A stretch of 64,000 nucleotides of DNA from Anaerosalibacter bizertensis (GTDB lineage Bacteria > Bacillota > Clostridia > Tissierellales > Sporanaerobacteraceae), in assembly GCF_009696605.1 (NCBI RefSeq), contig NZ_VULR01000004.1, positions 1 through 64,000 on the forward strand. The letters are read 5' to 3'. Below are positions 1 to 64,000 of this stretch, one piece after another. Numbering within the stretch: the first letter of the stretch is position 1; each line of letters opens with the position of its first letter. The notes under the pieces were generated by a model. It did not search any database, had not been told where the DNA came from, and worked only from the letters and a program-made list of their open reading frames with translations. Made by a program: the position numbers and the translations under genes.

Positions 1-2
1 AA

Positions 3-83
3 ACTGGTATTAAAAATTTCATAAAACCTATATTTAGAAATAAGGGATCACAACAGCTATTAATAGCTAATGCGTTTCTATAA
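3..83 (+). CDS. 3' end of an unidentified upstream gene (partial)
   Basis: The frame beginning at base 3 is open for 26 codons and stops at TAA 81-83. The encoded tail ends in QQLLIANAFL, and I do not recognise the family. A short hairpin with a T run directly behind the stop supports this being the end of a real gene. The start lies outside the window, so the function cannot be named. It could also be chance, because 26 open codons is weak evidence in AT-rich DNA. Confidence 0.3.
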   Translation, partial: TGIKNFIKPIFRNKGSQQLLIANAFL

Positions 84-84
84 T

Positions 85-101
85 TAGCCTACGGCTATTT
101 T
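85..101 (+). terminator. Weak intrinsic terminator
   Basis: TAGCC and GGCTA form a 5-bp stem around a TAC loop, followed by four T. The stem is short, but its position two bases after a stop codon and before a promoter fits a terminator of the upstream gene. Confidence 0.4.
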
Positions 102-139
102 ATAATTAAATTTTGGGGAAACTCTAATTTAAATGAATG

Positions 140-168
140 TTGACAAGAATACTAGGTTATAATATACT
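140..168 (+). promoter_or_regulatory. SigA-type promoter of the iscR-nifS-nifU operon
   Basis: TTGACA at 140-145, a 17-nt spacer and TATACT at 163-168 give a near-consensus housekeeping promoter about 50 bases before iscR. A second TATAAT at 158-163 lies too close to this -35 box. The AT-rich stretch over and after the -10 box is a plausible binding site for the IscR-type repressor, by analogy with autoregulated iscR genes; no operator was proven. Confidence 0.75.
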
Positions 169-216
169 TATAAATAAATACCAAGTGAACTAGTTGGGAT
201 TAAAAGAGGTGGAAAA

Positions 217-660
217 ATGAGATTGTCTACAAAAGGACGATATGGCCTTAAAGCTATGTTTGAGTTATCTCTTCACTATGGAGAAGGTCCTATTCCGCTT
301 AAAAGTGTAGCAGATGAACAAAAAATATCTGAAAATTATTTAGAACAATTGGTATCTGTGCTAAGGAAAGATGGATTTCTTGAAAGTGTAAGAGGGGCAC
401 AAGGTGGGTATCTATTAGCTAAACCTCCATCAGAAATTACTGTAGGGAGTATTTTAAGATCATTAGAAGGCAATATGGCACCAGCTGACTGTGTAGTGGA
501 TAATGATATAAATAAATGTGATAGAGAAGAGCATTGTGTTACAAAGTTAGTTTGGATGAAGATAAGAGATAGTATTGACGAAGTAATAGATTCTATTACT
601 CTTCAAGATATGATTGATGAGCATATGGATATATTATCCAATGAAAATCCAGAAGTTTAG
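217..660 (+). CDS. iscR: Rrf2-family regulator, IscR-like (Fe-S sensing)
   Basis: This 147-residue protein has the Rrf2 winged-helix fold: an N-terminal MRLSTKGRYGLKAM start and a wing with RGAQGGYLL at about residues 59-67. Three cysteines at 92, 101 and 107 sit where IscR-type proteins bind a [2Fe-2S] cluster, although the first gap is longer than in E. coli IscR. Within the Rrf2 family these cysteines argue against the cysteine-metabolism regulator CymR. It is the first gene of an operon with cysteine desulfurase and scaffold genes, so it most likely senses Fe-S supply and represses its own operon. ATG 217 follows AGAGGTGG at good spacing. Confidence 0.85.
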   Translation: MRLSTKGRYGLKAMFELSLHYGEGPIPLKSVADEQKISENYLEQLVSVLRKDGFLESVRGAQGGYLLAKPPSEITVGSILRSLEGNMAPADCVVDNDINKCDREEHCVTKLVWMKIRDSIDEVIDSITLQDMIDEHMDILSNENPEV

Positions 661-672
661 GAGGAAGAAACT

Positions 673-1851
673 ATGAAAAACTATATTTATATGGACAATT
701 CAGCAACTACTCCTGTAAAAAAGGAAGTATTAGACGAAATGTTACCATATTTCTCTGAAAAATATGGTAATCCATCAAGTATCTATTCGTTAGGTGGTAA
801 GTCTAAGAATGCTGTTGAAAATGCTAGAGATAAAGTTGCAAAAGTTCTCGGAGCTAAACCAAATGAAATATTTTTTACTGCAGGTGGCTCTGAATCAGAT
901 AATTGGGCTATCAAGGGAATAGCTTATGCAAATAAAGACAAAGGGAATCATATTATTACTACAAAAATTGAGCATCATGGAATTCTTCATACATGCCAAT
1001 ATTTAGAAAGACAAGGATTTAAGGTTACTTATTTAGATGTAGATAAATATGGTATGGTAGATCTCGATGAACTTAGAGAATCAATTACAGATGAAACTAT
1101 ACTTATTACTATAATGTTTGCAAATAATGAAATTGGAACTATTCAACCCATAAAAGAAATTGGCCAAATAGCAAAGGAAAAAAATATATATTTTCACACA
1201 GATGCAGTTCAAGCTATAGGGCATGTAAAAATTGATGTAGATGACTTAAATATAGATTTACTTTCATTATCTGCCCATAAATTCTATGGACCTAAAGGTA
1301 TAGGTGCGTTGTATATTAGACAAGGAGTAAAAATTCATTCTTTAATAGAGGGTGGAGCTCAAGAGAGAAATAGAAGAGCAGGTACTGAAAATGTTCCAGG
1401 TATAGTAGGATTGGGAAAAGCAATAGAACTTGCCTATGAAAATATAGATGAGCATAATGAAAAACTTATAAAACTTAGAGAAAGACTTATAAAAAAGGTT
1501 TTTGAAAATATTTCTCATGTAAGACTAAATGGGCATCCTGAAAAGAGACTTCCAGGAAATGTTAGTTTCTGTTTTGAATTCATAGAAGGAGAATCATTAT
1601 TACTTAGCTTAGATATGGAAGGAATAGCAGGTTCTAGTGGTTCTGCTTGTACTTCTGGGTCCTTAGATCCTTCCCATGTCCTTTTAGCTATAGGGCTTCC
1701 ACATGAAATAGCTCATGGCTCACTAAGACTTTCATTAGGCGATTTTAATACGGAAGAGGAAGTAGACTATGTAGTTGAGAAGTTAGTAGAAATAGTGCAA
1801 AGACTTAGAGAAATGTCACCACTATATGAAAAAGTAAAGGGGGAAAAATAA
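673..1851 (+). CDS. nifS: Cysteine desulfurase NifS/IscS
   Basis: A pyridoxal-phosphate enzyme of 392 residues that removes sulfur from cysteine as a persulfide and passes it to the Fe-S scaffold and to tRNA thiolation. The PLP lysine is K203 in SAHKFYGPKG, and the persulfide cysteine is C326 in the SGSACTSGS loop. The short cysteine loop and this length match group I (NifS/IscS) enzymes, not SufS. RBS AGGAGGAAG precedes ATG 673, and the stop overlaps the start of the next gene in TAATG, implying translational coupling to nifU. Confidence 0.95.
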   Translation: MKNYIYMDNSATTPVKKEVLDEMLPYFSEKYGNPSSIYSLGGKSKNAVENARDKVAKVLGAKPNEIFFTAGGSESDNWAIKGIAYANKDKGNHIITTKIEHHGILHTCQYLERQGFKVTYLDVDKYGMVDLDELRESITDETILITIMFANNEIGTIQPIKEIGQIAKEKNIYFHTDAVQAIGHVKIDVDDLNIDLLSLSAHKFYGPKGIGALYIRQGVKIHSLIEGGAQERNRRAGTENVPGIVGLGKAIELAYENIDEHNEKLIKLRERLIKKVFENISHVRLNGHPEKRLPGNVSFCFEFIEGESLLLSLDMEGIAGSSGSACTSGSLDPSHVLLAIGLPHEIAHGSLRLSLGDFNTEEEVDYVVEKLVEIVQRLREMSPLYEKVKGEK

Positions 1852-2276
1852 TGTACTCAGAAAAAGTAATGGAACATTTTAGGAATCCTAGGAATGTTGG
1901 TGAAATACCAGATGCTGATGGTGTTGGTCAAGTTGGAAATCCAAAATGTGGAGATATTATGAAAATGTATTTAAAAATAGAAGATGGAATAATTGTAGAT
2001 GTTAAATTTAAAACTTTTGGATGTGGTTCTGCTATAGCTTCTTCTAGTATGGCAACAGAAATGGTTAAGGGAAAAAGTATAGATGAAGCTATGAAAGTTA
2101 CTAACAAGGCTGTAGCTGAATCTCTTGATGGATTGCCACCAGTGAAAATGCATTGTTCTGTATTAGCTGAACAAGCAATAAAAGCTGCACTTTTAGATTA
2201 TTCACAAAAAAATAATATTCATATTGATGGACTTGAAGACTTTAATCCAGATGAAGATCCACATGATCACCATTAA
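1851..2276 (+). CDS. nifU: Fe-S cluster scaffold NifU/IscU
   Basis: This 141-residue IscU-type scaffold receives sulfur from NifS and assembles [2Fe-2S]/[4Fe-4S] clusters. The three ligand cysteines are visible at C33 (NPKCGD), C58 (FGCGSA) and C102 (KMHCSV). Only the N-terminal NifU domain is present, with no central ferredoxin or C-terminal Nfu domain, as is common in Clostridia. The protein ends in an acidic and histidine-rich tail (DPHDHH). It is the last gene before a strong terminator. The thiouridylase gene mnmA often found next in Clostridia is absent here. Confidence 0.93.
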   Translation: MYSEKVMEHFRNPRNVGEIPDADGVGQVGNPKCGDIMKMYLKIEDGIIVDVKFKTFGCGSAIASSSMATEMVKGKSIDEAMKVTNKAVAESLDGLPPVKMHCSVLAEQAIKAALLDYSQKNNIHIDGLEDFNPDEDPHDHH

Positions 2277-2319
2277 AAAACCAGCTGCTGAAATATTTCA
2301 GCAGCTGGTTTTATTTTTA
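2277..2319 (+). terminator. Strong intrinsic terminator of iscR-nifS-nifU
   Basis: A perfect 36-base palindrome at 2277-2312 (arms beginning AAAACCAGCTGCTG) is followed by a T-rich stretch. It starts directly after the nifU stop codon. Confidence 0.95.
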
Positions 2320-2398
2320 GTTTTAAACAATTAAATATTTTTTTAAAATATGTGAAATACTAATTATGTCAAACTAAAAGTTGAAAAGAGGAATTCAA

Positions 2399-2938
2399 TT
2401 GATTAGATATAGAGATTTAATTGGAGCTAAGGTTGTGGAAAAAAAGAATGGAGAAAGAATAGGGGAAATATCTGATGTGATTTTCAAAGAAGATTTTCAA
2501 TCTTTTGTAGGTTTTTTAATAAAGGGTGGAAAAATTTTAAAGCAAAAGAAAACAATAGAATTAGAAAGGGTAACATCTTTTGGAAAAGATGCTATAATGA
2601 TTGATTTAGGAAAAAACTTATCTATTAAAAACTCAAATATAGAAGAAGGTATTACAGAAGAAGAAATTAAGTTTATAGACAAAGAGATACTTACACAAGA
2701 TGGGGAATGTCTAGGTTATGTCAAAGATTTATTATTTAGCAAAGATGATGGTAAGTTAATTGGATATATCATAACTGAAGGGCTAATAGAGGATATAACT
2801 AAGGGCAGAAGCTTTATACCAAATTTTTCTAATGTAAAAACAAATAAGGAACATTTAATAGTAGATAATGAAGTTAAGGACTTAATTAGCAAAAACAAAG
2901 AGAAATACAAAAAATTACTAGAATTAGTAGAGAGATAA
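2399..2938 (+). CDS. PRC-barrel domain protein
   Basis: About 179 residues holding two PRC-barrel-like repeats. The first begins at the N-terminus (IRYRDLIGAKVV, then NGERIGEISDVIF) and the second after about residue 90 (KEILTQDGECLGYVKDLLF). PRC barrels are small beta domains found in RNA-processing and photosynthetic proteins; in Firmicutes such genes commonly sit between the nif/isc genes and alaS, with no proven role. TTG 2399 is preferred over the in-frame TTG 2381 because AGAGGA at 2387-2392 lies six bases in front of it. Confidence 0.75.
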   Translation: MIRYRDLIGAKVVEKKNGERIGEISDVIFKEDFQSFVGFLIKGGKILKQKKTIELERVTSFGKDAIMIDLGKNLSIKNSNIEEGITEEEIKFIDKEILTQDGECLGYVKDLLFSKDDGKLIGYIITEGLIEDITKGRSFIPNFSNVKTNKEHLIVDNEVKDLISKNKEKYKKLLELVER

Positions 2939-2982
2939 AGAGGCAAAATAAATGGAGAACAAAAATAAAGGAGATGATATAC

Positions 2983-3150
2983 ATGAATGGAAGTTTTAGA
3001 AGAGGAGCTTTTGTAGGTAGTCTTTTAGGAGTATCAGCTTTAGGATTTGCAGCTTCTAGGATAAATCCAATACAAAAAAGAAAAATAAAAAGAAGTGCTA
3101 GAAAGGCTATTTCAAATATGAAAAGTGGTATGAATTTATTATGGAGATAG
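2983..3150 (+). CDS. Small YtxH-like protein, 55 aa
   Basis: A short gene with a good ribosome site (AAAGGAGATGATAT) before ATG 2983. The product has a glycine- and alanine-rich hydrophobic stretch at about residues 8-25 (RGAFVGSLLGVSALGFAAS), then a very basic tail (IQKRKIKRSARK) with no acidic residues. This looks like a single membrane-associated segment with a positive inside tail, similar to small YtxH-like proteins found near perM in Clostridia. Function unknown. A hairpin begins within its stop codon. Confidence 0.7.
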   Translation: MNGSFRRGAFVGSLLGVSALGFAASRINPIQKRKIKRSARKAISNMKSGMNLLWR

Positions 3151-3166
3151 GCAGCTTTTGCTGCCT
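3149..3166 (+). other. Hairpin after the small gene
   Basis: AGGCAGC and GCTGCCT form a perfect 7-bp stem around a TTTT loop that begins in the stop codon of the small gene. No T tract follows, so it is not a classical terminator. It may protect the mRNA end or reduce read-through into the permease gene 25 bases downstream. Confidence 0.5.
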
Positions 3167-3190
3167 ATGAATTATAATAGGGAGATAAAA

Positions 3191-4357
3191 ATGAACTTTA
3201 AAAATATATCATTAAATCTACAAATATTAATTGGACTGTTTATATTGATTTCTATTTATTATATAATTAATATAGGAAATAAATATATTGAAGAAAATAA
3301 GAAAATTAAAATAGATACTAGAAGATTATCTAAATTATTCATATTTTTATTATTCATATTTTTAGTTTATATACTAACAAAAAAATATAAGTTTTTATCA
3401 GAAATAATAAATATTTTAGTATTATCATCAATTTTAGCCTATTTATTGAACCCCATAGTAGATTTCTTTAAAAAGAAGAATATACCTGATTTGTGGAGCG
3501 TTATTTTTGTATATATTATTATTTTTCTCATTATATTTATCTTTTCTTTTGTTTTAATTCCTAAAATCATAAGAGAGTTTAGAAACATAGGATCTATATT
3601 GCCAGATTATTTAAATAAGATTTACGAATACATAGATAGGGTACAAAATAAGTATTATTCAAATTTTAAAAATTTACCACCACAATTTGATGGTATAAGA
3701 GATATCTTTGAAGAAAATATAAACAACCTAGAGAGTATTATCATAAAATGGATTAAAAAATTTGTAGATATAACTACAAATGCGTTTTCAAAAATTTTTA
3801 CTCTAATATTAGTTCCTATTATTTCATTTTATTTTTTAAAAGACAAAGAATTTTTTAAGAAAAAAATTTATTTAACTATACCTAAAGCTTATAGGGGTGA
3901 AATAGTAAAACTTTTTAAAGAAATGGATAAATCTATAAGCCAATTTATTAGAGGAAGAATAATAGTAGGCATATTTGTAGGTATTACTACTACTATAGCA
4001 TTATTTATTTTAAATATAGATTTTGCTTTCAGTATAGGTATGTTGGCAGGTATAGCAGACATAATTCCCTACTTTGGTCCAGTTATTGGTATAATACCTG
4101 CCGTCTTTTTTGCATTATTAGAAGGACCTTTAAAAGCTCTATGGGTCATAATAACCTTTACTACTATTCAACAAATAGAAAACAATATAATTACTCCAAA
4201 GGTTGTAGGAGAAAGTGTAGGAATTCATCCTGTAACTGTTATAATATCACTAATACTAGGTGGAGGATTTTTTGGAATATTAGGAATGATATTGGCTATA
4301 CCTGTAGTAGCGGTAGTTAAGATTCTATATTCTTATATTGTAGAAAAAGTTAACTAG
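3191..4357 (+). CDS. AI-2E family (PerM-like) membrane transporter
   Basis: A 388-residue multi-spanning protein. Two N-terminal helices are followed by the typical pair-helix, amphipathic and C-terminal membrane blocks, with family-type motifs DIIPYFGPVIG at about residues 287-297 and an ENNIITPKVVGESVGIHPV region after it. The AI-2E transporter family (TqsA/YtvI/PerM) includes autoinducer exporters and Na+/H+ antiporters, so the substrate is not known. ATG 3191 is preferred because AGGGAG lies seven bases upstream; an in-frame TTG at 3158 falls inside a hairpin. Confidence 0.8.
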   Translation: MNFKNISLNLQILIGLFILISIYYIINIGNKYIEENKKIKIDTRRLSKLFIFLLFIFLVYILTKKYKFLSEIINILVLSSILAYLLNPIVDFFKKKNIPDLWSVIFVYIIIFLIIFIFSFVLIPKIIREFRNIGSILPDYLNKIYEYIDRVQNKYYSNFKNLPPQFDGIRDIFEENINNLESIIIKWIKKFVDITTNAFSKIFTLILVPIISFYFLKDKEFFKKKIYLTIPKAYRGEIVKLFKEMDKSISQFIRGRIIVGIFVGITTTIALFILNIDFAFSIGMLAGIADIIPYFGPVIGIIPAVFFALLEGPLKALWVIITFTTIQQIENNIITPKVVGESVGIHPVTVIISLILGGGFFGILGMILAIPVVAVVKILYSYIVEKVN

Positions 4358-4422
4358 GGTTAATTATTGACAATTTGTAGCTTTTTAATTATAATCCTAG
4401 TTATAGAGTAGGGTTTGACTGT

Positions 4423-4453
4423 CGTCCCTTTTCTGCTTTGGGACGTTTTTTTT
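4423..4453 (+). terminator. Intrinsic terminator before alaS
   Basis: CGTCCC and GGGACG form the stem, followed by eight T. The spacer before alaS was checked for a T-box leader: the conserved AGGGTGGnACCGCG element is absent, so this appears to be a plain terminator of the upstream permease. Confidence 0.85.
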
Positions 4454-4518
4454 ATAGAATGAGAAAATTAAAATCCAGTATTATTATACTCTTAAGATAA
4501 AAGTGAGGTGTGCACTTA

Positions 4519-7158
4519 ATGAAAAAGATGGGATTAAATGAAATTAGAAAAGAGTTTTTAGAATTTTTTCAAGAAAAAGATCATATGATTTTACCAAGTT
4601 TTTCTTTAGTTCCTAAAAATGATAAAAGTTTATTGCTTATAAATGCAGGAATGGCACCTTTGAAGCCGTATTTTACTGGTGATTCTATTCCACCAAGTAA
4701 GAGGGTAGCTACTTGTCAAAAATGCGTTAGAACGGGAGATATTGAAAATGTAGGAAAGACAGACAGGCATGCAACCTTTTTTGAAATGTTAGGAAATTTT
4801 TCTTTTGGAGAATACTTTAAAGAAGAGGCTATAGAATGGGCTTGGGAATTTATGACCGAAAGATTAGAAGTACCTAAAGAAGATATTTGGGTAACTGTTT
4901 ATCTTAATGATGATGAAGCTTTTAGAATTTGGAATGAAAATATTAAGATACCAAAAGAGAAAATAGTTAGACTAGGAAAAGAAGATAACTTTTGGGAGCT
5001 AGAAGTAGGACCTGGAGGACCATGTTCAGAAATCTATATAGATAGAGGAGAAGAATATGGTTGTGGAGATCCTGATTGCAAGCCAGGTTGTGAATGTGAT
5101 AGGTATGTGGAGGTTTGGAATTTAGTATTTTCACAGTATGATAAAGATGAAGAAGGAAATTACAATCCACTTCCAAATCCTAATATAGATACAGGTATGG
5201 GACTTGAAAGAATAGCAGCTGTTATGGAAGGTGCAGATAATATTTTTGAAATAGAAGTCATTCATGACCTGTTAGAAGAAGTAGAAAAGGTTAGTGGAAG
5301 TAAATATGGTGAAGATGAAAAAGTAGATGAATCTATCAGGGTAATAACAGATCATATAAGGGCGATAACATTCTTAGTTTCTGATGGAGTTTTGCCAAGT
5401 AATGAAGGAAGAGGGTATGTTTTAAGAAGACTTATAAGAAGAGCAGCAAGACATGGTAAGTTATTAGGAATTCATGAGATCTTTTTATATGATCTTTCTA
5501 AAAAAGTTATTGATATTTGGAAAGAAGAATATATAGACTTAGTTGATAATGAAGAGAAAATTAGAAAAGTAATAAAAGTTGAAGAAGAAAAGTTTGAAGA
5601 AACTATTGATCAGGGAATAAATATACTAGATAAGTATATTGAAAACATGAGGAATAAAAATGAAAAAGTATTAGATGGAGAGAAAGCTTTTAAGCTTTAT
5701 GATACTTATGGATTTCCACTAGATTTAACAAGAGAGATACTTGAAGAAAAGGGACTAAAAGTAGATGTGGAAGAATTTAATAAAGAAATGGAAAAGCAAA
5801 GGGAAAGAGCAAGAAATGCAAGACATGGTTTAGGAAAAGAAGCTTGGGGTAAAGACGAGATAGCTCATAAATTAAAAGATTTCAAAACTAATTTCAAAGG
5901 ATACGACACATTGGAATGTAATTCTAGAGTAATAGGATTGTTTAAAGATGAAGAAGAAGTTTCTATTTTAAAAGAAGGAGAAAAGGGTATAGTTATTTTA
6001 GATGAAACTTCTTTTTATGGAGAAAGTGGTGGCCAAGTAGGAGATACTGGTATTATAGAAGGAAATAATTTTAAAGCTCAGGTTATAGATACTCAAAAGA
6101 CTAAAAATGATATTATATATCATTTTGTAGAAGTTGAAAGAGGAGAAATCTACACTAATGAAAGTGTACTTGCTAAAGTTGATGAGGATAGAAGGAATGA
6201 TATAGCAAGGAACCACTCTGCAACACATCTTCTCCATAAAGCATTAAAAGATGTTTTAGGAGAACATGTAAATCAAGCAGGTTCTTTGGTTTTACCTGAT
6301 AGATTGAGATTTGATTTTACCCATTATGAAGGAGTAGATGAAAAAGATTTAGATAAAATAGAGGAGCTTGTAAATGAGAATATACTATTAGGACTAGATG
6401 TATCAGTGATTGAAACTACTATGGAAGAAGCTAAAAAAAGAGGAGCGGTAGCCCTATTTGATGAAAAATATAAAGACGATGTAAGGGTTATAGAAATGGG
6501 TTCTTTTAGTAAGGAACTTTGTGGAGGAACCCATGTCAATAATACTAGCAATATAGGGTTGTTTAAAATCATAGGTGAATCTAGTATTGCTTCTGGAGTC
6601 AGAAGAATTGAGGCTATAACTGGTAGAAAAGTTTATAGATATTTGAAAGATGTAGAAAATCAAATGGATAGTATATCTAGTATTTTAAAATCAAATAAAG
6701 ACAATGTAATAGAAAAAGCAAAGACTATTACTGAAGAAATAAAGGAAAAAGAAAAAGAAATACAATCTTTAAAATCAAAGATGGCTTCTTCTTTAGCTGA
6801 TGATATATTAAATCAGAAACGTGATATAGAAGGAGTTAACCTTATAACTTATAAGGTTAATAATATGGACATGAATAGTTTAAGAAGCTTAGGAGATGAA
6901 ATTAAAAACCAAATCCATTCTGGAGTTATAGTTTTAGCTTCTGTTTTGGATAATAAAGTGTCTTTTGTATCTATGGTTACGAAGGATTTGATGGATAAAG
7001 GTATTCATGCAGGTAATATTATTAGAGAAGTTGCTAAAGTAGCTGGTGGCGGTGGTGGCGGTCGCCCAGATATGGCACAAGCAGGTGGAAAAGATCCTAG
7101 TAAAGTAGATAATGGATTAGAACTAGTTGAAATTTTAATCAAAAAAAGTTTAAAATAA
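4519..7158 (+). CDS. alaS: Alanyl-tRNA synthetase
   Basis: A cytoplasmic enzyme of 879 residues that attaches alanine to tRNA-Ala and hydrolyses mischarged Ser/Gly-tRNA. The catalytic class II domain is N-terminal (RHATFFEMLGNFSFGEYF). The editing domain carries the zinc motifs HSATHLLHKAL and CGGTHV, and the C-terminal C-Ala/DHHA1 domain ends with the glycine-rich VAGGGGGGRPDMAQAGGK stretch. Length is normal for the family. ATG 4519 has GTGAGGTG just upstream; the in-frame GTG 4510 overlaps that ribosome site. Confidence 0.97.
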   Translation: MKKMGLNEIRKEFLEFFQEKDHMILPSFSLVPKNDKSLLLINAGMAPLKPYFTGDSIPPSKRVATCQKCVRTGDIENVGKTDRHATFFEMLGNFSFGEYFKEEAIEWAWEFMTERLEVPKEDIWVTVYLNDDEAFRIWNENIKIPKEKIVRLGKEDNFWELEVGPGGPCSEIYIDRGEEYGCGDPDCKPGCECDRYVEVWNLVFSQYDKDEEGNYNPLPNPNIDTGMGLERIAAVMEGADNIFEIEVIHDLLEEVEKVSGSKYGEDEKVDESIRVITDHIRAITFLVSDGVLPSNEGRGYVLRRLIRRAARHGKLLGIHEIFLYDLSKKVIDIWKEEYIDLVDNEEKIRKVIKVEEEKFEETIDQGINILDKYIENMRNKNEKVLDGEKAFKLYDTYGFPLDLTREILEEKGLKVDVEEFNKEMEKQRERARNARHGLGKEAWGKDEIAHKLKDFKTNFKGYDTLECNSRVIGLFKDEEEVSILKEGEKGIVILDETSFYGESGGQVGDTGIIEGNNFKAQVIDTQKTKNDIIYHFVEVERGEIYTNESVLAKVDEDRRNDIARNHSATHLLHKALKDVLGEHVNQAGSLVLPDRLRFDFTHYEGVDEKDLDKIEELVNENILLGLDVSVIETTMEEAKKRGAVALFDEKYKDDVRVIEMGSFSKELCGGTHVNNTSNIGLFKIIGESSIASGVRRIEAITGRKVYRYLKDVENQMDSISSILKSNKDNVIEKAKTITEEIKEKEKEIQSLKSKMASSLADDILNQKRDIEGVNLITYKVNNMDMNSLRSLGDEIKNQIHSGVIVLASVLDNKVSFVSMVTKDLMDKGIHAGNIIREVAKVAGGGGGGRPDMAQAGGKDPSKVDNGLELVEILIKKSLK

Positions 7159-7190
7159 ATATTAGCCAAATATTTGGCTAATATTTATTT
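7154..7190 (+). terminator. Palindromic terminator after alaS
   Basis: A perfect 36-base palindrome at 7154-7189 (AATAAATATTAGCCAAAT and its complement) overlaps the alaS stop codon. The T-rich 3' arm supplies the uridine run. Confidence 0.8.
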
Positions 7191-7246
7191 TAAAAGGTGT
7201 ATATAATATGATCTTTATGGTATAAATATTATAAGGGGGTGTTTTT

Positions 7247-7519
7247 GTGAATAATAATAATTTTAATGAAACTATGAAATTTGAACCACCAAAGGAAAAT
7301 ATAAATGAAGCTAAGGAGATTCTTGTAACTGTCTATGAATCATTAAAAGAAAAAGGCTATAATCCTATTAATCAAATGATTGGATATATTTTGTCTGGAG
7401 ATCCCACATATATAACTAGTCATAATAATGCTAGAAGTTTAATAAGAAAATTAGAAAGAGACGAACTTATTGAAGAGTTATTAAAGTATTATCTAGAAAA
7501 TGAAGACAAGGAAAAGTAA
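7247..7519 (+). CDS. ireB: IreB-family regulatory phosphoprotein
   Basis: This 90-residue UPF0297/IreB protein shows the family signature [19 protein letters not shown] followed by [19 protein letters not shown]. In Enterococcus IreB is a substrate of the serine/threonine kinase IreK and negatively controls cephalosporin resistance; the role elsewhere is inferred from that. The GTG start at 7247 follows AAGGGGGTG. In most Firmicutes ireB is directly followed by ruvX, but here two other genes separate them. Confidence 0.92.
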
Positions 7520-7546
7520 AAACAATAGGAAGTAGGAGAGGTTTAA

Positions 7547-9703
7547 TTGAATAGATTTAGGTTATTAAGCAGTTTAATTGTTATAATACTTATATTTTCT
7601 TTTTTTAGTGAGTGTAGTATAGCTTCATCTTCTCAATCTAATAATAAAACAGTATATTTAATCGTAATTAATAGATATACCTTACAAGATATTGATAATA
7701 TGCCTAATTTACGAAAGATTATAGATGAAGGTAGTATTGGGCTTATGAATACAAGAGGACTATATAACTATAAAGGCTCAGAAAGCTTCTTAACAATAAA
7801 TTCTTCGAAGAAAGCTTATTCTACCTATGAAAGTGCTGAAACCTATAATTTAAATAAAGAAAACAGGGAGATATATGAAAGAAGAATCAGTCCAATAACT
7901 GGGGATTCTCAAATTGCAAATGTAAACCTTAATAGAATTATTGAGCTAAACAAAGAAAATAGTTATATGCCACATATAGGAGCCTTAGGAGATAGTTTAC
8001 ATAACTCAGGGCTTAAAACTGCTATGTATGGAAATGGGGATACTCTAGAAGATACAATAAGAGCAAGTAGTCTTATTGCTATAGATTCTAAAGGGTTAAT
8101 TGATTATGGTAATGTGGACAATATATTAATTGAAGATAAAAATTTTCCTTATGGATTTAGAACAGATTATGATAAATTACTTGGTGAAGTAAATAATATT
8201 AAAAACAAAGCATCTTTAGTAGTTATAGACACTGGAGATTTAGATAGACTTAATTTTTATAGTGAAGAATTAACAGATGAAATGTTTGAGAAACATAGGA
8301 TAAATATTTTAAATAAGATAGATGGTTTTATAGGTAATTTAAAAAATAGCATTGATAAAGATAAATCTTTATTTATTATAACTAGTCCTAATAGTGGAGA
8401 AGACAGAGTAGATAATAGTAAATTGTCACCTATAATACTTTGGGGAAATAATATTTCTAAAAGTATCTTGTATTCTCCTACTACTAAGAGAGAGGGTCTG
8501 GTAACAAATATCGATATAGCACCTTCAGTTGCAAAATTTCTAGGAACGTCTACAGAATATATGTCAGGCAATACAATGATATATAAAGAAAATAATGATA
8601 ATTTTAATTTAATTTCAACTAATAATTCTAGAATAAATATAATTTCTAAAAGTAGATTTTATATTTTATCTACTTATAGTATATTATCTATAATTGTAAT
8701 ATTATTTGCCATGTTAGTTCTAGCTACTAATATGAAATTAAAAGGAATCTTATATAATATTTTAAGTATTTCACTTATAATTATTGGAGTAATTCCATTA
8801 TCATTAATTTTAACATCAGTGATAAAATGGACAAATTATACTAGTTATATTATTTCATTGATTACTATATTGTTTCTACTAGTATTAATAATATATAAGA
8901 TAAAGGGTATAGATAAGGTTTTACTTATATCGAGTTTACTCTATGGAGTTCTAGTTTTAGATGTATTTTTAGGAGGTAAGTTAACTAGATATTCTGTACT
9001 AGGTCATGATCCTGCAATTGGTGCTAGATATTTTGGTTTAGGAAATGAAATGATAGGAGTATTTTTAGGAGCTACTTCAGTATTTTTAGGGATTTGTATT
9101 AATAAAAATAGAAATAAAGTATTTTCATTTGTTTTGTTGATTTTTTCTGCTATAATAGTAGGACATCCTAAATTAGGAGCTAATGTAGGTGGAAGTATAG
9201 CAGTTTTGTTTTTCGTACTTTATTTTCTAGCAGAAACTTTTAATAAAAAGATAAGTTTCAAAAGAATCTTAACTATTGGTTTGGCTACTGTAGTTTTCAT
9301 ATTAGCAATGGCTTTTGTTGATATTAAATTTAATTCTAATCCTACTCATTTAGGAAGAACTATAATGATGACAAATAATGAGGGTAATTTGATGATTATG
9401 AGCATTGCTATTAGAAAGCTTTTAATGAATATTAAATTAGTAGGATCTTCCATGTGGACTAAGGTTTTGAATGTTAACCTAATTTCACAAATTGTAATTA
9501 TTTTTATTTTGAAAGATAAATTAAGAGATCTATTTAATGAAAACAAATATATCTATGTAGGATTTATAAGTGGTATAGTAGGTAGTATAATAGGATTTTT
9601 AGCTAATGATTCTGGAATAATTCTTGCTTCAATAGCTGTAACATTGATTAATATATCTTTTATTTCTAAGCTAGTAGAATATATAATTGAAGAACAAAAT
9701 TAG
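7547..9703 (+). CDS. Large membrane protein with degenerate alkaline-phosphatase-like domain
   Basis: A protein of 718 residues with a signal-like hydrophobic N-terminus, an outer domain of about 340 residues, then roughly ten membrane helices from about residue 370 on. The outer domain resembles the alkaline phosphatase/phosphopentomutase fold: it begins TVYLIVINR, has a MPNLRKIIDEGSIGLMNTRG segment, and ends with REGLVTNIDIAPSVAKFLG. The metal-ligand Asp and nucleophile expected after the first strand are not evident, so it may be catalytically dead. The membrane part has a conserved-looking GARYFGLGNEMIG motif. Function unknown; envelope glycan or polymer modification is only a guess. TTG 7547 has AGGAGAGG upstream. 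Confidence 0.7.
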   Translation: MNRFRLLSSLIVIILIFSFFSECSIASSSQSNNKTVYLIVINRYTLQDIDNMPNLRKIIDEGSIGLMNTRGLYNYKGSESFLTINSSKKAYSTYESAETYNLNKENREIYERRISPITGDSQIANVNLNRIIELNKENSYMPHIGALGDSLHNSGLKTAMYGNGDTLEDTIRASSLIAIDSKGLIDYGNVDNILIEDKNFPYGFRTDYDKLLGEVNNIKNKASLVVIDTGDLDRLNFYSEELTDEMFEKHRINILNKIDGFIGNLKNSIDKDKSLFIITSPNSGEDRVDNSKLSPIILWGNNISKSILYSPTTKREGLVTNIDIAPSVAKFLGTSTEYMSGNTMIYKENNDNFNLISTNNSRINIISKSRFYILSTYSILSIIVILFAMLVLATNMKLKGILYNILSISLIIIGVIPLSLILTSVIKWTNYTSYIISLITILFLLVLIIYKIKGIDKVLLISSLLYGVLVLDVFLGGKLTRYSVLGHDPAIGARYFGLGNEMIGVFLGATSVFLGICINKNRNKVFSFVLLIFSAIIVGHPKLGANVGGSIAVLFFVLYFLAETFNKKISFKRILTIGLATVVFILAMAFVDIKFNSNPTHLGRTIMMTNNEGNLMIMSIAIRKLLMNIKLVGSSMWTKVLNVNLISQIVIIFILKDKLRDLFNENKYIYVGFISGIVGSIIGFLANDSGIILASIAVTLINISFISKLVEYIIEEQN

Positions 9704-9718
9704 GAAGTGTATATTATT

Positions 9719-10666
9719 ATGGAAAGAGTTTTTTTAGGAGATACAGGAATTAAAGTATCAAGACTTTGTTTTGGCTCTCTTACTATAACGCCTTTTCAAG
9801 CTAATCTACCTATAAAAGAAGGTGCAGAGCTTATTAAATATGCTTATTCAAAGGGAGTCAATTTTTTAGATACGGCAGAACTTTATGATAATTATGATTA
9901 TATTAGGGAAGCTTTAAAGGATATAAATAGAAATGATTTTGTAATTACAACTAAATGCTATGCATATGATAAAAAAACAGCAGAAGAAAGTTTAAATAAA
10001 GCTTTAAAAGAATTGGATACTGACTATATAGATATGTTTTTATTGCATGAACAGGAAAGTATTCATACCTTAAGAGGACATTATGAGGCAATTGAGTATT
10101 TTACTCAGGCAAAGAAAGAAGGTAAAATCAGAGCTTTTGGAATGTCTACTCATAGGGTGGAAGGAGTCCTTGGAGCAATTGAGTTTGACGAAATAGATGT
10201 GATACATCCTATAATCAACAAACTTGGCATAGGTATTCAAGATGGAAATGTAGAAGATATGTTGAAAGCTATAGAGAAGGCTCATAATGCAGGAAAAGGA
10301 ATATATGGTATGAAGCCTTTAGGAGGAGGACATCTGATAAAAGATGCAGAGGAGGCTTTTAATTTTGTAAGAAATATTCCTTATATTGATGCTGTGGCTA
10401 TAGGAATGCAATCAAAAGATGAAGTAGATGCTAATATAAATTTAATGAATGAAGGCTATATTCCAGATGAAGTAAAGCGAAAAATTGATAAAAAGAAAAG
10501 AAAGCTAATTATTTCTTATTACTGTATTGGTTGTGGAAATTGTGTTAGGACTTGTAAAAATAATGGTATAAGTATAGTAGATGGTAAAGCTGTTCCTAAT
10601 GATAATTGTATATTTTGCGGATATTGTGCTCAAAGTTGCCCAGAGTTTTGTATAAAAGTAATTTAA
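9719..10666 (+). CDS. Aldo/keto reductase with C-terminal 2x[4Fe-4S] ferredoxin domain
   Basis: An oxidoreductase of 315 residues. The first roughly 260 residues form the aldo/keto reductase TIM barrel (VSRLCFGSLTITPF, FLDTAELYDNYDYI with the usual Asp and Tyr, and TTKCY at the lysine position). The tail carries two cluster motifs, CIGCGNCVRTC and CIFCGYCAQSC. This arrangement is frequent in anaerobes; the substrate is unknown. ATG 9719 fits AGGAAG at 9702-9707; the in-frame GTG 9707 would sit on that ribosome site. Confidence 0.88.
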   Translation: MERVFLGDTGIKVSRLCFGSLTITPFQANLPIKEGAELIKYAYSKGVNFLDTAELYDNYDYIREALKDINRNDFVITTKCYAYDKKTAEESLNKALKELDTDYIDMFLLHEQESIHTLRGHYEAIEYFTQAKKEGKIRAFGMSTHRVEGVLGAIEFDEIDVIHPIINKLGIGIQDGNVEDMLKAIEKAHNAGKGIYGMKPLGGGHLIKDAEEAFNFVRNIPYIDAVAIGMQSKDEVDANINLMNEGYIPDEVKRKIDKKKRKLIISYYCIGCGNCVRTCKNNGISIVDGKAVPNDNCIFCGYCAQSCPEFCIKVI

Positions 10667-10680
10667 GATGAGGAGATATT

Positions 10681-11094
10681 ATGGAAAGAATTCTAGGATT
10701 AGATGTAGGAGATAAAACTATTGGTGTAGCTGTTAGTGATCTTTTAGGCTTAACAGCTCAAGGTATTACTACAATACAAAGAGATGGTATTGAAAATGAT
10801 TTTAAAGCATTAAAAGATATTATTGATGAATATGAAATAAAAAAGATAGTTATTGGATTTCCTAAAAATATGAATAATACTGTAGGACCTCAAGGTGAGA
10901 AAGTTTTAAAGTTTGTGGAAGAAATTAAAGAAAAATTTGGTTTAGAAATAATATTAGAGGATGAACGTTTAACAACAGTGGCTGCTGAGAGGCTATTGAT
11001 TAATGGGGATGTAAGTAGAAAAAAGAGAAAAAAAGTTATTGATAAAGTAGCTGCAACTTATATCTTGCAGACTTATTTAGATAAAAACTATTAA
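10681..11094 (+). CDS. ruvX: YqgF/RuvX family nuclease (Holliday junction resolvase-like)
   Basis: This 137-residue RNase H-fold protein has the catalytic acidic residues in [25 protein letters not shown] and the C-terminal DKVAATYIL segment. Family members process the 5' end of 16S rRNA precursors in E. coli and can act on branched DNA, so the historic resolvase name is uncertain. It sits between the aldo/keto reductase and a DUF1292 gene, the latter being its usual neighbour. Confidence 0.92.
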
Positions 11095-11108
11095 AGAAGG
11101 TGAAGTAT

Positions 11109-11363
11109 ATGGATGATAGAATAGTTTTGCTGGATGAAAATGGTAAGGAGGAAGAATTCGAAGTTGCTGCAACTTTTGGTTTAGATGATTTTAATTATGC
11201 TGTGCTTTTTCCTATTAACGATGAGAATGAGGCCTATATTCTTAGAATGGAATATGATGACAATAATGAATTAGTTTTAGTGGGAATAGAAGATGATGAA
11301 GAATTAAATGATGCTATATTAGCTTATGAAAGTATATTAAAGGAAAATATAGAACAAAAATAA
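11109..11363 (+). CDS. yrzB: DUF1292 (YrzB) family protein
   Basis: A small, very acidic protein of 84 residues, typical of DUF1292: a FEVAATFGLDDFNYAVLFP segment followed by EAYILRMEYDD. Such genes nearly always follow ruvX in Firmicutes and their role is unknown. GAAGGTG at 11096-11102 places the start at ATG 11109, not at the overlapping in-frame GTG 11100. Confidence 0.9.
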   Translation: MDDRIVLLDENGKEEEFEVAATFGLDDFNYAVLFPINDENEAYILRMEYDDNNELVLVGIEDDEELNDAILAYESILKENIEQK

Positions 11364-11373
11364 TTATAAATAT

Positions 11374-11414
11374 TTGACTTTTATTATATATATCTATATT
11401 CTATATATAGAATA
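11374..11414 (+). promoter_or_regulatory. Promoter and palindromic operator of the Fur-family gene
   Basis: TTGACT at 11374-11379, a 17-nt spacer and TATTCT at 11397-11402 form a promoter. The -10 box is the left arm of a perfect 18-bp palindrome at 11397-11414, TATTCTA-TATA-TAGAATA. A dimer bound there would block RNA polymerase, so this is a strong candidate autoregulatory Fur/PerR-type operator. Confidence 0.7.
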
Positions 11415-11431
11415 AATAAGCAGGTGAAAAA

Positions 11432-11872
11432 ATGGATATTAATGTAGATTCTATAAAAGAGAGATTGAAGGAAGAAGGATATAAACTAACTACTCAAAGA
11501 AGGGCAATTTTAGATGCTATTATTGAAAATAGTGGAAGTCATTTAAGTCCTGAAGAGATTTATGAAGTAGTTAAGTTAAAATATCCAGAAATAGGTTTAG
11601 CAACAGTTTATAGAACATTACAGCTTTTTGAACAACTGGATATAGTATGTAAATTAAATTTTGATGATGGTTGCAATAGATACGAATTAAATTCAGATTC
11701 TAATGATCATCATCACCATCATCTAATATGTTTAAATTGCGGAAAAGTCATAGAAGTTAAACTAGACTTACTAGAGAATTTAGAATATGAGATTGAGAGA
11801 GAAGGGAAATTTAAGATAGTGGACCACAATGTAAAATTTTTTGGATATTGTATTGAGTGTCGAGATAAATAA
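11432..11872 (+). CDS. Fur-family metal-dependent repressor
   Basis: A 146-residue Fur-type regulator. The DNA-binding domain carries YKLTTQRRAILDAI and GLATVYRTLQLFEQL. The dimerisation domain has a HHHHHH-type metal site (DHHHHHHLICLNCGK, the histidine run at about residues 89-94) and two CxxC pairs (CLNC and CIEC) for structural zinc. It could be a Fur (iron) or a PerR (peroxide) protein; the sequence alone does not settle this. A palindrome over its promoter suggests autoregulation. Confidence 0.88.
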   Translation: MDINVDSIKERLKEEGYKLTTQRRAILDAIIENSGSHLSPEEIYEVVKLKYPEIGLATVYRTLQLFEQLDIVCKLNFDDGCNRYELNSDSNDHHHHHLICLNCGKVIEVKLDLLENLEYEIEREGKFKIVDHNVKFFGYCIECRDK

Positions 11873-11897
11873 ATCCCCTGAAGGGGGTTATTTTTTT
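11872..11897 (+). terminator. Intrinsic terminator after the Fur-family gene
   Basis: AATCCCC, a TGAA loop and GGGGGTT, followed by A and seven T. Confidence 0.92.
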
Positions 11898-11991
11898 GTA
11901 ATAGACGGTGTGCTAATAAATTTTTATTTTTTAGAATACTAATTATTATAAGATTTGGAGAAATTAATAGAATAGAAGGAGTTGATACAGT

Positions 11992-13656
11992 TTGTCTAGA
12001 AAACCTTATAAATTAAAAATCATACCTTTGGGTGGTTTAGGTGAAGTAGGGAAAAACATTACTGTTATAGAATACAGAAATGACATAATCGTTATAGATT
12101 GCGGGCTTATTTTTCCCGAAGATGAAATGTTGGGTATAGATGTAGTTATACCAGATATAAGTTATTTATTGAAAAACAAAGAAAAAGTTAGGGCTATAGT
12201 TTTAACTCATGGCCATGAAGATCATATTGGAGCGTTGCCTTATGTTCTCAAGAAAATAAACGCACCTGTCTATGGAACTAAACTAACGTTAGGATTAATT
12301 GAAAATAAATTAAGAGAACATAATATGAAGAATGTTAAGTTAAATAAAGTAGAAGCAGGAGATCTTATAGAAATTGGCTGTTTTAAAATAGAATTCATTA
12401 AAACTAATCACAGTATTCCAGATTCTGTTGCATTAGCAATACACACACCTGTTGGAATAATAGTTCACACTGGAGACTTTAAAATTGACTACACTCCTAT
12501 AAACGATGAGGCAATAGATCTTCGTAAATTTGCAGAAATAGGGAAGAAAGGAGTTCTTGCACTTTTAGCCGATAGCACTAATGTAGAAAGACCAGGCTAT
12601 ACAATGTCAGAAAGGACTGTTGGAGATACCTTTAATGATATTTTTTCAAAGGCTGAACACAGAATTATAGTTGCAACTTTTGCATCTAATGTATATAGGA
12701 TACAGCAAATAATAGATTCCGCAGTTCTTTTCAATAGGAAAGTTGTAGTATCTGGAAGAAGTATGATAAATGTAATAGGGGTAGCTACAGAATTAGGATA
12801 TTTAAATATACCTGATGGAACTTTAATAGATATAAATGATATGAACAAATATCCATATGATAAAGTTGTAGTTATTACTACAGGTAGTCAAGGTGAACCT
12901 ATGTCTGCATTAGCTAGAATGGCTTATTCGGAACATAGAAAAATAGAGTTGGTACCAGGAGATTTAGTAGTTATATCTGCTACACCTATACCAGGAAATG
13001 AGAAAACTGTTTCAAGGGTTATAAATCAATTGATGGAAAAAGGTGTAAATGTAATATATGAATCTTTGGCAGATGTTCATGTATCAGGTCACGCGTGTCA
13101 GGAAGAATTAAAACTTATTCATGCTCTTGTAAAGCCTAAGTATTTTATACCTGTTCATGGAGAATATAGACATTTAAGAAGGCATGCTCAGTTAGCAGAA
13201 GATTTGGGAATGCCAAAAGAAAATATTTTTGTAGGTCAAAATGGTTCTATAATAGAATTTACTAGAAACTCATGCTCTTTTGGACCTAAAGTTTCTGCAG
13301 GTAATATTTTAGTAGATGGCTTAGGAATAGGGGATGTAGGAAATATTGTTTTAAGAGATAGAAAACATTTATCAGAAGATGGTTTGATTGTAGTGGTTGT
13401 TACTATAAGTAAAGAAGATGGAAAAATAATGGCTGGTCCTGATATTATTTCAAGGGGATTTGTATATGTAAGAGAGTCTGAAGATTTAATGGGAGAAGCT
13501 AGAGATGTAGTTAGAGAAGTATTGAGAGAATGTGAGAAAAATCATATAACTGATTGGGCTACATTAAAATCTAGTATACGTGATGCTCTAAGAGGATTCT
13601 TATATGAAAAAATCAAGAGAAATCCGATGATATTACCTATTATTATGGAAGTTTAA
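11992..13656 (+). CDS. rnj: Ribonuclease J
   Basis: A 554-residue metallo-beta-lactamase-fold ribonuclease with 5'-exonuclease and endonuclease activity that drives mRNA decay and rRNA maturation. The zinc motif HxHxDH is in LTHGHEDHIGALPYV. The beta-CASP domain follows, with GSQGEPMSAL and VHVSGHACQEEL, and the C-terminal domain is complete. A single copy is seen here; B. subtilis has two. TTG 11992 follows AAGGAG at 11977-11982 at acceptable spacing. Confidence 0.95.
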   Translation: MSRKPYKLKIIPLGGLGEVGKNITVIEYRNDIIVIDCGLIFPEDEMLGIDVVIPDISYLLKNKEKVRAIVLTHGHEDHIGALPYVLKKINAPVYGTKLTLGLIENKLREHNMKNVKLNKVEAGDLIEIGCFKIEFIKTNHSIPDSVALAIHTPVGIIVHTGDFKIDYTPINDEAIDLRKFAEIGKKGVLALLADSTNVERPGYTMSERTVGDTFNDIFSKAEHRIIVATFASNVYRIQQIIDSAVLFNRKVVVSGRSMINVIGVATELGYLNIPDGTLIDINDMNKYPYDKVVVITTGSQGEPMSALARMAYSEHRKIELVPGDLVVISATPIPGNEKTVSRVINQLMEKGVNVIYESLADVHVSGHACQEELKLIHALVKPKYFIPVHGEYRHLRRHAQLAEDLGMPKENIFVGQNGSIIEFTRNSCSFGPKVSAGNILVDGLGIGDVGNIVLRDRKHLSEDGLIVVVVTISKEDGKIMAGPDIISRGFVYVRESEDLMGEARDVVREVLRECEKNHITDWATLKSSIRDALRGFLYEKIKRNPMILPIIMEV

Positions 13657-13681
13657 AGCCGTAGATTTCTACGGCTTTTTT
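13657..13681 (+). terminator. Intrinsic terminator after RNase J
   Basis: AGCCGTAGA and TCTACGGCT form a 9-bp stem with a TT loop and a T run, one base after the stop codon. Confidence 0.95.
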
Positions 13682-13776
13682 CATATTATGTAGCCTATTT
13701 TATTATTATGTAGTATAATGTCTATAGTAAAAATATATTTTTAAACAGAAGAATCAATATACGAAGGAGGGGTCAT

Positions 13777-14079
13777 ATGAGCTATACAGTACTTATTTAT
13801 TTCTCATTACTTGTTGTAGGAGCAATTATTTCACAAAAAGGTTTAATAAGTGATAAATTTGCTGATAAGCTTGGAAGCATTCAGAATTTTTTCTTATTAT
13901 TTTTACTTTTTACAATGGGAGTGAGAATTGGATTAGATAAAAAAGTACTTTCATCATTTTTCCAAATAGGTGCTAAAGCAACGGTTTTAGCTGTGTTTTC
14001 TATAATTTTTAGTATAATTTTTGTTAGATTGGTAAGAAATATAGTTATTAGAGATAAGGAGGAGTCCCATGAGTCTTAG
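13777..14079 (+). CDS. LysO-type exporter, N-terminal part as a separate subunit
   Basis: A 100-residue membrane protein with three predicted helices, matching the N-terminal half of the Lys_export (DUF340) family. In E. coli LysO is one polypeptide that exports lysine; here it is split into this gene and the next one. The two overlap by 11 bases (the next gene's ATG lies in GTCCCATGAGT), so they are probably translated together and form one transporter. The substrate is inferred from the family only. Confidence 0.75.
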   Translation: MSYTVLIYFSLLVVGAIISQKGLISDKFADKLGSIQNFFLLFLLFTMGVRIGLDKKVLSSFFQIGAKATVLAVFSIIFSIIFVRLVRNIVIRDKEESHES

Positions 14080-14662
14080 TATTATTTTAGCAGTTGTATT
14101 AGGAATTGGAGCAGGATATTTTATACTTCCTGATTGGGTTTTTTCTTATACAGGTACAATTGCAGACATAGGACTTTGTTTGCTTTTGTTTTTTGTAGGA
14201 ATGGATATTGGGAAGCAAAAGGGTGTATTTAAAGATCTTAAAAAAATGGGATTTAAAATACTTCTTGTACCTATAATGATTATTATTGGAAGTATATTAG
14301 GAAGTATATTAGGTGGTTTTTTATTAAAAATGCCTACAAATGAATCAGGTGCTGTAGGTGCTGGTTTAGGATGGTATACATTATCTTCAGTAATGCTTAC
14401 TAGTTATTCAACAGAATTAAGTGCTATAGCATTTTTAACTAATGTGGTTAGGGAGATTATTGCTCTTATAATTGTTCCAATAATAGCTAAGCATATTGGA
14501 TATTTAGAATGTATTGCTCCTTGTGGCGCAACAGCTATGGATACAGCATTGCCTGTTATTTCAAAGTCAACTGATTCAAAAACTACAATAGTTTCATTTA
14601 TTTCTGGAGTGATACTTAGCTTAGTTGTACCTATTTTGGTTTCAATAATGATAAAAATATAG
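14069..14662 (+). CDS. LysO-type exporter, C-terminal part
   Basis: A 197-residue protein with about six membrane helices. Conserved family segments are visible: GLCLLLFFVGMDIG, ESGAVGAGLGWYTLSSVMLT and IALIIVPIIAKHIG. It corresponds to the C-terminal part of LysO/DUF340 proteins and pairs with the overlapping upstream gene. No lysine riboswitch is present in the roughly 95-base leader before the pair. Amino-acid export, probably lysine, is inferred. Confidence 0.8.
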   Translation: MSLSIILAVVLGIGAGYFILPDWVFSYTGTIADIGLCLLLFFVGMDIGKQKGVFKDLKKMGFKILLVPIMIIIGSILGSILGGFLLKMPTNESGAVGAGLGWYTLSSVMLTSYSTELSAIAFLTNVVREIIALIIVPIIAKHIGYLECIAPCGATAMDTALPVISKSTDSKTTIVSFISGVILSLVVPILVSIMIKI

Positions 14663-14677
14663 TTAGGAGGGAAAACT

Positions 14678-15019
14678 ATGAATGTATATGATGAAGCTCA
14701 TAAATTAGCTAGAGCTATTAAAGAATCAGATGAGTATAATGAATATTTTGAAAAACAAAAAAACGTTTTTTCAGATGTTAAAAATAGAGAAATGATTGAT
14801 GATTTTAGAGAGAAAGCTCTTGAAGTTCAAATGGAACAATTATCAGGTAAAGAAGTAGATAAAGAAAAAATTGAAAAATTACAAAAACTAGAACAAATTT
14901 TAATGTTAAATCCAGATATAAAAGAATTTTTTATAGCTGAAATGAAATTTACTCAATTAATATCTGATGTTTATAAGATACTTGATGATGTAATTAAATT
15001 AGATACATTGGAGGATTAA
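14678..15019 (+). CDS. YlbF/YmcA-family protein
   Basis: A 113-residue all-helical, charged protein of the YlbF/YmcA (DUF964) family: AHKLARAIKESDEYNEYFE at the N-terminus, then a helical pair ending in EFFIAEMKFTQLISDVYKIL. In B. subtilis YlbF, YmcA and YaaT form an Fe-S complex that assists RNase Y and affects competence, biofilm and sporulation. This protein has no cysteines, so an Fe-S role here is unlikely. RBS TTAGGAGGG precedes ATG 14678. Confidence 0.82.
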   Translation: MNVYDEAHKLARAIKESDEYNEYFEKQKNVFSDVKNREMIDDFREKALEVQMEQLSGKEVDKEKIEKLQKLEQILMLNPDIKEFFIAEMKFTQLISDVYKILDDVIKLDTLED

Positions 15020-15035
15020 ATTTTTGGAGGTTATT

Positions 15036-15518
15036 ATGGATACTAAATATCTAACTAAAGCTGGATTGATTTCTGCAATATACGTAGTATTGGTAGCCAT
15101 TCAAATACCTATTGGTCAATTAGCATTTGGTCCTATTCAACTAAGGATTGCAGAAGGATTAACTTTATTACCATTGGTAGAATCTGCTGCTATACCAGGA
15201 GTATTTATAGGATGTCTAATTTCAAATATAATACTTGTTTCCTTTTCTGGGTTTGGACTAATAGATATAATAGGAGGGAGTTTAATTACCCTTATGGCAG
15301 CATATTTGACAAGTAAAATGCCTAATAAAATATTAGGAACACTTCCACCTGTTATATTAAATGGATTATTGGTTTCTATTTGGGTTTCCTATTTTACTAG
15401 CATACCTTATTGGTATACAGTACTTGGGATTTCTTTAGGAGAATTAATATCGGTATTAGTTTTTGGAAATATTATACTAATAATATATAAAAATATATTC
15501 AGAAAAGGATATAAATGA
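15036..15518 (+). CDS. queT: QueT-family transporter (queuosine precursor type)
   Basis: A membrane protein of 160 residues with five to six helices. It carries the QueT family pattern QLAFGPIQLRIAEGLTLLPL and IPGVFIGCLISNI. QueT is the predicted substrate-binding component of an ECF transporter for the preQ1/queuine family. The usual clue, a preQ1 riboswitch, is absent: only 16 bases separate it from the previous gene. The substrate is therefore tentative. ATG 15036 has GGAGG directly upstream; TTG 15024 overlaps that site. Confidence 0.8.
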   Translation: MDTKYLTKAGLISAIYVVLVAIQIPIGQLAFGPIQLRIAEGLTLLPLVESAAIPGVFIGCLISNIILVSFSGFGLIDIIGGSLITLMAAYLTSKMPNKILGTLPPVILNGLLVSIWVSYFTSIPYWYTVLGISLGELISVLVFGNIILIIYKNIFRKGYK

Positions 15519-15534
15519 TTTCCACTATATATTC

Positions 15535-15563
15535 TTGTAAAAAAAAGATAATCCTAGTATAAT
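15535..15563 (+). promoter_or_regulatory. SigA-type promoter of mltG
   Basis: TTGTAA, a 17-nt spacer and TATAAT at 15558-15563. The predicted transcription start at about 15570 lies after the in-frame ATG 15567, which supports GTG 15597 as the true start of mltG. Confidence 0.8.
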
Positions 15564-15596
15564 AAAATGAGTAAATATATAAAAGGTGGAGATTTT

Positions 15597-16649
15597 GTGG
15601 CTGAATCTTTAAAAAATAAAAATAGGAAGAAAAATACAAATAAAAGACTTATTATCTATTCTATCATAATTATTTTATGTTTAGTTACAATGAAAATTTT
15701 TTATGATAAAGCTTCAGGTCCAGTATCTCTTTATAATCCAAAAGATATAGATATAGAGATTCCTTCTGGAAGTTCCACAACTAAGATTGCAAATATTCTA
15801 AAAGAAAATGGTTTGATTAACAATAAGTTAGTTTTTAAATGTAAAGTTAAAATAGAAAAATTAGATGGAAAATTAAAGGCAGGTAATTATATATTTAGTA
15901 CAGGAATGAATCTTGATGAGATTTTGTCTAAGCTATCTTCAGGAGGAAAAGATGGAAATGTTGTAAAAGTTACTATACCAGAAGGTTTTGAATTAAAACA
16001 GATTGCATATAGATTAGATGAACTTGGATTGGTTGATGAAAAAAAGTTCTTAGAGGTATCCAAAGATATAAGTAAGTTTTCGGACAAGTATACTTTTTTA
16101 AATACAATACCTAAAGATTACAATTTAGAAGGATATCTATTTCCAGATACTTATGAAATAGATATAAATGCAAGTGAAGAAGAAATTATTGAGATAATGC
16201 TCTCAAGATTTGAGCAGTTTTATGAATCTGATTTAAAAAATAAAGCTGAAAAATCTGGTTTAGACTTAAATAAAATAATAACATTAGCTTCAATTGTAGA
16301 AAGAGAAGCTAGGGTCGATAAAGAACGTTCAATTATTGCGGGAGTGATTTATAATAGATTAAAGATTGATATGCCTCTTCAAGTAGATGCGACAGTTCAA
16401 TATGCTTTAGGAGAAAGAAAGGAACGATTGCTATATAAAGATTTGAAAATAGAATCACCTTATAATACCTATCTTCACAAAGGGTTACCTCCAGCTCCTA
16501 TAGCATCTCCAGGCGCCAAGTCTTTAATAGCTGCCGTAAATCCTTCAGATGTAGACTATTTATATTATGTATTAAAAAATGATGGTAGTGGTGAGCATAT
16601 TTTCACTAAGACCTATGAAGAACACCTGGAAGCTCAGTCAAAAAAATAA
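15597..16649 (+). CDS. mltG: Endolytic murein transglycosylase MltG
   Basis: A 350-residue YceG-like enzyme anchored by one N-terminal membrane helix. It cuts growing glycan strands during peptidoglycan synthesis. A LysM-like subdomain (IEIPSGSSTTKIANILKENG) precedes the YceG domain, with the catalytic glutamate in LASIVEREA and downstream PLQVDATVQYALG and GLPPAPIASPG motifs. GTG 15597 is chosen because AAGGTGGA lies six bases upstream and a consensus promoter ends too close to the alternative ATG 15567. It begins a block also seen as yrrL-yrrM-yrrN/O-udk in Bacillus. Confidence 0.93.
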   Translation: MAESLKNKNRKKNTNKRLIIYSIIIILCLVTMKIFYDKASGPVSLYNPKDIDIEIPSGSSTTKIANILKENGLINNKLVFKCKVKIEKLDGKLKAGNYIFSTGMNLDEILSKLSSGGKDGNVVKVTIPEGFELKQIAYRLDELGLVDEKKFLEVSKDISKFSDKYTFLNTIPKDYNLEGYLFPDTYEIDINASEEEIIEIMLSRFEQFYESDLKNKAEKSGLDLNKIITLASIVEREARVDKERSIIAGVIYNRLKIDMPLQVDATVQYALGERKERLLYKDLKIESPYNTYLHKGLPPAPIASPGAKSLIAAVNPSDVDYLYYVLKNDGSGEHIFTKTYEEHLEAQSKK

Positions 16650-16669
16650 AAAACGTATAAAATATTTAT

Positions 16670-16706
16670 GTAATACGTGGATGGTCAATTGCCACGTATT
16701 ACTTTT
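16670..16706 (+). terminator. Intrinsic terminator after mltG
   Basis: GTAATACGTGG and CCACGTATTAC form an 11-bp stem with an 11-base loop and a short T run. It may be partial, since trmR follows closely. Confidence 0.8.
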
Positions 16707-16728
16707 GTAAAAAGGGAAGTGTTATATA

Positions 16729-17385
16729 TTGGTAAATATAAACTATGATTATATTGAAAAATACATTAGGAGTATTTTGCCAGAGGGTTCTGGGAATTTA
16801 AATAGAATAAAAGATTATGCAAATAAAAATAATGTTCCTATTATATTTCCTGAGGTAGAACAATTTATTAGGGTTTTATTAAAAATAAGCAATGCTAAAA
16901 ATATTTTAGAAATTGGCTCTGCTATTGGATACTCATCGCTGGTAATGGCAGAGTCAACTCCTTCTAATGTTAGAATAACTACTATAGAAAAGAGAAAAGA
17001 CATGTATAAAATAGCCAAAGAAAATATAAATCAAAGTAAATATAAAGATAAGGTTAAAATTATAGAGGGAGATGCAAGGGATGTTATACCAGAATTAGAG
17101 GAGAAATATGATTTTATCTTTTTAGATGCGGCAAAAGGACATTATTTAGAGTTTTTTAATGATTGTACAAAAAAGCTAAATGACGAGGGAATTATAGTAT
17201 CTGATAATGTTCTATATAAAGGTATGATAGCTAGTGATGAATTGGTAATTAGAAGAAAAAAGACAATTGTAAAAAGAATGAGGAATTATTTAGAATATAT
17301 ATCTGATTTAGATGGGTATATAACTAGTGTTCTACCTTTAGGAGATGGTGTGTCTATAACATATAAAGAGGAGGGAGATAAGTGA
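16729..17385 (+). CDS. trmR: O-methyltransferase, probable tRNA 5-hydroxyuridine methyltransferase TrmR
   Basis: A 218-residue SAM-dependent O-methyltransferase. The SAM motif is ILEIGSAIGYSSLVMA, and the metal/catalytic segment is DFIFLDAAKGHY. In B. subtilis the orthologue YrrM (TrmR) methylates 5-hydroxyuridine at tRNA position 34 to 5-methoxyuridine. The assignment rests on family and on the directly coupled downstream TrhP gene, which would make the hydroxyuridine substrate. TTG 16729 is preceded by AAGGGAAGTG; the stop overlaps the next gene's GTG. Confidence 0.85.
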   Translation: MVNINYDYIEKYIRSILPEGSGNLNRIKDYANKNNVPIIFPEVEQFIRVLLKISNAKNILEIGSAIGYSSLVMAESTPSNVRITTIEKRKDMYKIAKENINQSKYKDKVKIIEGDARDVIPELEEKYDFIFLDAAKGHYLEFFNDCTKKLNDEGIIVSDNVLYKGMIASDELVIRRKKTIVKRMRNYLEYISDLDGYITSVLPLGDGVSITYKEEGDK

Positions 17386-18611
17386 ACAAACCAGAATTGT
17401 TAGCTCCAGCCGGAGATTTAGAAAAGTTGAAGATGGCTATAATATATGGGGCAGATGCTGTTTATATAGGTGGAGAAGAATTTGGACTTAGAAAGGCTTC
17501 CAAAAATTTTACCTTAGAAGATATAGAAAAAGGAATAGAATTTGCTCATGATAGAGATAGAAAAGTTTATGTTACTTTAAATATTATTCCACATAATGAA
17601 GATTTAGTAGGTCTTGATGAATATGTATTAGAGCTTGAGAAAATAGGTGTAGATGGTGTAATAGTAGCAGATCCTGGAGTTTTTTCTGTAATAAGAAGAG
17701 TAGCTCCCAATATGCCTATTCATTTAAGTACCCAAGCTAGTGCTACTAATTATGAAACCATTAAGTTTTGGTATGATTTAGGTATTAGAAGAATAGTTGT
17801 AGCAAGGGAATTATCTTTGGAGGAAATAAAAGAGATAAAAGAAAGCTTACCTGAAGATTTAGAAATAGAGGCTTTTGTTCATGGAGCAATGTGTATTTCT
17901 TATTCGGGAAGATGCTTACTTAGCAATTATATGGTTGGTAGAGATGCAAATAGAGGAGAATGTGCTCATCCTTGTAGGTGGAAATATTCTTTGATGGAAG
18001 AAAAGAGACCAGGGGAGTATTTTCCAATATATGAAAATGAAAAGGGAACATTTATATTTAATTCTAAGGATTTATGTATGATAGAAAATATACCTGAGTT
18101 AATTGAAGCTGGGGTATGTAGTTTTAAAATAGAAGGAAGGGTTAAAAGTCAATACTATGTAGCTACAGTAATAAGATCCTATAGAAAAGCTATAGATGAG
18201 TATTTTAGATTAAAAGAAGATTATGTATACAAAGAAGAATGGCTTGAAGAGATTAAAAAAGCTAGTTATAGAGATTTTACTACAGGATTTTATTTTAAAA
18301 AACCTACAGGAGAAGATCAGGTTTATGGAAGTAGTTCCTATATTAGAGAATATGATTTTGTTGGACTAGTTTTAGATTATGATGAGAAAACAGAAATAGC
18401 AACAATAGAACAGAGGAATAGAATGTTTGTAGGGGATGAAATAGAGGTTTTTGGTCCTAATAAAGAATTTTTTGTTCAAAAAATTGAAGACATGTGGAAT
18501 GAAAATGGTGAAGAAATAGATGTAGCACCTCATCCACAACAAATCATAAAGATGAAGATGAAAAAGCCTGTTGAAAACTGGGATATTATTAGGAGAGCTA
18601 GAAAGGATTGA
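17382..18611 (+). CDS. trhP: U32-family protein, probable tRNA hydroxylase TrhP
   Basis: A 409-residue peptidase-U32 family protein. It begins PELLAPAGDLEKLKMAI, and shows the U32 signature VHGAMCISYSGRCLLSNYMVG, conserved cysteines in CAHPCRW, and FKIEGRVKS. U32 proteins of this branch (TrhP/YegQ) make 5-hydroxyuridine at tRNA wobble position 34 using prephenate and an Fe-S cluster; they are not peptidases. Bacillus has two adjacent subunits; here a single longer protein is present. GTG 17382 overlaps the trmR stop by four bases. Confidence 0.88.
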   Translation: MNKPELLAPAGDLEKLKMAIIYGADAVYIGGEEFGLRKASKNFTLEDIEKGIEFAHDRDRKVYVTLNIIPHNEDLVGLDEYVLELEKIGVDGVIVADPGVFSVIRRVAPNMPIHLSTQASATNYETIKFWYDLGIRRIVVARELSLEEIKEIKESLPEDLEIEAFVHGAMCISYSGRCLLSNYMVGRDANRGECAHPCRWKYSLMEEKRPGEYFPIYENEKGTFIFNSKDLCMIENIPELIEAGVCSFKIEGRVKSQYYVATVIRSYRKAIDEYFRLKEDYVYKEEWLEEIKKASYRDFTTGFYFKKPTGEDQVYGSSSYIREYDFVGLVLDYDEKTEIATIEQRNRMFVGDEIEVFGPNKEFFVQKIEDMWNENGEEIDVAPHPQQIIKMKMKKPVENWDIIRRARKD

Positions 18612-18616
18612 TTTAA

Positions 18617-19240
18617 TTGAAGAAGCCTATACTTATAGGAATTACTGGTGGTACTGGATCTGGAAAAAGTACAGTGGCAAAAGAGATTTATAGTTCTATT
18701 AAAGAAACAAATGTAACAATAATTCAACAAGATTCTTACTATAGAGATCAAAGTAATTTAACTTTTGAAGAAAGAAAAAAGACTAATTATGATCACCCTT
18801 TTGCTTTTGATAATGAGTTACTAATTGAACATTTAAATAAATTATTAGAAGGTTTGCCTGTAGAAAAGCCAATTTATGATTTTGAAAAACATAATAGAAA
18901 AAAAGAAACTATAACAGTTTGGCCAAGAGAAATTATTATTTTAGAGGGTTTATTAATATTAAATGATGAAAGAATTAGAGAACTATTAGATATTAAAATA
19001 TTTGTAGATACTGATTCAGATGTTAGAGTTATTAGACGTATAAATAGGGATATTAAAGAAAGAGGCAGAAGCTTAGATTCAGTTATAGAACAATATATGA
19101 GTACGGTGAGACCAGCTCATATACAGTTTGTAGAACCAAGTAAGAAACATGCTGACATTATTATTCCAGAAGGTGGATATAATAAAGTAGCTATTGATAT
19201 AATGGTTACAAAAATTAAATCAATTATAGATGATAAATAA
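18617..19240 (+). CDS. udk: Uridine kinase
   Basis: A cytoplasmic enzyme of 207 residues that phosphorylates uridine and cytidine in pyrimidine salvage. The P-loop is [14 protein letters not shown], and the substrate-binding region is [11 protein letters not shown], followed by [12 protein letters not shown]. The TTG start at 18617 lies five bases after the trhP stop, so the three genes form one transcription unit. It is followed by a long hairpin. Confidence 0.95.
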
Positions 19241-19245
19241 TAAAT

Positions 19246-19299
19246 ACCTCCATTACAAATTGGTAATACTATTACTAATGAAAGTAATGGAGGTTTTTT
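19246..19299 (+). promoter_or_regulatory. Terminator-like hairpin that buries the PBP ribosome site
   Basis: ACCTCCATTAC (19246-19256) pairs perfectly with GTAATGGAGGT (19284-19294). Inside it, ATTGGTAAT and ATTACTAAT add nine pairs (one G-T) around an ACT loop. The 3' arm contains GGAGG, the ribosome site of the next gene, and six T lead into the ATG at 19300. The element can therefore act as a terminator of udk and as a structure blocking translation of the PBP. Confidence 0.85.
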
Positions 19300-20943
19300 A
19301 TGGGAAAGTATAGTAAAAATATTACTCATAATAGAATTTTTAAATCGGCATTTTTTATTTTTTTAATATTTATGCTTTTGCTATCTAGATTATATTGGAT
19401 TCAGATAATTAAAAGTAAAGAGTATAAATTAGCAGCTCTAAAACAGAGGGGAAAAGAAATGGGGATATATCCCTCTCGTGGAACTATTTATGATAGGAAT
19501 TTAATTCCTTTAACTAATAGAGACAAAGTTCCAACCCTATTTTTTGTAAAGGATTATGTTTTGGAGAATGAAGAAGCTATGGATTTTATGAAGGATGTAA
19601 GTAAGAAAAGTAATAATGTAAAAAAAGATAATAGTAAGATAGGTGAAATAGAATTAAATAGATCATTAGAAAATGAAATATTACCAAAAGGCATTTTTTT
19701 TGCAGAAAAGACTTTAAGATATAATCAAAAAAATCTTTTATCTCATGTTATTGGTTATACTAAAAAAACTGAGAATAAGGGAGAAAGTGGAATAGAAAAG
19801 ACATTTGATGATGTGTTGAAAAAAGAAAATATAGGTTCTATTTACTTTGAAATTGATAATAAAAACAATCCTATATTAGGTGGAGGTTATGCTTTAGTAG
19901 ACAATGAAAAAGCAAAGCGTCCTAGCAATGTACAGCTAACAATAGATTACCATATTCAAAAAATTGTAGAAAAAGCTATGGACGAAGAAGGAAGAAAAGG
20001 CTCAGTTATAGTTTCAGATGTAGAAAGTGGAGATATAGTGGCAATGGCTAGCCGTCCTAATTTTAATCAAGAAGAGGTTGATGATTTTTTAAATAGAGGA
20101 GATATGGAATTATATAATAAGGGAGTTCAAGTTTCTTATCCTCCAGGCTCATTGTTTAAAATAGTAGTTCTTCTTGCTGCATTAGAAGAAGATCCTAGTA
20201 TAATTAATGAGAACTTTTATTGTAATGGTTTTGAAGAAATAAATGATGTAATAATTAAATGTAATAAAGATGAAGGCCATGGCAAACTTTCAATGAAAGA
20301 AGCTTTTGCTAAATCGTGTAATTCTACCTTTATTCAATTAGGAGAAAGAGTTGGTAGTGAAAAAATAATAGATATGGCTAGGAGGTTAGGCTATGGCGAA
20401 AAGATAAATATTGGGCTTATGGAAGAAGTGAAGGGAAATTTACCTGAAGGTGAAGAGATTAAAGGACCTTCAATTGGTAATATATCCATTGGTCAAGGAA
20501 GTGTAGAAGTAACCCCTCTTCAGGTGACTAATATGATGATGATACTTGCTAATGAAGGAATACAGAAGGATTTATCTATAATTAAAGGAATAGTAACAGA
20601 TAATGGAAATATGATGAAAAAGTTTAATAGAGAAAAAGATGAAAAAATATTACCTAAAAAACATTGTGAAATTGTAAATGAATATATGAATGAAGTTACA
20701 ATAAGCGGAACAGCTAGAACAATTAATCTAGAAGATATAGGAGGAGCAGTTGGAAAAACAGGCTCTGCTCAGGCAGTATTAAATGGTAGGAATGCTGTAC
20801 ATGGCTGGTTTGCAGGATATTTTCCTAGGAAAAATCCTAAGTATGTTATAACAGTTTTTGTAGAGGACAATTATTCTGGCTCAAAAGATGCATTGCCAAT
20901 ATTTGAGAAGGTTTCAAGAGAAATATATGAGAAAAACAGATAG
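19300..20943 (+). CDS. Class B penicillin-binding protein (transpeptidase)
   Basis: A 547-residue membrane-anchored transpeptidase that cross-links peptidoglycan. One N-terminal membrane helix (FFIFLIFMLLLSRLYWIQII) is followed by a dimerisation domain (GIYPSRGTIYDRNLIPL) and a transpeptidase domain with SLFK (active serine), SCN and KTGSAQ motifs. It is the counterpart of B. subtilis yrrR/pbpI, which lies downstream of udk; a cell-division (FtsI/SpoVD) role cannot be excluded. Its ribosome site lies in the 3' arm of a 20-bp hairpin ending at the start codon. Confidence 0.88.
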   Translation: MGKYSKNITHNRIFKSAFFIFLIFMLLLSRLYWIQIIKSKEYKLAALKQRGKEMGIYPSRGTIYDRNLIPLTNRDKVPTLFFVKDYVLENEEAMDFMKDVSKKSNNVKKDNSKIGEIELNRSLENEILPKGIFFAEKTLRYNQKNLLSHVIGYTKKTENKGESGIEKTFDDVLKKENIGSIYFEIDNKNNPILGGGYALVDNEKAKRPSNVQLTIDYHIQKIVEKAMDEEGRKGSVIVSDVESGDIVAMASRPNFNQEEVDDFLNRGDMELYNKGVQVSYPPGSLFKIVVLLAALEEDPSIINENFYCNGFEEINDVIIKCNKDEGHGKLSMKEAFAKSCNSTFIQLGERVGSEKIIDMARRLGYGEKINIGLMEEVKGNLPEGEEIKGPSIGNISIGQGSVEVTPLQVTNMMMILANEGIQKDLSIIKGIVTDNGNMMKKFNREKDEKILPKKHCEIVNEYMNEVTISGTARTINLEDIGGAVGKTGSAQAVLNGRNAVHGWFAGYFPRKNPKYVITVFVEDNYSGSKDALPIFEKVSREIYEKNR

Positions 20944-20947
20944 GACT

Positions 20948-21002
20948 TGCACCTTAATCATACTTTCTTCATATACTTTAATATGGGGAGAGTGGAGGTG
21001 CA
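20948..21002 (+). other. Inverted repeat covering the sigK ribosome site
   Basis: TGCACCT at 20948-20954 is complementary to AGGTGCA at 20996-21002, which contains the Shine-Dalgarno of sigK (GGAGGTG). The loop is 41 bases, so the pairing is possible but much weaker than the hairpin before the PBP gene. Confidence 0.35.
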
Positions 21003-21005
21003 TTT

Positions 21006-21698
21006 ATGACTCTATTGTTTTCTTTTAGAGGGTTTTTTAAACCCTTTTTAATGTTTATGGGATATATTTCAAATACTAATTCCTTTCCAAAGCCGTTAAC
21101 TAGAGAAGAAGAACAGAAATATTTAAAACTATGTGAACAAGGTGATGAGGAAGCAAGGAATATATTAATAGAGAGAAACTTAAGGCTTGTTGCCCATATA
21201 GTCAAAAAATATTCTAACACTGGAAAAGATACAGATGATCTCATATCGATTGGAACTATAGGACTTATAAAAGCTATATCTACCTATGATAGAAAGAAAG
21301 GTACTAGATTGGCAACCTATGCAGCTAGGTGTATAGATAATGAGATATTGATGACCATTAGATCTGATAAAAAAGTTAAATCTGAAGTTTCACTTCAAGA
21401 ACCAATAGGCATAGATAAAGAAGGTAATGAAATATCCCTAATAGATATATTGGGGACTGATATTGATGAAGTAATAAATGAAGTAGATTTAAAATTGCAA
21501 ATCAATAAATTATATAGAAAAATCAATAAAGTACTGAAAGAAAGAGAAAAAACTATTATTGAATTAAGATATGGCTTAGCTGATGGGGTATGTAAAACTC
21601 AGCGAGAAATAGCTGGTATGTTGGGTATTTCTCGTTCATATGTGTCTAGAATTGAAAAAAGGGCTATTAAAAAATTGAATAAGGCTTTAGATAGTTAA
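21006..21698 (+). CDS. sigK: Sporulation sigma factor SigK (pro-sigma-K), uninterrupted
   Basis: A 230-residue sigma-70 factor for late mother-cell transcription during sporulation. The hydrophobic N-terminal stretch of about 20-25 residues (FFKPFLMFMGYI) matches the pro-sequence removed by SpoIVFB in other species. Region 2 shows NLRLVAHIVKKY and DLISIGTIGLIKA, and region 4 shows TQREIAGMLGISRSYVSRIEKRA. The gene is complete, with no skin-type insertion. ATG 21006 follows GGAGGTG. Confidence 0.93.
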   Translation: MTLLFSFRGFFKPFLMFMGYISNTNSFPKPLTREEEQKYLKLCEQGDEEARNILIERNLRLVAHIVKKYSNTGKDTDDLISIGTIGLIKAISTYDRKKGTRLATYAARCIDNEILMTIRSDKKVKSEVSLQEPIGIDKEGNEISLIDILGTDIDEVINEVDLKLQINKLYRKINKVLKEREKTIIELRYGLADGVCKTQREIAGMLGISRSYVSRIEKRAIKKLNKALDS

Positions 21699-21730
21699 TA
21701 ATTAAACTTTATGAAGCTATTTAAAACATA

Positions 21731-21759
21731 AATAAAAAATCGGGATTATAAATCCCGAT
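21731..21759 (-). terminator. Terminator between sigK and the lipoprotein gene
   Basis: ATCGGGATT and AATCCCGAT form a 9-bp stem with an ATA loop. On the - strand it is followed by a T-rich run, so it mainly ends the lipoprotein transcript. The + strand side lacks a clear T run. Confidence 0.8.
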
Positions 21760-21768
21760 CTTATGTTA

Positions 21769-22371
21769 TTACATATTAGGAGTAATCCTTCTTAATATTT
21801 CTTGAATTTCTTTTGAAAAACCAGAAATAGGTTTTCCGTTACGTATATCTCTAGCCATATTACTTAATCTTTGATATAAATCTGGATCCGCCGTAACACT
21901 TACGTTATCAATTTTATCATCTGTATCTTTTACTATTTTTCTTACCTTTCCTTTTAAATCATCAGTTATGTTACCTTCTAGATTATTTTTCATATCAATG
22001 CCAACTATAGCAGTATCTCCAGATATTACAACAGTAGCACTATTTACATCATTTAAATTAGCAACTTTTCTAGCTATATTTTCTGCTCGATCAGATAGAT
22101 TTCTGTCAACATTATTAGTCATATCCCTAGTATCATTTGTTCTCGTATTATCTGTTGCATTTCTTCTAACATCTTCTCCTACATTATTATTGTCATTAGG
22201 ATTGCTGTTCAAATCAGTATCCGTTCTGTCTATATTATCCCTTGTATCTGTGCCTACTCTATTTTCCACCCTGTTATTTTTAACATTGGGTTTTTGAGGC
22301 TGACAACCAGTTGCTAATAAAACAAATCCTAATGACAAAATTAAGAACATAAAAAATTTGTTATTTTTCAA
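21769..22371 (-). CDS. YhcN/YlaJ-family sporulation lipoprotein
   Basis: The only minus-strand gene. The 200-residue product has a lipoprotein signal ending in LLATGC, a linker very rich in Asn, Asp, Arg and Thr, and a C-terminal YhcN/YlaJ domain (VNSATVVISGDTAIVGIDM, then VSVTADPDLYQRLSNMARDI). Family members are forespore or spore-coat-associated lipoproteins involved in germination or coat. The start is taken as TTG 22371 because GGGAGG lies eight bases upstream; the in-frame GTG at 22380 overlaps that ribosome site. Confidence 0.85.
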   Translation of the reverse strand: MKNNKFFMFLILSLGFVLLATGCQPQKPNVKNNRVENRVGTDTRDNIDRTDTDLNSNPNDNNNVGEDVRRNATDNTRTNDTRDMTNNVDRNLSDRAENIARKVANLNDVNSATVVISGDTAIVGIDMKNNLEGNITDDLKGKVRKIVKDTDDKIDNVSVTADPDLYQRLSNMARDIRNGKPISGFSKEIQEILRRITPNM

Positions 22372-22490
22372 AATTTTCACCTCCCATAATTATTGTGTCA
22401 TATTATTTTTTTTTTATTAAGGGATTTTATTTATTAATTGCATTAAATAGGAAACCGGTTATCATAACAAATATTATCATAATAGATATA

Positions 22491-22519
22491 TTTAAAATAT
22501 AAGAACAAAATGGTATAAT
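22491..22519 (+). promoter_or_regulatory. Promoter of the aroE-pilus operon
   Basis: TTTAAA, 17-nt spacer, then TGG-TATAAT with the -10 box at 22514-22519, about 35 bases before aroE. The -35 box is weak but the -10 is consensus with an extended TG. No other promoter was recognised within the pilus genes, so this may drive all of them. Confidence 0.6.
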
Positions 22520-22553
22520 ATACATATGTAACTAATTTAAGGAGATGAAAAAA

Positions 22554-23405
22554 TTGACAAAAGATTGGAATACAAATATATATTGTTTAATAGGAGATCC
22601 TGTTAAGAAAAGCTTATCTCCCAAAATTCATAATTATATTTTTGAGGCAAACAATATTAACTCAGTATATGTCTGTTTCAATATAAATGCAAAAGATTTA
22701 AAAAGTACTTTAGATAGTTTTAAAATTTTAGGAATTGAAGGATTTAATGTAACTGTTCCACATAAAATTAAGATAATGAACTATCTAGATGAAATTGATG
22801 ATGAAGCTAGATATTTAGGGGCTGTAAATACTGTTAAGAATGTTGAAGGACGTTTTATAGGCTATAATACGGATGGATTAGGATTTATAAAATCTCTAGA
22901 AGATAGAAATATAGATATAATAAATAAAGATATTTTGATATTAGGCGCTGGTGGAGCAAGTCACGCTATTTCAACTAAATTAGCTTTAGAAGGTGTAAAT
23001 AAAATAATAATACTTAATAGAACTTTGAGTAAAGGAAAAAAACTTGCATCTGAAATTCATGAGAAATTTGATAATGTAAAATTAGAATGTGATACTTTAG
23101 ACAATTTTTATAAATATTTGGATATAGATATGATTGTAAATTGTACAACTATAGGAATGTATCCAGATATAGATTCATCTCCTGTAGATTTGTCAATGTT
23201 TAATAATGATATAATAGTTTATGATATAGTATACAAGCCTATAAAAACTAAGTTATTACATATGGCAGAAAGAATGGGAATGGAGACAATAGAAGGTATA
23301 GATATGTTAATAAACCAAGGCTTATTAAGCCAAAAGATTTGGTTTAATTATGAAATAGATAATCTTTTTAAAGACGTTGATGAGCTAAAAAAACTTTTAA
23401 TCTGA
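22554..23405 (+). CDS. aroE: Shikimate dehydrogenase
   Basis: A 283-residue NADP-dependent enzyme that reduces 3-dehydroshikimate to shikimate in aromatic amino-acid synthesis. The shikimate site is GDPVKKSLSPKIHN and FNVTVPHKIK (catalytic lysine), and the nucleotide site is ILGAGGASHAIS. TTG 22554 is preferred: AAGGAG ends directly against the in-frame ATG 22545, leaving no room for initiation there, but is nine bases from the TTG. It heads an operon that continues with type IV pilus genes, a functional mismatch. Confidence 0.93.
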   Translation: MTKDWNTNIYCLIGDPVKKSLSPKIHNYIFEANNINSVYVCFNINAKDLKSTLDSFKILGIEGFNVTVPHKIKIMNYLDEIDDEARYLGAVNTVKNVEGRFIGYNTDGLGFIKSLEDRNIDIINKDILILGAGGASHAISTKLALEGVNKIIILNRTLSKGKKLASEIHEKFDNVKLECDTLDNFYKYLDIDMIVNCTTIGMYPDIDSSPVDLSMFNNDIIVYDIVYKPIKTKLLHMAERMGMETIEGIDMLINQGLLSQKIWFNYEIDNLFKDVDELKKLLI

Positions 23406-23436
23406 TATTAATATTTTAAAATGAAGGGTGAATTTT

Positions 23437-24558
23437 ATGTTACTTAATCAAAAGGAATTCAGGAATGTTTCGATCATAAGGTTAGTTGATTTAGTAATAA
23501 ATGAAGCCATAAAAATGAAAGCTAGTGATATACATATAGAACCATTTTCTAATGAAATTAGGATTAGATTCAGAATTGATGGAGATTTAATGGATATTCA
23601 GAACCTTCCTATAGAATACTTGTCATCTATAACCACAAGAATAAAAATAATGGGCAAAATGGATATAGCTGAAAAAAGAGTTCCTCAAGATGGAAGTATG
23701 GAATTTTATTTTGAAGATAGACAGATAGATTTACGTATATCTAGCTTACCAACAGTGCATGGAGAAAAAATAGTCATAAGAATATTAGATAGGGATAGTT
23801 TTATACTTTCAAAGGAAGAACTTGGACTCTATTCGAAGAATTTAGAATCTTTTGAAAAGATTCTAAAACAGCCTTATGGAATAATACTAGTAACGGGACC
23901 TACTGGAAGTGGCAAGACTACAACTTTAGCTTCTATGATAAATGAAATAAATGAAGAAAGGAATTGCCATATTATTACTTTAGAAGATCCTATAGAATAT
24001 GTACATATCCATAATCAAAGTATTATTAATCAAAGGGAAATTAAAAATGACACTTTAAGTTTTAGCAAGGGTTTAAGAGCAGCCTTAAGACAGGATCCAG
24101 ATGTGATTCTGGTTGGAGAGATGAGAGACTTAGAAACTATTAGCACTGTATTAACAGCTGCTGAAACAGGACATTTAGTTATTTCAACTCTTCATACTTT
24201 AGGTGCAGCTAAAACTATGGATAGGATAATAGATGTATTTCCACCAGAGCAACAAAGACAGATAAAAGTTCAGCTAGCCTCTGTTATACAAGGGATTATA
24301 TCTCAACAACTATTAAAAAGTATAGATGGGAATAGTAGATTTGCAGCTTTTGAAATCATGATAGCAACCCCAGCTATAAGAAATCTAATAAGGGAAGGTA
24401 AAAATTATCAAATAGATACAGTTATTCAAACAGGGAAAAAACATGGAATGCAAACTATGGATAATGCAATTTTAAATTTATATAATAAAAGACTTATCTC
24501 TAAAGAAATAGCTTTGAGTGGATCTATAAATAAAGATATGTTGAGCAAATATCTTTAG
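23437..24558 (+). CDS. Type IV pilus ATPase with GspE/PilB front and PilT-like back
   Basis: A hexameric-type secretion ATPase of 373 residues that powers pilus extension and/or retraction. Residues about 25-130 are GspE/PilB-like (ASDIHIEPFSNEIRIRFRID, RVPQDG, SLPTVHGEKIVIRILDRD). The Walker A motif is GPTGSGKT (144-151). The C-terminal half is PilT-like: GEMRDLETI, AAETGHLVISTLHT and an exact AIRNLIRE motif at 303-310. The long N-terminal domain and the zinc tetracysteine of PilB are missing. No second pilus ATPase is in this operon. ATG 23437 follows AAGGGTG by six bases. Confidence 0.88.
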   Translation: MLLNQKEFRNVSIIRLVDLVINEAIKMKASDIHIEPFSNEIRIRFRIDGDLMDIQNLPIEYLSSITTRIKIMGKMDIAEKRVPQDGSMEFYFEDRQIDLRISSLPTVHGEKIVIRILDRDSFILSKEELGLYSKNLESFEKILKQPYGIILVTGPTGSGKTTTLASMINEINEERNCHIITLEDPIEYVHIHNQSIINQREIKNDTLSFSKGLRAALRQDPDVILVGEMRDLETISTVLTAAETGHLVISTLHTLGAAKTMDRIIDVFPPEQQRQIKVQLASVIQGIISQQLLKSIDGNSRFAAFEIMIATPAIRNLIREGKNYQIDTVIQTGKKHGMQTMDNAILNLYNKRLISKEIALSGSINKDMLSKYL

Positions 24559-24573
24559 TAAGGCGGTGATAGT

Positions 24574-25782
24574 TTGATTTATAATTATAAAGCCGTTTCA
24601 AATAAAGGGGAAATAATTGAGGGAAGCTGCGAAGGGGAAAATTTAGATGAAGTTCTAGAAAAAATAAGAACTAATAAGTATCTTCCTATATCTGTTGAAA
24701 AATCTAAGAATAATAGGCTAAGAACTAATATAGCTTTTAAAACAAAAGTTAGTAAAAAAGATATGGCAATATTTTGTAGACAATTTTATACAATGGTTGA
24801 TTCAGGAATAAGTATTATAAATTGTTTAGAAGTTCTTAAAAAACAGACTGAAAATAAAATACTTAAAGAAGCTATTGGACAAGTTTATAATGAAGTACAA
24901 AGAGGAATGACCCTCTCAGAAGCTATGAAAAAAGATAAAGATATTTTCCCGGATTTTTTTATAAATATGGTAGAAATAGGAGAAGTTAGTGGTACTTTAG
25001 ATATAATTTTACATAGAATGTCCATTTATTATGAAAAAGAAGATAAAATTGAAAGTAAAGTGAAATCAGCAATAATATATCCAATTATTTTAATTATAGT
25101 ATCTGTATTTGTAATTATATTTTTACTTACTATGGTACTACCTACCTTTATAAGTATATTTGAAAGCAATAATGTATTGTTGCCAGTACCTACAAGGATA
25201 CTGCTAAATATTAGTAATAGTTTAAAAAACCATTGGTATTTATATTTAATTTTATTTTTAATTCTTATATTAACAATAAACTCTTATAAACAAACTCAAG
25301 ATGGTAGAATATTTTTTGATAGATTAAAAATCAAATTGCCAGGTATAAAGAAAATCAATTCTAAAATTATAACTTCCAAATTTACTAGAACACTTTCTAC
25401 ATTATTATTCAGTGGAATTCCTCTTATTCAGGCTTTAAAAGTAGTAAATAAAATCATAGAAAATGAAGTTGTAGTAAAAGAACTTGAAGAAGCTATTGAA
25501 AGTATAGAAAAAGGTTTACCTCTTTGGAGAAGTATTGAGGGAATAAGTGTATTTTCCCCAATAGTTAAATCTATGATAAATGTTGGGGAAGAATCAGGCT
25601 CTCTTGATAAGCTTCTTGATAAAACTGCAGATTTTTATGAAGATGAGGTAGATATGTTATTTCAAAGAATGAACACTATAATAGAACCTGTACTTATAAT
25701 AATCATGGCTTTCATTATTGGATTTATAGTAATTGCTATGGCAATACCAATGTTTGATATGGTAAACATTATTCAAATGTAA
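24574..25782 (+). CDS. pilC: Type IV pilus inner-membrane platform protein PilC/GspF
   Basis: A 402-residue membrane protein with two GspF domains (about residues 65-190 and 265-390) and three hydrophobic spans. It shows FCRQFYTMVDSGISIINCLE in the first repeat and FTRTLSTLLFSGIPLIQALK in the second. The protein couples the cytoplasmic ATPase to pilin polymerisation. TTG 24574 follows GGCGGTGAT, 15 bases after the ATPase gene. Confidence 0.95.
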   Translation: MIYNYKAVSNKGEIIEGSCEGENLDEVLEKIRTNKYLPISVEKSKNNRLRTNIAFKTKVSKKDMAIFCRQFYTMVDSGISIINCLEVLKKQTENKILKEAIGQVYNEVQRGMTLSEAMKKDKDIFPDFFINMVEIGEVSGTLDIILHRMSIYYEKEDKIESKVKSAIIYPIILIIVSVFVIIFLLTMVLPTFISIFESNNVLLPVPTRILLNISNSLKNHWYLYLILFLILILTINSYKQTQDGRIFFDRLKIKLPGIKKINSKIITSKFTRTLSTLLFSGIPLIQALKVVNKIIENEVVVKELEEAIESIEKGLPLWRSIEGISVFSPIVKSMINVGEESGSLDKLLDKTADFYEDEVDMLFQRMNTIIEPVLIIIMAFIIGFIVIAMAIPMFDMVNIIQM

Positions 25783-25809
25783 TCAAATTTTATATGGGGG
25801 GGTAAAAAA

Positions 25810-26202
25810 ATGATTAAAAATTTGAAAATGGAAATTAAGAATAATAGTGGTTTTACTTTAATTGAACTGATATTAGTTATTGCTATACTGGCAATACTTT
25901 CAGCAATTGCAATACCAAAAATAGGAAAGACTAAAGAAGCTGCAGAGATTGCTGCTCATAATACTAATGTAAGAACATTAGAAAGTGTGGCTAATACATA
26001 TATTTTAGACAAAGGTTTACCATCTGCTCAAAAAACAATAATTGTAGATGATACTGATAACAATGAATTAAAAGAGTATATTCAAGAGTCACCAAAAATT
26101 CCTGATATTATAAAAAAGGAGAACTCAAATAGTAAATATTATACAGTTACAATTGATAAGGATGGGAAAATAGAAGTAAATCCAGGTAGAAAACAAAATT
26201 AG
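25810..26202 (+). CDS. pilA: Type IV major pilin (PilA-like)
   Basis: A 130-residue prepilin. The short leader ends at glycine and the mature protein begins FTLIELILVIAILAILSAIA, with the required Glu5 and a hydrophobic helix. The globular part is small and lacks cysteines, unlike the disulfide-bonded pilins of many Gram-negative bacteria. Its place directly after pilC and before the prepilin peptidase, with a strong G-rich ribosome site, makes it the best candidate for the main pilus subunit. Confidence 0.92.
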   Translation: MIKNLKMEIKNNSGFTLIELILVIAILAILSAIAIPKIGKTKEAAEIAAHNTNVRTLESVANTYILDKGLPSAQKTIIVDDTDNNELKEYIQESPKIPDIIKKENSNSKYYTVTIDKDGKIEVNPGRKQN

Positions 26203-26214
26203 AGGATATTGGAT

Positions 26215-26973
26215 ATGAAGATAATTATATTAACTTTAGGTTTAATTATAGGATACTTTCTAAATTTATATATATACAGACTATTATGGGAAGAGGGCTT
26301 GGTTGCCCCTTCTTCCCATTGTTTAAAATATTTTACATCTTTTAAATACTATGGGTCTATACTAGGTCCAAGTTTTAACTGTAAAGGTGATAAGTGTAGA
26401 TACTGTAAAGAAAGGGTTGTATTACAGTATCTACTTGTTGAAGCATTGAATGGGTTTACATATTTGACCTTATATAATTACTTTGGTGTTGGTTTACAAT
26501 TTGTATTTTATGCTGTAGTAGTAGATATTTTAATAATTGTTAGTGTTGTAGACTATTATTTTCAAATTATTCCTGATAAATGCCATATATTTCTACTTAT
26601 TTCAACTTTTATATACAAATTGCTTCAATTCCTATTGTATGATATTTCACCATATTTTCTCAATAGTATTATTGGACTAATTGTATCTAGTGGTATATTC
26701 CTACTTATAGCTATTCTATCTAAAGGAGGAATAGGTGGAGGGGATATAAAACTTATAGGTATATTAGGATTTATATTGGGTTTTAAATTATCTCTTTTAA
26801 ATATATTGATATCTTTTTTTGTTGGGGCTTTTGTATCTGTTTTTTTAATATTTTTTAAAATAAAAGATAAAAAAGATTCAATAGCCTTTGGTCCTTTTAT
26901 TTCAATAGCTTTTCTTATTACTATTTTAGAAGGTAAAAATATTATCTTTTGGTATTTTAATAGTTTATTTTAA
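26215..26973 (+). CDS. pilD: Prepilin peptidase (A24 family)
   Basis: A 252-residue membrane aspartic protease that removes the pilin leader and can N-methylate the new N-terminus. A zinc-type region holds CKGDKCRYCKERVVLQYLLVE at residues about 60-80. The catalytic aspartates lie in VVDYYFQIIPD and GIGGGDIKL. Seven to eight hydrophobic segments follow. The first cysteine pair is atypical (only one Cys, in SSHCLKYF). ATG 26215 is nine bases from AGAGG; the in-frame TTG 26209 is too close. Confidence 0.92.
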   Translation: MKIIILTLGLIIGYFLNLYIYRLLWEEGLVAPSSHCLKYFTSFKYYGSILGPSFNCKGDKCRYCKERVVLQYLLVEALNGFTYLTLYNYFGVGLQFVFYAVVVDILIIVSVVDYYFQIIPDKCHIFLLISTFIYKLLQFLLYDISPYFLNSIIGLIVSSGIFLLIAILSKGGIGGGDIKLIGILGFILGFKLSLLNILISFFVGAFVSVFLIFFKIKDKKDSIAFGPFISIAFLITILEGKNIIFWYFNSLF

Positions 26974-27002
26974 CTAGTAGTAAATATAAGGAGGAAGAAC
27001 CG

Positions 27003-27965
27003 TTGAATATTAAAAGACTTTTCTTACCTAAAAAAGTATTATCTATTGATATTGGTACTTATGAAACCAAGGTAGTAGAGGGGAAAAAGACTAATGAAGG
27101 ATTAGATATAAATAAAAGTTTTTCTTTTTTAACCCCTGAAGGTGCCTATGAGGATGGGTACATATTAGAAAATGAACTTTTGCATTATGTTTTTAAAAAG
27201 GAATTTAATAAAAATAAACTGTCTTCAAATACAGCTTATATTACAATAAAAAGTAATTCTCTTATTAAAAAAGAAATTGAATTACCATCAGTAAGTCATA
27301 ATGAAATTAAAGGAATATTAAAATACGAGACAAAAGAATATCTACCTGTAGAAATAAAAGATTTTATAATACAATACAAAATTATTAATAAAGTAAAAAA
27401 TAGAGATATAGAAAAACTTAATGTATTATTAGTTGCTGTTCCTAAAAAAATCGTAGAAAGTCATTTTATATTTTTAAAAGATCTGGGATTGAAGCCTACT
27501 GTATTAGATTTGCAGTTAAATAGTTCCAGTAAGTTATTTAAATACAATAGTGTTGTTAATGGAGAATATAATATTGAAAATAATACTTTTGCAATTATAG
27601 ATTTAAGTTATTTAAGTACTGATGTAACTATAATTAAAAATGGAGATATTTTGTTAAATGAAAATATCCCAGATTCTGTTCAATTATCTGAAGAAGGACT
27701 AAATAGAGGAACAAGGAATATTAATAATTTAATAGAAAAAATAAGTTTGATTTTTCAAAAATATAAAACAAAACATATAAAGGATCAAATTGAAATGATT
27801 TTTTTATATGGAGGTTTTTCTAATATAGAAGATATAGATTTGATATTTGAGAATAGTTTGAATATACCTTCAGTTATAGTAAAAAGTATGGATAAAATTT
27901 ATTTAAGTGAAGATTTAAATAAGTATGTAAACTGTATAGGATCTATTATTAGAGTTGAGGGGTAG
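27003..27965 (+). CDS. pilM: Type IV pilus assembly protein PilM
   Basis: A cytoplasmic actin-like protein of 320 residues. It has the phosphate-1 motif VLSIDIGTYETKVVEG and a second nucleotide motif AIIDLSYLSTDVTII, then a glycine pair in FLYGGFSNIEDI. PilM binds the cytoplasmic end of PilN and connects the inner-membrane alignment complex to the ATPase. TTG 27003 follows AAGGAGGAAG. Confidence 0.9.
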   Translation: MNIKRLFLPKKVLSIDIGTYETKVVEGKKTNEGLDINKSFSFLTPEGAYEDGYILENELLHYVFKKEFNKNKLSSNTAYITIKSNSLIKKEIELPSVSHNEIKGILKYETKEYLPVEIKDFIIQYKIINKVKNRDIEKLNVLLVAVPKKIVESHFIFLKDLGLKPTVLDLQLNSSSKLFKYNSVVNGEYNIENNTFAIIDLSYLSTDVTIIKNGDILLNENIPDSVQLSEEGLNRGTRNINNLIEKISLIFQKYKTKHIKDQIEMIFLYGGFSNIEDIDLIFENSLNIPSVIVKSMDKIYLSEDLNKYVNCIGSIIRVEG

Positions 27966-27969
27966 CTGT

Positions 27970-28545
27970 ATGAAAGATTTAAATTTTTTTAATCATTATA
28001 CGGAAAGTAAGAAATTTAAAATTGAAAATATATACTACTTGTTTATATTATTTCTTTTAATATCAATATTTTTTTATAGTTTTATAAACCAAATAAAGAT
28101 AAATAATCTTTCTAAAAAGGTAAGTAATTTAAAAACACAAGTAGAGAATGAAGAAATCAAGACTAAAGTTAATAAGCTAAGAAAAGAAAAAGATGAGATT
28201 AATAAAGTTGAAAATAATATTAAACAGTTAAAATTATTAGATGAATTTATTAAAAAAGAAGATAAAATTAATGAAGAATTAATAAAGGATATAAATTTAA
28301 GAATACCAGAAAATGTTTTTCTAATCTCAATAGAATTTAACCTATCTTCTATTGAGATTAAAGGAATTAGCGGAGATAAACTATCTATTGCTCAATTGGA
28401 ACGTAACTTGAATGAAATAAAAAGCTTTAAGAATGTCTTCATTTCAAATATATATTTTGAAGAAAACCATTATAGTTTTTCTTTAAGTATAAGTTTAAAA
28501 GATGAGGATGTGAAGGATGATGAAGAAAAAGATGAGATTAAATAA
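27970..28545 (+). CDS. pilN: Type IV pilus assembly protein PilN
   Basis: A 191-residue single-pass protein: a short cytoplasmic N-terminus containing MKDLNFFNHYTE (the PilM-binding kind), one membrane helix at about residues 20-40, a lysine-rich coiled coil, and a small alpha/beta domain (NVFLISIEFNLSSIEIKGIS). ATG 27970 follows GAGGGG; the gene overlaps the downstream pilO-like gene by 29 bases. Confidence 0.85.
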   Translation: MKDLNFFNHYTESKKFKIENIYYLFILFLLISIFFYSFINQIKINNLSKKVSNLKTQVENEEIKTKVNKLRKEKDEINKVENNIKQLKLLDEFIKKEDKINEELIKDINLRIPENVFLISIEFNLSSIEIKGISGDKLSIAQLERNLNEIKSFKNVFISNIYFEENHYSFSLSISLKDEDVKDDEEKDEIK

Positions 28546-29743
28546 AAGGGAAAAAGATCTTTTAATATTATTAGGAATTATAATAACCTTTTGTTTTTTT
28601 CAAAGAAAGATTTTTCCACACCAAAAGCAAGAGATATTAAAATTAGAAGAGCAGAAGCTTAAGTATGAGAAAGAAATTATAAATATGCTTAATATACTAG
28701 ATGAAAAAGAAAAAATCAAAGCGAACTCTATTAGAATGAATAGGGAAAAAGATAGGGCCGGTCTTCAATACTTTTCTAAATTAGAACAATCTCAAATTAT
28801 ATATTTATTAGACAGTATTTTAAATGAATGCAAACTTAAAATACTAGATATAAATTTTTCTCAACCAGAGATTGAAGAGTTAACAAATAATATATTTTAT
28901 AAAACCATGAATTTATCTATATCTTATAAGGGGAGTTATGAAGAGCTTTTAGAGTGTTTAAATAAAATAAGAAATAGTCCAAAAAAATTTTTAATAACTA
29001 ATCTTACTATAAATAGAGAAGATAAGGAGATTTTAATAGGGGAGATTGGCTTAAAAGTATATAGCATGGAAAATATTTTTGATGAAAAAGATAATATAAG
29101 TGTTATGAATGCAGACTTAAATCCAGATAGAAAGAGCCCTTTTGATTCTTTACAAGAATTTGATGATAATAAAGATGAAAATATAGAAGATGGCCTAGAT
29201 AATATTATAAATAAAGAAGCTTATACAGATGAAGATACTATAAATTTTGACAATTATAAAACTAATAATACTGATAGAAATGAAATTATTCAAAGGAATG
29301 ATTTACCAGAAAGAAGAAATGAAGTTTCAGATGATAAAAGTAAGAAAGATAATGGGAAAAATAAAGAAAAACCAAAAAAGGAAGAAAAGCCTTCTAAAAC
29401 GAAGGAAGAATCTAAGGAAAAAAACAATTTGTATTTAGATTTTAGTAATAAAGATATAAAAGTTGATTCTCCAAAGTCTGACGTAGGATTTTGGTTGTAT
29501 TCTCATAATATTTCAACTATAAAATTGAAATTAAGTTTTATAGATCAAGAAAAAAAGAAAGCTTATATTGAAAAATCCTGTGTAGTTAGTGAAAATGGAT
29601 GGAGTTATTTAGAAGTTGAAGTTTTAGAAAGTATATTTTCTTATCCTTTAAAATTGGACAAGATGTATTTTGAATGTGAAAGTAATGATAAAAATTTTAG
29701 TTTCATATTCATTGATGATATAAATATTCAAATGAAAGATTAG
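28517..29743 (+). CDS. pilO: PilO-like protein with charged linker and extra C-terminal beta domain
   Basis: A 408-residue protein. Residues 1-190 resemble PilO: one membrane helix near residues 13-32, a coiled coil, and a ferredoxin-like fold (NLSISYKGSYEELLECLNKI). Residues about 195-305 form a very charged linker rich in Asp, Asn, Glu and Lys. The last roughly 100 residues (starting NNLYLDFSNKDIKV) look like a beta sandwich, possibly carbohydrate-binding-like. PilO is normally near 200 residues, so the extension is unusual. The exact start among ATG 28517, 28520 and 28532 is uncertain. Confidence 0.75.
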   Translation: MMKKKMRLNKREKDLLILLGIIITFCFFQRKIFPHQKQEILKLEEQKLKYEKEIINMLNILDEKEKIKANSIRMNREKDRAGLQYFSKLEQSQIIYLLDSILNECKLKILDINFSQPEIEELTNNIFYKTMNLSISYKGSYEELLECLNKIRNSPKKFLITNLTINREDKEILIGEIGLKVYSMENIFDEKDNISVMNADLNPDRKSPFDSLQEFDDNKDENIEDGLDNIINKEAYTDEDTINFDNYKTNNTDRNEIIQRNDLPERRNEVSDDKSKKDNGKNKEKPKKEEKPSKTKEESKEKNNLYLDFSNKDIKVDSPKSDVGFWLYSHNISTIKLKLSFIDQEKKKAYIEKSCVVSENGWSYLEVEVLESIFSYPLKLDKMYFECESNDKNFSFIFIDDINIQMKD

Positions 29744-29776
29744 ATGTATTGATTGTTTTAAAAGGAGAGAATAAGA

Positions 29777-30265
29777 TTGAACAAGCTTATACTACTATTA
29801 AAAAATAAAAAAGGAATGACTTTAATTGAAATAGTTTTAAGTATTACAATTTTATCTATTTTATTGCTAATAGTAGTGCCAGAAAGTAATATTATATTAA
29901 AATTTAAAGAAAGAAAAGAATTATTGGAATTTAAAACTGATTTAAACTGTGCAAGAAATAAAGCTATATGCGATGGAATGAGATACAGCATAAAACTTTT
30001 TCCTAGAAATAATTTTTATTATATCTATAAATATGAGAGGTTTCCAGAGGTTGTTGCTAAAAAGGAATTTAAGAATGGAATAAGAATTGAAAATACGAAT
30101 TTCAATGGTAGTTTGAATAGTAAGCCAGCTGAAATTATGTTTACATCAACAGGAGCACCAAGTAAAGGTGGAAGAATAATTATTAGAAATAAGAAGAATG
30201 AAAAAATTTTAATAACTGTAGAACCTGCTACAGGAAAAGTTAATCTATATATTGATGGGGAGTAA
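29777..30265 (+). CDS. Minor pilin/pseudopilin, GspH/FimT-like
   Basis: A 162-residue prepilin-like protein with a processing site KKGMTLIEIVLSITILSILL (Gly before Met, Glu5 present). The body resembles GspH/FimT minor pilins: early ACIDIC/aromatic strands, then PAEIMFTSTGAPSKGG near the end. It is the first of four small pilin-like genes in the FimT-PilV-PilW-PilX order typical of pilus-tip priming complexes. TTG 29777 has AGGAGAG upstream. Confidence 0.85.
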   Translation: MNKLILLLKNKKGMTLIEIVLSITILSILLLIVVPESNIILKFKERKELLEFKTDLNCARNKAICDGMRYSIKLFPRNNFYYIYKYERFPEVVAKKEFKNGIRIENTNFNGSLNSKPAEIMFTSTGAPSKGGRIIIRNKKNEKILITVEPATGKVNLYIDGE

Positions 30266-30269
30266 AAAT

Positions 30270-30704
30270 ATGAATAGAAAAGGTTTTCTTTTAATAGAAG
30301 TTTTAATTGGAATTTTTCTTCTGGGACTAATTACAACTACTTTTTTTCCTATATTTACTTTAATGAATAATCAATTTAAGAATGTAGAAATTAAAAATGA
30401 TATGAAATATTATGGAGAAACTGTTATAGAAAAAATAAAAGCCTTTGATTTTAATAAAAGTAGTGGAGAATGTATACTTGATATGGAATTAGAAAAACTC
30501 ATTAATATCTTTTGTGAAAATGATGAAGTTGAGGTAGATTTACCTTTAAGTTCTGACAAAGACTTTAGATATAGAGTTAATATATGTAAAAACAACAAGG
30601 GAAATAACTTATGGAAAATTTATGTAAAGGTGCTGCCTAAAAATAATAAAGAAAATATGGAAGGTGTATCCTTTGAAACTATTTTACAGAAACCAGAGAA
30701 ATAA
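30270..30704 (+). CDS. Minor pilin, PilV-like
   Basis: A 144-residue prepilin-like protein: the leader MNRKG is followed by FLLIEVLIGIFLLGLITTTF with Glu5. The body has no clear catalytic feature. It sits second in the minor pilin series, as PilV does. ATG 30270 has GGGGAG nine bases upstream; the in-frame ATG 30252 lacks that site. Confidence 0.82.
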   Translation: MNRKGFLLIEVLIGIFLLGLITTTFFPIFTLMNNQFKNVEIKNDMKYYGETVIEKIKAFDFNKSSGECILDMELEKLINIFCENDEVEVDLPLSSDKDFRYRVNICKNNKGNNLWKIYVKVLPKNNKENMEGVSFETILQKPEK

Positions 30705-31260
30705 TAAAAAAGACATTATTTTACTTGAAAATAGAGGCTTTACTTTGATAGAATTGCCTATGGGCATATGTATAATTGGAATAATAATATTATCTTTATA
30801 TTTTATGTTTAATTATTCCGTTAAAGTTACTCAAATAGGGGAAGAAAAAGAAGAGATTCTTTTAAATGGAAGATATGCTATTGAATATATTAAAAAAGAG
30901 ATTAGGCAATCAGAAGAAATAATATCTACAAGTAAATTTGGTGGATTTAATGAAAAGTTTAAAGAAAACTTTGGATTTGTACTCAAGATCAATAAAGATA
31001 ATGAGAGTAAATATGTATCCTATTACTTTAAAAACGGAAGTATATATAGAATAGTATCTACTAATACAAATACAAAATATCCCTATGCAGGAAGTTTTCA
31101 AGGCCATAATAAAATTGTTGAAAATATAATTTCTATAGAAGGATCAAAGGCAAATTTTCAAAATGATAAAATAGTTTTAAACTTATTAATGGGTGGTGAA
31201 TGGAATAAAAATATAGAATTAAAAACGGAAGTCTTTATGAGATGTCCTACAGATTATTAA
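30673..31260 (+). CDS. Minor pilin, PilW-like
   Basis: A 195-residue prepilin-like protein. The leader is relatively long and basic (about 19 residues), ending in NRG before FTLIELPMGICIIGIIILSL with Glu5. The body shows YAIEYIKKEIRQSEEII and YYFKNGSIYRIV, typical of PilW/PulJ-type proteins. TTG 30673 is six bases from GGAAGGTG and the gene overlaps its upstream neighbour by 32 bases, suggesting coupling. Confidence 0.8.
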   Translation: MKLFYRNQRNNKKDIILLENRGFTLIELPMGICIIGIIILSLYFMFNYSVKVTQIGEEKEEILLNGRYAIEYIKKEIRQSEEIISTSKFGGFNEKFKENFGFVLKINKDNESKYVSYYFKNGSIYRIVSTNTNTKYPYAGSFQGHNKIVENIISIEGSKANFQNDKIVLNLLMGGEWNKNIELKTEVFMRCPTDY

Positions 31261-31274
31261 CTGGGGGGATAACA

Positions 31275-32333
31275 TTGGACAGTAATAGAGGTTCTATAGT
31301 TATTCTATCTATTATAGTTGGGGCCATTATGTTTTTGTTATCTAGTTTCTTATTATACTCTATTTATTTAGATCATCAAATCGCTAATTCTAGTATAGAT
31401 CATCTTCAATCTTATTATTTAGCAGAAGATAAAATATATCTTTGTTTTGACGAAGGAAGTAGTTATTATGATGAATTGATCTTAGGTTTAAAACATTATT
31501 TGAAATACAAACAATTTGGAAATTCTTCAAATAAAAATCTAATAATAATAGATGAAGAAGATTTAAATCCTAAAGATACTAAGAATGAGATTAAATTAGA
31601 CATGTTTATGAAGAATAATATTTTAAATGGAGGTATTTTGGCACAATCTGATTATAAAAATATAAACAAGAGGGTTTATGGAGCATTTACCTTCATTAAT
31701 CCATTTTATAGTACAGATAAACCCATACTTTCTAAAAATACATTGGAAGATTTGGAAGAGGGAAGCATAGATGAATTTATGGAGCAGCTTTTTAATGATT
31801 TTAAATTGGAAACATTTGAAAATGATATTGAGATAATTGAAGTAAATGATTTTCAAAAAATAGATATATATTTTTATGATGAGAAAACTAGAAAGATAAG
31901 ATTAGATTTTTTTAGGTATAAAGATGAAGAAACAGCTGTAGGTAAAAAATATTTATCTACAGATGAAATTTATTTAATTTCAAAGGATAAAATGAAAAAC
32001 TCTGAGATAAATATATATGCAAATGATGTAAGGATCACAGATATTCTAAAAGGAATTATATATGTAGATGGAGATTTGAATTTATATGGCAAGTTAAATT
32101 TTAATGGTATTGTAGCTATAAATTCTGGAAAAGTGAATGTTTATTCTAAAGATAGACCCAAAATAAGAGGAATGTTTATATTAAATAACTATAAAGATGA
32201 CGAGGAAACAATAGAAGAAAAAATAGATTTGCAATATCGCCAAATAGTGGTTGATAGATTTGGATTGTATATACCTGATTATATAAAACCAAATCTATAT
32301 TTAGTAAAAGAGGGGGGAACAATAGAAAAATGA
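31275..32333 (+). CDS. PilX-like pilus assembly protein with beta-rich C-terminal region
   Basis: A 352-residue protein. After NRG follows SIVILSIIVGAIMFLLSSFL, a pilin-like helix without Glu5, and then YYLAEDKIYLCFDEG, the AE(A) pattern of PilX-type proteins. The C-terminal third (DVRITDILKGIIYVDGDLNL and following) has short repeated strands suggestive of a beta-helix or polymer-forming fold. TTG 31275 is chosen because GGGGGG lies just upstream. Its stop overlaps comFB (ATGA). Confidence 0.7.
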   Translation: MDSNRGSIVILSIIVGAIMFLLSSFLLYSIYLDHQIANSSIDHLQSYYLAEDKIYLCFDEGSSYYDELILGLKHYLKYKQFGNSSNKNLIIIDEEDLNPKDTKNEIKLDMFMKNNILNGGILAQSDYKNINKRVYGAFTFINPFYSTDKPILSKNTLEDLEEGSIDEFMEQLFNDFKLETFENDIEIIEVNDFQKIDIYFYDEKTRKIRLDFFRYKDEETAVGKKYLSTDEIYLISKDKMKNSEINIYANDVRITDILKGIIYVDGDLNLYGKLNFNGIVAINSGKVNVYSKDRPKIRGMFILNNYKDDEETIEEKIDLQYRQIVVDRFGLYIPDYIKPNLYLVKEGGTIEK

Positions 32334-32605
32334 AATTACATAATTTAATGGAAGATGAAGTTATACGTATAGTAAATAAATTGTTAAAAAATGAGAAAGA
32401 TATTTGTACTTGCGAAAAGTGTAAATTAGATATAGCTGCAATAGCATTAAACAATTTATTACCTCAATATGTAGTTACAAAAAAAGGAGAGTTATATAAA
32501 AGAGCTAATAATATGGGCATTCAGTTTGAGGCGGATATAACTAAAGAAGTGACCAAGGCCATATATATAGTAAGAAAAAGGCCCAAACATGAAATAAAGT
32601 TGTAG
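32330..32605 (+). CDS. comFB: ComFB family protein
   Basis: A 91-residue protein with the ComFB pattern: N-terminal MEDEVIRIVNKLLK, cysteine cluster CTCEKC at 26-31, then LDIAAIALNNLLPQYVVTKKGE. ComFB-type proteins bind cyclic dinucleotides (c-di-GMP, c-di-AMP) in bacteria where tested and are linked to motility and competence. Here the gene overlaps the pilX-like gene by four bases, so it is part of the pilus operon and may tune pili in response to c-di-GMP. Confidence 0.88.
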   Translation: MKLHNLMEDEVIRIVNKLLKNEKDICTCEKCKLDIAAIALNNLLPQYVVTKKGELYKRANNMGIQFEADITKEVTKAIYIVRKRPKHEIKL

Positions 32606-32614
32606 GTGACAATA

Positions 32615-33136
32615 ATGAAAAATATAGTCTTAATAGGTCCTAGTGGTGTAGGGAAAACTACTATAGGAAAGTATATATCTAGTAAATTGAAGATTGAACA
32701 GGTTGATACAGATTTTATAATAGAAAAAAAGTTTTCAATGAGTATTGAAAATATATTTAAAAAATATGGTGAAAATTGGTTTAGAATAGAAGAATCAAAT
32801 ATAGTAAAAGAAGTATCAAATAAGAATAATATAGTTATATCTACCGGTGGTGGAGTAGTAATAAATGAAAAAAATATAGAAAATCTTAAATCTACTGGTA
32901 TATTATTCATGTTAGTAGGAAGTATAGATACTTTAACTAGAAATTTAATGAATTCTAATAAAAAAAGACCTTTGATTGGTAATTATGGATATGATGAAAT
33001 ATATAAAAATGTAAAAAATATGTTTTTTGAAAGAGAAAAATTATATATAAAATCTGCAGATTATTTAATAAGTGTAGATAATAGAACTATTGAGGAAATT
33101 GGGGAAGAAATTATTTCTTTTTATAAAAAACATTAA
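32615..33136 (+). CDS. aroK: Shikimate kinase
   Basis: A 173-residue enzyme that phosphorylates shikimate with ATP. The P-loop is LIGPSGVGKTTIGKYI, the shikimate-binding region is VDTDFIIEKK, and the GGGVV motif is ISTGGGVVI. ATG 32615 follows AGGTGAC; the in-frame GTG 32606 lies inside that site. It directly follows comFB, so the pilus genes are flanked on both sides by shikimate-pathway genes. Confidence 0.92.
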   Translation: MKNIVLIGPSGVGKTTIGKYISSKLKIEQVDTDFIIEKKFSMSIENIFKKYGENWFRIEESNIVKEVSNKNNIVISTGGGVVINEKNIENLKSTGILFMLVGSIDTLTRNLMNSNKKRPLIGNYGYDEIYKNVKNMFFEREKLYIKSADYLISVDNRTIEEIGEEIISFYKKH

Positions 33137-33137
33137 C

Positions 33138-33166
33138 TTGTAGTAATAGGAAAGGATTGCTATAAT
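33138..33166 (+). promoter_or_regulatory. SigA-type promoter of aroQ-efp
   Basis: TTGTAG, 17-nt spacer and TGC-TATAAT with the -10 box at 33161-33166. It begins right after the aroK stop, giving aroQ, efp and the next gene their own promoter. Confidence 0.75.
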
Positions 33167-33200
33167 TAAAGAGGTAAAAGAGAATAGAGAGGATAAAAAA

Positions 33201-33632
33201 ATGAAGATATTAGTTATTCATGGTCCAAATTTAAATATTTTAGGAAATAGAAAAAAAGAATATTATGGTGAAAAAAACATAGAAGAAGTAAATAGAATGA
33301 TTCAATCTAAAGCTAAGAGTTTAGGATTTAAGGTAGATATTTTTCAATATAATTGTGAAGGAGATATTGTATCTAAGCTAAATTCTACATTGGATGATGA
33401 GTATAGTGGAATTGTTATAAATGCAGGGGCTTATACTCATTACAGTATTGCCATAAGGGATGCTATTGAAAGCGTAAGAGTTCCTACAATAGAGGTTCAT
33501 TTATCCAATATATATGGAAGAGAAGAGTTTAGAAGAATTTCTATGATTGCACCGGTATGTACTGGTCAGATAACAGGATTTGGGCCATATAGTTATCTTT
33601 TAGCTTTAGAAGCAATTAAATATTTAATATAA
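33201..33632 (+). CDS. aroQ: 3-dehydroquinate dehydratase, type II
   Basis: A 143-residue dodecameric type II enzyme that makes 3-dehydroshikimate. Conserved pieces are HGPNLNILGNRKKEYYG (catalytic Tyr region), NAGAYTHYSIAIRDAI and VHLSNIYGREEFRR with the catalytic His. With aroE and aroK it supplies three consecutive shikimate-pathway steps in this region. Confidence 0.95.
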   Translation: MKILVIHGPNLNILGNRKKEYYGEKNIEEVNRMIQSKAKSLGFKVDIFQYNCEGDIVSKLNSTLDDEYSGIVINAGAYTHYSIAIRDAIESVRVPTIEVHLSNIYGREEFRRISMIAPVCTGQITGFGPYSYLLALEAIKYLI

Positions 33633-33657
33633 TAATTTTAGTGGGAGGTATTTATAA

Positions 33658-34215
33658 ATGATTTCGGCAAATGATATAAGAAAAGGAATAACTTTTAAAA
33701 TGGATGGAGAGGTGTACCAAGTACTAGATTTCCAGCATGTTAAACCAGGAAAAGGAGCTGCATTTGTTAGAACTAAAATTAAAAATGTCATGACTGGGAC
33801 GATAAAAGAAGTTACTTTGAATCCAAATGAAAAATTTCCTAGGGTTCATATTGAAAGCAAGGAAATGCAATACTTATATAATGATGGCGAACTATATTAT
33901 TTTATGGATAATGAGACATTTGAACAATTGCCTTTAACTGAAGAAAATGTAGAAGACGCAATTATATATATTAAAGAGAATGACACAGCTATAGTAAGAT
34001 TTTATGAAGGTAATCCTTTTGAGTTAATAGCACCAAATTTTGTTGAACTTGAAGTTACAAAGACAGAACCTGGTATAAAAGGAGATACAGCTACTGGGGC
34101 AACTAAACCAGCAACTGTTGAAACAGGAGCTACTGTTCAAGTGCCTCTTTTTGTTAATATTGGGGACAAGATTAAAATAGATACTAGAACAGGTGATTAT
34201 TTATCAAGAGTTTAG
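33658..34215 (+). CDS. efp: Elongation factor P
   Basis: A 185-residue three-domain EF-P that relieves ribosome stalling at proline runs. The N-terminal domain carries [20 protein letters not shown], with the modifiable lysine in the PGKGAA loop. The C-terminal domain shows [20 protein letters not shown] and the ending [22 protein letters not shown] precedes ATG 33658. Confidence 0.96.
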
Positions 34216-34255
34216 GGAATAATTAAAATATATATAAAGTATGAGGAGGGATAAT

Positions 34256-34570
34256 ATGGATTATTTATACCAAAAAGTTTCTTATTTAAGAGGTTTAGCT
34301 GAAGGTTTAGGAATTGAAGAATCTACTAAAGAGGGGAAATTACTTCTACATATAGTAGACACTCTTGAAGATTTTGCTGACGCTATTGAGGATTTAGATG
34401 AGTATGTAAGTTATATGGATGAGGACTTAGCCGATGTAGAAGAAGAAGTATATGACTTATTTGATGAAGATTATGAATATGAAGATTTTGATGATGAATG
34501 TGGTTGTATAGAAATTGAATGTCCAGATTGTGATGAGGATTCTATAGAATCTTTAGATAGAATAGATTAA
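34256..34570 (+). CDS. CD1247-type acidic protein
   Basis: A 104-residue, strongly acidic protein: a helical N-terminus (LYQKVSYLRGLAEGLGI) followed by an Asp/Glu-rich tail with three cysteines (CGCIEIECPDC, four counting the last). The family occurs in sporulating Clostridia between efp and spoIIIAA; no function is known. The CxC...CxxC cysteines could bind metal. ATG 34256 has GAGGAGGG upstream, preferred over GTA-adjacent in-frame ATG 34241. Confidence 0.8.
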   Translation: MDYLYQKVSYLRGLAEGLGIEESTKEGKLLLHIVDTLEDFADAIEDLDEYVSYMDEDLADVEEEVYDLFDEDYEYEDFDDECGCIEIECPDCDEDSIESLDRID

Positions 34571-34590
34571 GTCTTGTAAAAGCAACAAAA

Positions 34591-34640
34591 AGAACTGATT
34601 TTAAATCATTAATGATTTAAAATCAGTTCTTTATTTTTTT
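34591..34640 (+). terminator. Long palindromic terminator before the spoIIIA operon
   Basis: A perfect 40-base palindrome at 34591-34630 (arm AGAACTGATTTTAAATCATT) followed by a T-rich run. Confidence 0.93.
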
Positions 34641-34652
34641 GAAAAAATTTTA

Positions 34653-34680
34653 GCATATTATTTATTTTTGGACATACTTA
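34653..34680 (+). promoter_or_regulatory. Candidate sigma-E promoter of spoIIIA
   Basis: GCATATT at 34653-34659 fits the sigma-E -35 pattern KMATATT. CATACTTA at 34673-34680 fits CATACAMT in its first five bases, with 13 bases between. Sigma-E drives the spoIIIA operon in B. subtilis, so position and sequence agree. Confidence 0.6.
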
Positions 34681-34701
34681 TGTATAAAGGAGGGACAGGT
34701 T

Positions 34702-35679
34702 ATGAAGAAGGATGAAGCATTAATATTTGATTATTTACTCCAATACATAGCTCCTGAAATTAGTAATATTTTATTTAAGGTTTCTAAGGAGAAAAAAAGA
34801 AATATAGAAGAGATACGACTTAGAAATAGTTTTCCTTTAATGGTCTATTGTGAAGGAGGAGATTACTATGTTTCGAAAAATGGAGAATTAACACAAAATG
34901 AAAAAGATATTTTTATTGTAAATAAAAAGCTTTTATTTAAAACTTTTCAACTGGTAAGTAATTATTCAGTATATGCCTTTGAAGAGGAAATAAGAAGCGG
35001 ATTTATCACTTTAAAAGGAGGGCATAGGGTAGGGATAGCAGGAAAGACTATTTATGGCTCTAATGGTGTAGAAACAATAAAAGATATTTCCTCACTGAAT
35101 ATAAGGGTTGCCAGAGAAAAGATTGGTGTTTCAGATAAGATTATGAAGTATTTAATTAAAGAATCAGATTCTATATATCATACCCTTATTGTCTCTCCAC
35201 CTCAATGTGGGAAAACAACACTCTTAAGAGATATAGCGAGAAATATAAGTGATGGAATGCCAAATATGAACTTTAAAGGGAAAAAGGTAGGAATAGTAGA
35301 TGAAAGATCAGAGATTGCTGGAGTATATAGTGGAATTCCACAAAAAACTATAGGCAAAAGAACAGATATATTAGATGGCTGTCTTAAAAAAGATGGGATT
35401 ATAATGCTAATTCGAGCTATGTCTCCTGAAATAATTGTAACAGATGAATTAGGAGGCGAGGAAGATATAAAGGCGATATATGAAGCATTAAAAGCAGGAG
35501 TAATATTGATATCAACAGTTCATGGAAAAGATTTAAAAGATATAATGACTAAAAATAATTTAGGTGAATTAATAGAAAGAAAAGTGTTTGAGAGAATAAT
35601 TATACTTGATAATTCAAAAGGTGTGGGAACAATTCGAGATATATTGGACGGGCATACTTTTACTTCTGTCATATATTAA
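34702..35679 (+). CDS. spoIIIAA: Stage III sporulation protein AA (secretion ATPase-like)
   Basis: A 325-residue cytoplasmic ATPase related to type II/IV secretion ATPases. Walker A is SPPQCGKTTLLRDIAR, and the acidic and Walker B region is VGIVDERSEI and EIIVTDELGG. It energises the SpoIIIA-SpoIIQ feeding channel between mother cell and forespore. It is first in a complete eight-gene operon with close spacing. Confidence 0.95.
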   Translation: MKKDEALIFDYLLQYIAPEISNILFKVSKEKKRNIEEIRLRNSFPLMVYCEGGDYYVSKNGELTQNEKDIFIVNKKLLFKTFQLVSNYSVYAFEEEIRSGFITLKGGHRVGIAGKTIYGSNGVETIKDISSLNIRVAREKIGVSDKIMKYLIKESDSIYHTLIVSPPQCGKTTLLRDIARNISDGMPNMNFKGKKVGIVDERSEIAGVYSGIPQKTIGKRTDILDGCLKKDGIIMLIRAMSPEIIVTDELGGEEDIKAIYEALKAGVILISTVHGKDLKDIMTKNNLGELIERKVFERIIILDNSKGVGTIRDILDGHTFTSVIY

Positions 35680-35691
35680 GGAAGGTGTAAT

Positions 35692-36216
35692 ATGATAATT
35701 TTAAAGATAATAGGTTGTACTTTAATTGTTCTATCTTCTAGCTTAATAGGATATATATATGGAAAAAGCTATAAAGAAAGATTGGAAAATCTTATTTATC
35801 TAGAAAATTGTATAAAAATACTAGAGACAGAGATTATGTATGGTGCCAATCCATTACCTGAAGCATTAGAAAACGTATATAAAAAGGGCAATAAAAAAGT
35901 TTCATTTATTTTCAATAGAATTTCCCAAGCATTAAAAGAACATAAAAGTGGTGAAGTTTTAGAATGTTTTTTAATGGTATCAGATACCATGAAAAAGAAT
36001 TTGAATTTTAAAAAAGAAGATGTAGAAGTTTTTACAAATTTAGGCCGAACCATCGGTTCCTCAAATAGGAAGGATCAAGAAAAAAGCTTTAAATTAATTC
36101 TAGCTCAAATAAAAGCACTGCAAAAAGAAGCTAGACTAGAGAAAGAGAAAAATGAAAAAATGTTTAAAAATTTAGGCTTTTTATCAGGTCTAGCTATAGT
36201 AATTATTTTATTGTAA
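35692..36216 (+). CDS. spoIIIAB: Stage III sporulation protein AB
   Basis: A 174-residue protein with a membrane helix at each end: LKIIGCTLIVLSSSLIGYIYG at the start (GspF-like topology) and LGFLSGLAIVIILL at the end. The middle is helical, with LENCIKILETEIMYGANPLPEAL typical of SpoIIIAB. It works with SpoIIIAA in the channel complex. Confidence 0.93.
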   Translation: MIILKIIGCTLIVLSSSLIGYIYGKSYKERLENLIYLENCIKILETEIMYGANPLPEALENVYKKGNKKVSFIFNRISQALKEHKSGEVLECFLMVSDTMKKNLNFKKEDVEVFTNLGRTIGSSNRKDQEKSFKLILAQIKALQKEARLEKEKNEKMFKNLGFLSGLAIVIILL

Positions 36217-36229
36217 GGGAGAGAATAAA

Positions 36230-36427
36230 ATGGATGTAGATCTAATATTTAAAATTGCTAGTATAGGTATATTGTCGGCAGTTTTACATACTGTCCTTGC
36301 TAGATCTGGAAAAGAAGAATACGCTTATTTAGCCTCATTGGCAGGAGTGGTAATAGTACTTGGAGTAGTTATAAATTTAATAAGTAAACTGTTTGACAAT
36401 GTAAAATCATTGTTCCAGCTTTATTAA
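36230..36427 (+). CDS. spoIIIAC: Stage III sporulation protein AC
   Basis: A 65-residue membrane protein with two helices, DLIFKIASIGILSAVLHTVL and YLASLAGVVIVLGVVINLIS, joined by a polar RSGKEEYA turn. Size and pattern are characteristic of SpoIIIAC. Confidence 0.93.
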   Translation: MDVDLIFKIASIGILSAVLHTVLARSGKEEYAYLASLAGVVIVLGVVINLISKLFDNVKSLFQLY

Positions 36428-36442
36428 ATAGGAAGTGATAAA

Positions 36443-36829
36443 GTGGAGATATTTCAGATAGTAGGAATAGGATTGGTTGCCACTATGATGATTGTATTTT
36501 TAAAAGATCAAAAACCAGAATTTGCATTACTAATTAGTGTAGCAACAAGTATAATAATATTTTATTTTGTAATAGATAAATTTCAAGTTGTTGTACAGGT
36601 TCTAACTAATTTAGCTAAAAATGCAAATGTAGATTTTATATACTTTACAACTATTCTAAAGATTATTGGAATAGCTTATGTTGTTGAGTTTGGTGCTCAA
36701 ATTTCTAGAGATGCAGGAGAAGAGTCTATTGCTTCTAAGATTGAGTTAGGAGGAAAGGTAATAATAATGGTGTTGGGATTACCTATTTTAATGGCACTTA
36801 TGGATTTGATAATAAAAATATTACCATAA
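36443..36829 (+). CDS. spoIIIAD: Stage III sporulation protein AD
   Basis: A 128-residue membrane protein of four helices, related to SpoIIIAC by an extended repeat: the first pair is IFQIVGIGLVATMMIVFLKD plus FALLISVATSIIIFYFV, then ILKIIGIAYVVEFGAQISRDAGE and a final helix. The GTG start at 36443 follows AGGAAGTG. Confidence 0.92.
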   Translation: MEIFQIVGIGLVATMMIVFLKDQKPEFALLISVATSIIIFYFVIDKFQVVVQVLTNLAKNANVDFIYFTTILKIIGIAYVVEFGAQISRDAGEESIASKIELGGKVIIMVLGLPILMALMDLIIKILP

Positions 36830-36842
36830 AGGTGAATCGAAA

Positions 36843-38021
36843 ATGATAAAAATGAAAAAAACGGTTATAATAATTTTTTTTATACTTATGTTGCCTACTT
36901 GTATATATGGTAATGAATATGAGGATGAAGACAATATAGATCTTATTATGGAACAACTTGAAATTTTAAATTTAGATGAAATTGAAGAGGCGATTAAGAG
37001 TATAGATGATATAACATATGAGTATTTCCCTAAATTAAATTTTAAGGATTTTATTTCATCAATTATTAAAGGTGATAGGATAATTGAAGCTAAAGATATA
37101 TTAAAAGGTATGGGGGAATTTTTCTTAAAAGAAGTTCTTGAAAACATAAATCTTTTAATAGAAATTTTAGCTATAACTATAATATGTGCTGTTTTAACTA
37201 ATTTACAATCTAGTTTTGAAAATGATACTGTTGGAGAATTAGCTTATTATATATGTTATATATTATTAACCACTATTGTAATAAAAAGTTTTACTATTAT
37301 AATGCTCTTAGGAAAAAACACAGTAGACAGCATGGTAAACTTCATGCAAATAATACTTCCGATTTTATTAACACTTTTAGTAGCTGTAGGTGGAGTTACA
37401 GCAAATGCTCTTTTTCATCCAATAGTATTAGGTTCTATAAACATAGTTGGAATACTTGTAAAAGATATGATTTTTCCATTTATATATTTTTCTTTTATTA
37501 TTGGATTAATAAGTAGAATTTCAAAAAAGGTCCAGTTTACTAAGTTATCTGAACTTTTAAGACAAGTAGTTATTACAGTAATAGGTGCTTCTTTAACTGT
37601 ATTTATAGGGATTATGTCAATGTATGGAATAGCTTCAAAAGTTGATGGGGTTACAGTAAGAACTGCAAAATTTGCAGTTGATAAGTTTGTACCTATAGTT
37701 GGAAAATTTCTATCAGATGCGATGGATACAGTAGTAGGATGTTCTGCAGTCCTAAAAAATGCAGTAGGAGTAATAGGATTATTTACATTATTTCTCATAT
37801 GTATTATACCAATTATAAAAATAGTTGCACTAATCTTTATTTATAAAGTAGTAATAGCAGTTATTGAACCAGTTTCTACTATAGAAATTGGAGAGTGTCT
37901 TAATGAAGTAAGTAAATCTTTATTGTTGGTACTAGCTAGCTTATTATCTATATCAATTATGTTTTTCATAACTATTACAATAATTGTTGAAGCAGGAAAT
38001 GTAACTATGATGTTAAGGTAG
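36843..38021 (+). CDS. spoIIIAE: Stage III sporulation protein AE
   Basis: A 392-residue membrane protein with an N-terminal signal-like helix, an acidic extracytoplasmic part, then about seven helices from residue 110 on, including the conserved MVNFMQIILPILLTLLVAVG and VDKFVPIVGKFLSDAMDTVV. It forms the membrane core of the feeding channel. RBS AAGGTGA precedes ATG 36843 by seven bases. Confidence 0.94.
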   Translation: MIKMKKTVIIIFFILMLPTCIYGNEYEDEDNIDLIMEQLEILNLDEIEEAIKSIDDITYEYFPKLNFKDFISSIIKGDRIIEAKDILKGMGEFFLKEVLENINLLIEILAITIICAVLTNLQSSFENDTVGELAYYICYILLTTIVIKSFTIIMLLGKNTVDSMVNFMQIILPILLTLLVAVGGVTANALFHPIVLGSINIVGILVKDMIFPFIYFSFIIGLISRISKKVQFTKLSELLRQVVITVIGASLTVFIGIMSMYGIASKVDGVTVRTAKFAVDKFVPIVGKFLSDAMDTVVGCSAVLKNAVGVIGLFTLFLICIIPIIKIVALIFIYKVVIAVIEPVSTIEIGECLNEVSKSLLLVLASLLSISIMFFITITIIVEAGNVTMMLR

Positions 38022-38029
38022 GTGATAGA

Positions 38030-38668
38030 ATTGGGATTATAAGTTTTTTAAAAAGTTGGGTCATTGATATAGTTACTATGGTCATATTTATATCGTTTTT
38101 AGAAATAGTTTTACCTAATAGTAATATGAAAAGGTTTATAGATATGATCGTAGGTTTTTTAATTATAGTTGTTATTATAACTCCATTCATAAAAATTATT
38201 TCTAAAGATATAGATATAGAAAAGAATTTTTTATTAAATAGCAATAAATTAAATACTGAAATTAAAAACAATTACTCTGAAGAAAAAGAAGAAGTTTTGG
38301 CATTACAAGAAAAACAAATAATTGAATCCTATAAGAAGGGTATTGAAAGGAAAATAGGAAACTTAATAAAAGAAAAAACAAATTATGAAGTAAAGAATAT
38401 AGATATGGAAATAAATAAGGATTTAGAAGATAAAAATTATGGAGAAATTAAAGAATTAAATATAGTTTTAAGAGAAAAGATTGATAAAAATTCAGAAAAT
38501 GAAAAATCAATAAAAATAGAGAATATAGAAGAAGTATGGATAAAAAAGAATAAAGAAAACAAATCCAATGAAAAATTTGAAGAAAGTGATAAGATAAAAA
38601 AAATAATTTCAAAAGAATATGGATTATCTGAAGAAAAAATTTCTGCTTCTTTAAGCAGAGAACGGTAG
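38030..38668 (+). CDS. spoIIIAF: Stage III sporulation protein AF with non-standard start
   Basis: About 212 residues. The conserved SpoIIIAF N-terminus (ISFLKSWVIDIVTMVIFISF) is readable upstream of the first in-frame ATG at 38078, so that ATG is too late and would cut off half of the first helix. No in-frame ATG, GTG or TTG exists between the ribosome site AGGTGAT (38020-38026) and this segment; the candidates are ATT 38030 or ATT 38036. Alternatively TTG 38031 is the start and one G is missing from the GGG run after it. The remainder has a second helix (FIDMIVGFLIIVVIITPFI) and a charged outer domain. Confidence 0.85.
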   Translation: MGIISFLKSWVIDIVTMVIFISFLEIVLPNSNMKRFIDMIVGFLIIVVIITPFIKIISKDIDIEKNFLLNSNKLNTEIKNNYSEEKEEVLALQEKQIIESYKKGIERKIGNLIKEKTNYEVKNIDMEINKDLEDKNYGEIKELNIVLREKIDKNSENEKSIKIENIEEVWIKKNKENKSNEKFEESDKIKKIISKEYGLSEEKISASLSRER

Positions 38669-38679
38669 GTGATCATAAG

Positions 38680-39258
38680 ATGAATTTTAAATTTAATTTC
38701 AAGGAATTTTTAAATAAAATAACTAATAAAAAATATATAAATAAACTATTAATAATATTAATAGTAGGTATAATGCTTTTAATCACAGCTAGTCTATTTA
38801 AAGACAATAAAAAAGAAGAAACAACTAAAAAAGATAATATAGAAAAGGAAATAAAAGAAAGTGATATGGAGGACTATGCCTATGTTTTAGAAAGAAAGTT
38901 AGAAAAAATTTTAAGTCAGATTAAAGGAGCTGGAAATGTAGATGTAATGATAACATTGGATGAAACTACAGAAAAAATCCCTGCAGTGAATAAAACAGAA
39001 AATCAGGAAAAAACCAGTGAAGAAGATTCTCAAGGAGGTGTTCGAGAAATAAATAGAGAGGACTCTACACTTCAAGTTGTAACTAAAGGGAATGAAGGCT
39101 CTATTTTAGTACTGAAAGAAATAAAACCAAAGATAAAAGGTGTGATAATTGTTGCAGAGGGAGCTTATGATATTGAAGTAAAGGAACAGTTATATGAGGC
39201 TGTAAAAACGGTTTTAGATGTATCGGGAAATAAAGTGGAAGTATATTCTAGTAATTAA
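38680..39258 (+). CDS. spoIIIAG: Stage III sporulation protein AG
   Basis: A 192-residue single-pass protein: helix at about residues 22-42 (LLIILIVGIMLLITASLF), charged linker, then the ring-building domain with ILSQIKGAGNVDVMITLDE and KGVIIVAEGAYDIEVKEQLY. In B. subtilis SpoIIIAG forms a large 30-fold ring in the intermembrane space. Confidence 0.94.
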   Translation: MNFKFNFKEFLNKITNKKYINKLLIILIVGIMLLITASLFKDNKKEETTKKDNIEKEIKESDMEDYAYVLERKLEKILSQIKGAGNVDVMITLDETTEKIPAVNKTENQEKTSEEDSQGGVREINREDSTLQVVTKGNEGSILVLKEIKPKIKGVIIVAEGAYDIEVKEQLYEAVKTVLDVSGNKVEVYSSN

Positions 39259-39275
39259 ATAAAGGGGGGCTTTAT

Positions 39276-39932
39276 ATGTTTACTATAAAAAAACCAGCCA
39301 TTATAACAATATTAGTCGCATTATTAGTTTTAACAGGATATATTAATCATCAAATGACACAAAATTCAGTTTCTAAAATTTCTAATGATTATCAAAATCA
39401 TGAAGAAAAGGAGCTAGCTAAGACTCAGCAAGAAAATAACAAGGATTCAATAGAGACTATATCTAAAGAGAAAGATAGTAAAAAAGAGAATGTCGGAAAA
39501 GAAGGAGAAAATCTTTCTAACTTGACTGAAGAGATAAATACCAATATAGAAAAAAACATATCAAAAGAAGAAAATTTAAAGAGTAGAAATTATTTTGTAG
39601 AACACAGGCTTTCTAGGGATAAGATGAGAGCAAATTTAGTTGATGATCTAAAGGACATAGTAGATGATGAAAAAACTAATAATGAAGTAAGAGCAAAAGC
39701 CCAGAGTGAGATTATTAAAATGGGTGAAATATCCGAACAAGAATTGCATATAGAAGGCCTTATTAAAGCCAAAGGATTTGATGAAGCCCTTGTATTTTTA
39801 AAGGGAGATGGGGCAAAAATAGTAGTGTCTTCAGATGAGCTTACAGAACAAGATGTAATAAAAATATTAGATATAGTAAAGAGCGAAACTGAGTTAGATT
39901 CTTCAAATATTAAGATAATGAAAAAACAATAG
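39276..39932 (+). CDS. spoIIIAH: Stage III sporulation protein AH
   Basis: A 218-residue single-pass protein: helix near the N-terminus (AIITILVALLVLTGYINHQM), a long charged linker, and a C-terminal ring domain (SRDKMRANLVDDLKDIV, then KGFDEALVFLKGDGAKIVV) that binds SpoIIQ in B. subtilis. It ends the spoIIIA operon. No spoIIQ is in this window. Confidence 0.94.
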   Translation: MFTIKKPAIITILVALLVLTGYINHQMTQNSVSKISNDYQNHEEKELAKTQQENNKDSIETISKEKDSKKENVGKEGENLSNLTEEINTNIEKNISKEENLKSRNYFVEHRLSRDKMRANLVDDLKDIVDDEKTNNEVRAKAQSEIIKMGEISEQELHIEGLIKAKGFDEALVFLKGDGAKIVVSSDELTEQDVIKILDIVKSETELDSSNIKIMKKQ

Positions 39933-39938
39933 ATTTGT

Positions 39939-39967
39939 TTGTAAAACACCATCTATTCTGGTATAAT
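39939..39967 (+). promoter_or_regulatory. SigA-type promoter of the asp23-amaP unit
   Basis: TTGTAA, 17-nt spacer and TGG-TATAAT with the -10 box at 39962-39967. Confidence 0.8.
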
Positions 39968-40004
39968 ATGCTTATAAGATTTTAGATAGGTGGAGGTGGC
40001 TAAC

Positions 40005-40400
40005 TTGGCAGATACTATAAACAATGAAGGGGTAGACTATGGTACTGTAAAGATTGCTAATGAAGTAGTAGCAATAATTGCAGGTTTAGCAGCTACTGAG
40101 GTTGAAGGCGTTGCAGGAATGAGTGGTGGTATTACTGGTGGCATAAGTGATATGTTAGGTATGAAAAACTTATCAAAGGGAGTTAAAGTAGAGGTTGGAG
40201 AAAAAGAATGTGCCATCGATATCTTTGTAATAGTTGAATATGGTTCTAGAATTTCTGAAGTTGCTTTAAGAGTTCAAGAAAATGTTAAAGAAGCTGTAGA
40301 AACAATGACTGGTTTAAATGTTATAGAAGTAAATGTTAATGTTCAAGGTGTAAATATACCTAAAGAGCCTGAAGTAGAAGAGGAACCTAGAGTAAAATAA
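40005..40400 (+). CDS. Asp23/Gls24 family envelope stress protein
   Basis: A 131-residue protein with the Asp23 signature TVKIANEVVAIIAGLAATEVEGVAGMSGG. The C-terminal half shows VALRVQENVKEAVETMTGLNVIEVNVNVQGV. In Staphylococcus Asp23 is held at the membrane by AmaP, whose homologue follows here. TTG 40005 is chosen because GGAGGTGG ends five bases upstream; the in-frame GTG 39990 lies in front of that site. Confidence 0.9.
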   Translation: MADTINNEGVDYGTVKIANEVVAIIAGLAATEVEGVAGMSGGITGGISDMLGMKNLSKGVKVEVGEKECAIDIFVIVEYGSRISEVALRVQENVKEAVETMTGLNVIEVNVNVQGVNIPKEPEVEEEPRVK

Positions 40401-40404
40401 AATA

Positions 40405-40436
40405 TTTACCCTCTGATTTATCAGAGGGTAAATTTA
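40405..40436 (+). terminator. Hairpin between asp23 and amaP
   Basis: TTTACCCTCTGA and TCAGAGGGTAAA form a 12-bp stem with a TTTA loop. The T run after it is short, so it may only attenuate transcription into amaP. Confidence 0.75.
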
Positions 40437-40462
40437 GTACTATTAGGAGGTAGAGATATTCT

Positions 40463-41011
40463 ATGAATATTATTGATAGGATTATATTAACTATATATAC
40501 TTTTTGCCTTGCAATACTTTCCATAGCACTTATATTATTCCCTTTTGAACAGCTTGATTTTTTATCTATAAATAATATTGAAGATTATTTAATAAAAATA
40601 AAAGGCAATTATGTATATTCTATAATAGGGGTAGCTTTTTTATTAGTTAGTATTAGGTTTTTAATATCTGGTTTAACTGGAAATAAGGATAAAAACAAAG
40701 GAACTTTTCTTATTAAACATACTGATTATGGAGAATTAAAAATTTCTACTCAAACAATCGAAGGACTTGCACAGAGCATAGCAAACAAATTTACAGGCAT
40801 TAGAGATATTAGAACAAAAGTGCATATTTTTGAAGGTACAATAACTTTACACATGAGAGGAGAAGTTTCTCCAGAGATAAATATTCCTGAAACTACAATA
40901 CAGTTACAAAATAAAGTAAAAGAACATGTAGAAAAATGTACGGGAGTTGAAGTGAGCGAAGTGAAAGTTGAGATAAGCAATGTGACTGCGCCAACTAGAA
41001 CAGTAAAATAA
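40463..41011 (+). CDS. amaP: AmaP, membrane anchor of Asp23-type protein
   Basis: A 182-residue protein with two N-terminal membrane helices (IILTIYTFCLAILSIALILF and YSIIGVAFLLVSIRFLI) and a C-terminal Asp23-like domain (GELKISTQTIEGLAQSIANK). In S. aureus AmaP anchors Asp23 at the membrane. It lies between an asp23 gene and a DUF2273 gene, the usual trio. Confidence 0.88.
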   Translation: MNIIDRIILTIYTFCLAILSIALILFPFEQLDFLSINNIEDYLIKIKGNYVYSIIGVAFLLVSIRFLISGLTGNKDKNKGTFLIKHTDYGELKISTQTIEGLAQSIANKFTGIRDIRTKVHIFEGTITLHMRGEVSPEINIPETTIQLQNKVKEHVEKCTGVEVSEVKVEISNVTAPTRTVK

Positions 41012-41026
41012 ATTATAGAGGTGTTT

Positions 41027-41266
41027 ATGGTGGCTAAGGAAATTTTTTCGAGATTTATTCAATTGTTAGATAATAACAAGGGAAGAACTATAGGTGCAAT
41101 AATAGGTTTTATAGTATCAATACTTATACTTACTATTGGCTTTTTTAAAACTTTATTTATTGTTATTTGCACAGGATTAGGATATTTTTTTGGAAAAAAA
41201 TCTGATAATCAGGAAGATTTAAAGGAATTTTTGAATAAAATACTTCCTCCAGGGAAAACAAATTAA
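41027..41266 (+). CDS. DUF2273 small membrane protein
   Basis: A 79-residue protein with a hydrophobic hairpin (RTIGAIIGFIVSILILTIGF and LFIVICTGLGYFFGKK) flanked by charged ends. DUF2273 proteins accompany Asp23/AmaP genes and probably belong to the same membrane complex. ATG 41027 is close to AGAGGTG; GTG 41030 is a near alternative. Confidence 0.85.
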   Translation: MVAKEIFSRFIQLLDNNKGRTIGAIIGFIVSILILTIGFFKTLFIVICTGLGYFFGKKSDNQEDLKEFLNKILPPGKTN

Positions 41267-41312
41267 GTAGGATATTATATGGAATTTATATATAGTTACA
41301 AGGAGGACAAAG

Positions 41313-41717
41313 ATGGGTAGAAAGTTAGCAAGAGAAGAGACAATGAAATTATTATTTCAGATGGAAATGAATAATGATTATTCGGATGATATAGTAGAAT
41401 TATATATTGATGAAAATGAATTTACTCATGATGAAGAAGAGTATATTAGAGATGCTGTAGAAACGATAAAAATAAATTTAAACGATATTGATGAGTCTAT
41501 TCAGAAATATATAAAGGGTTGGAAAATCCATAGACTTGCAAAAGTAGATTTATCTGTTTTGAGAATAGCTGTTTACGAGCTTACTTATAGAAAAGATATA
41601 CCTATGGAAGTTACTATTAATGAGGCTATAGAAATATGCAAGAAGTATAGCACAGATGAATCATCGAAATTTATTAATGGCGTATTGGGAAGCTTTGTAC
41701 GCAAAAAGGATGAATAG
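41313..41717 (+). CDS. nusB: Transcription antitermination factor NusB
   Basis: A 134-residue all-helical RNA-binding protein acting in rRNA antitermination. It begins GRKLAREETMKLLFQMEM, has WKIHRLAKVDLSVLRIAVYE, and ends with EICKKYSTDESSKFINGVLG. RBS AAGGAGG precedes ATG 41313. Confidence 0.95.
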   Translation: MGRKLAREETMKLLFQMEMNNDYSDDIVELYIDENEFTHDEEEYIRDAVETIKINLNDIDESIQKYIKGWKIHRLAKVDLSVLRIAVYELTYRKDIPMEVTINEAIEICKKYSTDESSKFINGVLGSFVRKKDE

Positions 41718-41720
41718 AAA

Positions 41721-42677
41721 ATGAATAAGTATTATTTAGGAATAGATACAAGCGCTTATACTACATCGGTTGGAATTGTTAATGAAGAAGGACAAGTGAT
41801 TTTAGATCTAAGAAAGAGGTTAAAGGTTGCAAGGAATAAAAGGGGATTAAGGCAACAAGAAGCAGTTTTTCAGCATATTAAAAATTTGCCTGAAATGTTT
41901 GCTAAAGTGTCTGAAACTATAGATATAAATGATTTATTAGTTATAAGTGCTAGTACTAAGCCAAGAAATATAGAAAAGTCGTACATGCCTGTTTTTGTTG
42001 TAGGAAAAGAACAGGCTTTTATTATATCTAAGTTGCTTAATATACCTTATAAAGAATTTAGTCATCAGGAAGGACATATATCAGCTGGAATTATAGGTAC
42101 TGCTCTTGAAAGGGAAGAAAATTTTTTAGCTTTTCATATATCAGGAGGTACTACAGAATTACTCTTTGTAGACAATAGGAGAGAAAACTTTAACATTGAA
42201 AGAATAGGTGGGACATTGGACATAAGCGTTGGGCAATTAGTAGATAGAATTGGAGTAAAATTAGGATTAGATTTCCCATGTGGAGAAGAAATGGACTGTT
42301 TATCTCAGAATGGAAGTATAATAAATAAAAAAATACCACTTAGCATAAAAGATACCTGGTCTAATTTTTCTGGATATGAGAATTTTTTTTATGATATAAT
42401 AGATAGTAAAAAATATTTAACTGAAGATATAATTAAAACTTTATTTTATACAATATATCTATGTTTAGAGAAGATAATAGTTAATTCATGTATGAGTTTT
42501 AATATAAGGAAAGTACTACTAATAGGTGGAGTAGCTTCTAATATTTTTATTAGAAAAAATCTTAGTGAAAGTTTAAGCAAAAGGGGTATAGATTTATATA
42601 TACCTCCTATAGAATATTGTTCAGACAATGGAATAGGAACTGCTTATTTAGGAAATGTAAAGAATGACAATAGGTGA
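41721..42677 (+). CDS. TsaD/Kae1-like paralogue
   Basis: A 318-residue ASKHA-fold protein related to TsaD: LGIDTSAYTTSVGIV (phosphate loop), SHQEGHISAG (metal histidines HxxxH), AFHISGGTTELLF and VLLIGGVASN. TsaD itself makes t6A in tRNA. This type of paralogue next to nusB and xseA is found in Clostridia, and differs from typical TsaD by the shortened segments and by HQEGH in place of VNHLEGH. Its role is unknown. It lies four bases after nusB. Confidence 0.8.
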   Translation: MNKYYLGIDTSAYTTSVGIVNEEGQVILDLRKRLKVARNKRGLRQQEAVFQHIKNLPEMFAKVSETIDINDLLVISASTKPRNIEKSYMPVFVVGKEQAFIISKLLNIPYKEFSHQEGHISAGIIGTALEREENFLAFHISGGTTELLFVDNRRENFNIERIGGTLDISVGQLVDRIGVKLGLDFPCGEEMDCLSQNGSIINKKIPLSIKDTWSNFSGYENFFYDIIDSKKYLTEDIIKTLFYTIYLCLEKIIVNSCMSFNIRKVLLIGGVASNIFIRKNLSESLSKRGIDLYIPPIEYCSDNGIGTAYLGNVKNDNR

Positions 42678-42688
42678 GGGATTAAAAT

Positions 42689-43915
42689 ATGTCAATTAAA
42701 CCTTTAAGAGTAAGTGAAGTTAATCAATATATAAAGAGAACTTTTGCAGGTGATCCAATTTTATCTAATATATCAGTGGAAGGAGAAATATCCAATTTTA
42801 AACATCATTATAGTGGGCACATGTATTTTTCATTAAAGGATGATAAAGGAAAAATCAAATGTGTTATGTTTAGAAATGATAATAGTTCCATATCAATGGA
42901 ACTAAAAGATGGTATGAAGGTAGTGGTTAAAGGATACATTTCAGTTTTTGAAAGAAATGGAAATTATCAACTATATGTTAAGAGCATAAAAGAAGAGGGC
43001 TTAGGAGAATTATATATAGCTTTTGAAAAACTAAAAACTAAGTTAGAAGAGGAAGGACTTTTTGCTGAAGAATATAAAAAAACTATACCTTATTTTCCTA
43101 AAAAAATCGGTATAGTTACTTCATCTACTGGAGCAGCTATTAGGGATATAATTACGGTTATAAAAAGGAGATTTCCAATAGTTGAACTTATAATATATCC
43201 TGTCTTAGTTCAAGGAAAATCTGCGCCTTTAGAAATATCTAGAGGGCTGAAATATTTTGATAGTAGAGACGATATAGATTTAATAATCACTGGTAGAGGT
43301 GGGGGGTCGATAGAAGAGTTATTTGCCTTTAATGATGAAGGGTTAGCGAGAACTATTCATACAATGGACAAGCCAGTTATTTCGGCTGTAGGTCATGAAA
43401 CAGACTATACAATATCGGATTTTGTTGCGGATTTAAGAGCACCAACACCATCAGCTGCTGCAGAACTAGCGGTACCAGAATTAAATTTGATGAAAAAAGA
43501 ATTAAAAGATAATTTTTTAAATTTAGTAGACAGTTTTAACTATATAAAGGAGAGTAAATTAAAAGAAATAGATTATCAAAAAAATAAACTGACCTATAAC
43601 AACCCTATTTCTAAACTTAATGACGATAAACAATATCTAGATACTTTGTTTAAAAAGCTTGTTACAGTATATAATTTTAAAGTAAGTGAATTACATAGTA
43701 AAGTTGATAAACTTGGAGATAAGCTAAATATTTTAAGTCCCATATCTTCAATAAATAGAGGATACGGACTGATATTAGATAATAAGGGACATGTAATTAA
43801 AACTGTTAATGATATAAAAGAAGAAGAAAAATTAAGCATTTTACTAAAAGATGGTATAGTTGAGAGTAAGGTGGTAAAAGTTAATAAAGGAGAGTTTAAA
43901 AATGGATTTAACTAA
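42689..43915 (+). CDS. xseA: Exodeoxyribonuclease VII large subunit
   Basis: A 408-residue single-strand exonuclease subunit. The N-terminal OB fold (PILSNISVEGEISNFKHHYS, HMYFSLKDD) precedes the catalytic region (GIVTSSTGAAIRDIITVIKR, ITGRGGGSIEELFAFNDE, VGHETDYTISDFVADLRAPT). Its last 14 bases overlap xseB. Confidence 0.95.
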   Translation: MSIKPLRVSEVNQYIKRTFAGDPILSNISVEGEISNFKHHYSGHMYFSLKDDKGKIKCVMFRNDNSSISMELKDGMKVVVKGYISVFERNGNYQLYVKSIKEEGLGELYIAFEKLKTKLEEEGLFAEEYKKTIPYFPKKIGIVTSSTGAAIRDIITVIKRRFPIVELIIYPVLVQGKSAPLEISRGLKYFDSRDDIDLIITGRGGGSIEELFAFNDEGLARTIHTMDKPVISAVGHETDYTISDFVADLRAPTPSAAAELAVPELNLMKKELKDNFLNLVDSFNYIKESKLKEIDYQKNKLTYNNPISKLNDDKQYLDTLFKKLVTVYNFKVSELHSKVDKLGDKLNILSPISSINRGYGLILDNKGHVIKTVNDIKEEEKLSILLKDGIVESKVVKVNKGEFKNGFN

Positions 43916-44126
43916 TTTATCATATGAAGAGGGTTTAAAAGAATTAGAATCTATAATAGACAGCCTAGAAACCGGAGAATTAACTTTAGAAGAGTCTTTT
44001 AACAAATTTAAAAAAGGAGTAGATCTATATAAATATCTGTATGAAATACTTAATAAAGTAGAGGGAGAAATAAAAATTATTATGGAAGATGAAGAAAGAG
44101 AAGAAGATTTCCAGCTGGAGGGTTAA
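43902..44126 (+). CDS. xseB: Exodeoxyribonuclease VII small subunit
   Basis: A 74-residue helical protein: SYEEGLKELESIIDSLETGE followed by LTLEESFNKFKKGVDLYKYL is the XseB pattern. It overlaps xseA by 14 bases, so the two subunits are translated together. Confidence 0.94.
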   Translation: MDLTNLSYEEGLKELESIIDSLETGELTLEESFNKFKKGVDLYKYLYEILNKVEGEIKIIMEDEEREEDFQLEG

Positions 44127-44130
44127 TTAT

Positions 44131-45000
44131 ATGAGCTTAATAGATGAAATTGATCATTTGAAGGAAGTTATAGATGATGAATTAAATAGAATTTTTGTTA
44201 ATAAAACAGGATATCAAGAAAAAATATTTCAAGCTATGAAATATAGTCTTTTTACTGGAGGAAAACGAATTAGACCTATACTTTTACTAAAGAGCTGTGA
44301 AATGATTAGTGGAAGTTATGATGAAGCAATTCCTTTTGCATTGGCTTTAGAAATGATTCATACTTATTCCCTTATTCATGATGATCTACCATCTATGGAT
44401 GATGATGATTTTAGAAGAGGAAAACCGACAAACCATAAAATCTTTGGGGAAGCTATTGCAATACTTTCGGGAGATGGACTTCTTAATTTGGCATATGAAA
44501 TAATGATAGAAAATACAATTTTATTTTCAAAAAACAGAGAAGATTACTATAAGTTTTTATTAGCTTCCAAAGAAATTAGCAAAGCTAGTGGTATAGATGG
44601 TATGATTGGCGGACAAGTGGTTGATATATTGTCAGATAGCGAGTCTATAGATAGTTTAGAATTAGAATTTATGTATAGATGTAAGACAGCAGCATTAATT
44701 GAGGCAGCAGTAGTTTCAGGAGGAATTATTGGAGGGGCTAATGAAATAGAAATAGATAATTTACGAAAATATGGACGTTGTATTGGCTTAGGTTATCAAA
44801 TAAGGGATGATATATTGGATATAGATGAAGATAGGGCAATAAATAAAACAACCTATTTATCTTTTAATTCTCTTGAAACAGCAAAGGAAAAAGTAGAATA
44901 TTTAAGCAAGGAAGCAAAACTATCTTTAGAAATTTTTAAGGATAATAATATTACTTTTTTAGAAGAGATTGCATATTATTTAATTAATAGGAATAAATAG
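44131..45000 (+). CDS. ispA: Polyprenyl (farnesyl-type) diphosphate synthase
   Basis: A 289-residue all-helical prenyltransferase that condenses isopentenyl diphosphate with allylic diphosphates. The first Asp-rich motif is LIHDDLPSMDDDDFRRGK and the second is GYQIRDDILDIDED. Other conserved parts are GGKRIRPILLL and GGQVVDI. ATG 44131 has GGAGGG upstream. It is followed by the OLE RNA gene, as in Bacillus halodurans. Confidence 0.94.
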   Translation: MSLIDEIDHLKEVIDDELNRIFVNKTGYQEKIFQAMKYSLFTGGKRIRPILLLKSCEMISGSYDEAIPFALALEMIHTYSLIHDDLPSMDDDDFRRGKPTNHKIFGEAIAILSGDGLLNLAYEIMIENTILFSKNREDYYKFLLASKEISKASGIDGMIGGQVVDILSDSESIDSLELEFMYRCKTAALIEAAVVSGGIIGGANEIEIDNLRKYGRCIGLGYQIRDDILDIDEDRAINKTTYLSFNSLETAKEKVEYLSKEAKLSLEIFKDNNITFLEEIAYYLINRNK

Positions 45001-45013
45001 TTTTTTTGTATCA

Positions 45014-45042
45014 TTGAAATAAAAAATATTCTATGCTATAAT
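45014..45042 (+). promoter_or_regulatory. Promoter of the OLE RNA
   Basis: TTGAAA at 45014-45019, a 17-nt spacer and TATAAT at 45037-45042. It begins 13 bases after the ispA stop and predicts a transcript start near 45049. Confidence 0.8.
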
Positions 45043-45048
45043 TATGCT

Positions 45049-45657
45049 TAGCTTAGAGTGGTGCAGTATTCTAGTCAGCACAGCTATTCTCGAAGGCGGG
45101 GCTAAAAATCCGTCGAAGGGCATATCGATGAAGTTCCTAATCTCGGCTTTCGACGCCCAGTTGGGGGCCGTTATTGGGAGTAAGAGAGATGGGGCGATCT
45201 GCAATGGCATGCAGGCGTTGACCCTACTCTCGTGGAGACTTATCCTATAATACGGAAGGATAAGATAAACCTGCAAAGTAAATTCTATTACTCGCAGTGT
45301 AGCCTGCCTTGAGTGAAGTGGGCAGAAGATAATGGAAAACTAAACTTTCCAAAGGGCCCAGGAAAGTTAGGTTTTGTTATCGAAACCCATTTTGCAAAAG
45401 AGGCTAAGGAATAGACTGGCTGTTTGAGGAAAACTCCTAGACTGTTCTATTTAGGAGATATACTAGGGATTACAGTGCGGTCTAAGTGGTAATCTAGTTT
45501 CACTATTTGGCGACAAAGTGAAGATAAGATTGAAGGGAAACCGCTAATATGGCGACATGGAGTTCTTATCTGGGAAATCCTGCTAGACCTTAAGCCGTAA
45601 GATTTACTTAGTATATCACCACTCAAAAAGCTGATAGCATTTGCTATCAGCTTTTTA
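45049..45657 (+). ncRNA. ole: OLE RNA (ornate, large, extremophilic)
   Basis: A roughly 610-nt GC-richer segment without a credible gene, between ispA and a small membrane protein gene. Its 5' end GAGTGGTG (45056-45063) is complementary to CACCACTC (45617-45624), giving an 8-bp closing helix. Internal hairpins include CTTATCCT/AGGATAAG (45239-45246 with 45257-45264), CTGCC/GGCAG (45304-45308 with 45321-45325) and CTTTCC/GGAAAG (45345-45350 with 45361-45366). Length, structure, neighbours (xseB, ispA, tlyA, argR, recN) and the OapA-like partner agree with OLE RNA of Bacillus halodurans and anaerobic Clostridia. OLE forms a membrane-located complex linked to alcohol, cold and magnesium stress. 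Identity comes from context and layout, not from an alignment. Confidence 0.9.
45625..45657 (+). terminator. Terminator at the 3' end of the OLE RNA
   Basis: AAAAAGCTGATAGCA and TGCTATCAGCTTTTT form a perfect 15-bp stem with a TT loop, directly behind the closing helix of the RNA. Confidence 0.93.
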
Positions 45658-45705
45658 TTCTTATAGGACTTTTCAAACCAATAATAATTTGGAGGTTATC
45701 ATTAA

Positions 45706-46293
45706 ATGAGAAGAAAAAGTGATGATGCTATATCACATAAGCAAACTAAAAAATGGGTTATTGTTATTTCTGTGTGGACATTTGTAATGGCCATTTTTTT
45801 TAGCTTAATAACTGAAAAACTTATGAAGAATTTAGATGTGTTTTTTGCATTCATAATATTAATTATTATTATACTATTAGGTATTCTATTTGATATAATA
45901 GGAATTGCGGTAACAGCCTCAGATGAAAAACCTTTTCATTCTATGGCTGCAAATAAAGTAGAAGAAGCAAAACATGCTATAAAACTTATTAAAAACGCAG
46001 GACAAGTATCAAATTTTTGTAATGATGTTATTGGAGATATAAGTGGTATTGTAAGTGGTTCTGCTGGAACAATTATTATTTATAATCTTATAAATAAATA
46101 TAATATTAAAAATGGTACTATATTAAGTATAATAATAACAGCCTTGATTGCCTCTTTTACTGTAGGTGGAAAAGCCGTAGGGAAAGAAATAGCTATAAAT
46201 AATTCTGAAAAGATTATATTTAAAATGGCAAAAGTACTAAATTTTCTAGAAAATAATTTTAAAATAAAATTATTTAAAAATCAAACGAAATAA
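45706..46293 (+). CDS. oapA: OLE-associated membrane protein OapA
   Basis: A 195-residue protein with four predicted membrane helices (about residues 17-38, 45-72, 115-135 and 140-160) and basic ends, including RRKSDDAISHKQTKKW at the N-terminus. A polar central segment (SDEKPFHSMAANKVEEAKHA) lies between helices two and three. In Bacillus halodurans OapA binds OLE RNA and brings it to the membrane. Position directly after the RNA, size and topology all match. ATG 45706 follows GGAGGT. In B. halodurans dxs follows; here tlyA follows at once. Confidence 0.88.
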   Translation: MRRKSDDAISHKQTKKWVIVISVWTFVMAIFFSLITEKLMKNLDVFFAFIILIIIILLGILFDIIGIAVTASDEKPFHSMAANKVEEAKHAIKLIKNAGQVSNFCNDVIGDISGIVSGSAGTIIIYNLINKYNIKNGTILSIIITALIASFTVGGKAVGKEIAINNSEKIIFKMAKVLNFLENNFKIKLFKNQTK

Positions 46294-46309
46294 ATATAGG
46301 AGAGATTAT

Positions 46310-47113
46310 ATGAAGAAAGAAAGGATAGATATTTTATTAGTTGAAAAAAATCTTGTCAAATCCCGAGAAAGAGCAAAGAGAATTGTTATGGAAGGAATAG
46401 TATTTGTAGATGGACAAAGGATTGATAAACCTGGAGAAAAAGTAGCTATAGATAAAGAAATATTAATAAAAGGAAATCCAATTCCTTATGTAAGTAGGGG
46501 AGGACTAAAATTAGAAAAAGCTATAGATAGTTTTGATATAGATTTAAAAAATAAAATAGCTATAGATGTCGGAGCTTCTACAGGAGGATTTACAGATTGT
46601 ATGCTTAAAAATGGTGTAAAAAAAGTATATGCGATAGATGTAGGTTATGGACAAATAGATTGGAATCTAAGACAAGACGATAGGGTAGTTGTAAAGGAAA
46701 GGACTAATATAAGATATGTCACAAAAGATGATATAGGTGAGTTAGCAGATTTTGTTTCTATAGATGTTTCTTTTATTTCTTTAAAGTTAGTATTACCTGT
46801 AGTTAAGGAGCTTATAAATAATGATGGAGAAATTATTTGTTTGGTTAAGCCACAATTCGAGGCTGGCAAAGAAAAAGTGGGAAAGAAAGGCATAATAAGG
46901 GATAGTAAAATTCATGAAGAAGTATTAAATAGTATTTATGAGTTTTGCGAAGAAATAGATCTTCAAGTTAAAGATGCCACATATTCTCCAGTAAAAGGAA
47001 CTACCGGAAACATAGAATATTTATTTTATTTAACAAAGGGGCTAGATAAAACGCATGATAAAACTAAAGAAAAACTCAAAGAAATTGTTGAAAAATCTCA
47101 TATAATGTTATAA
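46310..47113 (+). CDS. tlyA: TlyA-family rRNA 2'-O-methyltransferase
   Basis: A 267-residue protein with an S4 RNA-binding domain (ERIDILLVEKNLVKSRERAK) and a Rossmann SAM domain (AIDVGASTGGFTDCMLKNG, then FVSIDVSFISLKLVLPVV). TlyA enzymes methylate ribose in 16S and 23S rRNA and influence capreomycin sensitivity in mycobacteria; some were once called hemolysins. It sits between oapA and argR. Confidence 0.93.
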   Translation: MKKERIDILLVEKNLVKSRERAKRIVMEGIVFVDGQRIDKPGEKVAIDKEILIKGNPIPYVSRGGLKLEKAIDSFDIDLKNKIAIDVGASTGGFTDCMLKNGVKKVYAIDVGYGQIDWNLRQDDRVVVKERTNIRYVTKDDIGELADFVSIDVSFISLKLVLPVVKELINNDGEIICLVKPQFEAGKEKVGKKGIIRDSKIHEEVLNSIYEFCEEIDLQVKDATYSPVKGTTGNIEYLFYLTKGLDKTHDKTKEKLKEIVEKSHIML

Positions 47114-47141
47114 TCATTATAAAATAATGTTATTAATTCTT

Positions 47142-47174
47142 TTGTAATTTTAAAGTTATTGCATAAAATAATTA
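47142..47174 (+). promoter_or_regulatory. Weak promoter and possible ARG box before argR
   Basis: TTGTAA at 47142-47147, a 16-nt spacer and TAAAAT at 47164-47169. TGCATAAAATAATTA overlaps the -10 box and partly resembles an ARG box half. Both calls are tentative. Confidence 0.35.
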
Positions 47175-47232
47175 AGGTTTTAGTTGAGTTAAGAACTCTT
47201 CCTAAATAGTCTTACTTTAAAGGAGGCAAAAT

Positions 47233-47685
47233 ATGAAGAAATATGGAAGGCAGAGAAAAATTTTAGAACTAATAGAGACTTATGAAATAGAGACTCAAGA
47301 AGAATTAGCAGATCATCTAAAAAGGACTGGCATTGATATTACTCAAGCTACTATTTCTAGAGATATAAAGGAATTAAGATTGGTTAAAGTCTTATCTAAG
47401 AGTGGTAAGTATAAATATGCTGTTATGGATGATAGTACTGAAGGAGCCACAGATAGACTTATAAAAATATTCAAAAGCTCCATCACAAGCTATGATGTAG
47501 CTGGCCATATTTTAGTTATTAAGACTTTACCTGGTGCAGCACAAGTTTGTGCTTCAGCTATAGATACATTAAAAATTGAATCTGTTGTAGGAAGTATTGC
47601 TGGAGATGATACTATATTTGTTGCTATTAGTGATATAGAGCATATTGATTCCGTAGTAAAAACTTTCCAAGGTTTACTCAATTAG
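47233..47685 (+). CDS. argR: Arginine repressor ArgR
   Basis: A 150-residue hexameric repressor/activator of arginine metabolism. The N-terminal winged helix shows QEELADHLKRTGIDITQATI and SRDIKELRLVKV. The C-terminal arginine-binding domain shows KTLPGAAQVCASAIDTL and GSIAGDDTIFVA. It lies in the conserved tlyA-argR-recN order. ATG 47233 follows AAAGGAGG. Confidence 0.95.
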   Translation: MKKYGRQRKILELIETYEIETQEELADHLKRTGIDITQATISRDIKELRLVKVLSKSGKYKYAVMDDSTEGATDRLIKIFKSSITSYDVAGHILVIKTLPGAAQVCASAIDTLKIESVVGSIAGDDTIFVAISDIEHIDSVVKTFQGLLN

Positions 47686-47699
47686 TTGGAGGGAATTTT

Positions 47700-49400
47700 A
47701 TGATTGTAGAACTAAATATTGAGAATTTTGCTATCGTAGAAAGATTGAATATAAATTTTACTAAAGGACTCAATGTATTGACAGGAGAAACAGGTGCGGG
47801 AAAGTCAATAATTGTAGAAGCAATTAGTTTGATTTTAGGAGGAAGAGCTAATAAAGATTTAATAAGGACAGGCTATGATAAAGCTATTTTAGAGGGACTT
47901 TTTTTTCTCGAAAAACCTAAAAAAATAGAAAGAATTTTAAATCAATATGGCATTGAACAAGATCGTGGTAATTACATACTTATAACTAGAGAACTGCATG
48001 CAACAGGTAGAAGTGTTTCAAGAATTAATGGAAGAACAGTAACAGTTAATATGTTAAATAATATTACAAAGCATCTAGTTGATATTCACGGACAACATGA
48101 ACATCAATCTCTTTTAAATGTAGAAAGGCATATTGATATTATTGATTCTTTTGGAGATGATTCTTTTAATGAGTTAAAAGAAAAAATAAAATCTGATTAT
48201 ATTAGAATTTTAAATTTAAAGAAGAAATTAAAGAGTTTGTCTTTAGAAGAAATGGAAAGAGATAGGGAGATTGATATTTTAAAGTATCAAATAGAAGAAA
48301 TAGATAGTTCAAATTTATCTGTGGAAGAGGATGAAAATATTTTAATAGAGTATAATAAATTAAATAATGCACAAAACATTGAATCCAATCTAGGTAAATC
48401 TGTAAATATTCTTCAATCAAAAGAATATGATAGTTTTTCTACAATAGATAGTTTGAACGAGGTTATTAATTTAATCGAAGAGATAAAAGATAATGATATA
48501 CAATTAGAAAAAATCTATAATGAACTTATTAATATTAGTTTTGAATTACAGGATATTACAAGGAACTTAAATAATTATATGGAAAATATAGTTATAGATA
48601 AAGAGCAATTAGATTTTTTAGAAGATAGGATTAATACTATAAATAAATTGAAAAAGAAATATGGAAATAGTGTACAGGAAATTTTTATATATAGAGATAA
48701 AATATATTCAAAACTTCAGCTTCTTTTAAATATAGAAGAGGAAATTCAAGATATTAATAAAAAAATCAAAAAAGTTGAAGAGGCTTTAAAAATTAATTGT
48801 GAACTATTATCTGAGAAAAGGAAACTAATTGGTTCAAACCTTGAAAAAGAGATTTTCAGAGAATTACAAGAGCTTAATATGAAAGATGTAGTTTTTAAGA
48901 TAAATTTTGAGGAATATGATTATTTTACAATTAGTGGTCTTGATAAGGTTGAATTTTTAATATCTACAAACCCAGGTGAAAAATTGAAACCTCTCTCTAA
49001 AATTGTTTCAGGAGGAGAAATGTCTAGAATAATGTTGGCTTTTAAGTCAATTTTAGCTGAATATGATTATATACCCTCCCTTATTTTTGATGAGATAGAT
49101 ACAGGAATTAGCGGAAGAACTGCTCAGATTGTAGGAGAGAAGATTAATAATATTTCAAAAAAACATCAAGTAATTTGCATTTCTCATTTGCCTCAAATTG
49201 CTGCACTTGCAGATACTCATTTTTCAATATCAAAAAAAATAATGGAAGACAAAACTATCGTTAAAGTAAAAAAATTAAATTACGAAGAAAGGATTAATGA
49301 GTTAGCAAGATTATTAGGTGGAGTAGATTTAACAAATACAACAAAGTTACATGCAAAAGAAATGTTAGAATTGACCAAAAAAATAAAAAAAGGTTTCTGA
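47700..49400 (+). CDS. recN: DNA repair protein RecN
   Basis: A 566-residue SMC-like ATPase acting early in double-strand break repair. The Walker A is LTGETGAGKSIIVEAISLIL, the long central part is coiled coil (about residues 150-350), and the C-terminal end carries the signature VSGGEMSRIMLAFKSIL and Walker B SLIFDEIDTGISG. Length is normal. It begins 15 bases after argR. Confidence 0.96.
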   Translation: MIVELNIENFAIVERLNINFTKGLNVLTGETGAGKSIIVEAISLILGGRANKDLIRTGYDKAILEGLFFLEKPKKIERILNQYGIEQDRGNYILITRELHATGRSVSRINGRTVTVNMLNNITKHLVDIHGQHEHQSLLNVERHIDIIDSFGDDSFNELKEKIKSDYIRILNLKKKLKSLSLEEMERDREIDILKYQIEEIDSSNLSVEEDENILIEYNKLNNAQNIESNLGKSVNILQSKEYDSFSTIDSLNEVINLIEEIKDNDIQLEKIYNELINISFELQDITRNLNNYMENIVIDKEQLDFLEDRINTINKLKKKYGNSVQEIFIYRDKIYSKLQLLLNIEEEIQDINKKIKKVEEALKINCELLSEKRKLIGSNLEKEIFRELQELNMKDVVFKINFEEYDYFTISGLDKVEFLISTNPGEKLKPLSKIVSGGEMSRIMLAFKSILAEYDYIPSLIFDEIDTGISGRTAQIVGEKINNISKKHQVICISHLPQIAALADTHFSISKKIMEDKTIVKVKKLNYEERINELARLLGGVDLTNTTKLHAKEMLELTKKIKKGF

Positions 49401-49401
49401 A

Positions 49402-49436
49402 AACACTTTATATTAAATTATAAAGTGTTTTTTTCA
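49402..49436 (+). terminator. Intrinsic terminator after recN
   Basis: AACACTTTATA and TATAAAGTGTT form an 11-bp stem followed by a T run. Confidence 0.93.
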
Positions 49437-49548
49437 TTTTAAAACCATAGTTGAATGTACTTTACATATGTATAAATAATTACAGAGAATAAATAAGAGC
49501 AAAAAAGGCTACATTATAGTTGCAAATAATATTTTCTTGGAGGTGAAT

Positions 49549-49605
49549 ATGAAAAGGGGAATTTTGGGGAGAGTGATTATACTTGCCAAAGCATCTCAAA
49601 TATAG
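49549..49605 (+). CDS. Short ORF with strong ribosome site overlapping spoIVB start
   Basis: TTGGAGGTGAAT precedes ATG 49549, which opens an 18-codon frame (MKRGILGRVIILAKASQI) ending at TAG 49603-49605. It overlaps the start of spoIVB by 23 bases in another frame. It may be a coupling or leader peptide, or a sign of a frameshift at the start of spoIVB. No homologue is known to me. Confidence 0.4.
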   Translation: MKRGILGRVIILAKASQI

Positions 49606-50902
49606 AAAACAAATATCTATTTTATTCTTAATCTTTATATTTTTTTACTTCATCCAAGCATGGAGTGTTTTTTATTATCCTCAAGAAATAAATATTATTA
49701 AAGGGGAAAAAAAAGATTTTCAAGTATTTTTCCCTTATACTTTAAAAATATCACAAGATAGTAATGATATTGTAAATATAAAAGATTATCAAAAAATGGG
49801 ATTATCTTTAAAAAAATCCTACAGTTTTGATACTTTAGAATCTGGTATAGCTAAATTACAATTTAAATTATTTGGGATAATACCAGTTAGAACCGTAGAA
49901 GTAAATGTAGTGGAAAGGGCACATTTAGTACCTGGAGGTAATTCTATTGGGGTTAGATTAAATACAAAAGGAGTTCTTGTAGTATCTATAACAGATATTG
50001 TAGGAATAGATGGAAAAAAATACAATCCAGCAAAAGAATCGGGAATAAGGCCAGGAGACAATATTATTGAAATAGATGGTAAGCAAGTAAAAGATGCTGA
50101 ACATGTAGTTGAATTGCTAAATAATATACAGAGTAATAAAGTGTCCATTACAATTGAGAGAAACAATATTAAGTTTACTACAGATGTAGTGCCTGTTAAA
50201 AGCATTCAGGATAATTGCTATAGGCTAGGAATATGGGTAAGGGATAAAACTGCAGGAATAGGCACGCTTACTTTTTATAATAAAGATACTAATAAGTTTG
50301 GAGCTTTAGGTCATGGAATAACAGATATGGATACAGGAAAGCTATTAAATGTTAAAAACGGTAAGATAATGGGTGCAAAAATTTCAGAAATAGAACAAGG
50401 CAAAAAGGGAAATCCTGGTGAAATACGGGGAATATTTTATGAAACTGAAAATGTTTTAGGAGACATAACTAGAAACACTCCTTTTGGAATATATGGTAAT
50501 ATTGATAGTACTTCTATAGAAACAAATAAAACAAAATCACTACCTGTAGGATTCAAAGAAGAAGTTAGAGAAGGGAAAGCTTATATATTGACCACTCTAA
50601 ATGATAATAAAATTGAAAAATTTGAAGTGGAAATAATTAAAACTCAAAATCAATCAAGTCCTGAACAAAAAAGTATGGTTTTGAAAGTTACAGATAAAAA
50701 GTTACTACAAAAAACTGGTGGAATAGTTCAAGGCATGAGTGGAAGTCCTATAATACAGGATGGAAAAATAATTGGAGCTGTTACCCATGTTTTTGTAAAT
50801 GATCCTACTAAAGGTTATGGATTATATATAGAATGGATGTTAGAACAAACAGATATAAGTATTAAAAATAAGAAAAATTTTGCAGAAAATAGGGAAAGAT
50901 AG
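49583..50902 (+). CDS. spoIVB: SpoIVB serine peptidase
   Basis: A 439-residue secreted, membrane-anchored S55 peptidase that crosses from the forespore and triggers SpoIVFB cleavage of pro-sigma-K. An N-terminal helix (SILFLIFIFFYFIQAWSVFY) is followed by a PDZ domain (AKESGIRPGDNIIEIDGKQV) and the S55 domain, with the catalytic His in FGALGHGITD and the catalytic Ser in GMSGSPIIQDGKIIGAV. TTG 49583 is preceded by GGGGAGAG at a long spacing. Its partner sigK is at 21006. Confidence 0.93.
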   Translation: MPKHLKYRKQISILFLIFIFFYFIQAWSVFYYPQEINIIKGEKKDFQVFFPYTLKISQDSNDIVNIKDYQKMGLSLKKSYSFDTLESGIAKLQFKLFGIIPVRTVEVNVVERAHLVPGGNSIGVRLNTKGVLVVSITDIVGIDGKKYNPAKESGIRPGDNIIEIDGKQVKDAEHVVELLNNIQSNKVSITIERNNIKFTTDVVPVKSIQDNCYRLGIWVRDKTAGIGTLTFYNKDTNKFGALGHGITDMDTGKLLNVKNGKIMGAKISEIEQGKKGNPGEIRGIFYETENVLGDITRNTPFGIYGNIDSTSIETNKTKSLPVGFKEEVREGKAYILTTLNDNKIEKFEVEIIKTQNQSSPEQKSMVLKVTDKKLLQKTGGIVQGMSGSPIIQDGKIIGAVTHVFVNDPTKGYGLYIEWMLEQTDISIKNKKNFAENRER

Positions 50903-50935
50903 GTTATATTCTATCTTTCCCTATTTTTATTTTAA
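50887..50935 (+). terminator. Terminator at the end of spoIVB
   Basis: AAAATAGGGAAAGATAG (50887-50903) and its perfect complement (50911-50927) form a 17-bp stem that includes the spoIVB stop; a T-rich stretch follows. Confidence 0.93.
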
Positions 50936-50954
50936 AATATTTTTAAAAGAATTA

Positions 50955-50983
50955 GAAGGATATGACATTTGTTTGTCGAATAA
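50955..50983 (+). promoter_or_regulatory. spo0A control region: 0A box and candidate sigma-H promoter
   Basis: TGTCGAA at 50974-50980 is a perfect 0A box (TGNCGAA). GTCGAATAA at 50975-50983 also fits the sigma-H -10 pattern RNNGAATWW, and GAAGGATAT from 50955 fits the sigma-H -35 region, with a slightly short spacer. The binding site therefore overlaps the promoter. Confidence 0.65.
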
Positions 50984-51037
50984 ATATATGTGCTCAATAG
51001 ACAATATTTAACTTATATATACAGGGGGGTAATTATT

Positions 51038-51850
51038 TTGGAAAAAATAAAAATACTTGTTGCTGACGATAATAAGGAGTTTTGCGACATATTAGAAGAA
51101 TATTTAGTACAGCAGGAGGATTTTGAAGTTATAGGTTTTGCTAAGGATGGATTAGAAGCATTAAATATGATTAGTGAAAAAAAACCAGATGTTTTAATTC
51201 TAGACATAATAATGCCACATTTAGATGGTTTAGGGGTTTTAGAACGGTTAAATATGATGAATTTAGAGAAAAAACCTAAAGTAATAGTTCTATCTGCTGT
51301 CGGACAAGATAAAATAACTCAGAGAACAATTGAATTAGGAGCGGATTATTATGTAGTAAAGCCTTTTGATTTTGAAATATTTATGAATAGGTTAAGGGAA
51401 ATCTCTGGCATGTCCAATGATGATGGAAATGTTAAAAGATACATTCATATACCTAAACAGATGCCTGCAAACGTAGATAATACTAAAAGTATGGAGGCAA
51501 GAATAACAAATATCATTCATGAAATAGGAGTACCAGCCCATATAAAAGGTTACTTATATCTAAGAGAGGCCATAGCAATGGTAGTGGAAGATGTAGAACT
51601 ATTAGGTGCAGTAACCAAAGAGTTATATCCCAATATAGCTAAAAAATACAATACAACACCTAGTAGAGTAGAAAGAGCTATTAGACATGCAATAGAAGTA
51701 GCTTGGAGTAGAGGAAAAGTAGATACTATAAATAGTATTTTTGGATATACTGTTCATACAGATAAAGGGAAGCCTACAAATAGCGAATTTATAGCGATGG
51801 TTGCCGATAAATTGAGATTAGAGCAAGAAATGATGGAAAATAAAGCATAA
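51038..51850 (+). CDS. spo0A: Sporulation response regulator Spo0A
   Basis: The master regulator of sporulation, 270 residues. The receiver domain shows [10 protein letters not shown], the phosphorylated Asp in [14 protein letters not shown], and Lys in VVKPFDF. The DNA-binding domain carries [20 protein letters not shown], the recognition helix identical in style to other Spo0A proteins. TTG 51038 follows GGGGGG; an in-frame upstream frame exists but lacks a ribosome site. Confidence 0.96.
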
Positions 51851-51853
51851 TTC

Positions 51854-51892
51854 AAATAAATCCCCTAGTATACTAGGGGATTTATTTTATAA
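51854..51892 (+). terminator. Palindromic terminator after spo0A
   Basis: A perfect 34-base palindrome at 51854-51887 (arm AAATAAATCCCCTAGTA) followed by a T-rich end. Confidence 0.93.
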
Positions 51893-51899
51893 TAATTAA

Positions 51900-51994
51900 T
51901 CATAATTGACCTTATCATAATTGATAATAAAATATAATAAAATAAAACATAACTAAAGCCTTAAAAGAAAAGGAAATTTATGAGTCTTTAGTTA
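51900..51994. repeat. Direct and inverted repeats in the spo0A-steA spacer
   Basis: TCATAATTGA occurs at 51900-51909 and 51915-51924, a 15-base step. Downstream, TAACTAAAG (51950-51958) is complementary to CTTTAGTTA (51986-51994). The spacer has no gene. These may be operator or RNA structure elements, but chance is possible in such AT-rich sequence. Confidence 0.35.
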
Positions 51995-52011
51995 GAAGTG
52001 AATTAAAAAAA

Positions 52012-52040
52012 TTTTATATAATCCAATATTATGCTATAAT
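52012..52040 (+). promoter_or_regulatory. Promoter of steA
   Basis: TGC-TATAAT with the -10 box at 52035-52040; the -35 candidate TTTTAT at 52012-52017 is weak. Confidence 0.55.
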
Positions 52041-52125
52041 AAGTTGAAGAGTTATATATTAGTTATAAAATATTTATTTATTAAATAGATAACTATTATA
52101 TGTATAGTAGATTTGGAGGATTATT

Positions 52126-53247
52126 ATGTACATTAAAGGAAAAATAAAAAAAGATAAAAAAACAAAGAATTTAACTAAAAGATTAAAACCAGGAGACATA
52201 GCTATGATTTGTCACAAGGATTTAGATGAAATTGCAGCTACATCTTTAGTTGAGAAAAAAATTAGATGTGTCATTAATACAGAAAAGACCATAAGTGGTC
52301 GTTATCCTAATAGAGGACCTACTATATTGTCAGAGGCAGGCATACCTATATTTGAATCAATAGATACAAAGGTATTTGATTTAATTAAAGAAGGAAAAAT
52401 AGTTGAAATAAAGGATAATAAATTAATATGTGATGATAAGGTTATTGGAGATTGTCAATTATTAGACGACAAAGCAATTGAAAATCAACTTTCAATAGGA
52501 TATGAAAATTTAGAAAAGGAATTGGATCTATTTATTGAAAATACATTAGATTATGCAAAAAAAGAAAAGGGTCTTGTAACAGGGAAAGTTCCAATTCCAG
52601 ATATTAAAACAAAAATGAATGGAAGACATGCATTAATAGTTGTAAGGGGTAAAGATTATAAAAGAGATTTACAAGCCATACAAGCATATATAAATGAAGT
52701 TCATCCAGTTCTAATCGGTGTAGATGGAGGTGGAGATGCATTATTAGAATTTGGATATACACCAGATATAGTTATAGGAGATATGGATAGTATAAGTGAT
52801 AGATGTTTAAAGATGAGTAAAGAAATAATAGTTCATGCTTATACTAATGGAAAAGCTCCAGGTCTTGAAAGAGTAGAGGAACTTGGATTAGAGGCAATTA
52901 TATTCCCATCACCTGGAACAAGTGAAGATATTGCTTTACTTCTTGCTTATGCAAATAATGCAGATTTAATAGTAGCGGTAGGGACTCATAATAATATGAT
53001 TGACTTTCTAGAGAAAGGTAGAAGTGGAATGGCTAGTACTTTTTTAGTAAGAATGAAGGTCGGTTCTAAATTAGTTGACGCAAAAGGAGTAAATAAATTA
53101 TATAAAAGCCATTTCAAATTAAAATATGTTATTGGCTTAGGTCTTGCTGCTTTAATACCTATATTAGTGATTACAATGATGTTTCCTCCTATGCAGGAGC
53201 TTATGCAACTTATAAAAATTAGACTTAAAATAATGTTTGGAATATAA
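52126..53247 (+). CDS. steA: SteA-like protein (TPK-fold, membrane-anchored)
   Basis: A 373-residue protein. The central part (about residues 165-300) resembles the thiamine pyrophosphokinase catalytic fold: HALIVVRGKDYKRDLQAI, VLIGVDGGGDALLEFGYTPD, VIGDMDSISD. One helix lies near the C-terminus (YVIGLGLAALIPILVITMMF). SteA with SteB controls cell separation and peptidoglycan hydrolase activity in Corynebacterium; the role in Firmicutes is unproven. It forms an operon with a SteB-like gene. Confidence 0.8.
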   Translation: MYIKGKIKKDKKTKNLTKRLKPGDIAMICHKDLDEIAATSLVEKKIRCVINTEKTISGRYPNRGPTILSEAGIPIFESIDTKVFDLIKEGKIVEIKDNKLICDDKVIGDCQLLDDKAIENQLSIGYENLEKELDLFIENTLDYAKKEKGLVTGKVPIPDIKTKMNGRHALIVVRGKDYKRDLQAIQAYINEVHPVLIGVDGGGDALLEFGYTPDIVIGDMDSISDRCLKMSKEIIVHAYTNGKAPGLERVEELGLEAIIFPSPGTSEDIALLLAYANNADLIVAVGTHNNMIDFLEKGRSGMASTFLVRMKVGSKLVDAKGVNKLYKSHFKLKYVIGLGLAALIPILVITMMFPPMQELMQLIKIRLKIMFGI

Positions 53248-53258
53248 GGAGTGATATT

Positions 53259-54146
53259 TTGATACCAAATATGAAATTTTATGTAATATCAATTGTATCA
53301 ATATTTTTAGCTTTAGCTATCGGTATTTATATAGGTTTTACTTTAGATGCTCAGAATTTCTTAGTAGAACAAAAAGAAGATATAGCATCGAAATTAGAAG
53401 AAAAATTTGATTATTTACGTAGTGAAAATGAAAATTTTAAAAAAGAAATAGAGAAGATGGAAGTTAAAAATTCTCAGTATGAAAAATTTAATGAAACTGT
53501 ATATCCTGAAATAATCAAGAATAGACTATCAGGTACAAAAGTGGCAATAATTGAAACAAATGATGAATATATTTATTCAGGAATAGGTAAAACTTTAGAA
53601 ATGTCAGGAGCTACTGTTGTCAATGTTACAACTATAAAAGATAAGTTTTTAAATGAGGATACTTTAAAAGAGGCTTATTTAAAAAGTGGTATAGATAAAG
53701 ATGAACTAAAAGAAAACGTAATTGGAAAAGCTATATCTGATTTATCTACAGCTATTATTTCAGATGGGAATGAAGAAGTCATTAAATATTTTGAAGAATA
53801 TGGATTGCTAAATATAATAGGAAATATAGATGAGCCAGTTGATTATGTAATTATAGCAGGTGGTAGTGACAGTAAAGATATAGAGAGAATAAATATACTC
53901 GATAAAACTATTATAGATTCAGTAAAAAAAATGGAGTTACCTATAATAGGTATCGAGAAAACTACAGTAAAGAATTCTTATATGAAAGAATATAAAGACT
54001 ATAGAATATCTACTGTAGACAATGTAGATTCTATAATAGGAAAAGTTGCTTTAATTATGTCTATGGAAGGAAGACCAGGCAATTATGGTGTAAAATCTAG
54101 TGCTGAATCTTTACTTCCAGATCCTAGTTATGCTATTTCAGAATAG
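53259..54146 (+). CDS. SteB/MctB-like membrane protein
   Basis: A 295-residue protein with one N-terminal helix (FYVISIVSIFLALAIGIYIG), a coiled coil at about residues 35-70, and an alpha/beta domain (GTKVAIIETNDEYIYSGIGK, VIIAGGSDSKDIERINI). Family names include MctB (copper) and SteB (cell division partner of SteA). The upstream steA argues for the SteB role. TTG 53259 follows AAGGAGTG. Confidence 0.78.
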   Translation: MIPNMKFYVISIVSIFLALAIGIYIGFTLDAQNFLVEQKEDIASKLEEKFDYLRSENENFKKEIEKMEVKNSQYEKFNETVYPEIIKNRLSGTKVAIIETNDEYIYSGIGKTLEMSGATVVNVTTIKDKFLNEDTLKEAYLKSGIDKDELKENVIGKAISDLSTAIISDGNEEVIKYFEEYGLLNIIGNIDEPVDYVIIAGGSDSKDIERINILDKTIIDSVKKMELPIIGIEKTTVKNSYMKEYKDYRISTVDNVDSIIGKVALIMSMEGRPGNYGVKSSAESLLPDPSYAISE

Positions 54147-54155
54147 GAGGATTTT

Positions 54156-54833
54156 ATGAAAAAAGGAAAAATAGTTGCAATAATTCCAGCTTATAATGAA
54201 GAAGATAGGATAAAAGAAACAATAGAGGATTTAAAAAAAGTTGACTTAATAGATAATATTGTTGTAATAGATGATGGTTCTACAGATTCTACATCAAGTA
54301 TTGTAGAAAATATGGGAATAGATTTAATTAAATTAAATAAAAATAGAGGTAAAGGGTTTGCAATAAAAGAAGCTGTAAAGAGAGTAGATTATGACTATTT
54401 AGTTTTAGCTGATGGAGATTTAGGAAAAACTAGTAATGAAATTGAAAAGCTTATTTATCCAGTTTTAAATAATGAAGCAGATGTTGCTATAGCTAAATTT
54501 CCTAGGCCTTTAAAAAAAGGTGGCTTTGGATTTGTTAAGAGATTAGCAAAAAGAGGTGTATATATTCATACAGGTAAGAAAATAGATACTACATTATCAG
54601 GACAAAGGGTTTATAAAAGAGAGGTTGTTCAAAAAATTAATTATATACCTGATAGATTTGGAGTAGAAATAGCAATGACAGTAGCTACCTTAAGAGAAGG
54701 CTATTCTATTAAAGAAGTAGATGTAAACATGAGACATAGAGAAACAGGAAGGGATTTTAAAGATTTCATCCACAGAGGAAAACAATTTTTTGACATTTTA
54801 AAGACTATAATAATACTGTTTTTTAGAAGGTGA
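54156..54833 (+). CDS. Family 2 glycosyltransferase
   Basis: A 225-residue GT-A enzyme, beginning VAIIPAYNEEDRIKETIEDL with the nucleotide-binding DDGSTDST and DxD-like LADGDLG. It lacks membrane helices except a short hydrophobic end (ILKTIIILFF). Substrate unknown. It lies between the SteB-like gene and a MraY-like gene, pointing to an envelope polymer or lipid-linked sugar. Confidence 0.85.
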   Translation: MKKGKIVAIIPAYNEEDRIKETIEDLKKVDLIDNIVVIDDGSTDSTSSIVENMGIDLIKLNKNRGKGFAIKEAVKRVDYDYLVLADGDLGKTSNEIEKLIYPVLNNEADVAIAKFPRPLKKGGFGFVKRLAKRGVYIHTGKKIDTTLSGQRVYKREVVQKINYIPDRFGVEIAMTVATLREGYSIKEVDVNMRHRETGRDFKDFIHRGKQFFDILKTIIILFFRR

Positions 54834-54837
54834 ATTT

Positions 54838-55659
54838 ATGAATGTATTTAAAATTAATATAATTAGTTTATTAATTAGTACTATAATAGCCTTTATAGGC
54901 ACTCCTTTTATTTTTAACATGTTGAAAGATGGTGATTGCCTATGTTTAAATTATAAAAAAGAAAGCATTCCTTCTAGTATGGGTTTATTGTTTGTTATTG
55001 TGCAAACTATTACAGTTGTTTTAATAGGACTTTATGTAAAAAAGGATCTTATTATAATAATGTTGTATTTAGTAGGCTTTATATTAATTGGACTTGTAGG
55101 ATTATTAGACGATTTAATAGGCGATGAAAAGGTAAAAGGATTTAAAGGACATATTAAGTCCTTTTTTAAAGGTACTTTGACAACTGGTGGACTTAAGGCA
55201 GGCATTGGATTCCTTATAGCATTGATAATATCTATATATATATCGAATGGTGTATTGGAGGTAGTAGTTAATACTTTAGTAATTGCATTATTCACCAACT
55301 TAATAAATCTTTTTGATTTGAGACCGGGGAGAGCTTCAAAAGTTTTTGTTATAATGTCTATTATTCTAATGTTAACATCTATAGACAATTATTTTTCTTT
55401 TATACTATTTTCTTTTTTCGGTATATTAATTAAATATTTACCTATGGATTTAAAAGCTAAATGTATGATGGGAGACGTAGGTTCTAATACACTAGGTCTT
55501 ACTTTGGGTGTTTATTGTGCTTATACCCATAGTTTAAATAGTAAAATAATTTATTTGACAATTTTAATAATAGTTCAAATGCTTTCAGAAGCTATTTCTT
55601 TTTCTAAGGTTATAGAAGAAAATAAATTTTTAAGATTTATAGATAATTTGGGTAGATAA
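54838..55659 (+). CDS. MraY/WecA-type glycosyl-1-phosphate transferase-like protein
   Basis: A 273-residue protein with about eight helices. Conserved features of the GT4 family are visible: GLLDDLIGDEKVKGFKGHIK (Asp pair), NLINLFDLRPGRASKV in place of NLxDGxxG, and MMGDVGSNTLGLTLG. Substrate unknown. The altered NLFDLRPGRA motif separates it from MraY proper. Coupled closely to the upstream glycosyltransferase. Confidence 0.82.
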   Translation: MNVFKINIISLLISTIIAFIGTPFIFNMLKDGDCLCLNYKKESIPSSMGLLFVIVQTITVVLIGLYVKKDLIIIMLYLVGFILIGLVGLLDDLIGDEKVKGFKGHIKSFFKGTLTTGGLKAGIGFLIALIISIYISNGVLEVVVNTLVIALFTNLINLFDLRPGRASKVFVIMSIILMLTSIDNYFSFILFSFFGILIKYLPMDLKAKCMMGDVGSNTLGLTLGVYCAYTHSLNSKIIYLTILIIVQMLSEAISFSKVIEENKFLRFIDNLGR

Positions 55660-55667
55660 GGGAGGTC

Positions 55668-56762
55668 TTGAAACTGATAAGTTATAAAATAGGAACTGTA
55701 ACTAATATTTTAAAGAGAGATGAAAGTACTACATGGCTTGAAGTAGAAATAAAAAACAATATATCAAGAGCTATAAATTATAATGATATAACTGGAGAAA
55801 TTCAAATAGGTGATAAAGTTGTTCTTAACACTACGGCTGTAGAACTATCTTTAGGAACAGGAGGATATCATTATGTTATATATAATTATAGCAATCCTTC
55901 TAAGGATATAGAGGGAAAAGGACATATAATGAAATTGAGATATACACCTCTTCAGTTTAAATGTTTAGCTATTGAAGAAGAGGATAGTACTTATCACCAT
56001 GTATTTAATAACTTTAATGATCTAGAAGATAATGTTTTTATAGTTGGAACATTGCATAGTATGTTAGCACCTATTTCAAGTATGTTGAAATGGCTTAATC
56101 CTTCTTTGAAAATTAATTATATAATGACAGATGCAGGAGCATTACCTATCCAATTTAGCAATACTGTTAAAAAATTAAAAGAAAAAGAAATTATAGATAA
56201 TACTATAACTGTAGGTAATGCCTTTGGTGGAGATATTGAATGTGTTAATATATATTCAGGATTGATAGCTGCCAAAGAAGCACTTAAAAGTGATGTAACT
56301 ATTATAACCATGGGACCAGGTATAGTAGGTACAGGTACTAAATATGGATTTAGCGGAATAGAACAAGGTTATATTGTTGATGGTATAAATAATCTTGGTG
56401 GAACAGCTTTTATAGTTCCAAGAATTAGTTTTAAAGATAAAAGGGAAAGACATATGGGAATAAGTCATCACAGTTTAACAGTATTAAGTCAAATTTGTAA
56501 TACAGGTGGAAAACTGGTTATCCCATATTTAGAAGACAGTAAAAATAAAATAATTGAAGATCAACTGTTAAATAATAAAATATCAAAAAAATATGAAATA
56601 AACTATGAATATGGAGAAGATATAGATAAGGCGTTAAGTTACTTTAACTTAAATGTAACAACTATGGGAAGAGGTATCGAAGAAGATAGAGAGTACTTTA
56701 TGACTCTAGGTGCTGTAGGAAAAGCTGTTTATAAGTACCTTGAAGATAAGGAGGAAATTTAG
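55668..56762 (+). CDS. DUF3866 family protein
   Basis: A 364-residue soluble protein of DUF3866: a beta-rich N-terminus (GEIQIGDKVVLNTTAVELSL, GTGGYHYVIYN) followed by an alpha/beta domain (IITMGPGIVGTGTKYGFSGI, RHMGISHHSLTVLSQICN). Function unknown; its constant place near spo0A, nudF and spoIIM in Clostridia is noted. TTG 55668 follows GGGAGG. Confidence 0.82.
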   Translation: MKLISYKIGTVTNILKRDESTTWLEVEIKNNISRAINYNDITGEIQIGDKVVLNTTAVELSLGTGGYHYVIYNYSNPSKDIEGKGHIMKLRYTPLQFKCLAIEEEDSTYHHVFNNFNDLEDNVFIVGTLHSMLAPISSMLKWLNPSLKINYIMTDAGALPIQFSNTVKKLKEKEIIDNTITVGNAFGGDIECVNIYSGLIAAKEALKSDVTIITMGPGIVGTGTKYGFSGIEQGYIVDGINNLGGTAFIVPRISFKDKRERHMGISHHSLTVLSQICNTGGKLVIPYLEDSKNKIIEDQLLNNKISKKYEINYEYGEDIDKALSYFNLNVTTMGRGIEEDREYFMTLGAVGKAVYKYLEDKEEI

Positions 56763-56763
56763 T

Positions 56764-57312
56764 ATGAGTTTTGAAGAAAAAACTATGAAAACAGAAAAGA
56801 TTTATGAAGGTAAAATGCTTAATTTAAGAATAGATACAGTAGAATTGCCAGATAAAAAGTATTCAAAACGTGAAATAGTAGAACATCCTGGTGCTGTGGC
56901 TATAGTACCTATAACAGAAGAAGGAGAAGTAATACTTGTAAAGCAATATAGAAAAGCTGTAGAAAAAGAACTATTAGAAATACCTGCTGGAAAACTAGAA
57001 ATAGGAGAAGAGCCTAGAGAGACCGCCATAAGAGAATTAAAGGAAGAAACTGGGTTTTCATCTGCTAAAATAGAATACATAACTGAATTTTATACATCGG
57101 CAGGATTTACAAATGAAAAAATGCATTTATTTTTGGCTACTGAATTAACAGAAGGCGCTGCTGAACCAGAAAAGGATGAATATATTGAAGTTATTAAACT
57201 AGATTTAGAAACTTTGATAGATAAGGTATTGAAAGGTGAAATATTAGATAGTAAGACAATAATAGGTGCTTTAATAGCAAAAAATCATTTTGAAAACAAA
57301 GAAAATAATTAA
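56764..57312 (+). CDS. nudF: Nudix hydrolase, ADP-ribose pyrophosphatase type
   Basis: A 182-residue enzyme that splits ADP-ribose and related compounds. The Nudix box matches GX5EX7REUXEEXGU: it starts in AGKLEIGEEPRET and ends in RELKEETGF. The start at ATG 56764 lies behind AGGAGG, two bases after the previous stop. Confidence 0.92.
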   Translation: MSFEEKTMKTEKIYEGKMLNLRIDTVELPDKKYSKREIVEHPGAVAIVPITEEGEVILVKQYRKAVEKELLEIPAGKLEIGEEPRETAIRELKEETGFSSAKIEYITEFYTSAGFTNEKMHLFLATELTEGAAEPEKDEYIEVIKLDLETLIDKVLKGEILDSKTIIGALIAKNHFENKENN

Positions 57313-57386
57313 TGTGATAATATCCTCTTTTCTAGCATAATATTTTATATGAGGTTTGTATGTATAGATGAAAGGAGGATATATAT

Positions 57387-58022
57387 TTGCAACATAAATT
57401 AAAGAATTGGCTATATAGACATTTTAAAGATAATTTTTTAGTTTATTTTACTATAATAGTCTTTTTAATCATTGGTATAATAATAGGAGCAGTATCTATA
57501 AGGATTTTAGATAGTGATCAAAAAGGACAAGTAATAAGTTTTTTTAATTCTTTTTTTAAATTAATTAGCAATGATGAAGTAGATAGTTTTTTATTACTAA
57601 AAGAATCTATTTTAAATAATCTTAAAACAATATTTTTAATATGGATAACAGGAATTATTATAATTGGCATTCCCATAATACCAATTATAATTTTATTGAG
57701 AGGATTTGCAATAGGTTTTACAGTAGGTTTTTTAGTTAACGAATTTGGAATAAAGGGATTATTATTTGCGTTATTTTCTATACTTCCACAAAACTTATTT
57801 GTAATTCCAGGAATCATTTCAATATCTTCAATTGGAATGGTCAATTCATTAAATAGTATTAGAAGGAAAAGACTTCAATCAACCTATAACCATAAGTTGA
57901 CCAACTTTATAAATTATTCTGTAATAATATTTATATTTTCTATTATTATAATGATTGGTAGTTTAGTTGAGGCTTATATAACTCCTATTTTCATGAGACT
58001 TATAACGGATTATATTTATTGA
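57387..58022 (+). CDS. spoIIM: Stage II sporulation protein M
   Basis: A 211-residue membrane protein with five helices and the SpoIIM features: FLVYFTIIVFLIIGIIIGAV, ILLRGFAIGFTVGFLVNEFG and FALFSILPQNLFVIPGIISI. With SpoIID and SpoIIP it drives septal thinning and engulfment. TTG 57387 follows AAAGGAGGA. Confidence 0.92.
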   Translation: MQHKLKNWLYRHFKDNFLVYFTIIVFLIIGIIIGAVSIRILDSDQKGQVISFFNSFFKLISNDEVDSFLLLKESILNNLKTIFLIWITGIIIIGIPIIPIIILLRGFAIGFTVGFLVNEFGIKGLLFALFSILPQNLFVIPGIISISSIGMVNSLNSIRRKRLQSTYNHKLTNFINYSVIIFIFSIIIMIGSLVEAYITPIFMRLITDYIY

Positions 58023-58115
58023 TCCAAATATAATAATTATTTAAAGGATTTTAAGAGATTATGTTGAATTTATAAATTATAGCTATTTTTTTACAGTTAT
58101 AAAGGAGAAAATTAT

Positions 58116-59003
58116 ATGGATGTTTTTATTAACCAATTTTTAGACTATATTAAAAATGAAAAAGAGTTATCTAGAAACACACAGGAATCTTATTTACGAG
58201 ATATTAACCAATTTAATAATTATTTAAGTAAATATAGTTCCGTAGATTTAATAAATGTAAATAAAACAATTGTAATAACATATTTAGTTTATTTACAGAA
58301 GAACAGTAAATCCGCCTCTACTATTTCGCGAAATTTAGCTTCATTAAGGTCTTTTTATCAATATCTATTAAATAATGGTGTAACTAATATAGATCCAACA
58401 AATAATCTTCATTCACCAAAACAAGAGAAAAAAGCTCCTAATATACTAACTCTAAAAGAAGTAGATAAGTTATTATCAATACCTAAGCCTAACAAATTTA
58501 AAGGAGCTAGAGATAAAGCAATGTTAGAGCTTTTATATGCAACTGGACTTAGGGTATCAGAAATAATATTATTAGATATAGATAATATCAACTTTAAGTT
58601 TAGCAATATCACATTAGAAGAAAACTCAGATATAAGAATAATACCATTAGGTAGAACTGCTTTGAATTATTTAAAGATATATATTAATAAATACAGAAAT
58701 GAAGTATTAAAAGATACTGAAGAAAAAGCCCTTTTTATAAACTATCAAGGAAAAAGATTGACAAGACAAGGGCTTTGGAAAATAATAAAGTATTATACTG
58801 ATAAAACAAATATTAATAAAAAAATAACACCTAATACTTTAAGGGATTCTTTTGCAGTACATCTTTTGCAGAATGGGGCAGATTTAAAATCTGTTCAAAA
58901 AATTTTAGGACATTCTGATATATCTACAACTCAGAAATACTTTTTTGCAATAGATGATAAAAAACTAAAGGAAGTCTATAATAATACACATCCAAGAGCT
59001 TAG
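58116..59003 (+). CDS. XerD-like tyrosine recombinase with altered catalytic residues
   Basis: A 295-residue protein with a SAM-like N-terminal domain (DYIKNEKELSRNTQESYLRD) and a catalytic domain. Catalytic Arg is kept in TGLRVSEI, Arg in TLRDSF, His in LGHSD and Tyr in TTQKYF. The first His of HxxR is replaced by Asn (TPNTLR), the following His by Asp, and the beta-hairpin Lys of XerD (GKGNKER) is not evident (NSDIRI). It may be inactive or divergent. It sits between spoIIM and the purine phosphorylase gene, the usual place of xerD in Clostridia. Confidence 0.85.
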   Translation: MDVFINQFLDYIKNEKELSRNTQESYLRDINQFNNYLSKYSSVDLINVNKTIVITYLVYLQKNSKSASTISRNLASLRSFYQYLLNNGVTNIDPTNNLHSPKQEKKAPNILTLKEVDKLLSIPKPNKFKGARDKAMLELLYATGLRVSEIILLDIDNINFKFSNITLEENSDIRIIPLGRTALNYLKIYINKYRNEVLKDTEEKALFINYQGKRLTRQGLWKIIKYYTDKTNINKKITPNTLRDSFAVHLLQNGADLKSVQKILGHSDISTTQKYFFAIDDKKLKEVYNNTHPRA

Positions 59004-59013
59004 GGGGGTTAAT

Positions 59014-59832
59014 ATGAATTTATTAGAAAAAATAAATGAAAGTGCAAACTATATACTATCTAAAGTTGAATTCAAACCAAGTATAGGAATAATACTCGGT
59101 TCTGGATTGGGGGATTTGGCCGAAAAAATAGAGAATCCTGAAGTAATTAAATATGATGATATACCTAATTTTCCTATATCAACTGTAGAAGGTCATAAAG
59201 GTAGATTGATATTAGGGGAATTGGAAAATAAAAAAGTTATTGCTATGCAAGGAAGATTTCATTTCTATGAAGGATATCCATTAGAAGATGTTACTTTTCC
59301 AATTAGAGTTATGAAGGCTATAGGAATAGAAATTATTATAGTTACTAATGCTGCAGGAGGAGCAAATAAAGATTATAAGCCAGGAGATTTAATGCTTATT
59401 ACGGATCATATTAATTTTACAGGTAGAAATCCTTTAATGGGGAAAAATATAGATGATTTAGGTCCTAGATTTTTAGATATGACATCTTCTTATGATAAAC
59501 AACTAATAGAAATTGCTAAAAACTCAGCTAAATCTATAGATGTAGATTTAAAAGAAGGAGTTTATATGTGGTTTACAGGACCAACATATGAAACACCTTC
59601 AGAAGTTAGATTGGCAAGAACTCTAGGTGCAGATGCAGTTGGTATGTCAACAGTTCCCGAAGTAATTGTTGCAAGACATGGTGGAATGAAAGTTTTAGGA
59701 ATTTCTTGTATAACAAATATGGCAGCAGGTATATTAGATAAACCTTTAAATCATGAAGAAGTTGTTGAAACATCTGAAAAAGTTAAAGGGACTTTTGAAA
59801 AATTAATAAGGAAAATAGTTAGAAACATTTAG
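59014..59832 (+). CDS. punA: Purine nucleoside phosphorylase
   Basis: A 272-residue trimeric-type PNP that splits inosine/guanosine with phosphate. It shows GIILGSGLGDLAEKI (phosphate loop), MQGRFHFYEGYPL, TNAAGGANKDYKPGD and MSTVPEVIVARHGG. It pairs with the pyrimidine nucleoside phosphorylase downstream for nucleoside salvage. Confidence 0.95.
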   Translation: MNLLEKINESANYILSKVEFKPSIGIILGSGLGDLAEKIENPEVIKYDDIPNFPISTVEGHKGRLILGELENKKVIAMQGRFHFYEGYPLEDVTFPIRVMKAIGIEIIIVTNAAGGANKDYKPGDLMLITDHINFTGRNPLMGKNIDDLGPRFLDMTSSYDKQLIEIAKNSAKSIDVDLKEGVYMWFTGPTYETPSEVRLARTLGADAVGMSTVPEVIVARHGGMKVLGISCITNMAAGILDKPLNHEEVVETSEKVKGTFEKLIRKIVRNI

Positions 59833-59851
59833 TATAGATTGAGGTGATAGT

Positions 59852-61183
59852 ATGTCTATTAGAATGTATGACATAATTAAGAAGAAAAGGGATGGAAAAG
59901 AACTAACAAGGGAAGAAATTGATTTTTTTGTTCAGGGTTATACTAACAATAGAATACCAGATTACCAAGCAGCTTCTCTTTTAATGGCTATATATTTTAA
60001 CAAAATGAATAAGAGAGAAACTTTAGACTTAACTAAGGCTATGATAAATTCAGGAGAAACTGTTGATTTATCTCAAATCAACGGCATAAAAGTAGATAAA
60101 CATAGTACAGGTGGTGTAGGTGATAAAACTACTATAGCATTAGGTCCCATGGTAGCAGCATGTGGAGTTCCATTTGTTAAAATGTCAGGAAGAGGATTAG
60201 GCCATACTGGAGGTACTTTGGACAAGTTAGAATCAATAAAAGATTTTAAGGTAGAGTTGAGCAAAGAAGACTTTTTTAATATTTCTAATGAGATTAATAT
60301 TGCTCTTTGTAGTCAAACAGCAAATATTACTCCGGCAGATAAAAAACTTTATTCTTTAAGGGATGTAACTGCTACAGTAGAAAATATTTCATTAATAGCT
60401 AGTAGTATAATGAGTAAAAAATTAGCTATAGGATCAGATGCTATTATACTAGATGTAAAAGTTGGCAGTGGTGCTTTTATGAAGGACTTAGATAGTGCTA
60501 TTCTATTAGCAGAAGAAATGGTAGAGATAGGAATAGGTTTTGGTAGAGAAACCATAGCTTTAATTACTAACATGGACGAACCTTTAGGATATGCAATAGG
60601 GAATGGTTTAGAGATAAAAGAAGCGGTTGAAACTTTAAAAGGAAAAGGACCGAAAGATTTTTATGAATTATGTTTATCCTTAGGGTCAAAGTTATTAGTT
60701 TTAGCTAAAAAGTCTTCTAATGAGAAAGAAGCTAGAGAAATGTTAATAGAAGTTGTTGAAACAGGAAGTGCTTATGAAAAATTATTAGAACTAGTAGAAT
60801 ATCAACATGGAGATATTAGATATATTGAAAATACAGAATTACTTCCTAAGGCAGAGTATATATTAGAAGTTAAAAGTGATGATGAAGGATATATAAAAAG
60901 TATGAATGCTGAAGAAATTGGAAAATGTGCACTAATTCTAGGGGCGGGAAGAGAAACAAAAGAATCTGAAATAGATTTATCAGCAGGGATTGTATTGAAT
61001 AAAAAAGTTGATGAAAAGGTTAGTAACGGTGATGTACTTGCATATATACATGGAAATGATAAAGAAAAGGTAGAAGAAGTAAAGGAAATGCTAAGAGATA
61101 TTATAAAGATTGGCAAAAAAAATGAAATGTCAAAAAAGCTAATTTATGGGGAAGTAACAAATAAAAAAACGAAGCTTTATTAA
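59852..61183 (+). CDS. pdp: Pyrimidine-nucleoside phosphorylase
   Basis: A 443-residue enzyme of the thymidine/pyrimidine phosphorylase family. It contains VDKHSTGGVGDKTTIALGPM (phosphate binding), KMSGRGLGHTGGTLDKLESI and the C-terminal barrel-sandwich domain with AGIVLNKKVDEKVSNGDVLA. Length is normal. RBS TTGAGGTGAT precedes ATG 59852. Confidence 0.95.
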   Translation: MSIRMYDIIKKKRDGKELTREEIDFFVQGYTNNRIPDYQAASLLMAIYFNKMNKRETLDLTKAMINSGETVDLSQINGIKVDKHSTGGVGDKTTIALGPMVAACGVPFVKMSGRGLGHTGGTLDKLESIKDFKVELSKEDFFNISNEINIALCSQTANITPADKKLYSLRDVTATVENISLIASSIMSKKLAIGSDAIILDVKVGSGAFMKDLDSAILLAEEMVEIGIGFGRETIALITNMDEPLGYAIGNGLEIKEAVETLKGKGPKDFYELCLSLGSKLLVLAKKSSNEKEAREMLIEVVETGSAYEKLLELVEYQHGDIRYIENTELLPKAEYILEVKSDDEGYIKSMNAEEIGKCALILGAGRETKESEIDLSAGIVLNKKVDEKVSNGDVLAYIHGNDKEKVEEVKEMLRDIIKIGKKNEMSKKLIYGEVTNKKTKLY

Positions 61184-61198
61184 AGCTTCGTTTTTTTA
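61169..61198 (+). terminator. Intrinsic terminator after pdp
   Basis: ACGAAGCTTTA and TAAAGCTTCGT form an 11-bp stem with a one-base gap, followed by T7. Confidence 0.93.
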
Positions 61199-61279
61199 TT
61201 TTTGTAAAAAATTGATTTGAATAACTTAATATTTAATAGGTTAATATAAGTATAAATATTTAAGATTGGAGGTAGTAAT

Positions 61280-62449
61280 GTGAATTTTTTTAAAAAAAAC
61301 AGAAAATATATTAGTTTTTACCTAAGTGTATTAATATTTTTATTGCCAATAAGTAAGAGTTTTGCAGAAAGTAAACTTGATATAGATGCTAAGTCAGCCA
61401 TACTTATAGATTCTTCTTCAGGAGAGATTATATATGAGAAAAAAGCTCATGAGAGACTTCATCCGGCTAGTATCACTAAGATAATGGTTTTATTATTATC
61501 TATTGAATCTATTGAAAAAAACGAAATAAATCTTGAAGATGAGGTAACTATATCTGCTAATGCAGCAGGAATGGGTGGAAGCCAGATTTATTTAGAAGAG
61601 GGAGAGGTTCAGAGTGTAGAAGAGCTTCTTACAGCTATCTGTTTGCGTTCAGCTAATGATGCAAGTGTAGCGATGGCTGAGTATATATCAGGTAGTGAAG
61701 AATCTTTTATAAATAAAATGAATGAGAGAGCCAAAGAACTAGGCATGAAAAATACATCTTTCAAAAATGCAACAGGACTTCCTGCAGAAAACCACTATAC
61801 ATCTGCTTATGATATAAGTATAATGGCAAGAGAACTTTTAAAATACCCTAAAATTCACGAGTGGTTGACAATTTGGATGAAAGAAATGAAGGTAGGAAAA
61901 GATAAAGAAATAGTTCAAGGATTAGTAAATACTAATAGGCTTATAAAAGAATATGAAGGCGCCAATGGTATAAAAACAGGTTCTACTCAAGATGCAGGAT
62001 TTTGCTTGGCAGCTTCAGCAGAGAGAGGAAATTTAAAACTTATTTCAGTAGTATTAGGATGTGAAACCTCAAAGATAAGATTTGATGAAAGTAAAAAGCT
62101 CTTAGATTATGGATTTTCAAATTATGATTCTGTTACTATAGGTAGAAAAAATGATATTATAGATAAAGTGGTGGTCCAAAAAGGAAATGTAGAAAAAGCA
62201 GATGTTGTTTTAGAAAGAGATGCATATATACTTTTACCCAAAGATTCTAAAGCAAAAGTAGAAAAAGAAATCATATTACCCAAATCTATTAATGCACCTG
62301 TAGATAAAGGTAAAAAAGCAGGAGAAATGGTTTTAAGTGTTGATGGAAAAGAGATTCAAAAAATAAACTTATTGATTGATAATACAATAGATAAAGCAGG
62401 ATTTAAAAATATGTTTAAGAAAAGTTTCAATAAATTTTTAACTCAATAG
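61280..62449 (+). CDS. dacF: D-alanyl-D-alanine carboxypeptidase (DacF-like)
   Basis: A 389-residue secreted penicillin-binding enzyme that trims pentapeptides. It has a signal peptide ending in SFAES, then SITK (active Ser in HPASITKIMV), SAN (SANDASVAMA) and KTG (GIKTGSTQDAG). The C-terminal domain PBP5_C follows and ends with an amphipathic membrane-anchoring region. DacF is forespore-specific in B. subtilis; a role in spore cortex is inferred. GTG 61280 follows GGAGGT. Confidence 0.92.
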   Translation: MNFFKKNRKYISFYLSVLIFLLPISKSFAESKLDIDAKSAILIDSSSGEIIYEKKAHERLHPASITKIMVLLLSIESIEKNEINLEDEVTISANAAGMGGSQIYLEEGEVQSVEELLTAICLRSANDASVAMAEYISGSEESFINKMNERAKELGMKNTSFKNATGLPAENHYTSAYDISIMARELLKYPKIHEWLTIWMKEMKVGKDKEIVQGLVNTNRLIKEYEGANGIKTGSTQDAGFCLAASAERGNLKLISVVLGCETSKIRFDESKKLLDYGFSNYDSVTIGRKNDIIDKVVVQKGNVEKADVVLERDAYILLPKDSKAKVEKEIILPKSINAPVDKGKKAGEMVLSVDGKEIQKINLLIDNTIDKAGFKNMFKKSFNKFLTQ

Positions 62450-62457
62450 ATATAATT

Positions 62458-62513
62458 AGCTAGATATATTGTATTTTTTTAGAATTAATTATACAATATA
62501 TCTAGCTTTATTT
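62458..62513 (+). terminator. Terminator after dacF
   Basis: AGCTAGATATATTGTAT and ATACAATATATCTAGCT form a 17-bp stem, followed by a T-rich run. Confidence 0.9.
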
Positions 62514-62531
62514 TGAGAGTGAGGGTTATAT

Positions 62532-63125
62532 ATGGTTTTAGAAAAGTTAATTTCTCTGCCAGGTCTATTAATAGCTATAATATTTCATGAGTTAGCCCAT
62601 GGATATACTGCTTATAAATTAGGAGATCCTACTGCGAAAGAATCAGGAAGATTGACGATTAATCCATTAAAACATATTGATGTAGTAGGATTTTTATTTA
62701 TGTTGATTTTTAGATTTGGATGGGCTAAGCCTGTACCTATTAATCCAAGTTATTTTAAGCATAGAAAAAGAGATACTATATTAGTGTCATTAGCAGGTCC
62801 TATGACAAATTTTATAATAGCTATAATATCTGCACTAATAATATCTGCTAACTTTATTGAAAATGCCATTATCATAGATATTCTAGTAATAACTTTGTGG
62901 TATAATATTATGTTAGGGGTGTTCAACTTATTACCTTTTCCTCCTTTAGATGGTTCAAAAATAATTGCAAGTATTCTTCCTGAAAAGTGGGAATATAAAT
63001 TTTACAAATATGAAAGGTATTTCTATTTAATATTAGTTTTTTTAATTATAAGTGATACTATAGATAAAATACTAGGACCTTTAATAAATATGAGTCTAAA
63101 TATTTTATTGAAAATAGTTATTTAA
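62532..63125 (+). CDS. Site-2 protease family (M50) metalloprotease
   Basis: A 197-residue intramembrane zinc protease. HExxH is in FHELAHGYTAYKLGD, and the third-ligand motif is LLPFPPLDGSKII. It has about five helices and no PDZ domain, so it is a compact member. The substrate is unknown. It is the usual neighbour upstream of scpA-scpB in Clostridia. It differs from SpoIVFB-type proteases by lacking a CBS domain. Confidence 0.9.
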   Translation: MVLEKLISLPGLLIAIIFHELAHGYTAYKLGDPTAKESGRLTINPLKHIDVVGFLFMLIFRFGWAKPVPINPSYFKHRKRDTILVSLAGPMTNFIIAIISALIISANFIENAIIIDILVITLWYNIMLGVFNLLPFPPLDGSKIIASILPEKWEYKFYKYERYFYLILVFLIISDTIDKILGPLINMSLNILLKIVI

Positions 63126-63137
63126 AGGAGTTTTTAT

Positions 63138-63911
63138 ATGAAATATAAAGTTGTTCTAAATACTTTTGAAGGGCCTTTAGATTTATTATTGCATTTAATA
63201 GAAAAAGCTAAAGTTGATATTTATGATATACCTATTAGTGAAATAACAGATCAATATATGGAATATTTGAATAAAGCTGAAGAAATTGATATGGAAATAA
63301 CCAGTGAGTTTTTAGTCATGGCCTCTACTTTATTAGAAATTAAATCTAAAATGTTATTACCTTCTGTTAAGGAAGATAATGAAGGAATTCAGATGGAAAT
63401 GGAAGAAGTAGATCCTAGAATGGAATTGGTAAAAAGATTAGTTGAATATAAGAAATATAAAAAAGCAGCTGAAAAACTTAAGGATTATGAACAAAGACAA
63501 AATAAAGTTTTTTATAAACCTAAGGAAGAAATTTCTCAATATATAACAGAAGATGTGGAAGAAGACACAGTATTAGATGATATTGAACTAGAGCAATTAG
63601 CAGATATATTAAATAATATACTAAAGAAAAGAAAGATAAAAGCAGAACCTATAGATATTAACGAGATACAAAGAGATGAAATTACTCTTGAAGAGTGCAT
63701 GGAGGATTTAAAATTTAGATTAAATGTAGAAAGAAAAATTGAATTTAGTCAATTATTTGATGAAAATACCACAAATTCAGAAATTATAATAACTTTTCTA
63801 TCAATTTTAGAGCTTGCGAAATTAAAGTATATTAGAGTAAAACAAAAGAATAATTTTTCAGATATTATTTTAATTAAAAAACCACTTGAAGGGGTGGCTA
63901 GTAATGGATAA
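63138..63911 (+). CDS. scpA: Segregation and condensation protein A
   Basis: A 257-residue kleisin that joins SMC and ScpB. The N-terminal domain begins VVLNTFEGPLDLLLHLIEKA and continues with IDMEITSEFLVMASTLLEIK; the C-terminal winged helix ends in AKLKYIRVKQK. Its end overlaps scpB by eight bases. Confidence 0.95.
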   Translation: MKYKVVLNTFEGPLDLLLHLIEKAKVDIYDIPISEITDQYMEYLNKAEEIDMEITSEFLVMASTLLEIKSKMLLPSVKEDNEGIQMEMEEVDPRMELVKRLVEYKKYKKAAEKLKDYEQRQNKVFYKPKEEISQYITEDVEEDTVLDDIELEQLADILNNILKKRKIKAEPIDINEIQRDEITLEECMEDLKFRLNVERKIEFSQLFDENTTNSEIIITFLSILELAKLKYIRVKQKNNFSDIILIKKPLEGVASNG

Positions 63912-64000
63912 AAAAGAAATTAAATCAATTATTGAAGCACTTTTATTTATTTGGGGAGATCCCTTGTCTTTAAAGGATATTTCTTATGTTCTAGAAATAG
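63904..64000 (+). CDS. scpB: Segregation and condensation protein B, 5' part
   Basis: Only the first 32 codons are in the window. The frame MDKKEIKSIIEALLFIWGD is typical of ScpB, and the overlap with the scpA end (ATGGATAA) fits the usual scpA-scpB coupling. The rest lies beyond base 64000. Confidence 0.92.
   Translation, partial: MDKKEIKSIIEALLFIWGDPLSLKDISYVLEI

Follow-up and report, generated by a model that had tools for sequence, protein, structure and literature searches.

A hybrid pilus motor ATPase, made of the N-terminal half of PilB and the C-terminal half of PilT joined within the Walker A codons, is encoded by a single gene in the window analysed here (the whole stretch of 64,000 nucleotides). 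We consider it very probable that both the fusion and the single hybrid motor are real; the parentage of the two halves, the breakpoint and the absence of the removed piece and of any other motor from the assembly are direct observations. As judged by alignment with related loci, the fusion appears to have arisen when DNA between two adjacent paralogous genes was deleted. The chief reservation is that the evidence for the fusion comes from one draft genome of 45 contigs and from one strain.

Parentage and joint of the hybrid gene

The hybrid open reading frame (ORF) starts with a GTG at 23428, and an ATG (23437) lies three codons inside. We prefer the longer form of 376 aa (Table 1), because the pilB gene of a genome of the same genus (G001) begins at the matching GTG. 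The motifs in which the preliminary description had recognized a PilB-type front (RVPQDG, aa 84-89, and SSLPTVHGEKIVIRILDRD, aa 105-123) and a PilT-type back (GEMRDLETI, aa 230-238, AAETGHLVISTLHT, aa 244-257, and AIRNLIRE) are all in frame, the ORF is open and its catalytic motifs are intact. The reported lack of the PilB zinc cysteines was borne out as well: the whole protein has one Cys and thus no zinc CxxC pairs. The long N-terminal domain is indeed absent, but its absence had to be discarded as a trait of the fusion, since the PilB proteins of both same-genus genomes (396 aa; L034:4206-5396 in G001 and L035:3973-5163 in G002) are equally short. Longer PilB proteins of about 565 aa, which do have a long N-terminal domain, occur in the same family.

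Table 1. Positions in the window of the hybrid gene, its parts and the pilus genes downstream
Feature	Position	Strand	Basis or remark
Hybrid pilus motor ATPase (PilB N-terminal half and PilT C-terminal half)	23428..24558	+	376 aa
pilB-derived part: N2 domain, linker, start of catalytic domain	23428..23898	+	Residue identities, N-half tree
Walker A GPTGSGKTTT, aa 157-166	23896..23925	+	In-frame motif
Junction zone within Walker A codons	23899..23912	+	14 bases, parent assignment uncertain
pilT-derived part: catalytic domain with PilT pore-loop extension and AIRNLIRE	23913..24558	+	Residue identities, C-half tree
DVFPPEQQRQIK, putative PilT pore loop 3 extension	24232..24267	+	7 residues missing from PilBs of the genus
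AIRNLIRE motif of PilT, aa 316-323	24373..24396	+	In-frame motif
pilC, platform protein	24574..25782	+	Profile matches
Major-pilin-like prepilin	25810..26202	+	Profile matches
Prepilin peptidase (pilD)	26209..26973	+	Profile match
pilM	27003..27965	+	Profile matches
pilN	27955..28545	+	Profile match
pilO-like	28517..29743	+	16.5 vs 22 bits, under the Pfam cut-off; long charged insert
Three minor-pilin-like ORFs	29777..31260 (29777-30265, 30252-30704, 30664-31260)	+	ORFs, profile matches

In both same-genus genomes, G001 and G002, pilB (396 aa when read from the corresponding start) and pilT (349 aa) are separate, adjacent genes followed by pilC and the same further pilus genes (in G001 the pair occupies L034:4206-5396 and L034:5407-6456, with aroE just upstream of the pilus genes). 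In the source genome (G000, 2.46 Mb, 98% complete) the single hybrid stands in place of both. This makes the fusion specific to one lineage and lends no support to the idea of an established single-motor pilus. More generally, pilB is directly upstream of pilT in 107 of the 129 loci that have both genes (some genomes counted twice), including all 34 of the loci L004-L037.

The assignment of the two halves, suspected from motifs in the preliminary description, is carried by residue identities, the DNA alignment and separate trees. Residues 1-150 of the hybrid are identical to G001 PilB at 140 of 150 positions and to G001 PilT at 27, while residues 162-376 match G001 PilT at 206 of 215 positions and G001 PilB at 84. 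In the DNA alignment the hybrid matches G001 pilB as far as codon 157 (GGA) and G001 pilT onwards from codon 162 (GGC), with 1120 bp of G001 absent from the hybrid locus. The junction CCTACTGGAAGTGG is identical to G001 pilT; it differs by one base from G001 pilB and at another base from G002 pilB. The run shared in register by pilB and pilT at the joint is 10 bases long in G001, and the G002 genes share a run of 26 bases exactly at the joint, the longest run common to that pair; in the hybrid's own lineage, whose true parents are lost, the run may have had another length. The joint thus lies at the point of greatest similarity between pilB and pilT, which is what a deletion between short direct repeats would produce. 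The frame of the hybrid stays open, although 1120 is not a multiple of three, because the joint falls at the same codon in both genes, and an open frame is therefore no proof of selection. As a separate observation, the pilB-derived part (23428-23895) differs from G001 by a synonymous divergence of 0.33; this is the highest value among the compared blocks (0.10-0.26 in the others) and roughly double the 0.15 of the pilT-derived part.

Trees built separately for the two halves placed them in different clades. The trees included 35 PilB-type and 35 PilT-type ORFs together with E. coli HofB, GspE and YggR, whose rows form long branches; 15 chosen ORFs belonging to neither motif class were left out, and the trees are quick ones, with SH-aLRT as the only support. 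The N half groups with the PilBs of G001 and G002 (SH-aLRT 97 and 100), in a tree in which the PilTs split off as one side of a branch with support 100, and the C half groups with the PilTs of the same two genomes (87 and 98), in a tree in which the PilBs are split off in the same way, again with support 100.

Profile scores of the whole hybrid lie between those of its two parents, as they should for a half-and-half protein. With the PilT/PilU model TIGR01420 (pilT_fam) it scores 375 bits, above the cut-off of 319.1, compared with 474 and 469 bits for the PilTs of the genus and 201-202 for its PilBs. The GspE model TIGR02533 gives 329 bits (curated cut-off 630, which the short PilBs of the genus also miss with 532-546; PilTs 151-153), and the PilB model TIGR02538 gives 320 bits (curated cut-off 676, likewise missed by the short PilBs with 494-507). 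The scores with the ComGA model NF041000 (227 bits, cut-off 300) and the TadA model (55 bits, cut-off 373) are under threshold, and membership of the hybrid in GspE, ComGA or TadA was rejected on these model scores together with the half trees.

Motor content of the genome and rarity of the fusion

The hybrid had been described as the only ATPase of its operon, and the T2SSE search of all 45 contigs extended this to the genome, in which it is the sole pilus ATPase of this type found. The two other matches are weak P-loop matches in ORFs which we take to encode a RecD-like helicase and a protein resembling ClpC. From the T2SSE search, the search with the removed piece and the reading of these two ORFs, we rejected the presence of another pilus ATPase, be it a separate pilB or a separate pilT, at some other place in the genome. 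The removed 1.1 kb piece has no copy in any contig: its sole strong match is to a paralogous stretch of 113 bp inside the hybrid gene, and the next best match in the genome extends over 23 bases (E 0.008). The pilC gene next to the hybrid encodes the only platform protein found in the genome, all four N-methyl matches fall within the hybrid's operon, and ComEC is present in all five genomes G000-G004. In one genome of the order (G024, 97% complete), the single T2SSE match (C113:3039-3836) has a PilT-like score, and no PilB match was found there.

The hybrid is more than a chance mixture of motifs: a PilB-type N-terminal motif combined with an AIRNLIR-like motif and no CxxC pairs occurs at its own locus and in none of the other 292 ORFs that have both a T2SSE match and a Walker A. 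This count is based on 295 such ORFs from 165 loci, with overlapping loci kept and the hybrid locus present three times; 8 of 303 ORFs were dropped for having no Walker A pattern, and the ORFs from a genome_contigs scan, which kept 80 of 173 relatives, are included. A protein search in genome samples of the order (249 genomes), the class (391) and the phylum (398), which overlap a little, yielded no other chimera among the matches listed. The best scores outside the genus among these matches were 380, 366 and 348 bits, respectively, all under the 510-540 bits expected of a chimera at such distance (a chimera should exceed the best PilT of the same locus by a median of 150 bits and at least 80, as estimated over 129 loci, some genomes twice), and strongly diverged chimeras could be missed by this search. 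A 48-base sequence spanning the joint had no match in viral_contigs. A natural PilB-PilT fusion is not reported among the titles and abstract openings listed from the open-licence PMC literature, and no title listed under the genus name concerns pili.

State of the operon and competing explanations

The window is collinear with G001 at about 89-95% identity, and the hybrid locus is the only gene-sized difference. One further gap, near 21735, reflects 124 bases that are extra in G001. The hybrid's dN/dS against G001 is 0.09 in the N part and 0.12 in the C part, and the other pil genes show values of 0.12 to 0.45 with no internal stops. With G002 as the outgroup, the window branch carries 71 and the G001 branch 73 amino acid changes over the other 10 pil ORFs, with 94 ambiguous; the corresponding figures for the hybrid are 4, 7 and 9. 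The operon is intact, and its pil genes have evolved no faster in the hybrid's lineage; this absence of decay fits a retained function and a very recent event or loss equally. Three features of the surroundings are recorded here on their own: the PilO-like ORF (408 aa) has a long Lys/Glu-rich insert and an additional C-terminal part; the ORF that closes the pilus operon (31242-32333, 363 aa) is hydrophobic over a stretch near its N terminus and matches no Pfam family at E 0.01; and the gene adjoining the operon on the minus strand (21769-22380) encodes a YhcN/YlaJ-type sporulation lipoprotein.

We propose that a deletion between the Walker A coding stretches of tandem pilB and pilT deprived PilB of its catalytic domain and PilT of its N-terminal domain, and left one open hybrid gene. 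The product would be expected to fold as a normal PilT/VirB11-type ATPase, to make hexamers and to contact PilC via the PilT-type pore of its catalytic domain. Its fold model has a mean pLDDT of 90.7 (91-92 around the joint), and the nearest solved structures are Geobacter PilT and PilB chains; being a monomer built on an alignment of 40 sequences, the model is uninformative on direction. Seven residues of the hybrid in the pore-loop region are missing from the PilBs of the genus, and an extension of pore loop 3 is described as a PilT feature, as AIRNLIRE is described as a PilT motif (PMC5424180 and PMC6762196, respectively).

Among the rival explanations, the one that survives best is a loss-of-function allele of the sequenced strain, owed to domestication, phage resistance or drift, such that the pilus is no longer made. 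We regard this as possible, and hold it tentatively. The PilB-type extension motor is gone, accidental deletions between short direct repeats are common, and the rest of the window has no further gene-sized gap against G001. On the other hand, the remaining pil genes carry no stop, frameshift or excess of amino acid changes, and the hybrid itself is an intact ORF with its catalytic motifs.

It seems unlikely, by our analysis, that the hybrid is a working two-way motor, in which natural deletion would have merged a PilB-type N2 and a PilT-type catalytic domain able on their own to extend and retract a type IV pilus, a return from two specialised motors to one like that of Tad pili. Such a motor would fit with a sole ATPase within an operon otherwise complete and intact, with pil genes that changed no faster on the window branch and with the retention of ComEC, by which DNA uptake could still require a moving pilus. 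The low dN/dS of both halves would also agree with it, but is no sign of selection on the hybrid, because the fusion may be younger than most of the divergence from G001. A PilB-like CCOCCO state is reported to be possible for PilT (PMC6858323), and CpaF alone drives Tad pili in both directions (PMC11300603); a two-way ancestral motor has also been proposed (PMC6668835). However, CpaF belongs to a different subfamily, as the TadA score of the hybrid indicates, the pore features of the hybrid are of PilT type, and a joint at matching codons would follow from a deletion between paralogues with no need of selection.

An assembly artefact, with the tandem paralogues collapsed at their common Walker A stretch, is rather improbable. 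The assembly is a draft in 45 contigs, the joint lies where the parents are most alike (the G002 genes being identical there over 26 bases), and the parents of the hybrid's own lineage are lost. Against this, the longest in-register run at the joint is 10 bases in G001, the closest genome, the left-over piece is in no contig, and 10-26 shared bases are few for a finished short-read assembly to collapse on. Finally, it is highly implausible that the hybrid belongs to an old intermediate ATPase family (GspE-like or ComGA-like) instead of being a recent chimera: a short single ATPase is architecturally like ComGA, but the ComGA score is below its cut-off and the two halves fall in different clades, each beside its same-genus parent.

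Motor direction and comparison with known systems

For the PilB/PilT fusion that we take to be real, the question is in which direction it acts. Because it would contact PilC via the PilT-type pore of its catalytic domain, its default action could quite possibly, if short of an even chance, be more PilT-like than PilB-like. A laboratory chimera of PilU(N) and PilT(C) is described as giving near-wild-type transformation, pointing to the C-terminal domain of PilT; the swap joined two retraction motors, however, and it failed for the MSHA pilus (PMC6762196). Extension of one pilus is stated to need PilT, though PilT is probably not its driver (PMC9815625), and a Gram-positive pilus survey lists pil operons both with and without pilT (PMC3244431). 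From what is reported of PilU/PilT, PilT and CpaF we infer that lost or weakened extension would be the likeliest consequence of a PilT-like default, two-way action being less likely; overall, two-way action is no more probable than a loss of extension. With the dedicated extension motor gone, pilus assembly would be weak or absent in this lineage unless the hybrid also extends, and if the pilus is weakly or not assembled, the deletion should be recent.

What determines whether PilB pushes and PilT pulls, and which domain decides, is an open question in the field. A PilB N2 domain on a PilT catalytic domain, in an otherwise intact operon with no other motor, would amount to a natural test of how the direction of a pilus motor is determined: it asks whether the cell makes pili and whether these pili retract. 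The hybrid would demonstrate, too, that a single step can reverse the division into two motors.

Compared with the PilT of the genus (TIGR01420; G001), the hybrid is alike from the Walker A on, including the pore-loop extension and AIRNLIRE, but its N-terminal half is PilB, without a PilT-type N2. With the short PilB of G001 it shares the N2 domain, RVPQDG, SLPTVHGEK, the start of the catalytic domain and the lack of a long N-terminal domain, but its catalytic domain is exchanged after the Walker A and has no zinc CxxC pairs. The PilU(N)-PilT(C) chimera of Vibrio cholerae resembles it in placing the N-terminal domain of another motor on a PilT catalytic domain, whereas that protein was engineered and both its parents are retraction motors (PMC6762196). 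CpaF/TadA of Tad pili (PMC11300603) likewise provides one ATPase per pilus system, but it represents a distant subfamily and, unlike the hybrid, is no fusion of paralogues.

Follow-up and report, generated by a model that had tools for sequence, protein, structure and literature searches.

The ole locus of Anaerosalibacter bizertensis encodes what is, with a probability of roughly 0.93, a complete and presumably functional OLE ribonucleoprotein, comprising an RNA with a predicted transcription unit of its own, the partner proteins OapA, OapB and OapC, and a presumed stress role in place of MpfA. OLE is among the largest conserved bacterial RNAs, and we know of no biochemical activity ascribed to it. 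The window analysed here is a stretch of 64,000 nucleotides at the start of contig NZ_VULR01000004.1, and all coordinates refer to its forward strand, on which every feature of the locus lies. The class is a known one, of which this locus is an ordinary case; the locus is of value as a clean example of OLE in an anaerobe, in which the borders can be predicted exactly, each of the three essential partner genes is present and MpfA is missing. The part of the locus that deserves specialist attention is a conserved hairpin at the 3' end of the RNA, the novelty of which is possible rather than proven.

The Rfam model of OLE (RF01071, gathering score 50 bits) matches positions 45042-45638 over its full length (model positions 1-616) with 491.9 bits and an E-value of 2.7e-141. 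This is the single match above any gathering score in an Rfam scan of the whole window, and the 2.46-Mb genome holds one copy of OLE. A sequence-only reading of the window had named the segment 45049-45657 as OLE and described it as GC-richer than its surroundings and highly structured. The model match bears out the identity, and the predicted transcript (45050-45656, with a transcription start at about 45049/45050 and a terminator ending at 45656) agrees with the proposed borders almost to the base. The G+C content of the segment is 43.5% against 28% for the window, and its fold energy corresponds to z = -11.9 relative to dinucleotide shuffles, of which only 20 were used at this length. OLE was found in 44 of 60 genomes at the level of the order and in 67 of 148 at the level of the class; the RNA has been catalogued in about 2,800 genomes (PMC11332333).

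The alignment places this OLE in the full-length class and not in variants 1 or 2, as P7-P9 and the OapB site of P13 are kept and the GGCGAC loops are present. The P12.2 loop (45509-45514) is part of the published OapB-binding region, and the P13 loop (45551-45556) is the published OapB-binding site (PMC12265935). The RNA is closed by the helix P1, in which the 5' strand GAGUGGUG (45056-45063) pairs with the 3' strand CACCACUC (45617-45624). The bases of P1 are unpaired in the structure line of the Rfam model, yet the helix covaries in the alignment of relatives: four of its eight pairs show changes on both sides, and 96% of cells are paired. One stem, at model positions 204-240, is shorter than in the model. 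In one order-level relative (L020:1501-2052, genome G006) the distal P9 arm of OLE is about 40 nt shorter than in the other aligned sequences.

The gene order around OLE is xseA, xseB, ispA, OLE, oapA, tlyA, argR, recN, spoIVB and spo0A; Pfam and NCBIfam assignments reproduce the order from xseA to recN that had been read from the sequence. The upstream neighbour ispA (44089-45000; NF045485, 297.8 bits; PF00348) encodes a polyprenyl/farnesyl diphosphate synthase, and oapA is followed by tlyA (46310-47113; TIGR00478, 280.9 bits), argR (47233-47685; NF001680, 185.6 bits) and recN (47700-49400; TIGR00634, 544.3 bits). The gene oapA itself (45706-46293) starts 68 nt past the OLE model match, behind a ribosome-binding site GGAGG at 45691-45695, and encodes a membrane protein of 195 amino acids of the CNNM/DUF21 family. 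PF01595 (CNNM, formerly DUF21) is its sole domain, with a score of 29.7 bits that is only just above the Pfam cut-off of 28.4, and neither a CBS nor a CorC_HlyC domain is present.

The assignment of this protein as OapA, proposed by the sequence-only reading, is upheld by the CNNM domain and by the neighbourhood of its homologues. OLE lies within 3 kb upstream of the oapA homologue in 79 of 80 named loci, the 80th ending at a contig edge, and the OapA relatives at these loci share 41-95% identity with the protein. The nearest named relatives belong to Anaerosalibacter massiliensis (82%) and, closer still at 95%, to a MAG from coal that bears the label Clostridiaceae. The Bacillus, Lederbergia and Rossellomorea proteins encoded directly downstream of OLE, which stand in here for the OapA of Halalkalibacterium halodurans, are 45-50% identical to it. 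Throughout the class, oapA and OLE are reported to be almost completely mutually inclusive (PMC11332333). The AlphaFold model of OapA, built with 19 homologues, is all-helical with a mean pLDDT of 83, and its best solved match in Foldseek is the archaeal CNNM transporter MtCorB (probability 1.00, E = 0.025, TM-score 0.46), in agreement with the published link between OapA and the MpfA/CNNM transporters (PMC11332333).

A search of the rest of the genome, suggested by the same reading, recovered both remaining partners. OapB is a protein of 93 amino acids, encoded between adk and infA, that matches the solved OapB structure 7k9b at E = 9.6e-15. The gene of OapC, the name since given to YbxF (PMC9723947), lies between rpoC and rpsL; its product matches YbxF at E = 1e-13, and no other L7Ae-family protein is encoded in the genome. 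A bS21 gene is present as well. No CorC_HlyC protein was found in the genome, against 11 of 14 control genomes that have one, and MpfA is therefore absent. The absence of MpfA alongside OLE fits the reported anticorrelation of the two (PMC11332333), and the presence of OapB, OapC/YbxF and bS21 together with the absence of MpfA is the published genomic pattern of OLE.

Published work on H. halodurans suggests how these components might assemble, where the particle would reside and what stress function it might serve. By sequence prediction, transcription of ole starts at about 45049/45050 from a sigma-A type promoter of its own and stops at an intrinsic terminator at 45656; the product would be an RNA of about 607 nt that P1 closes. 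OapA, the product of the next gene, would tether the RNA to the membrane, OapB would be expected on the P12.2 and P13 loops, and the k-turn close to P5/P6 would be the site of OapC/YbxF. If the H. halodurans particle is a guide, this one may take over from MpfA in Mg2+ and stress homeostasis.

The terminator predicted by a terminator scan (45625-45656, with a folding energy of -19.7 kcal/mol) has as its core the stem GCUGAUAGC/GCUAUCAGC (45630-45638/45643-45651), which is conserved in sequence beyond the needs of pairing: six of the nine pairs are invariant in an alignment of 31 sequences. The exact stem occurs in 24 of the 60 order-level genomes, drawn from many families, in a single copy per genome and always at the 3' end of ole; it is absent from all order-level genomes without OLE among these 60, and the palindrome has no second copy elsewhere in the host genome. 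A general terminator repeat of the genome is ruled out by this uniqueness of the stem to ole. At the class level a looser pattern of the stem was found at ole in 6 of the 67 OLE-bearing genomes (two from the order of the window and four from one other family), with four matches away from ole. Among the named loci, the hairpin is present in Tissierellales, Alkaliphilus and Natronincola. It is not part of the Rfam model of OLE, no other Rfam family reached its cut-off at the 3' end, and no mention of the hairpin was found when the text of PMC12265935, PMC9723947, PMC12054373 and PMC10898510 was searched for terminators.

The added constraint on its sequence suggests that the hairpin is retained at the 3' end of the RNA, where it would serve in structure or recognition. 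The Tissierellales type of OLE would keep its terminator hairpin as a further conserved element, as we infer from the conservation. Within Tissierellales, and within one further family of the class, the hairpin may combine the function of a terminator with that of a sequence-specific recognition element, read on the mature RNA by a protein or by another RNA. It would then constitute an OLE domain that neither Rfam nor the papers searched describe. We put this forward tentatively, at slightly short of even odds. If a protein or an RNA does read the stem, it would be a new partner of OLE, and the lineage-specific hairpin offers a concrete handle on it. The arms were also compared with the rest of the RNA. 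Pairing with the invariant 5' segment CUAGUCAG was rejected, the extending base not being kept in the hairpin-bearing species; no consistent partner of the arms was found inside OLE, where no internal site beats the shuffled-arm control.

It is quite possible, though we lean somewhat against it, that the hairpin is an ordinary intrinsic terminator whose sequence was kept by chance and which plays no part once the RNA is mature. The structure is a canonical stem-loop with a U-run, the loop varies between 3 and 16 nt, and the distance from P1 varies as well. The hairpin was not seen in the OLE loci inspected in the Bacillus group, Clostridium and Oscillospiraceae, which implies that OLE works without it, and trimming of the 3' end during maturation could remove the hairpin altogether. 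Chance retention is harder to reconcile with the occurrence of the exact stem once per genome, at ole and nowhere else, in 24 genomes of many families. It also accords poorly with the behaviour of other terminators in the same genomes: the mean best-shift identity of the OLE stems is 0.98 against about 0.50 for the stems of control terminators following recN, spoIVB and spo0A.

The ole RNA might also be made mainly within an operon running from xseA through xseB, ispA, ole, oapA, tlyA and argR to recN, and be released from its transcript by RNase cleavage, with the promoter and terminator at ole itself playing a minor part. All of these genes lie on the same strand with short gaps, and the ole cluster of H. 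halodurans is reported to be polycistronic (PMC12265935), while ole in that species also has a promoter of its own (PMC9723947). The predicted promoter in the window (45014-45042) is a TTGAAA-17-TATAAT sequence with a TG-extended -10 element that agrees with the consensus at 11 of 12 positions. TG-extended promoters scoring at least 9 of 12 stand at a nearly fixed distance, 22-44 bases from the OLE model start, in all 30 order-level loci checked, and the terminator separating ole from oapA is kept in 55 of 109 loci. Both observations make processing from an operon an unlikely main source of the RNA. With its predicted promoter and terminator, ole in this lineage has the appearance of a separate transcription unit.

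That the palindrome 45630-45651 is a DNA operator, bound by a regulator of oapA, and not an RNA hairpin is very improbable. A perfect dyad does lie upstream of oapA, but the spacing of its half-sites varies between 3 and 16 nt, unlike that of an operator bound by a dimer, and this variability was the ground for dismissing the operator; in addition, a U-run follows the palindrome and the genome has no second copy of it. That OLE is a degenerate, non-functional relic, like the defective ole genes that some organisms lacking OapA are reported to have (PMC11332333), has next to no probability given a full-length match, an intact oapA, the presence of oapB and oapC, and the absence of MpfA.

In the ole-oapA gap of four loci from Anaeromonas and its relatives (L044, L048, L027 and L030), the 3' arm of the terminator can pair with a downstream copy of the 5' arm, so that transcripts reading through the terminator could form a hairpin of about 26-27 bp. 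The differences between L027 and L030 are compensatory, a sign that the alternative structure may be real or may be an RNase III site. The window also contains a second sequence-conserved hairpin, ACCCUCUGA-N4-UCAGAGGGU at 40405-40432, immediately behind the 3' end of a gene of the Asp23 family (39990-40400). Of 20 relatives, 19 have it after the orthologue, and in the remaining one the gene search gave only a match of 40% identity; most genomes have a single copy. The hairpin lacks a convincing U-run, and no Rfam family matched it above the cut-off. It seems to go with the Asp23 gene and not with ole, because it is also present in genomes without OLE.

With the MpfA/CorB/CNNM Mg2+ transporters, OapA has in common the CNNM (DUF21) transmembrane domain, and it differs from them in being devoid of the CBS and CorC_HlyC domains. 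Relative to the Rfam consensus, J5/6 of the present OLE is one U shorter, as it is in all aligned relatives. The OLE of Clostridium acetobutylicum, known as a dimer from cryo-EM (PMC12286853), belongs to the same RNA class, and its dimer-forming 5' domain falls within the regions aligned here. C. acetobutylicum is a member of a different order, and the inspected loci of Clostridium senegalense and Haloimpatiens lack the GCUGAUAGC hairpin.

The closest comparison is with the OLE of H. halodurans, likewise of the full-length class of RF01071. The present RNA differs from that of H. halodurans in ending, ahead of oapA, with a terminator hairpin whose sequence is conserved. P6 of the H. halodurans RNA carries CCUCC, a mimic of the anti-Shine-Dalgarno sequence tied to the binding of bS21 (PMC12054373). 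This mimic is missing here, no CCTCC being found within 45050-45656, and the binding of bS21 by this OLE is therefore doubtful. The P6 region (45183-45235) has CUCUC, and several relatives in Tissierellales have CCUCC at the same place. Shared by the two systems are a genome that lacks MpfA and carries oapB and oapC, the context of isoprenoid synthesis genes, argR and recN, the GGCGAC loops for OapB in P12.2 and P13, and a full-length match to the OLE model with oapA as its immediate neighbour.
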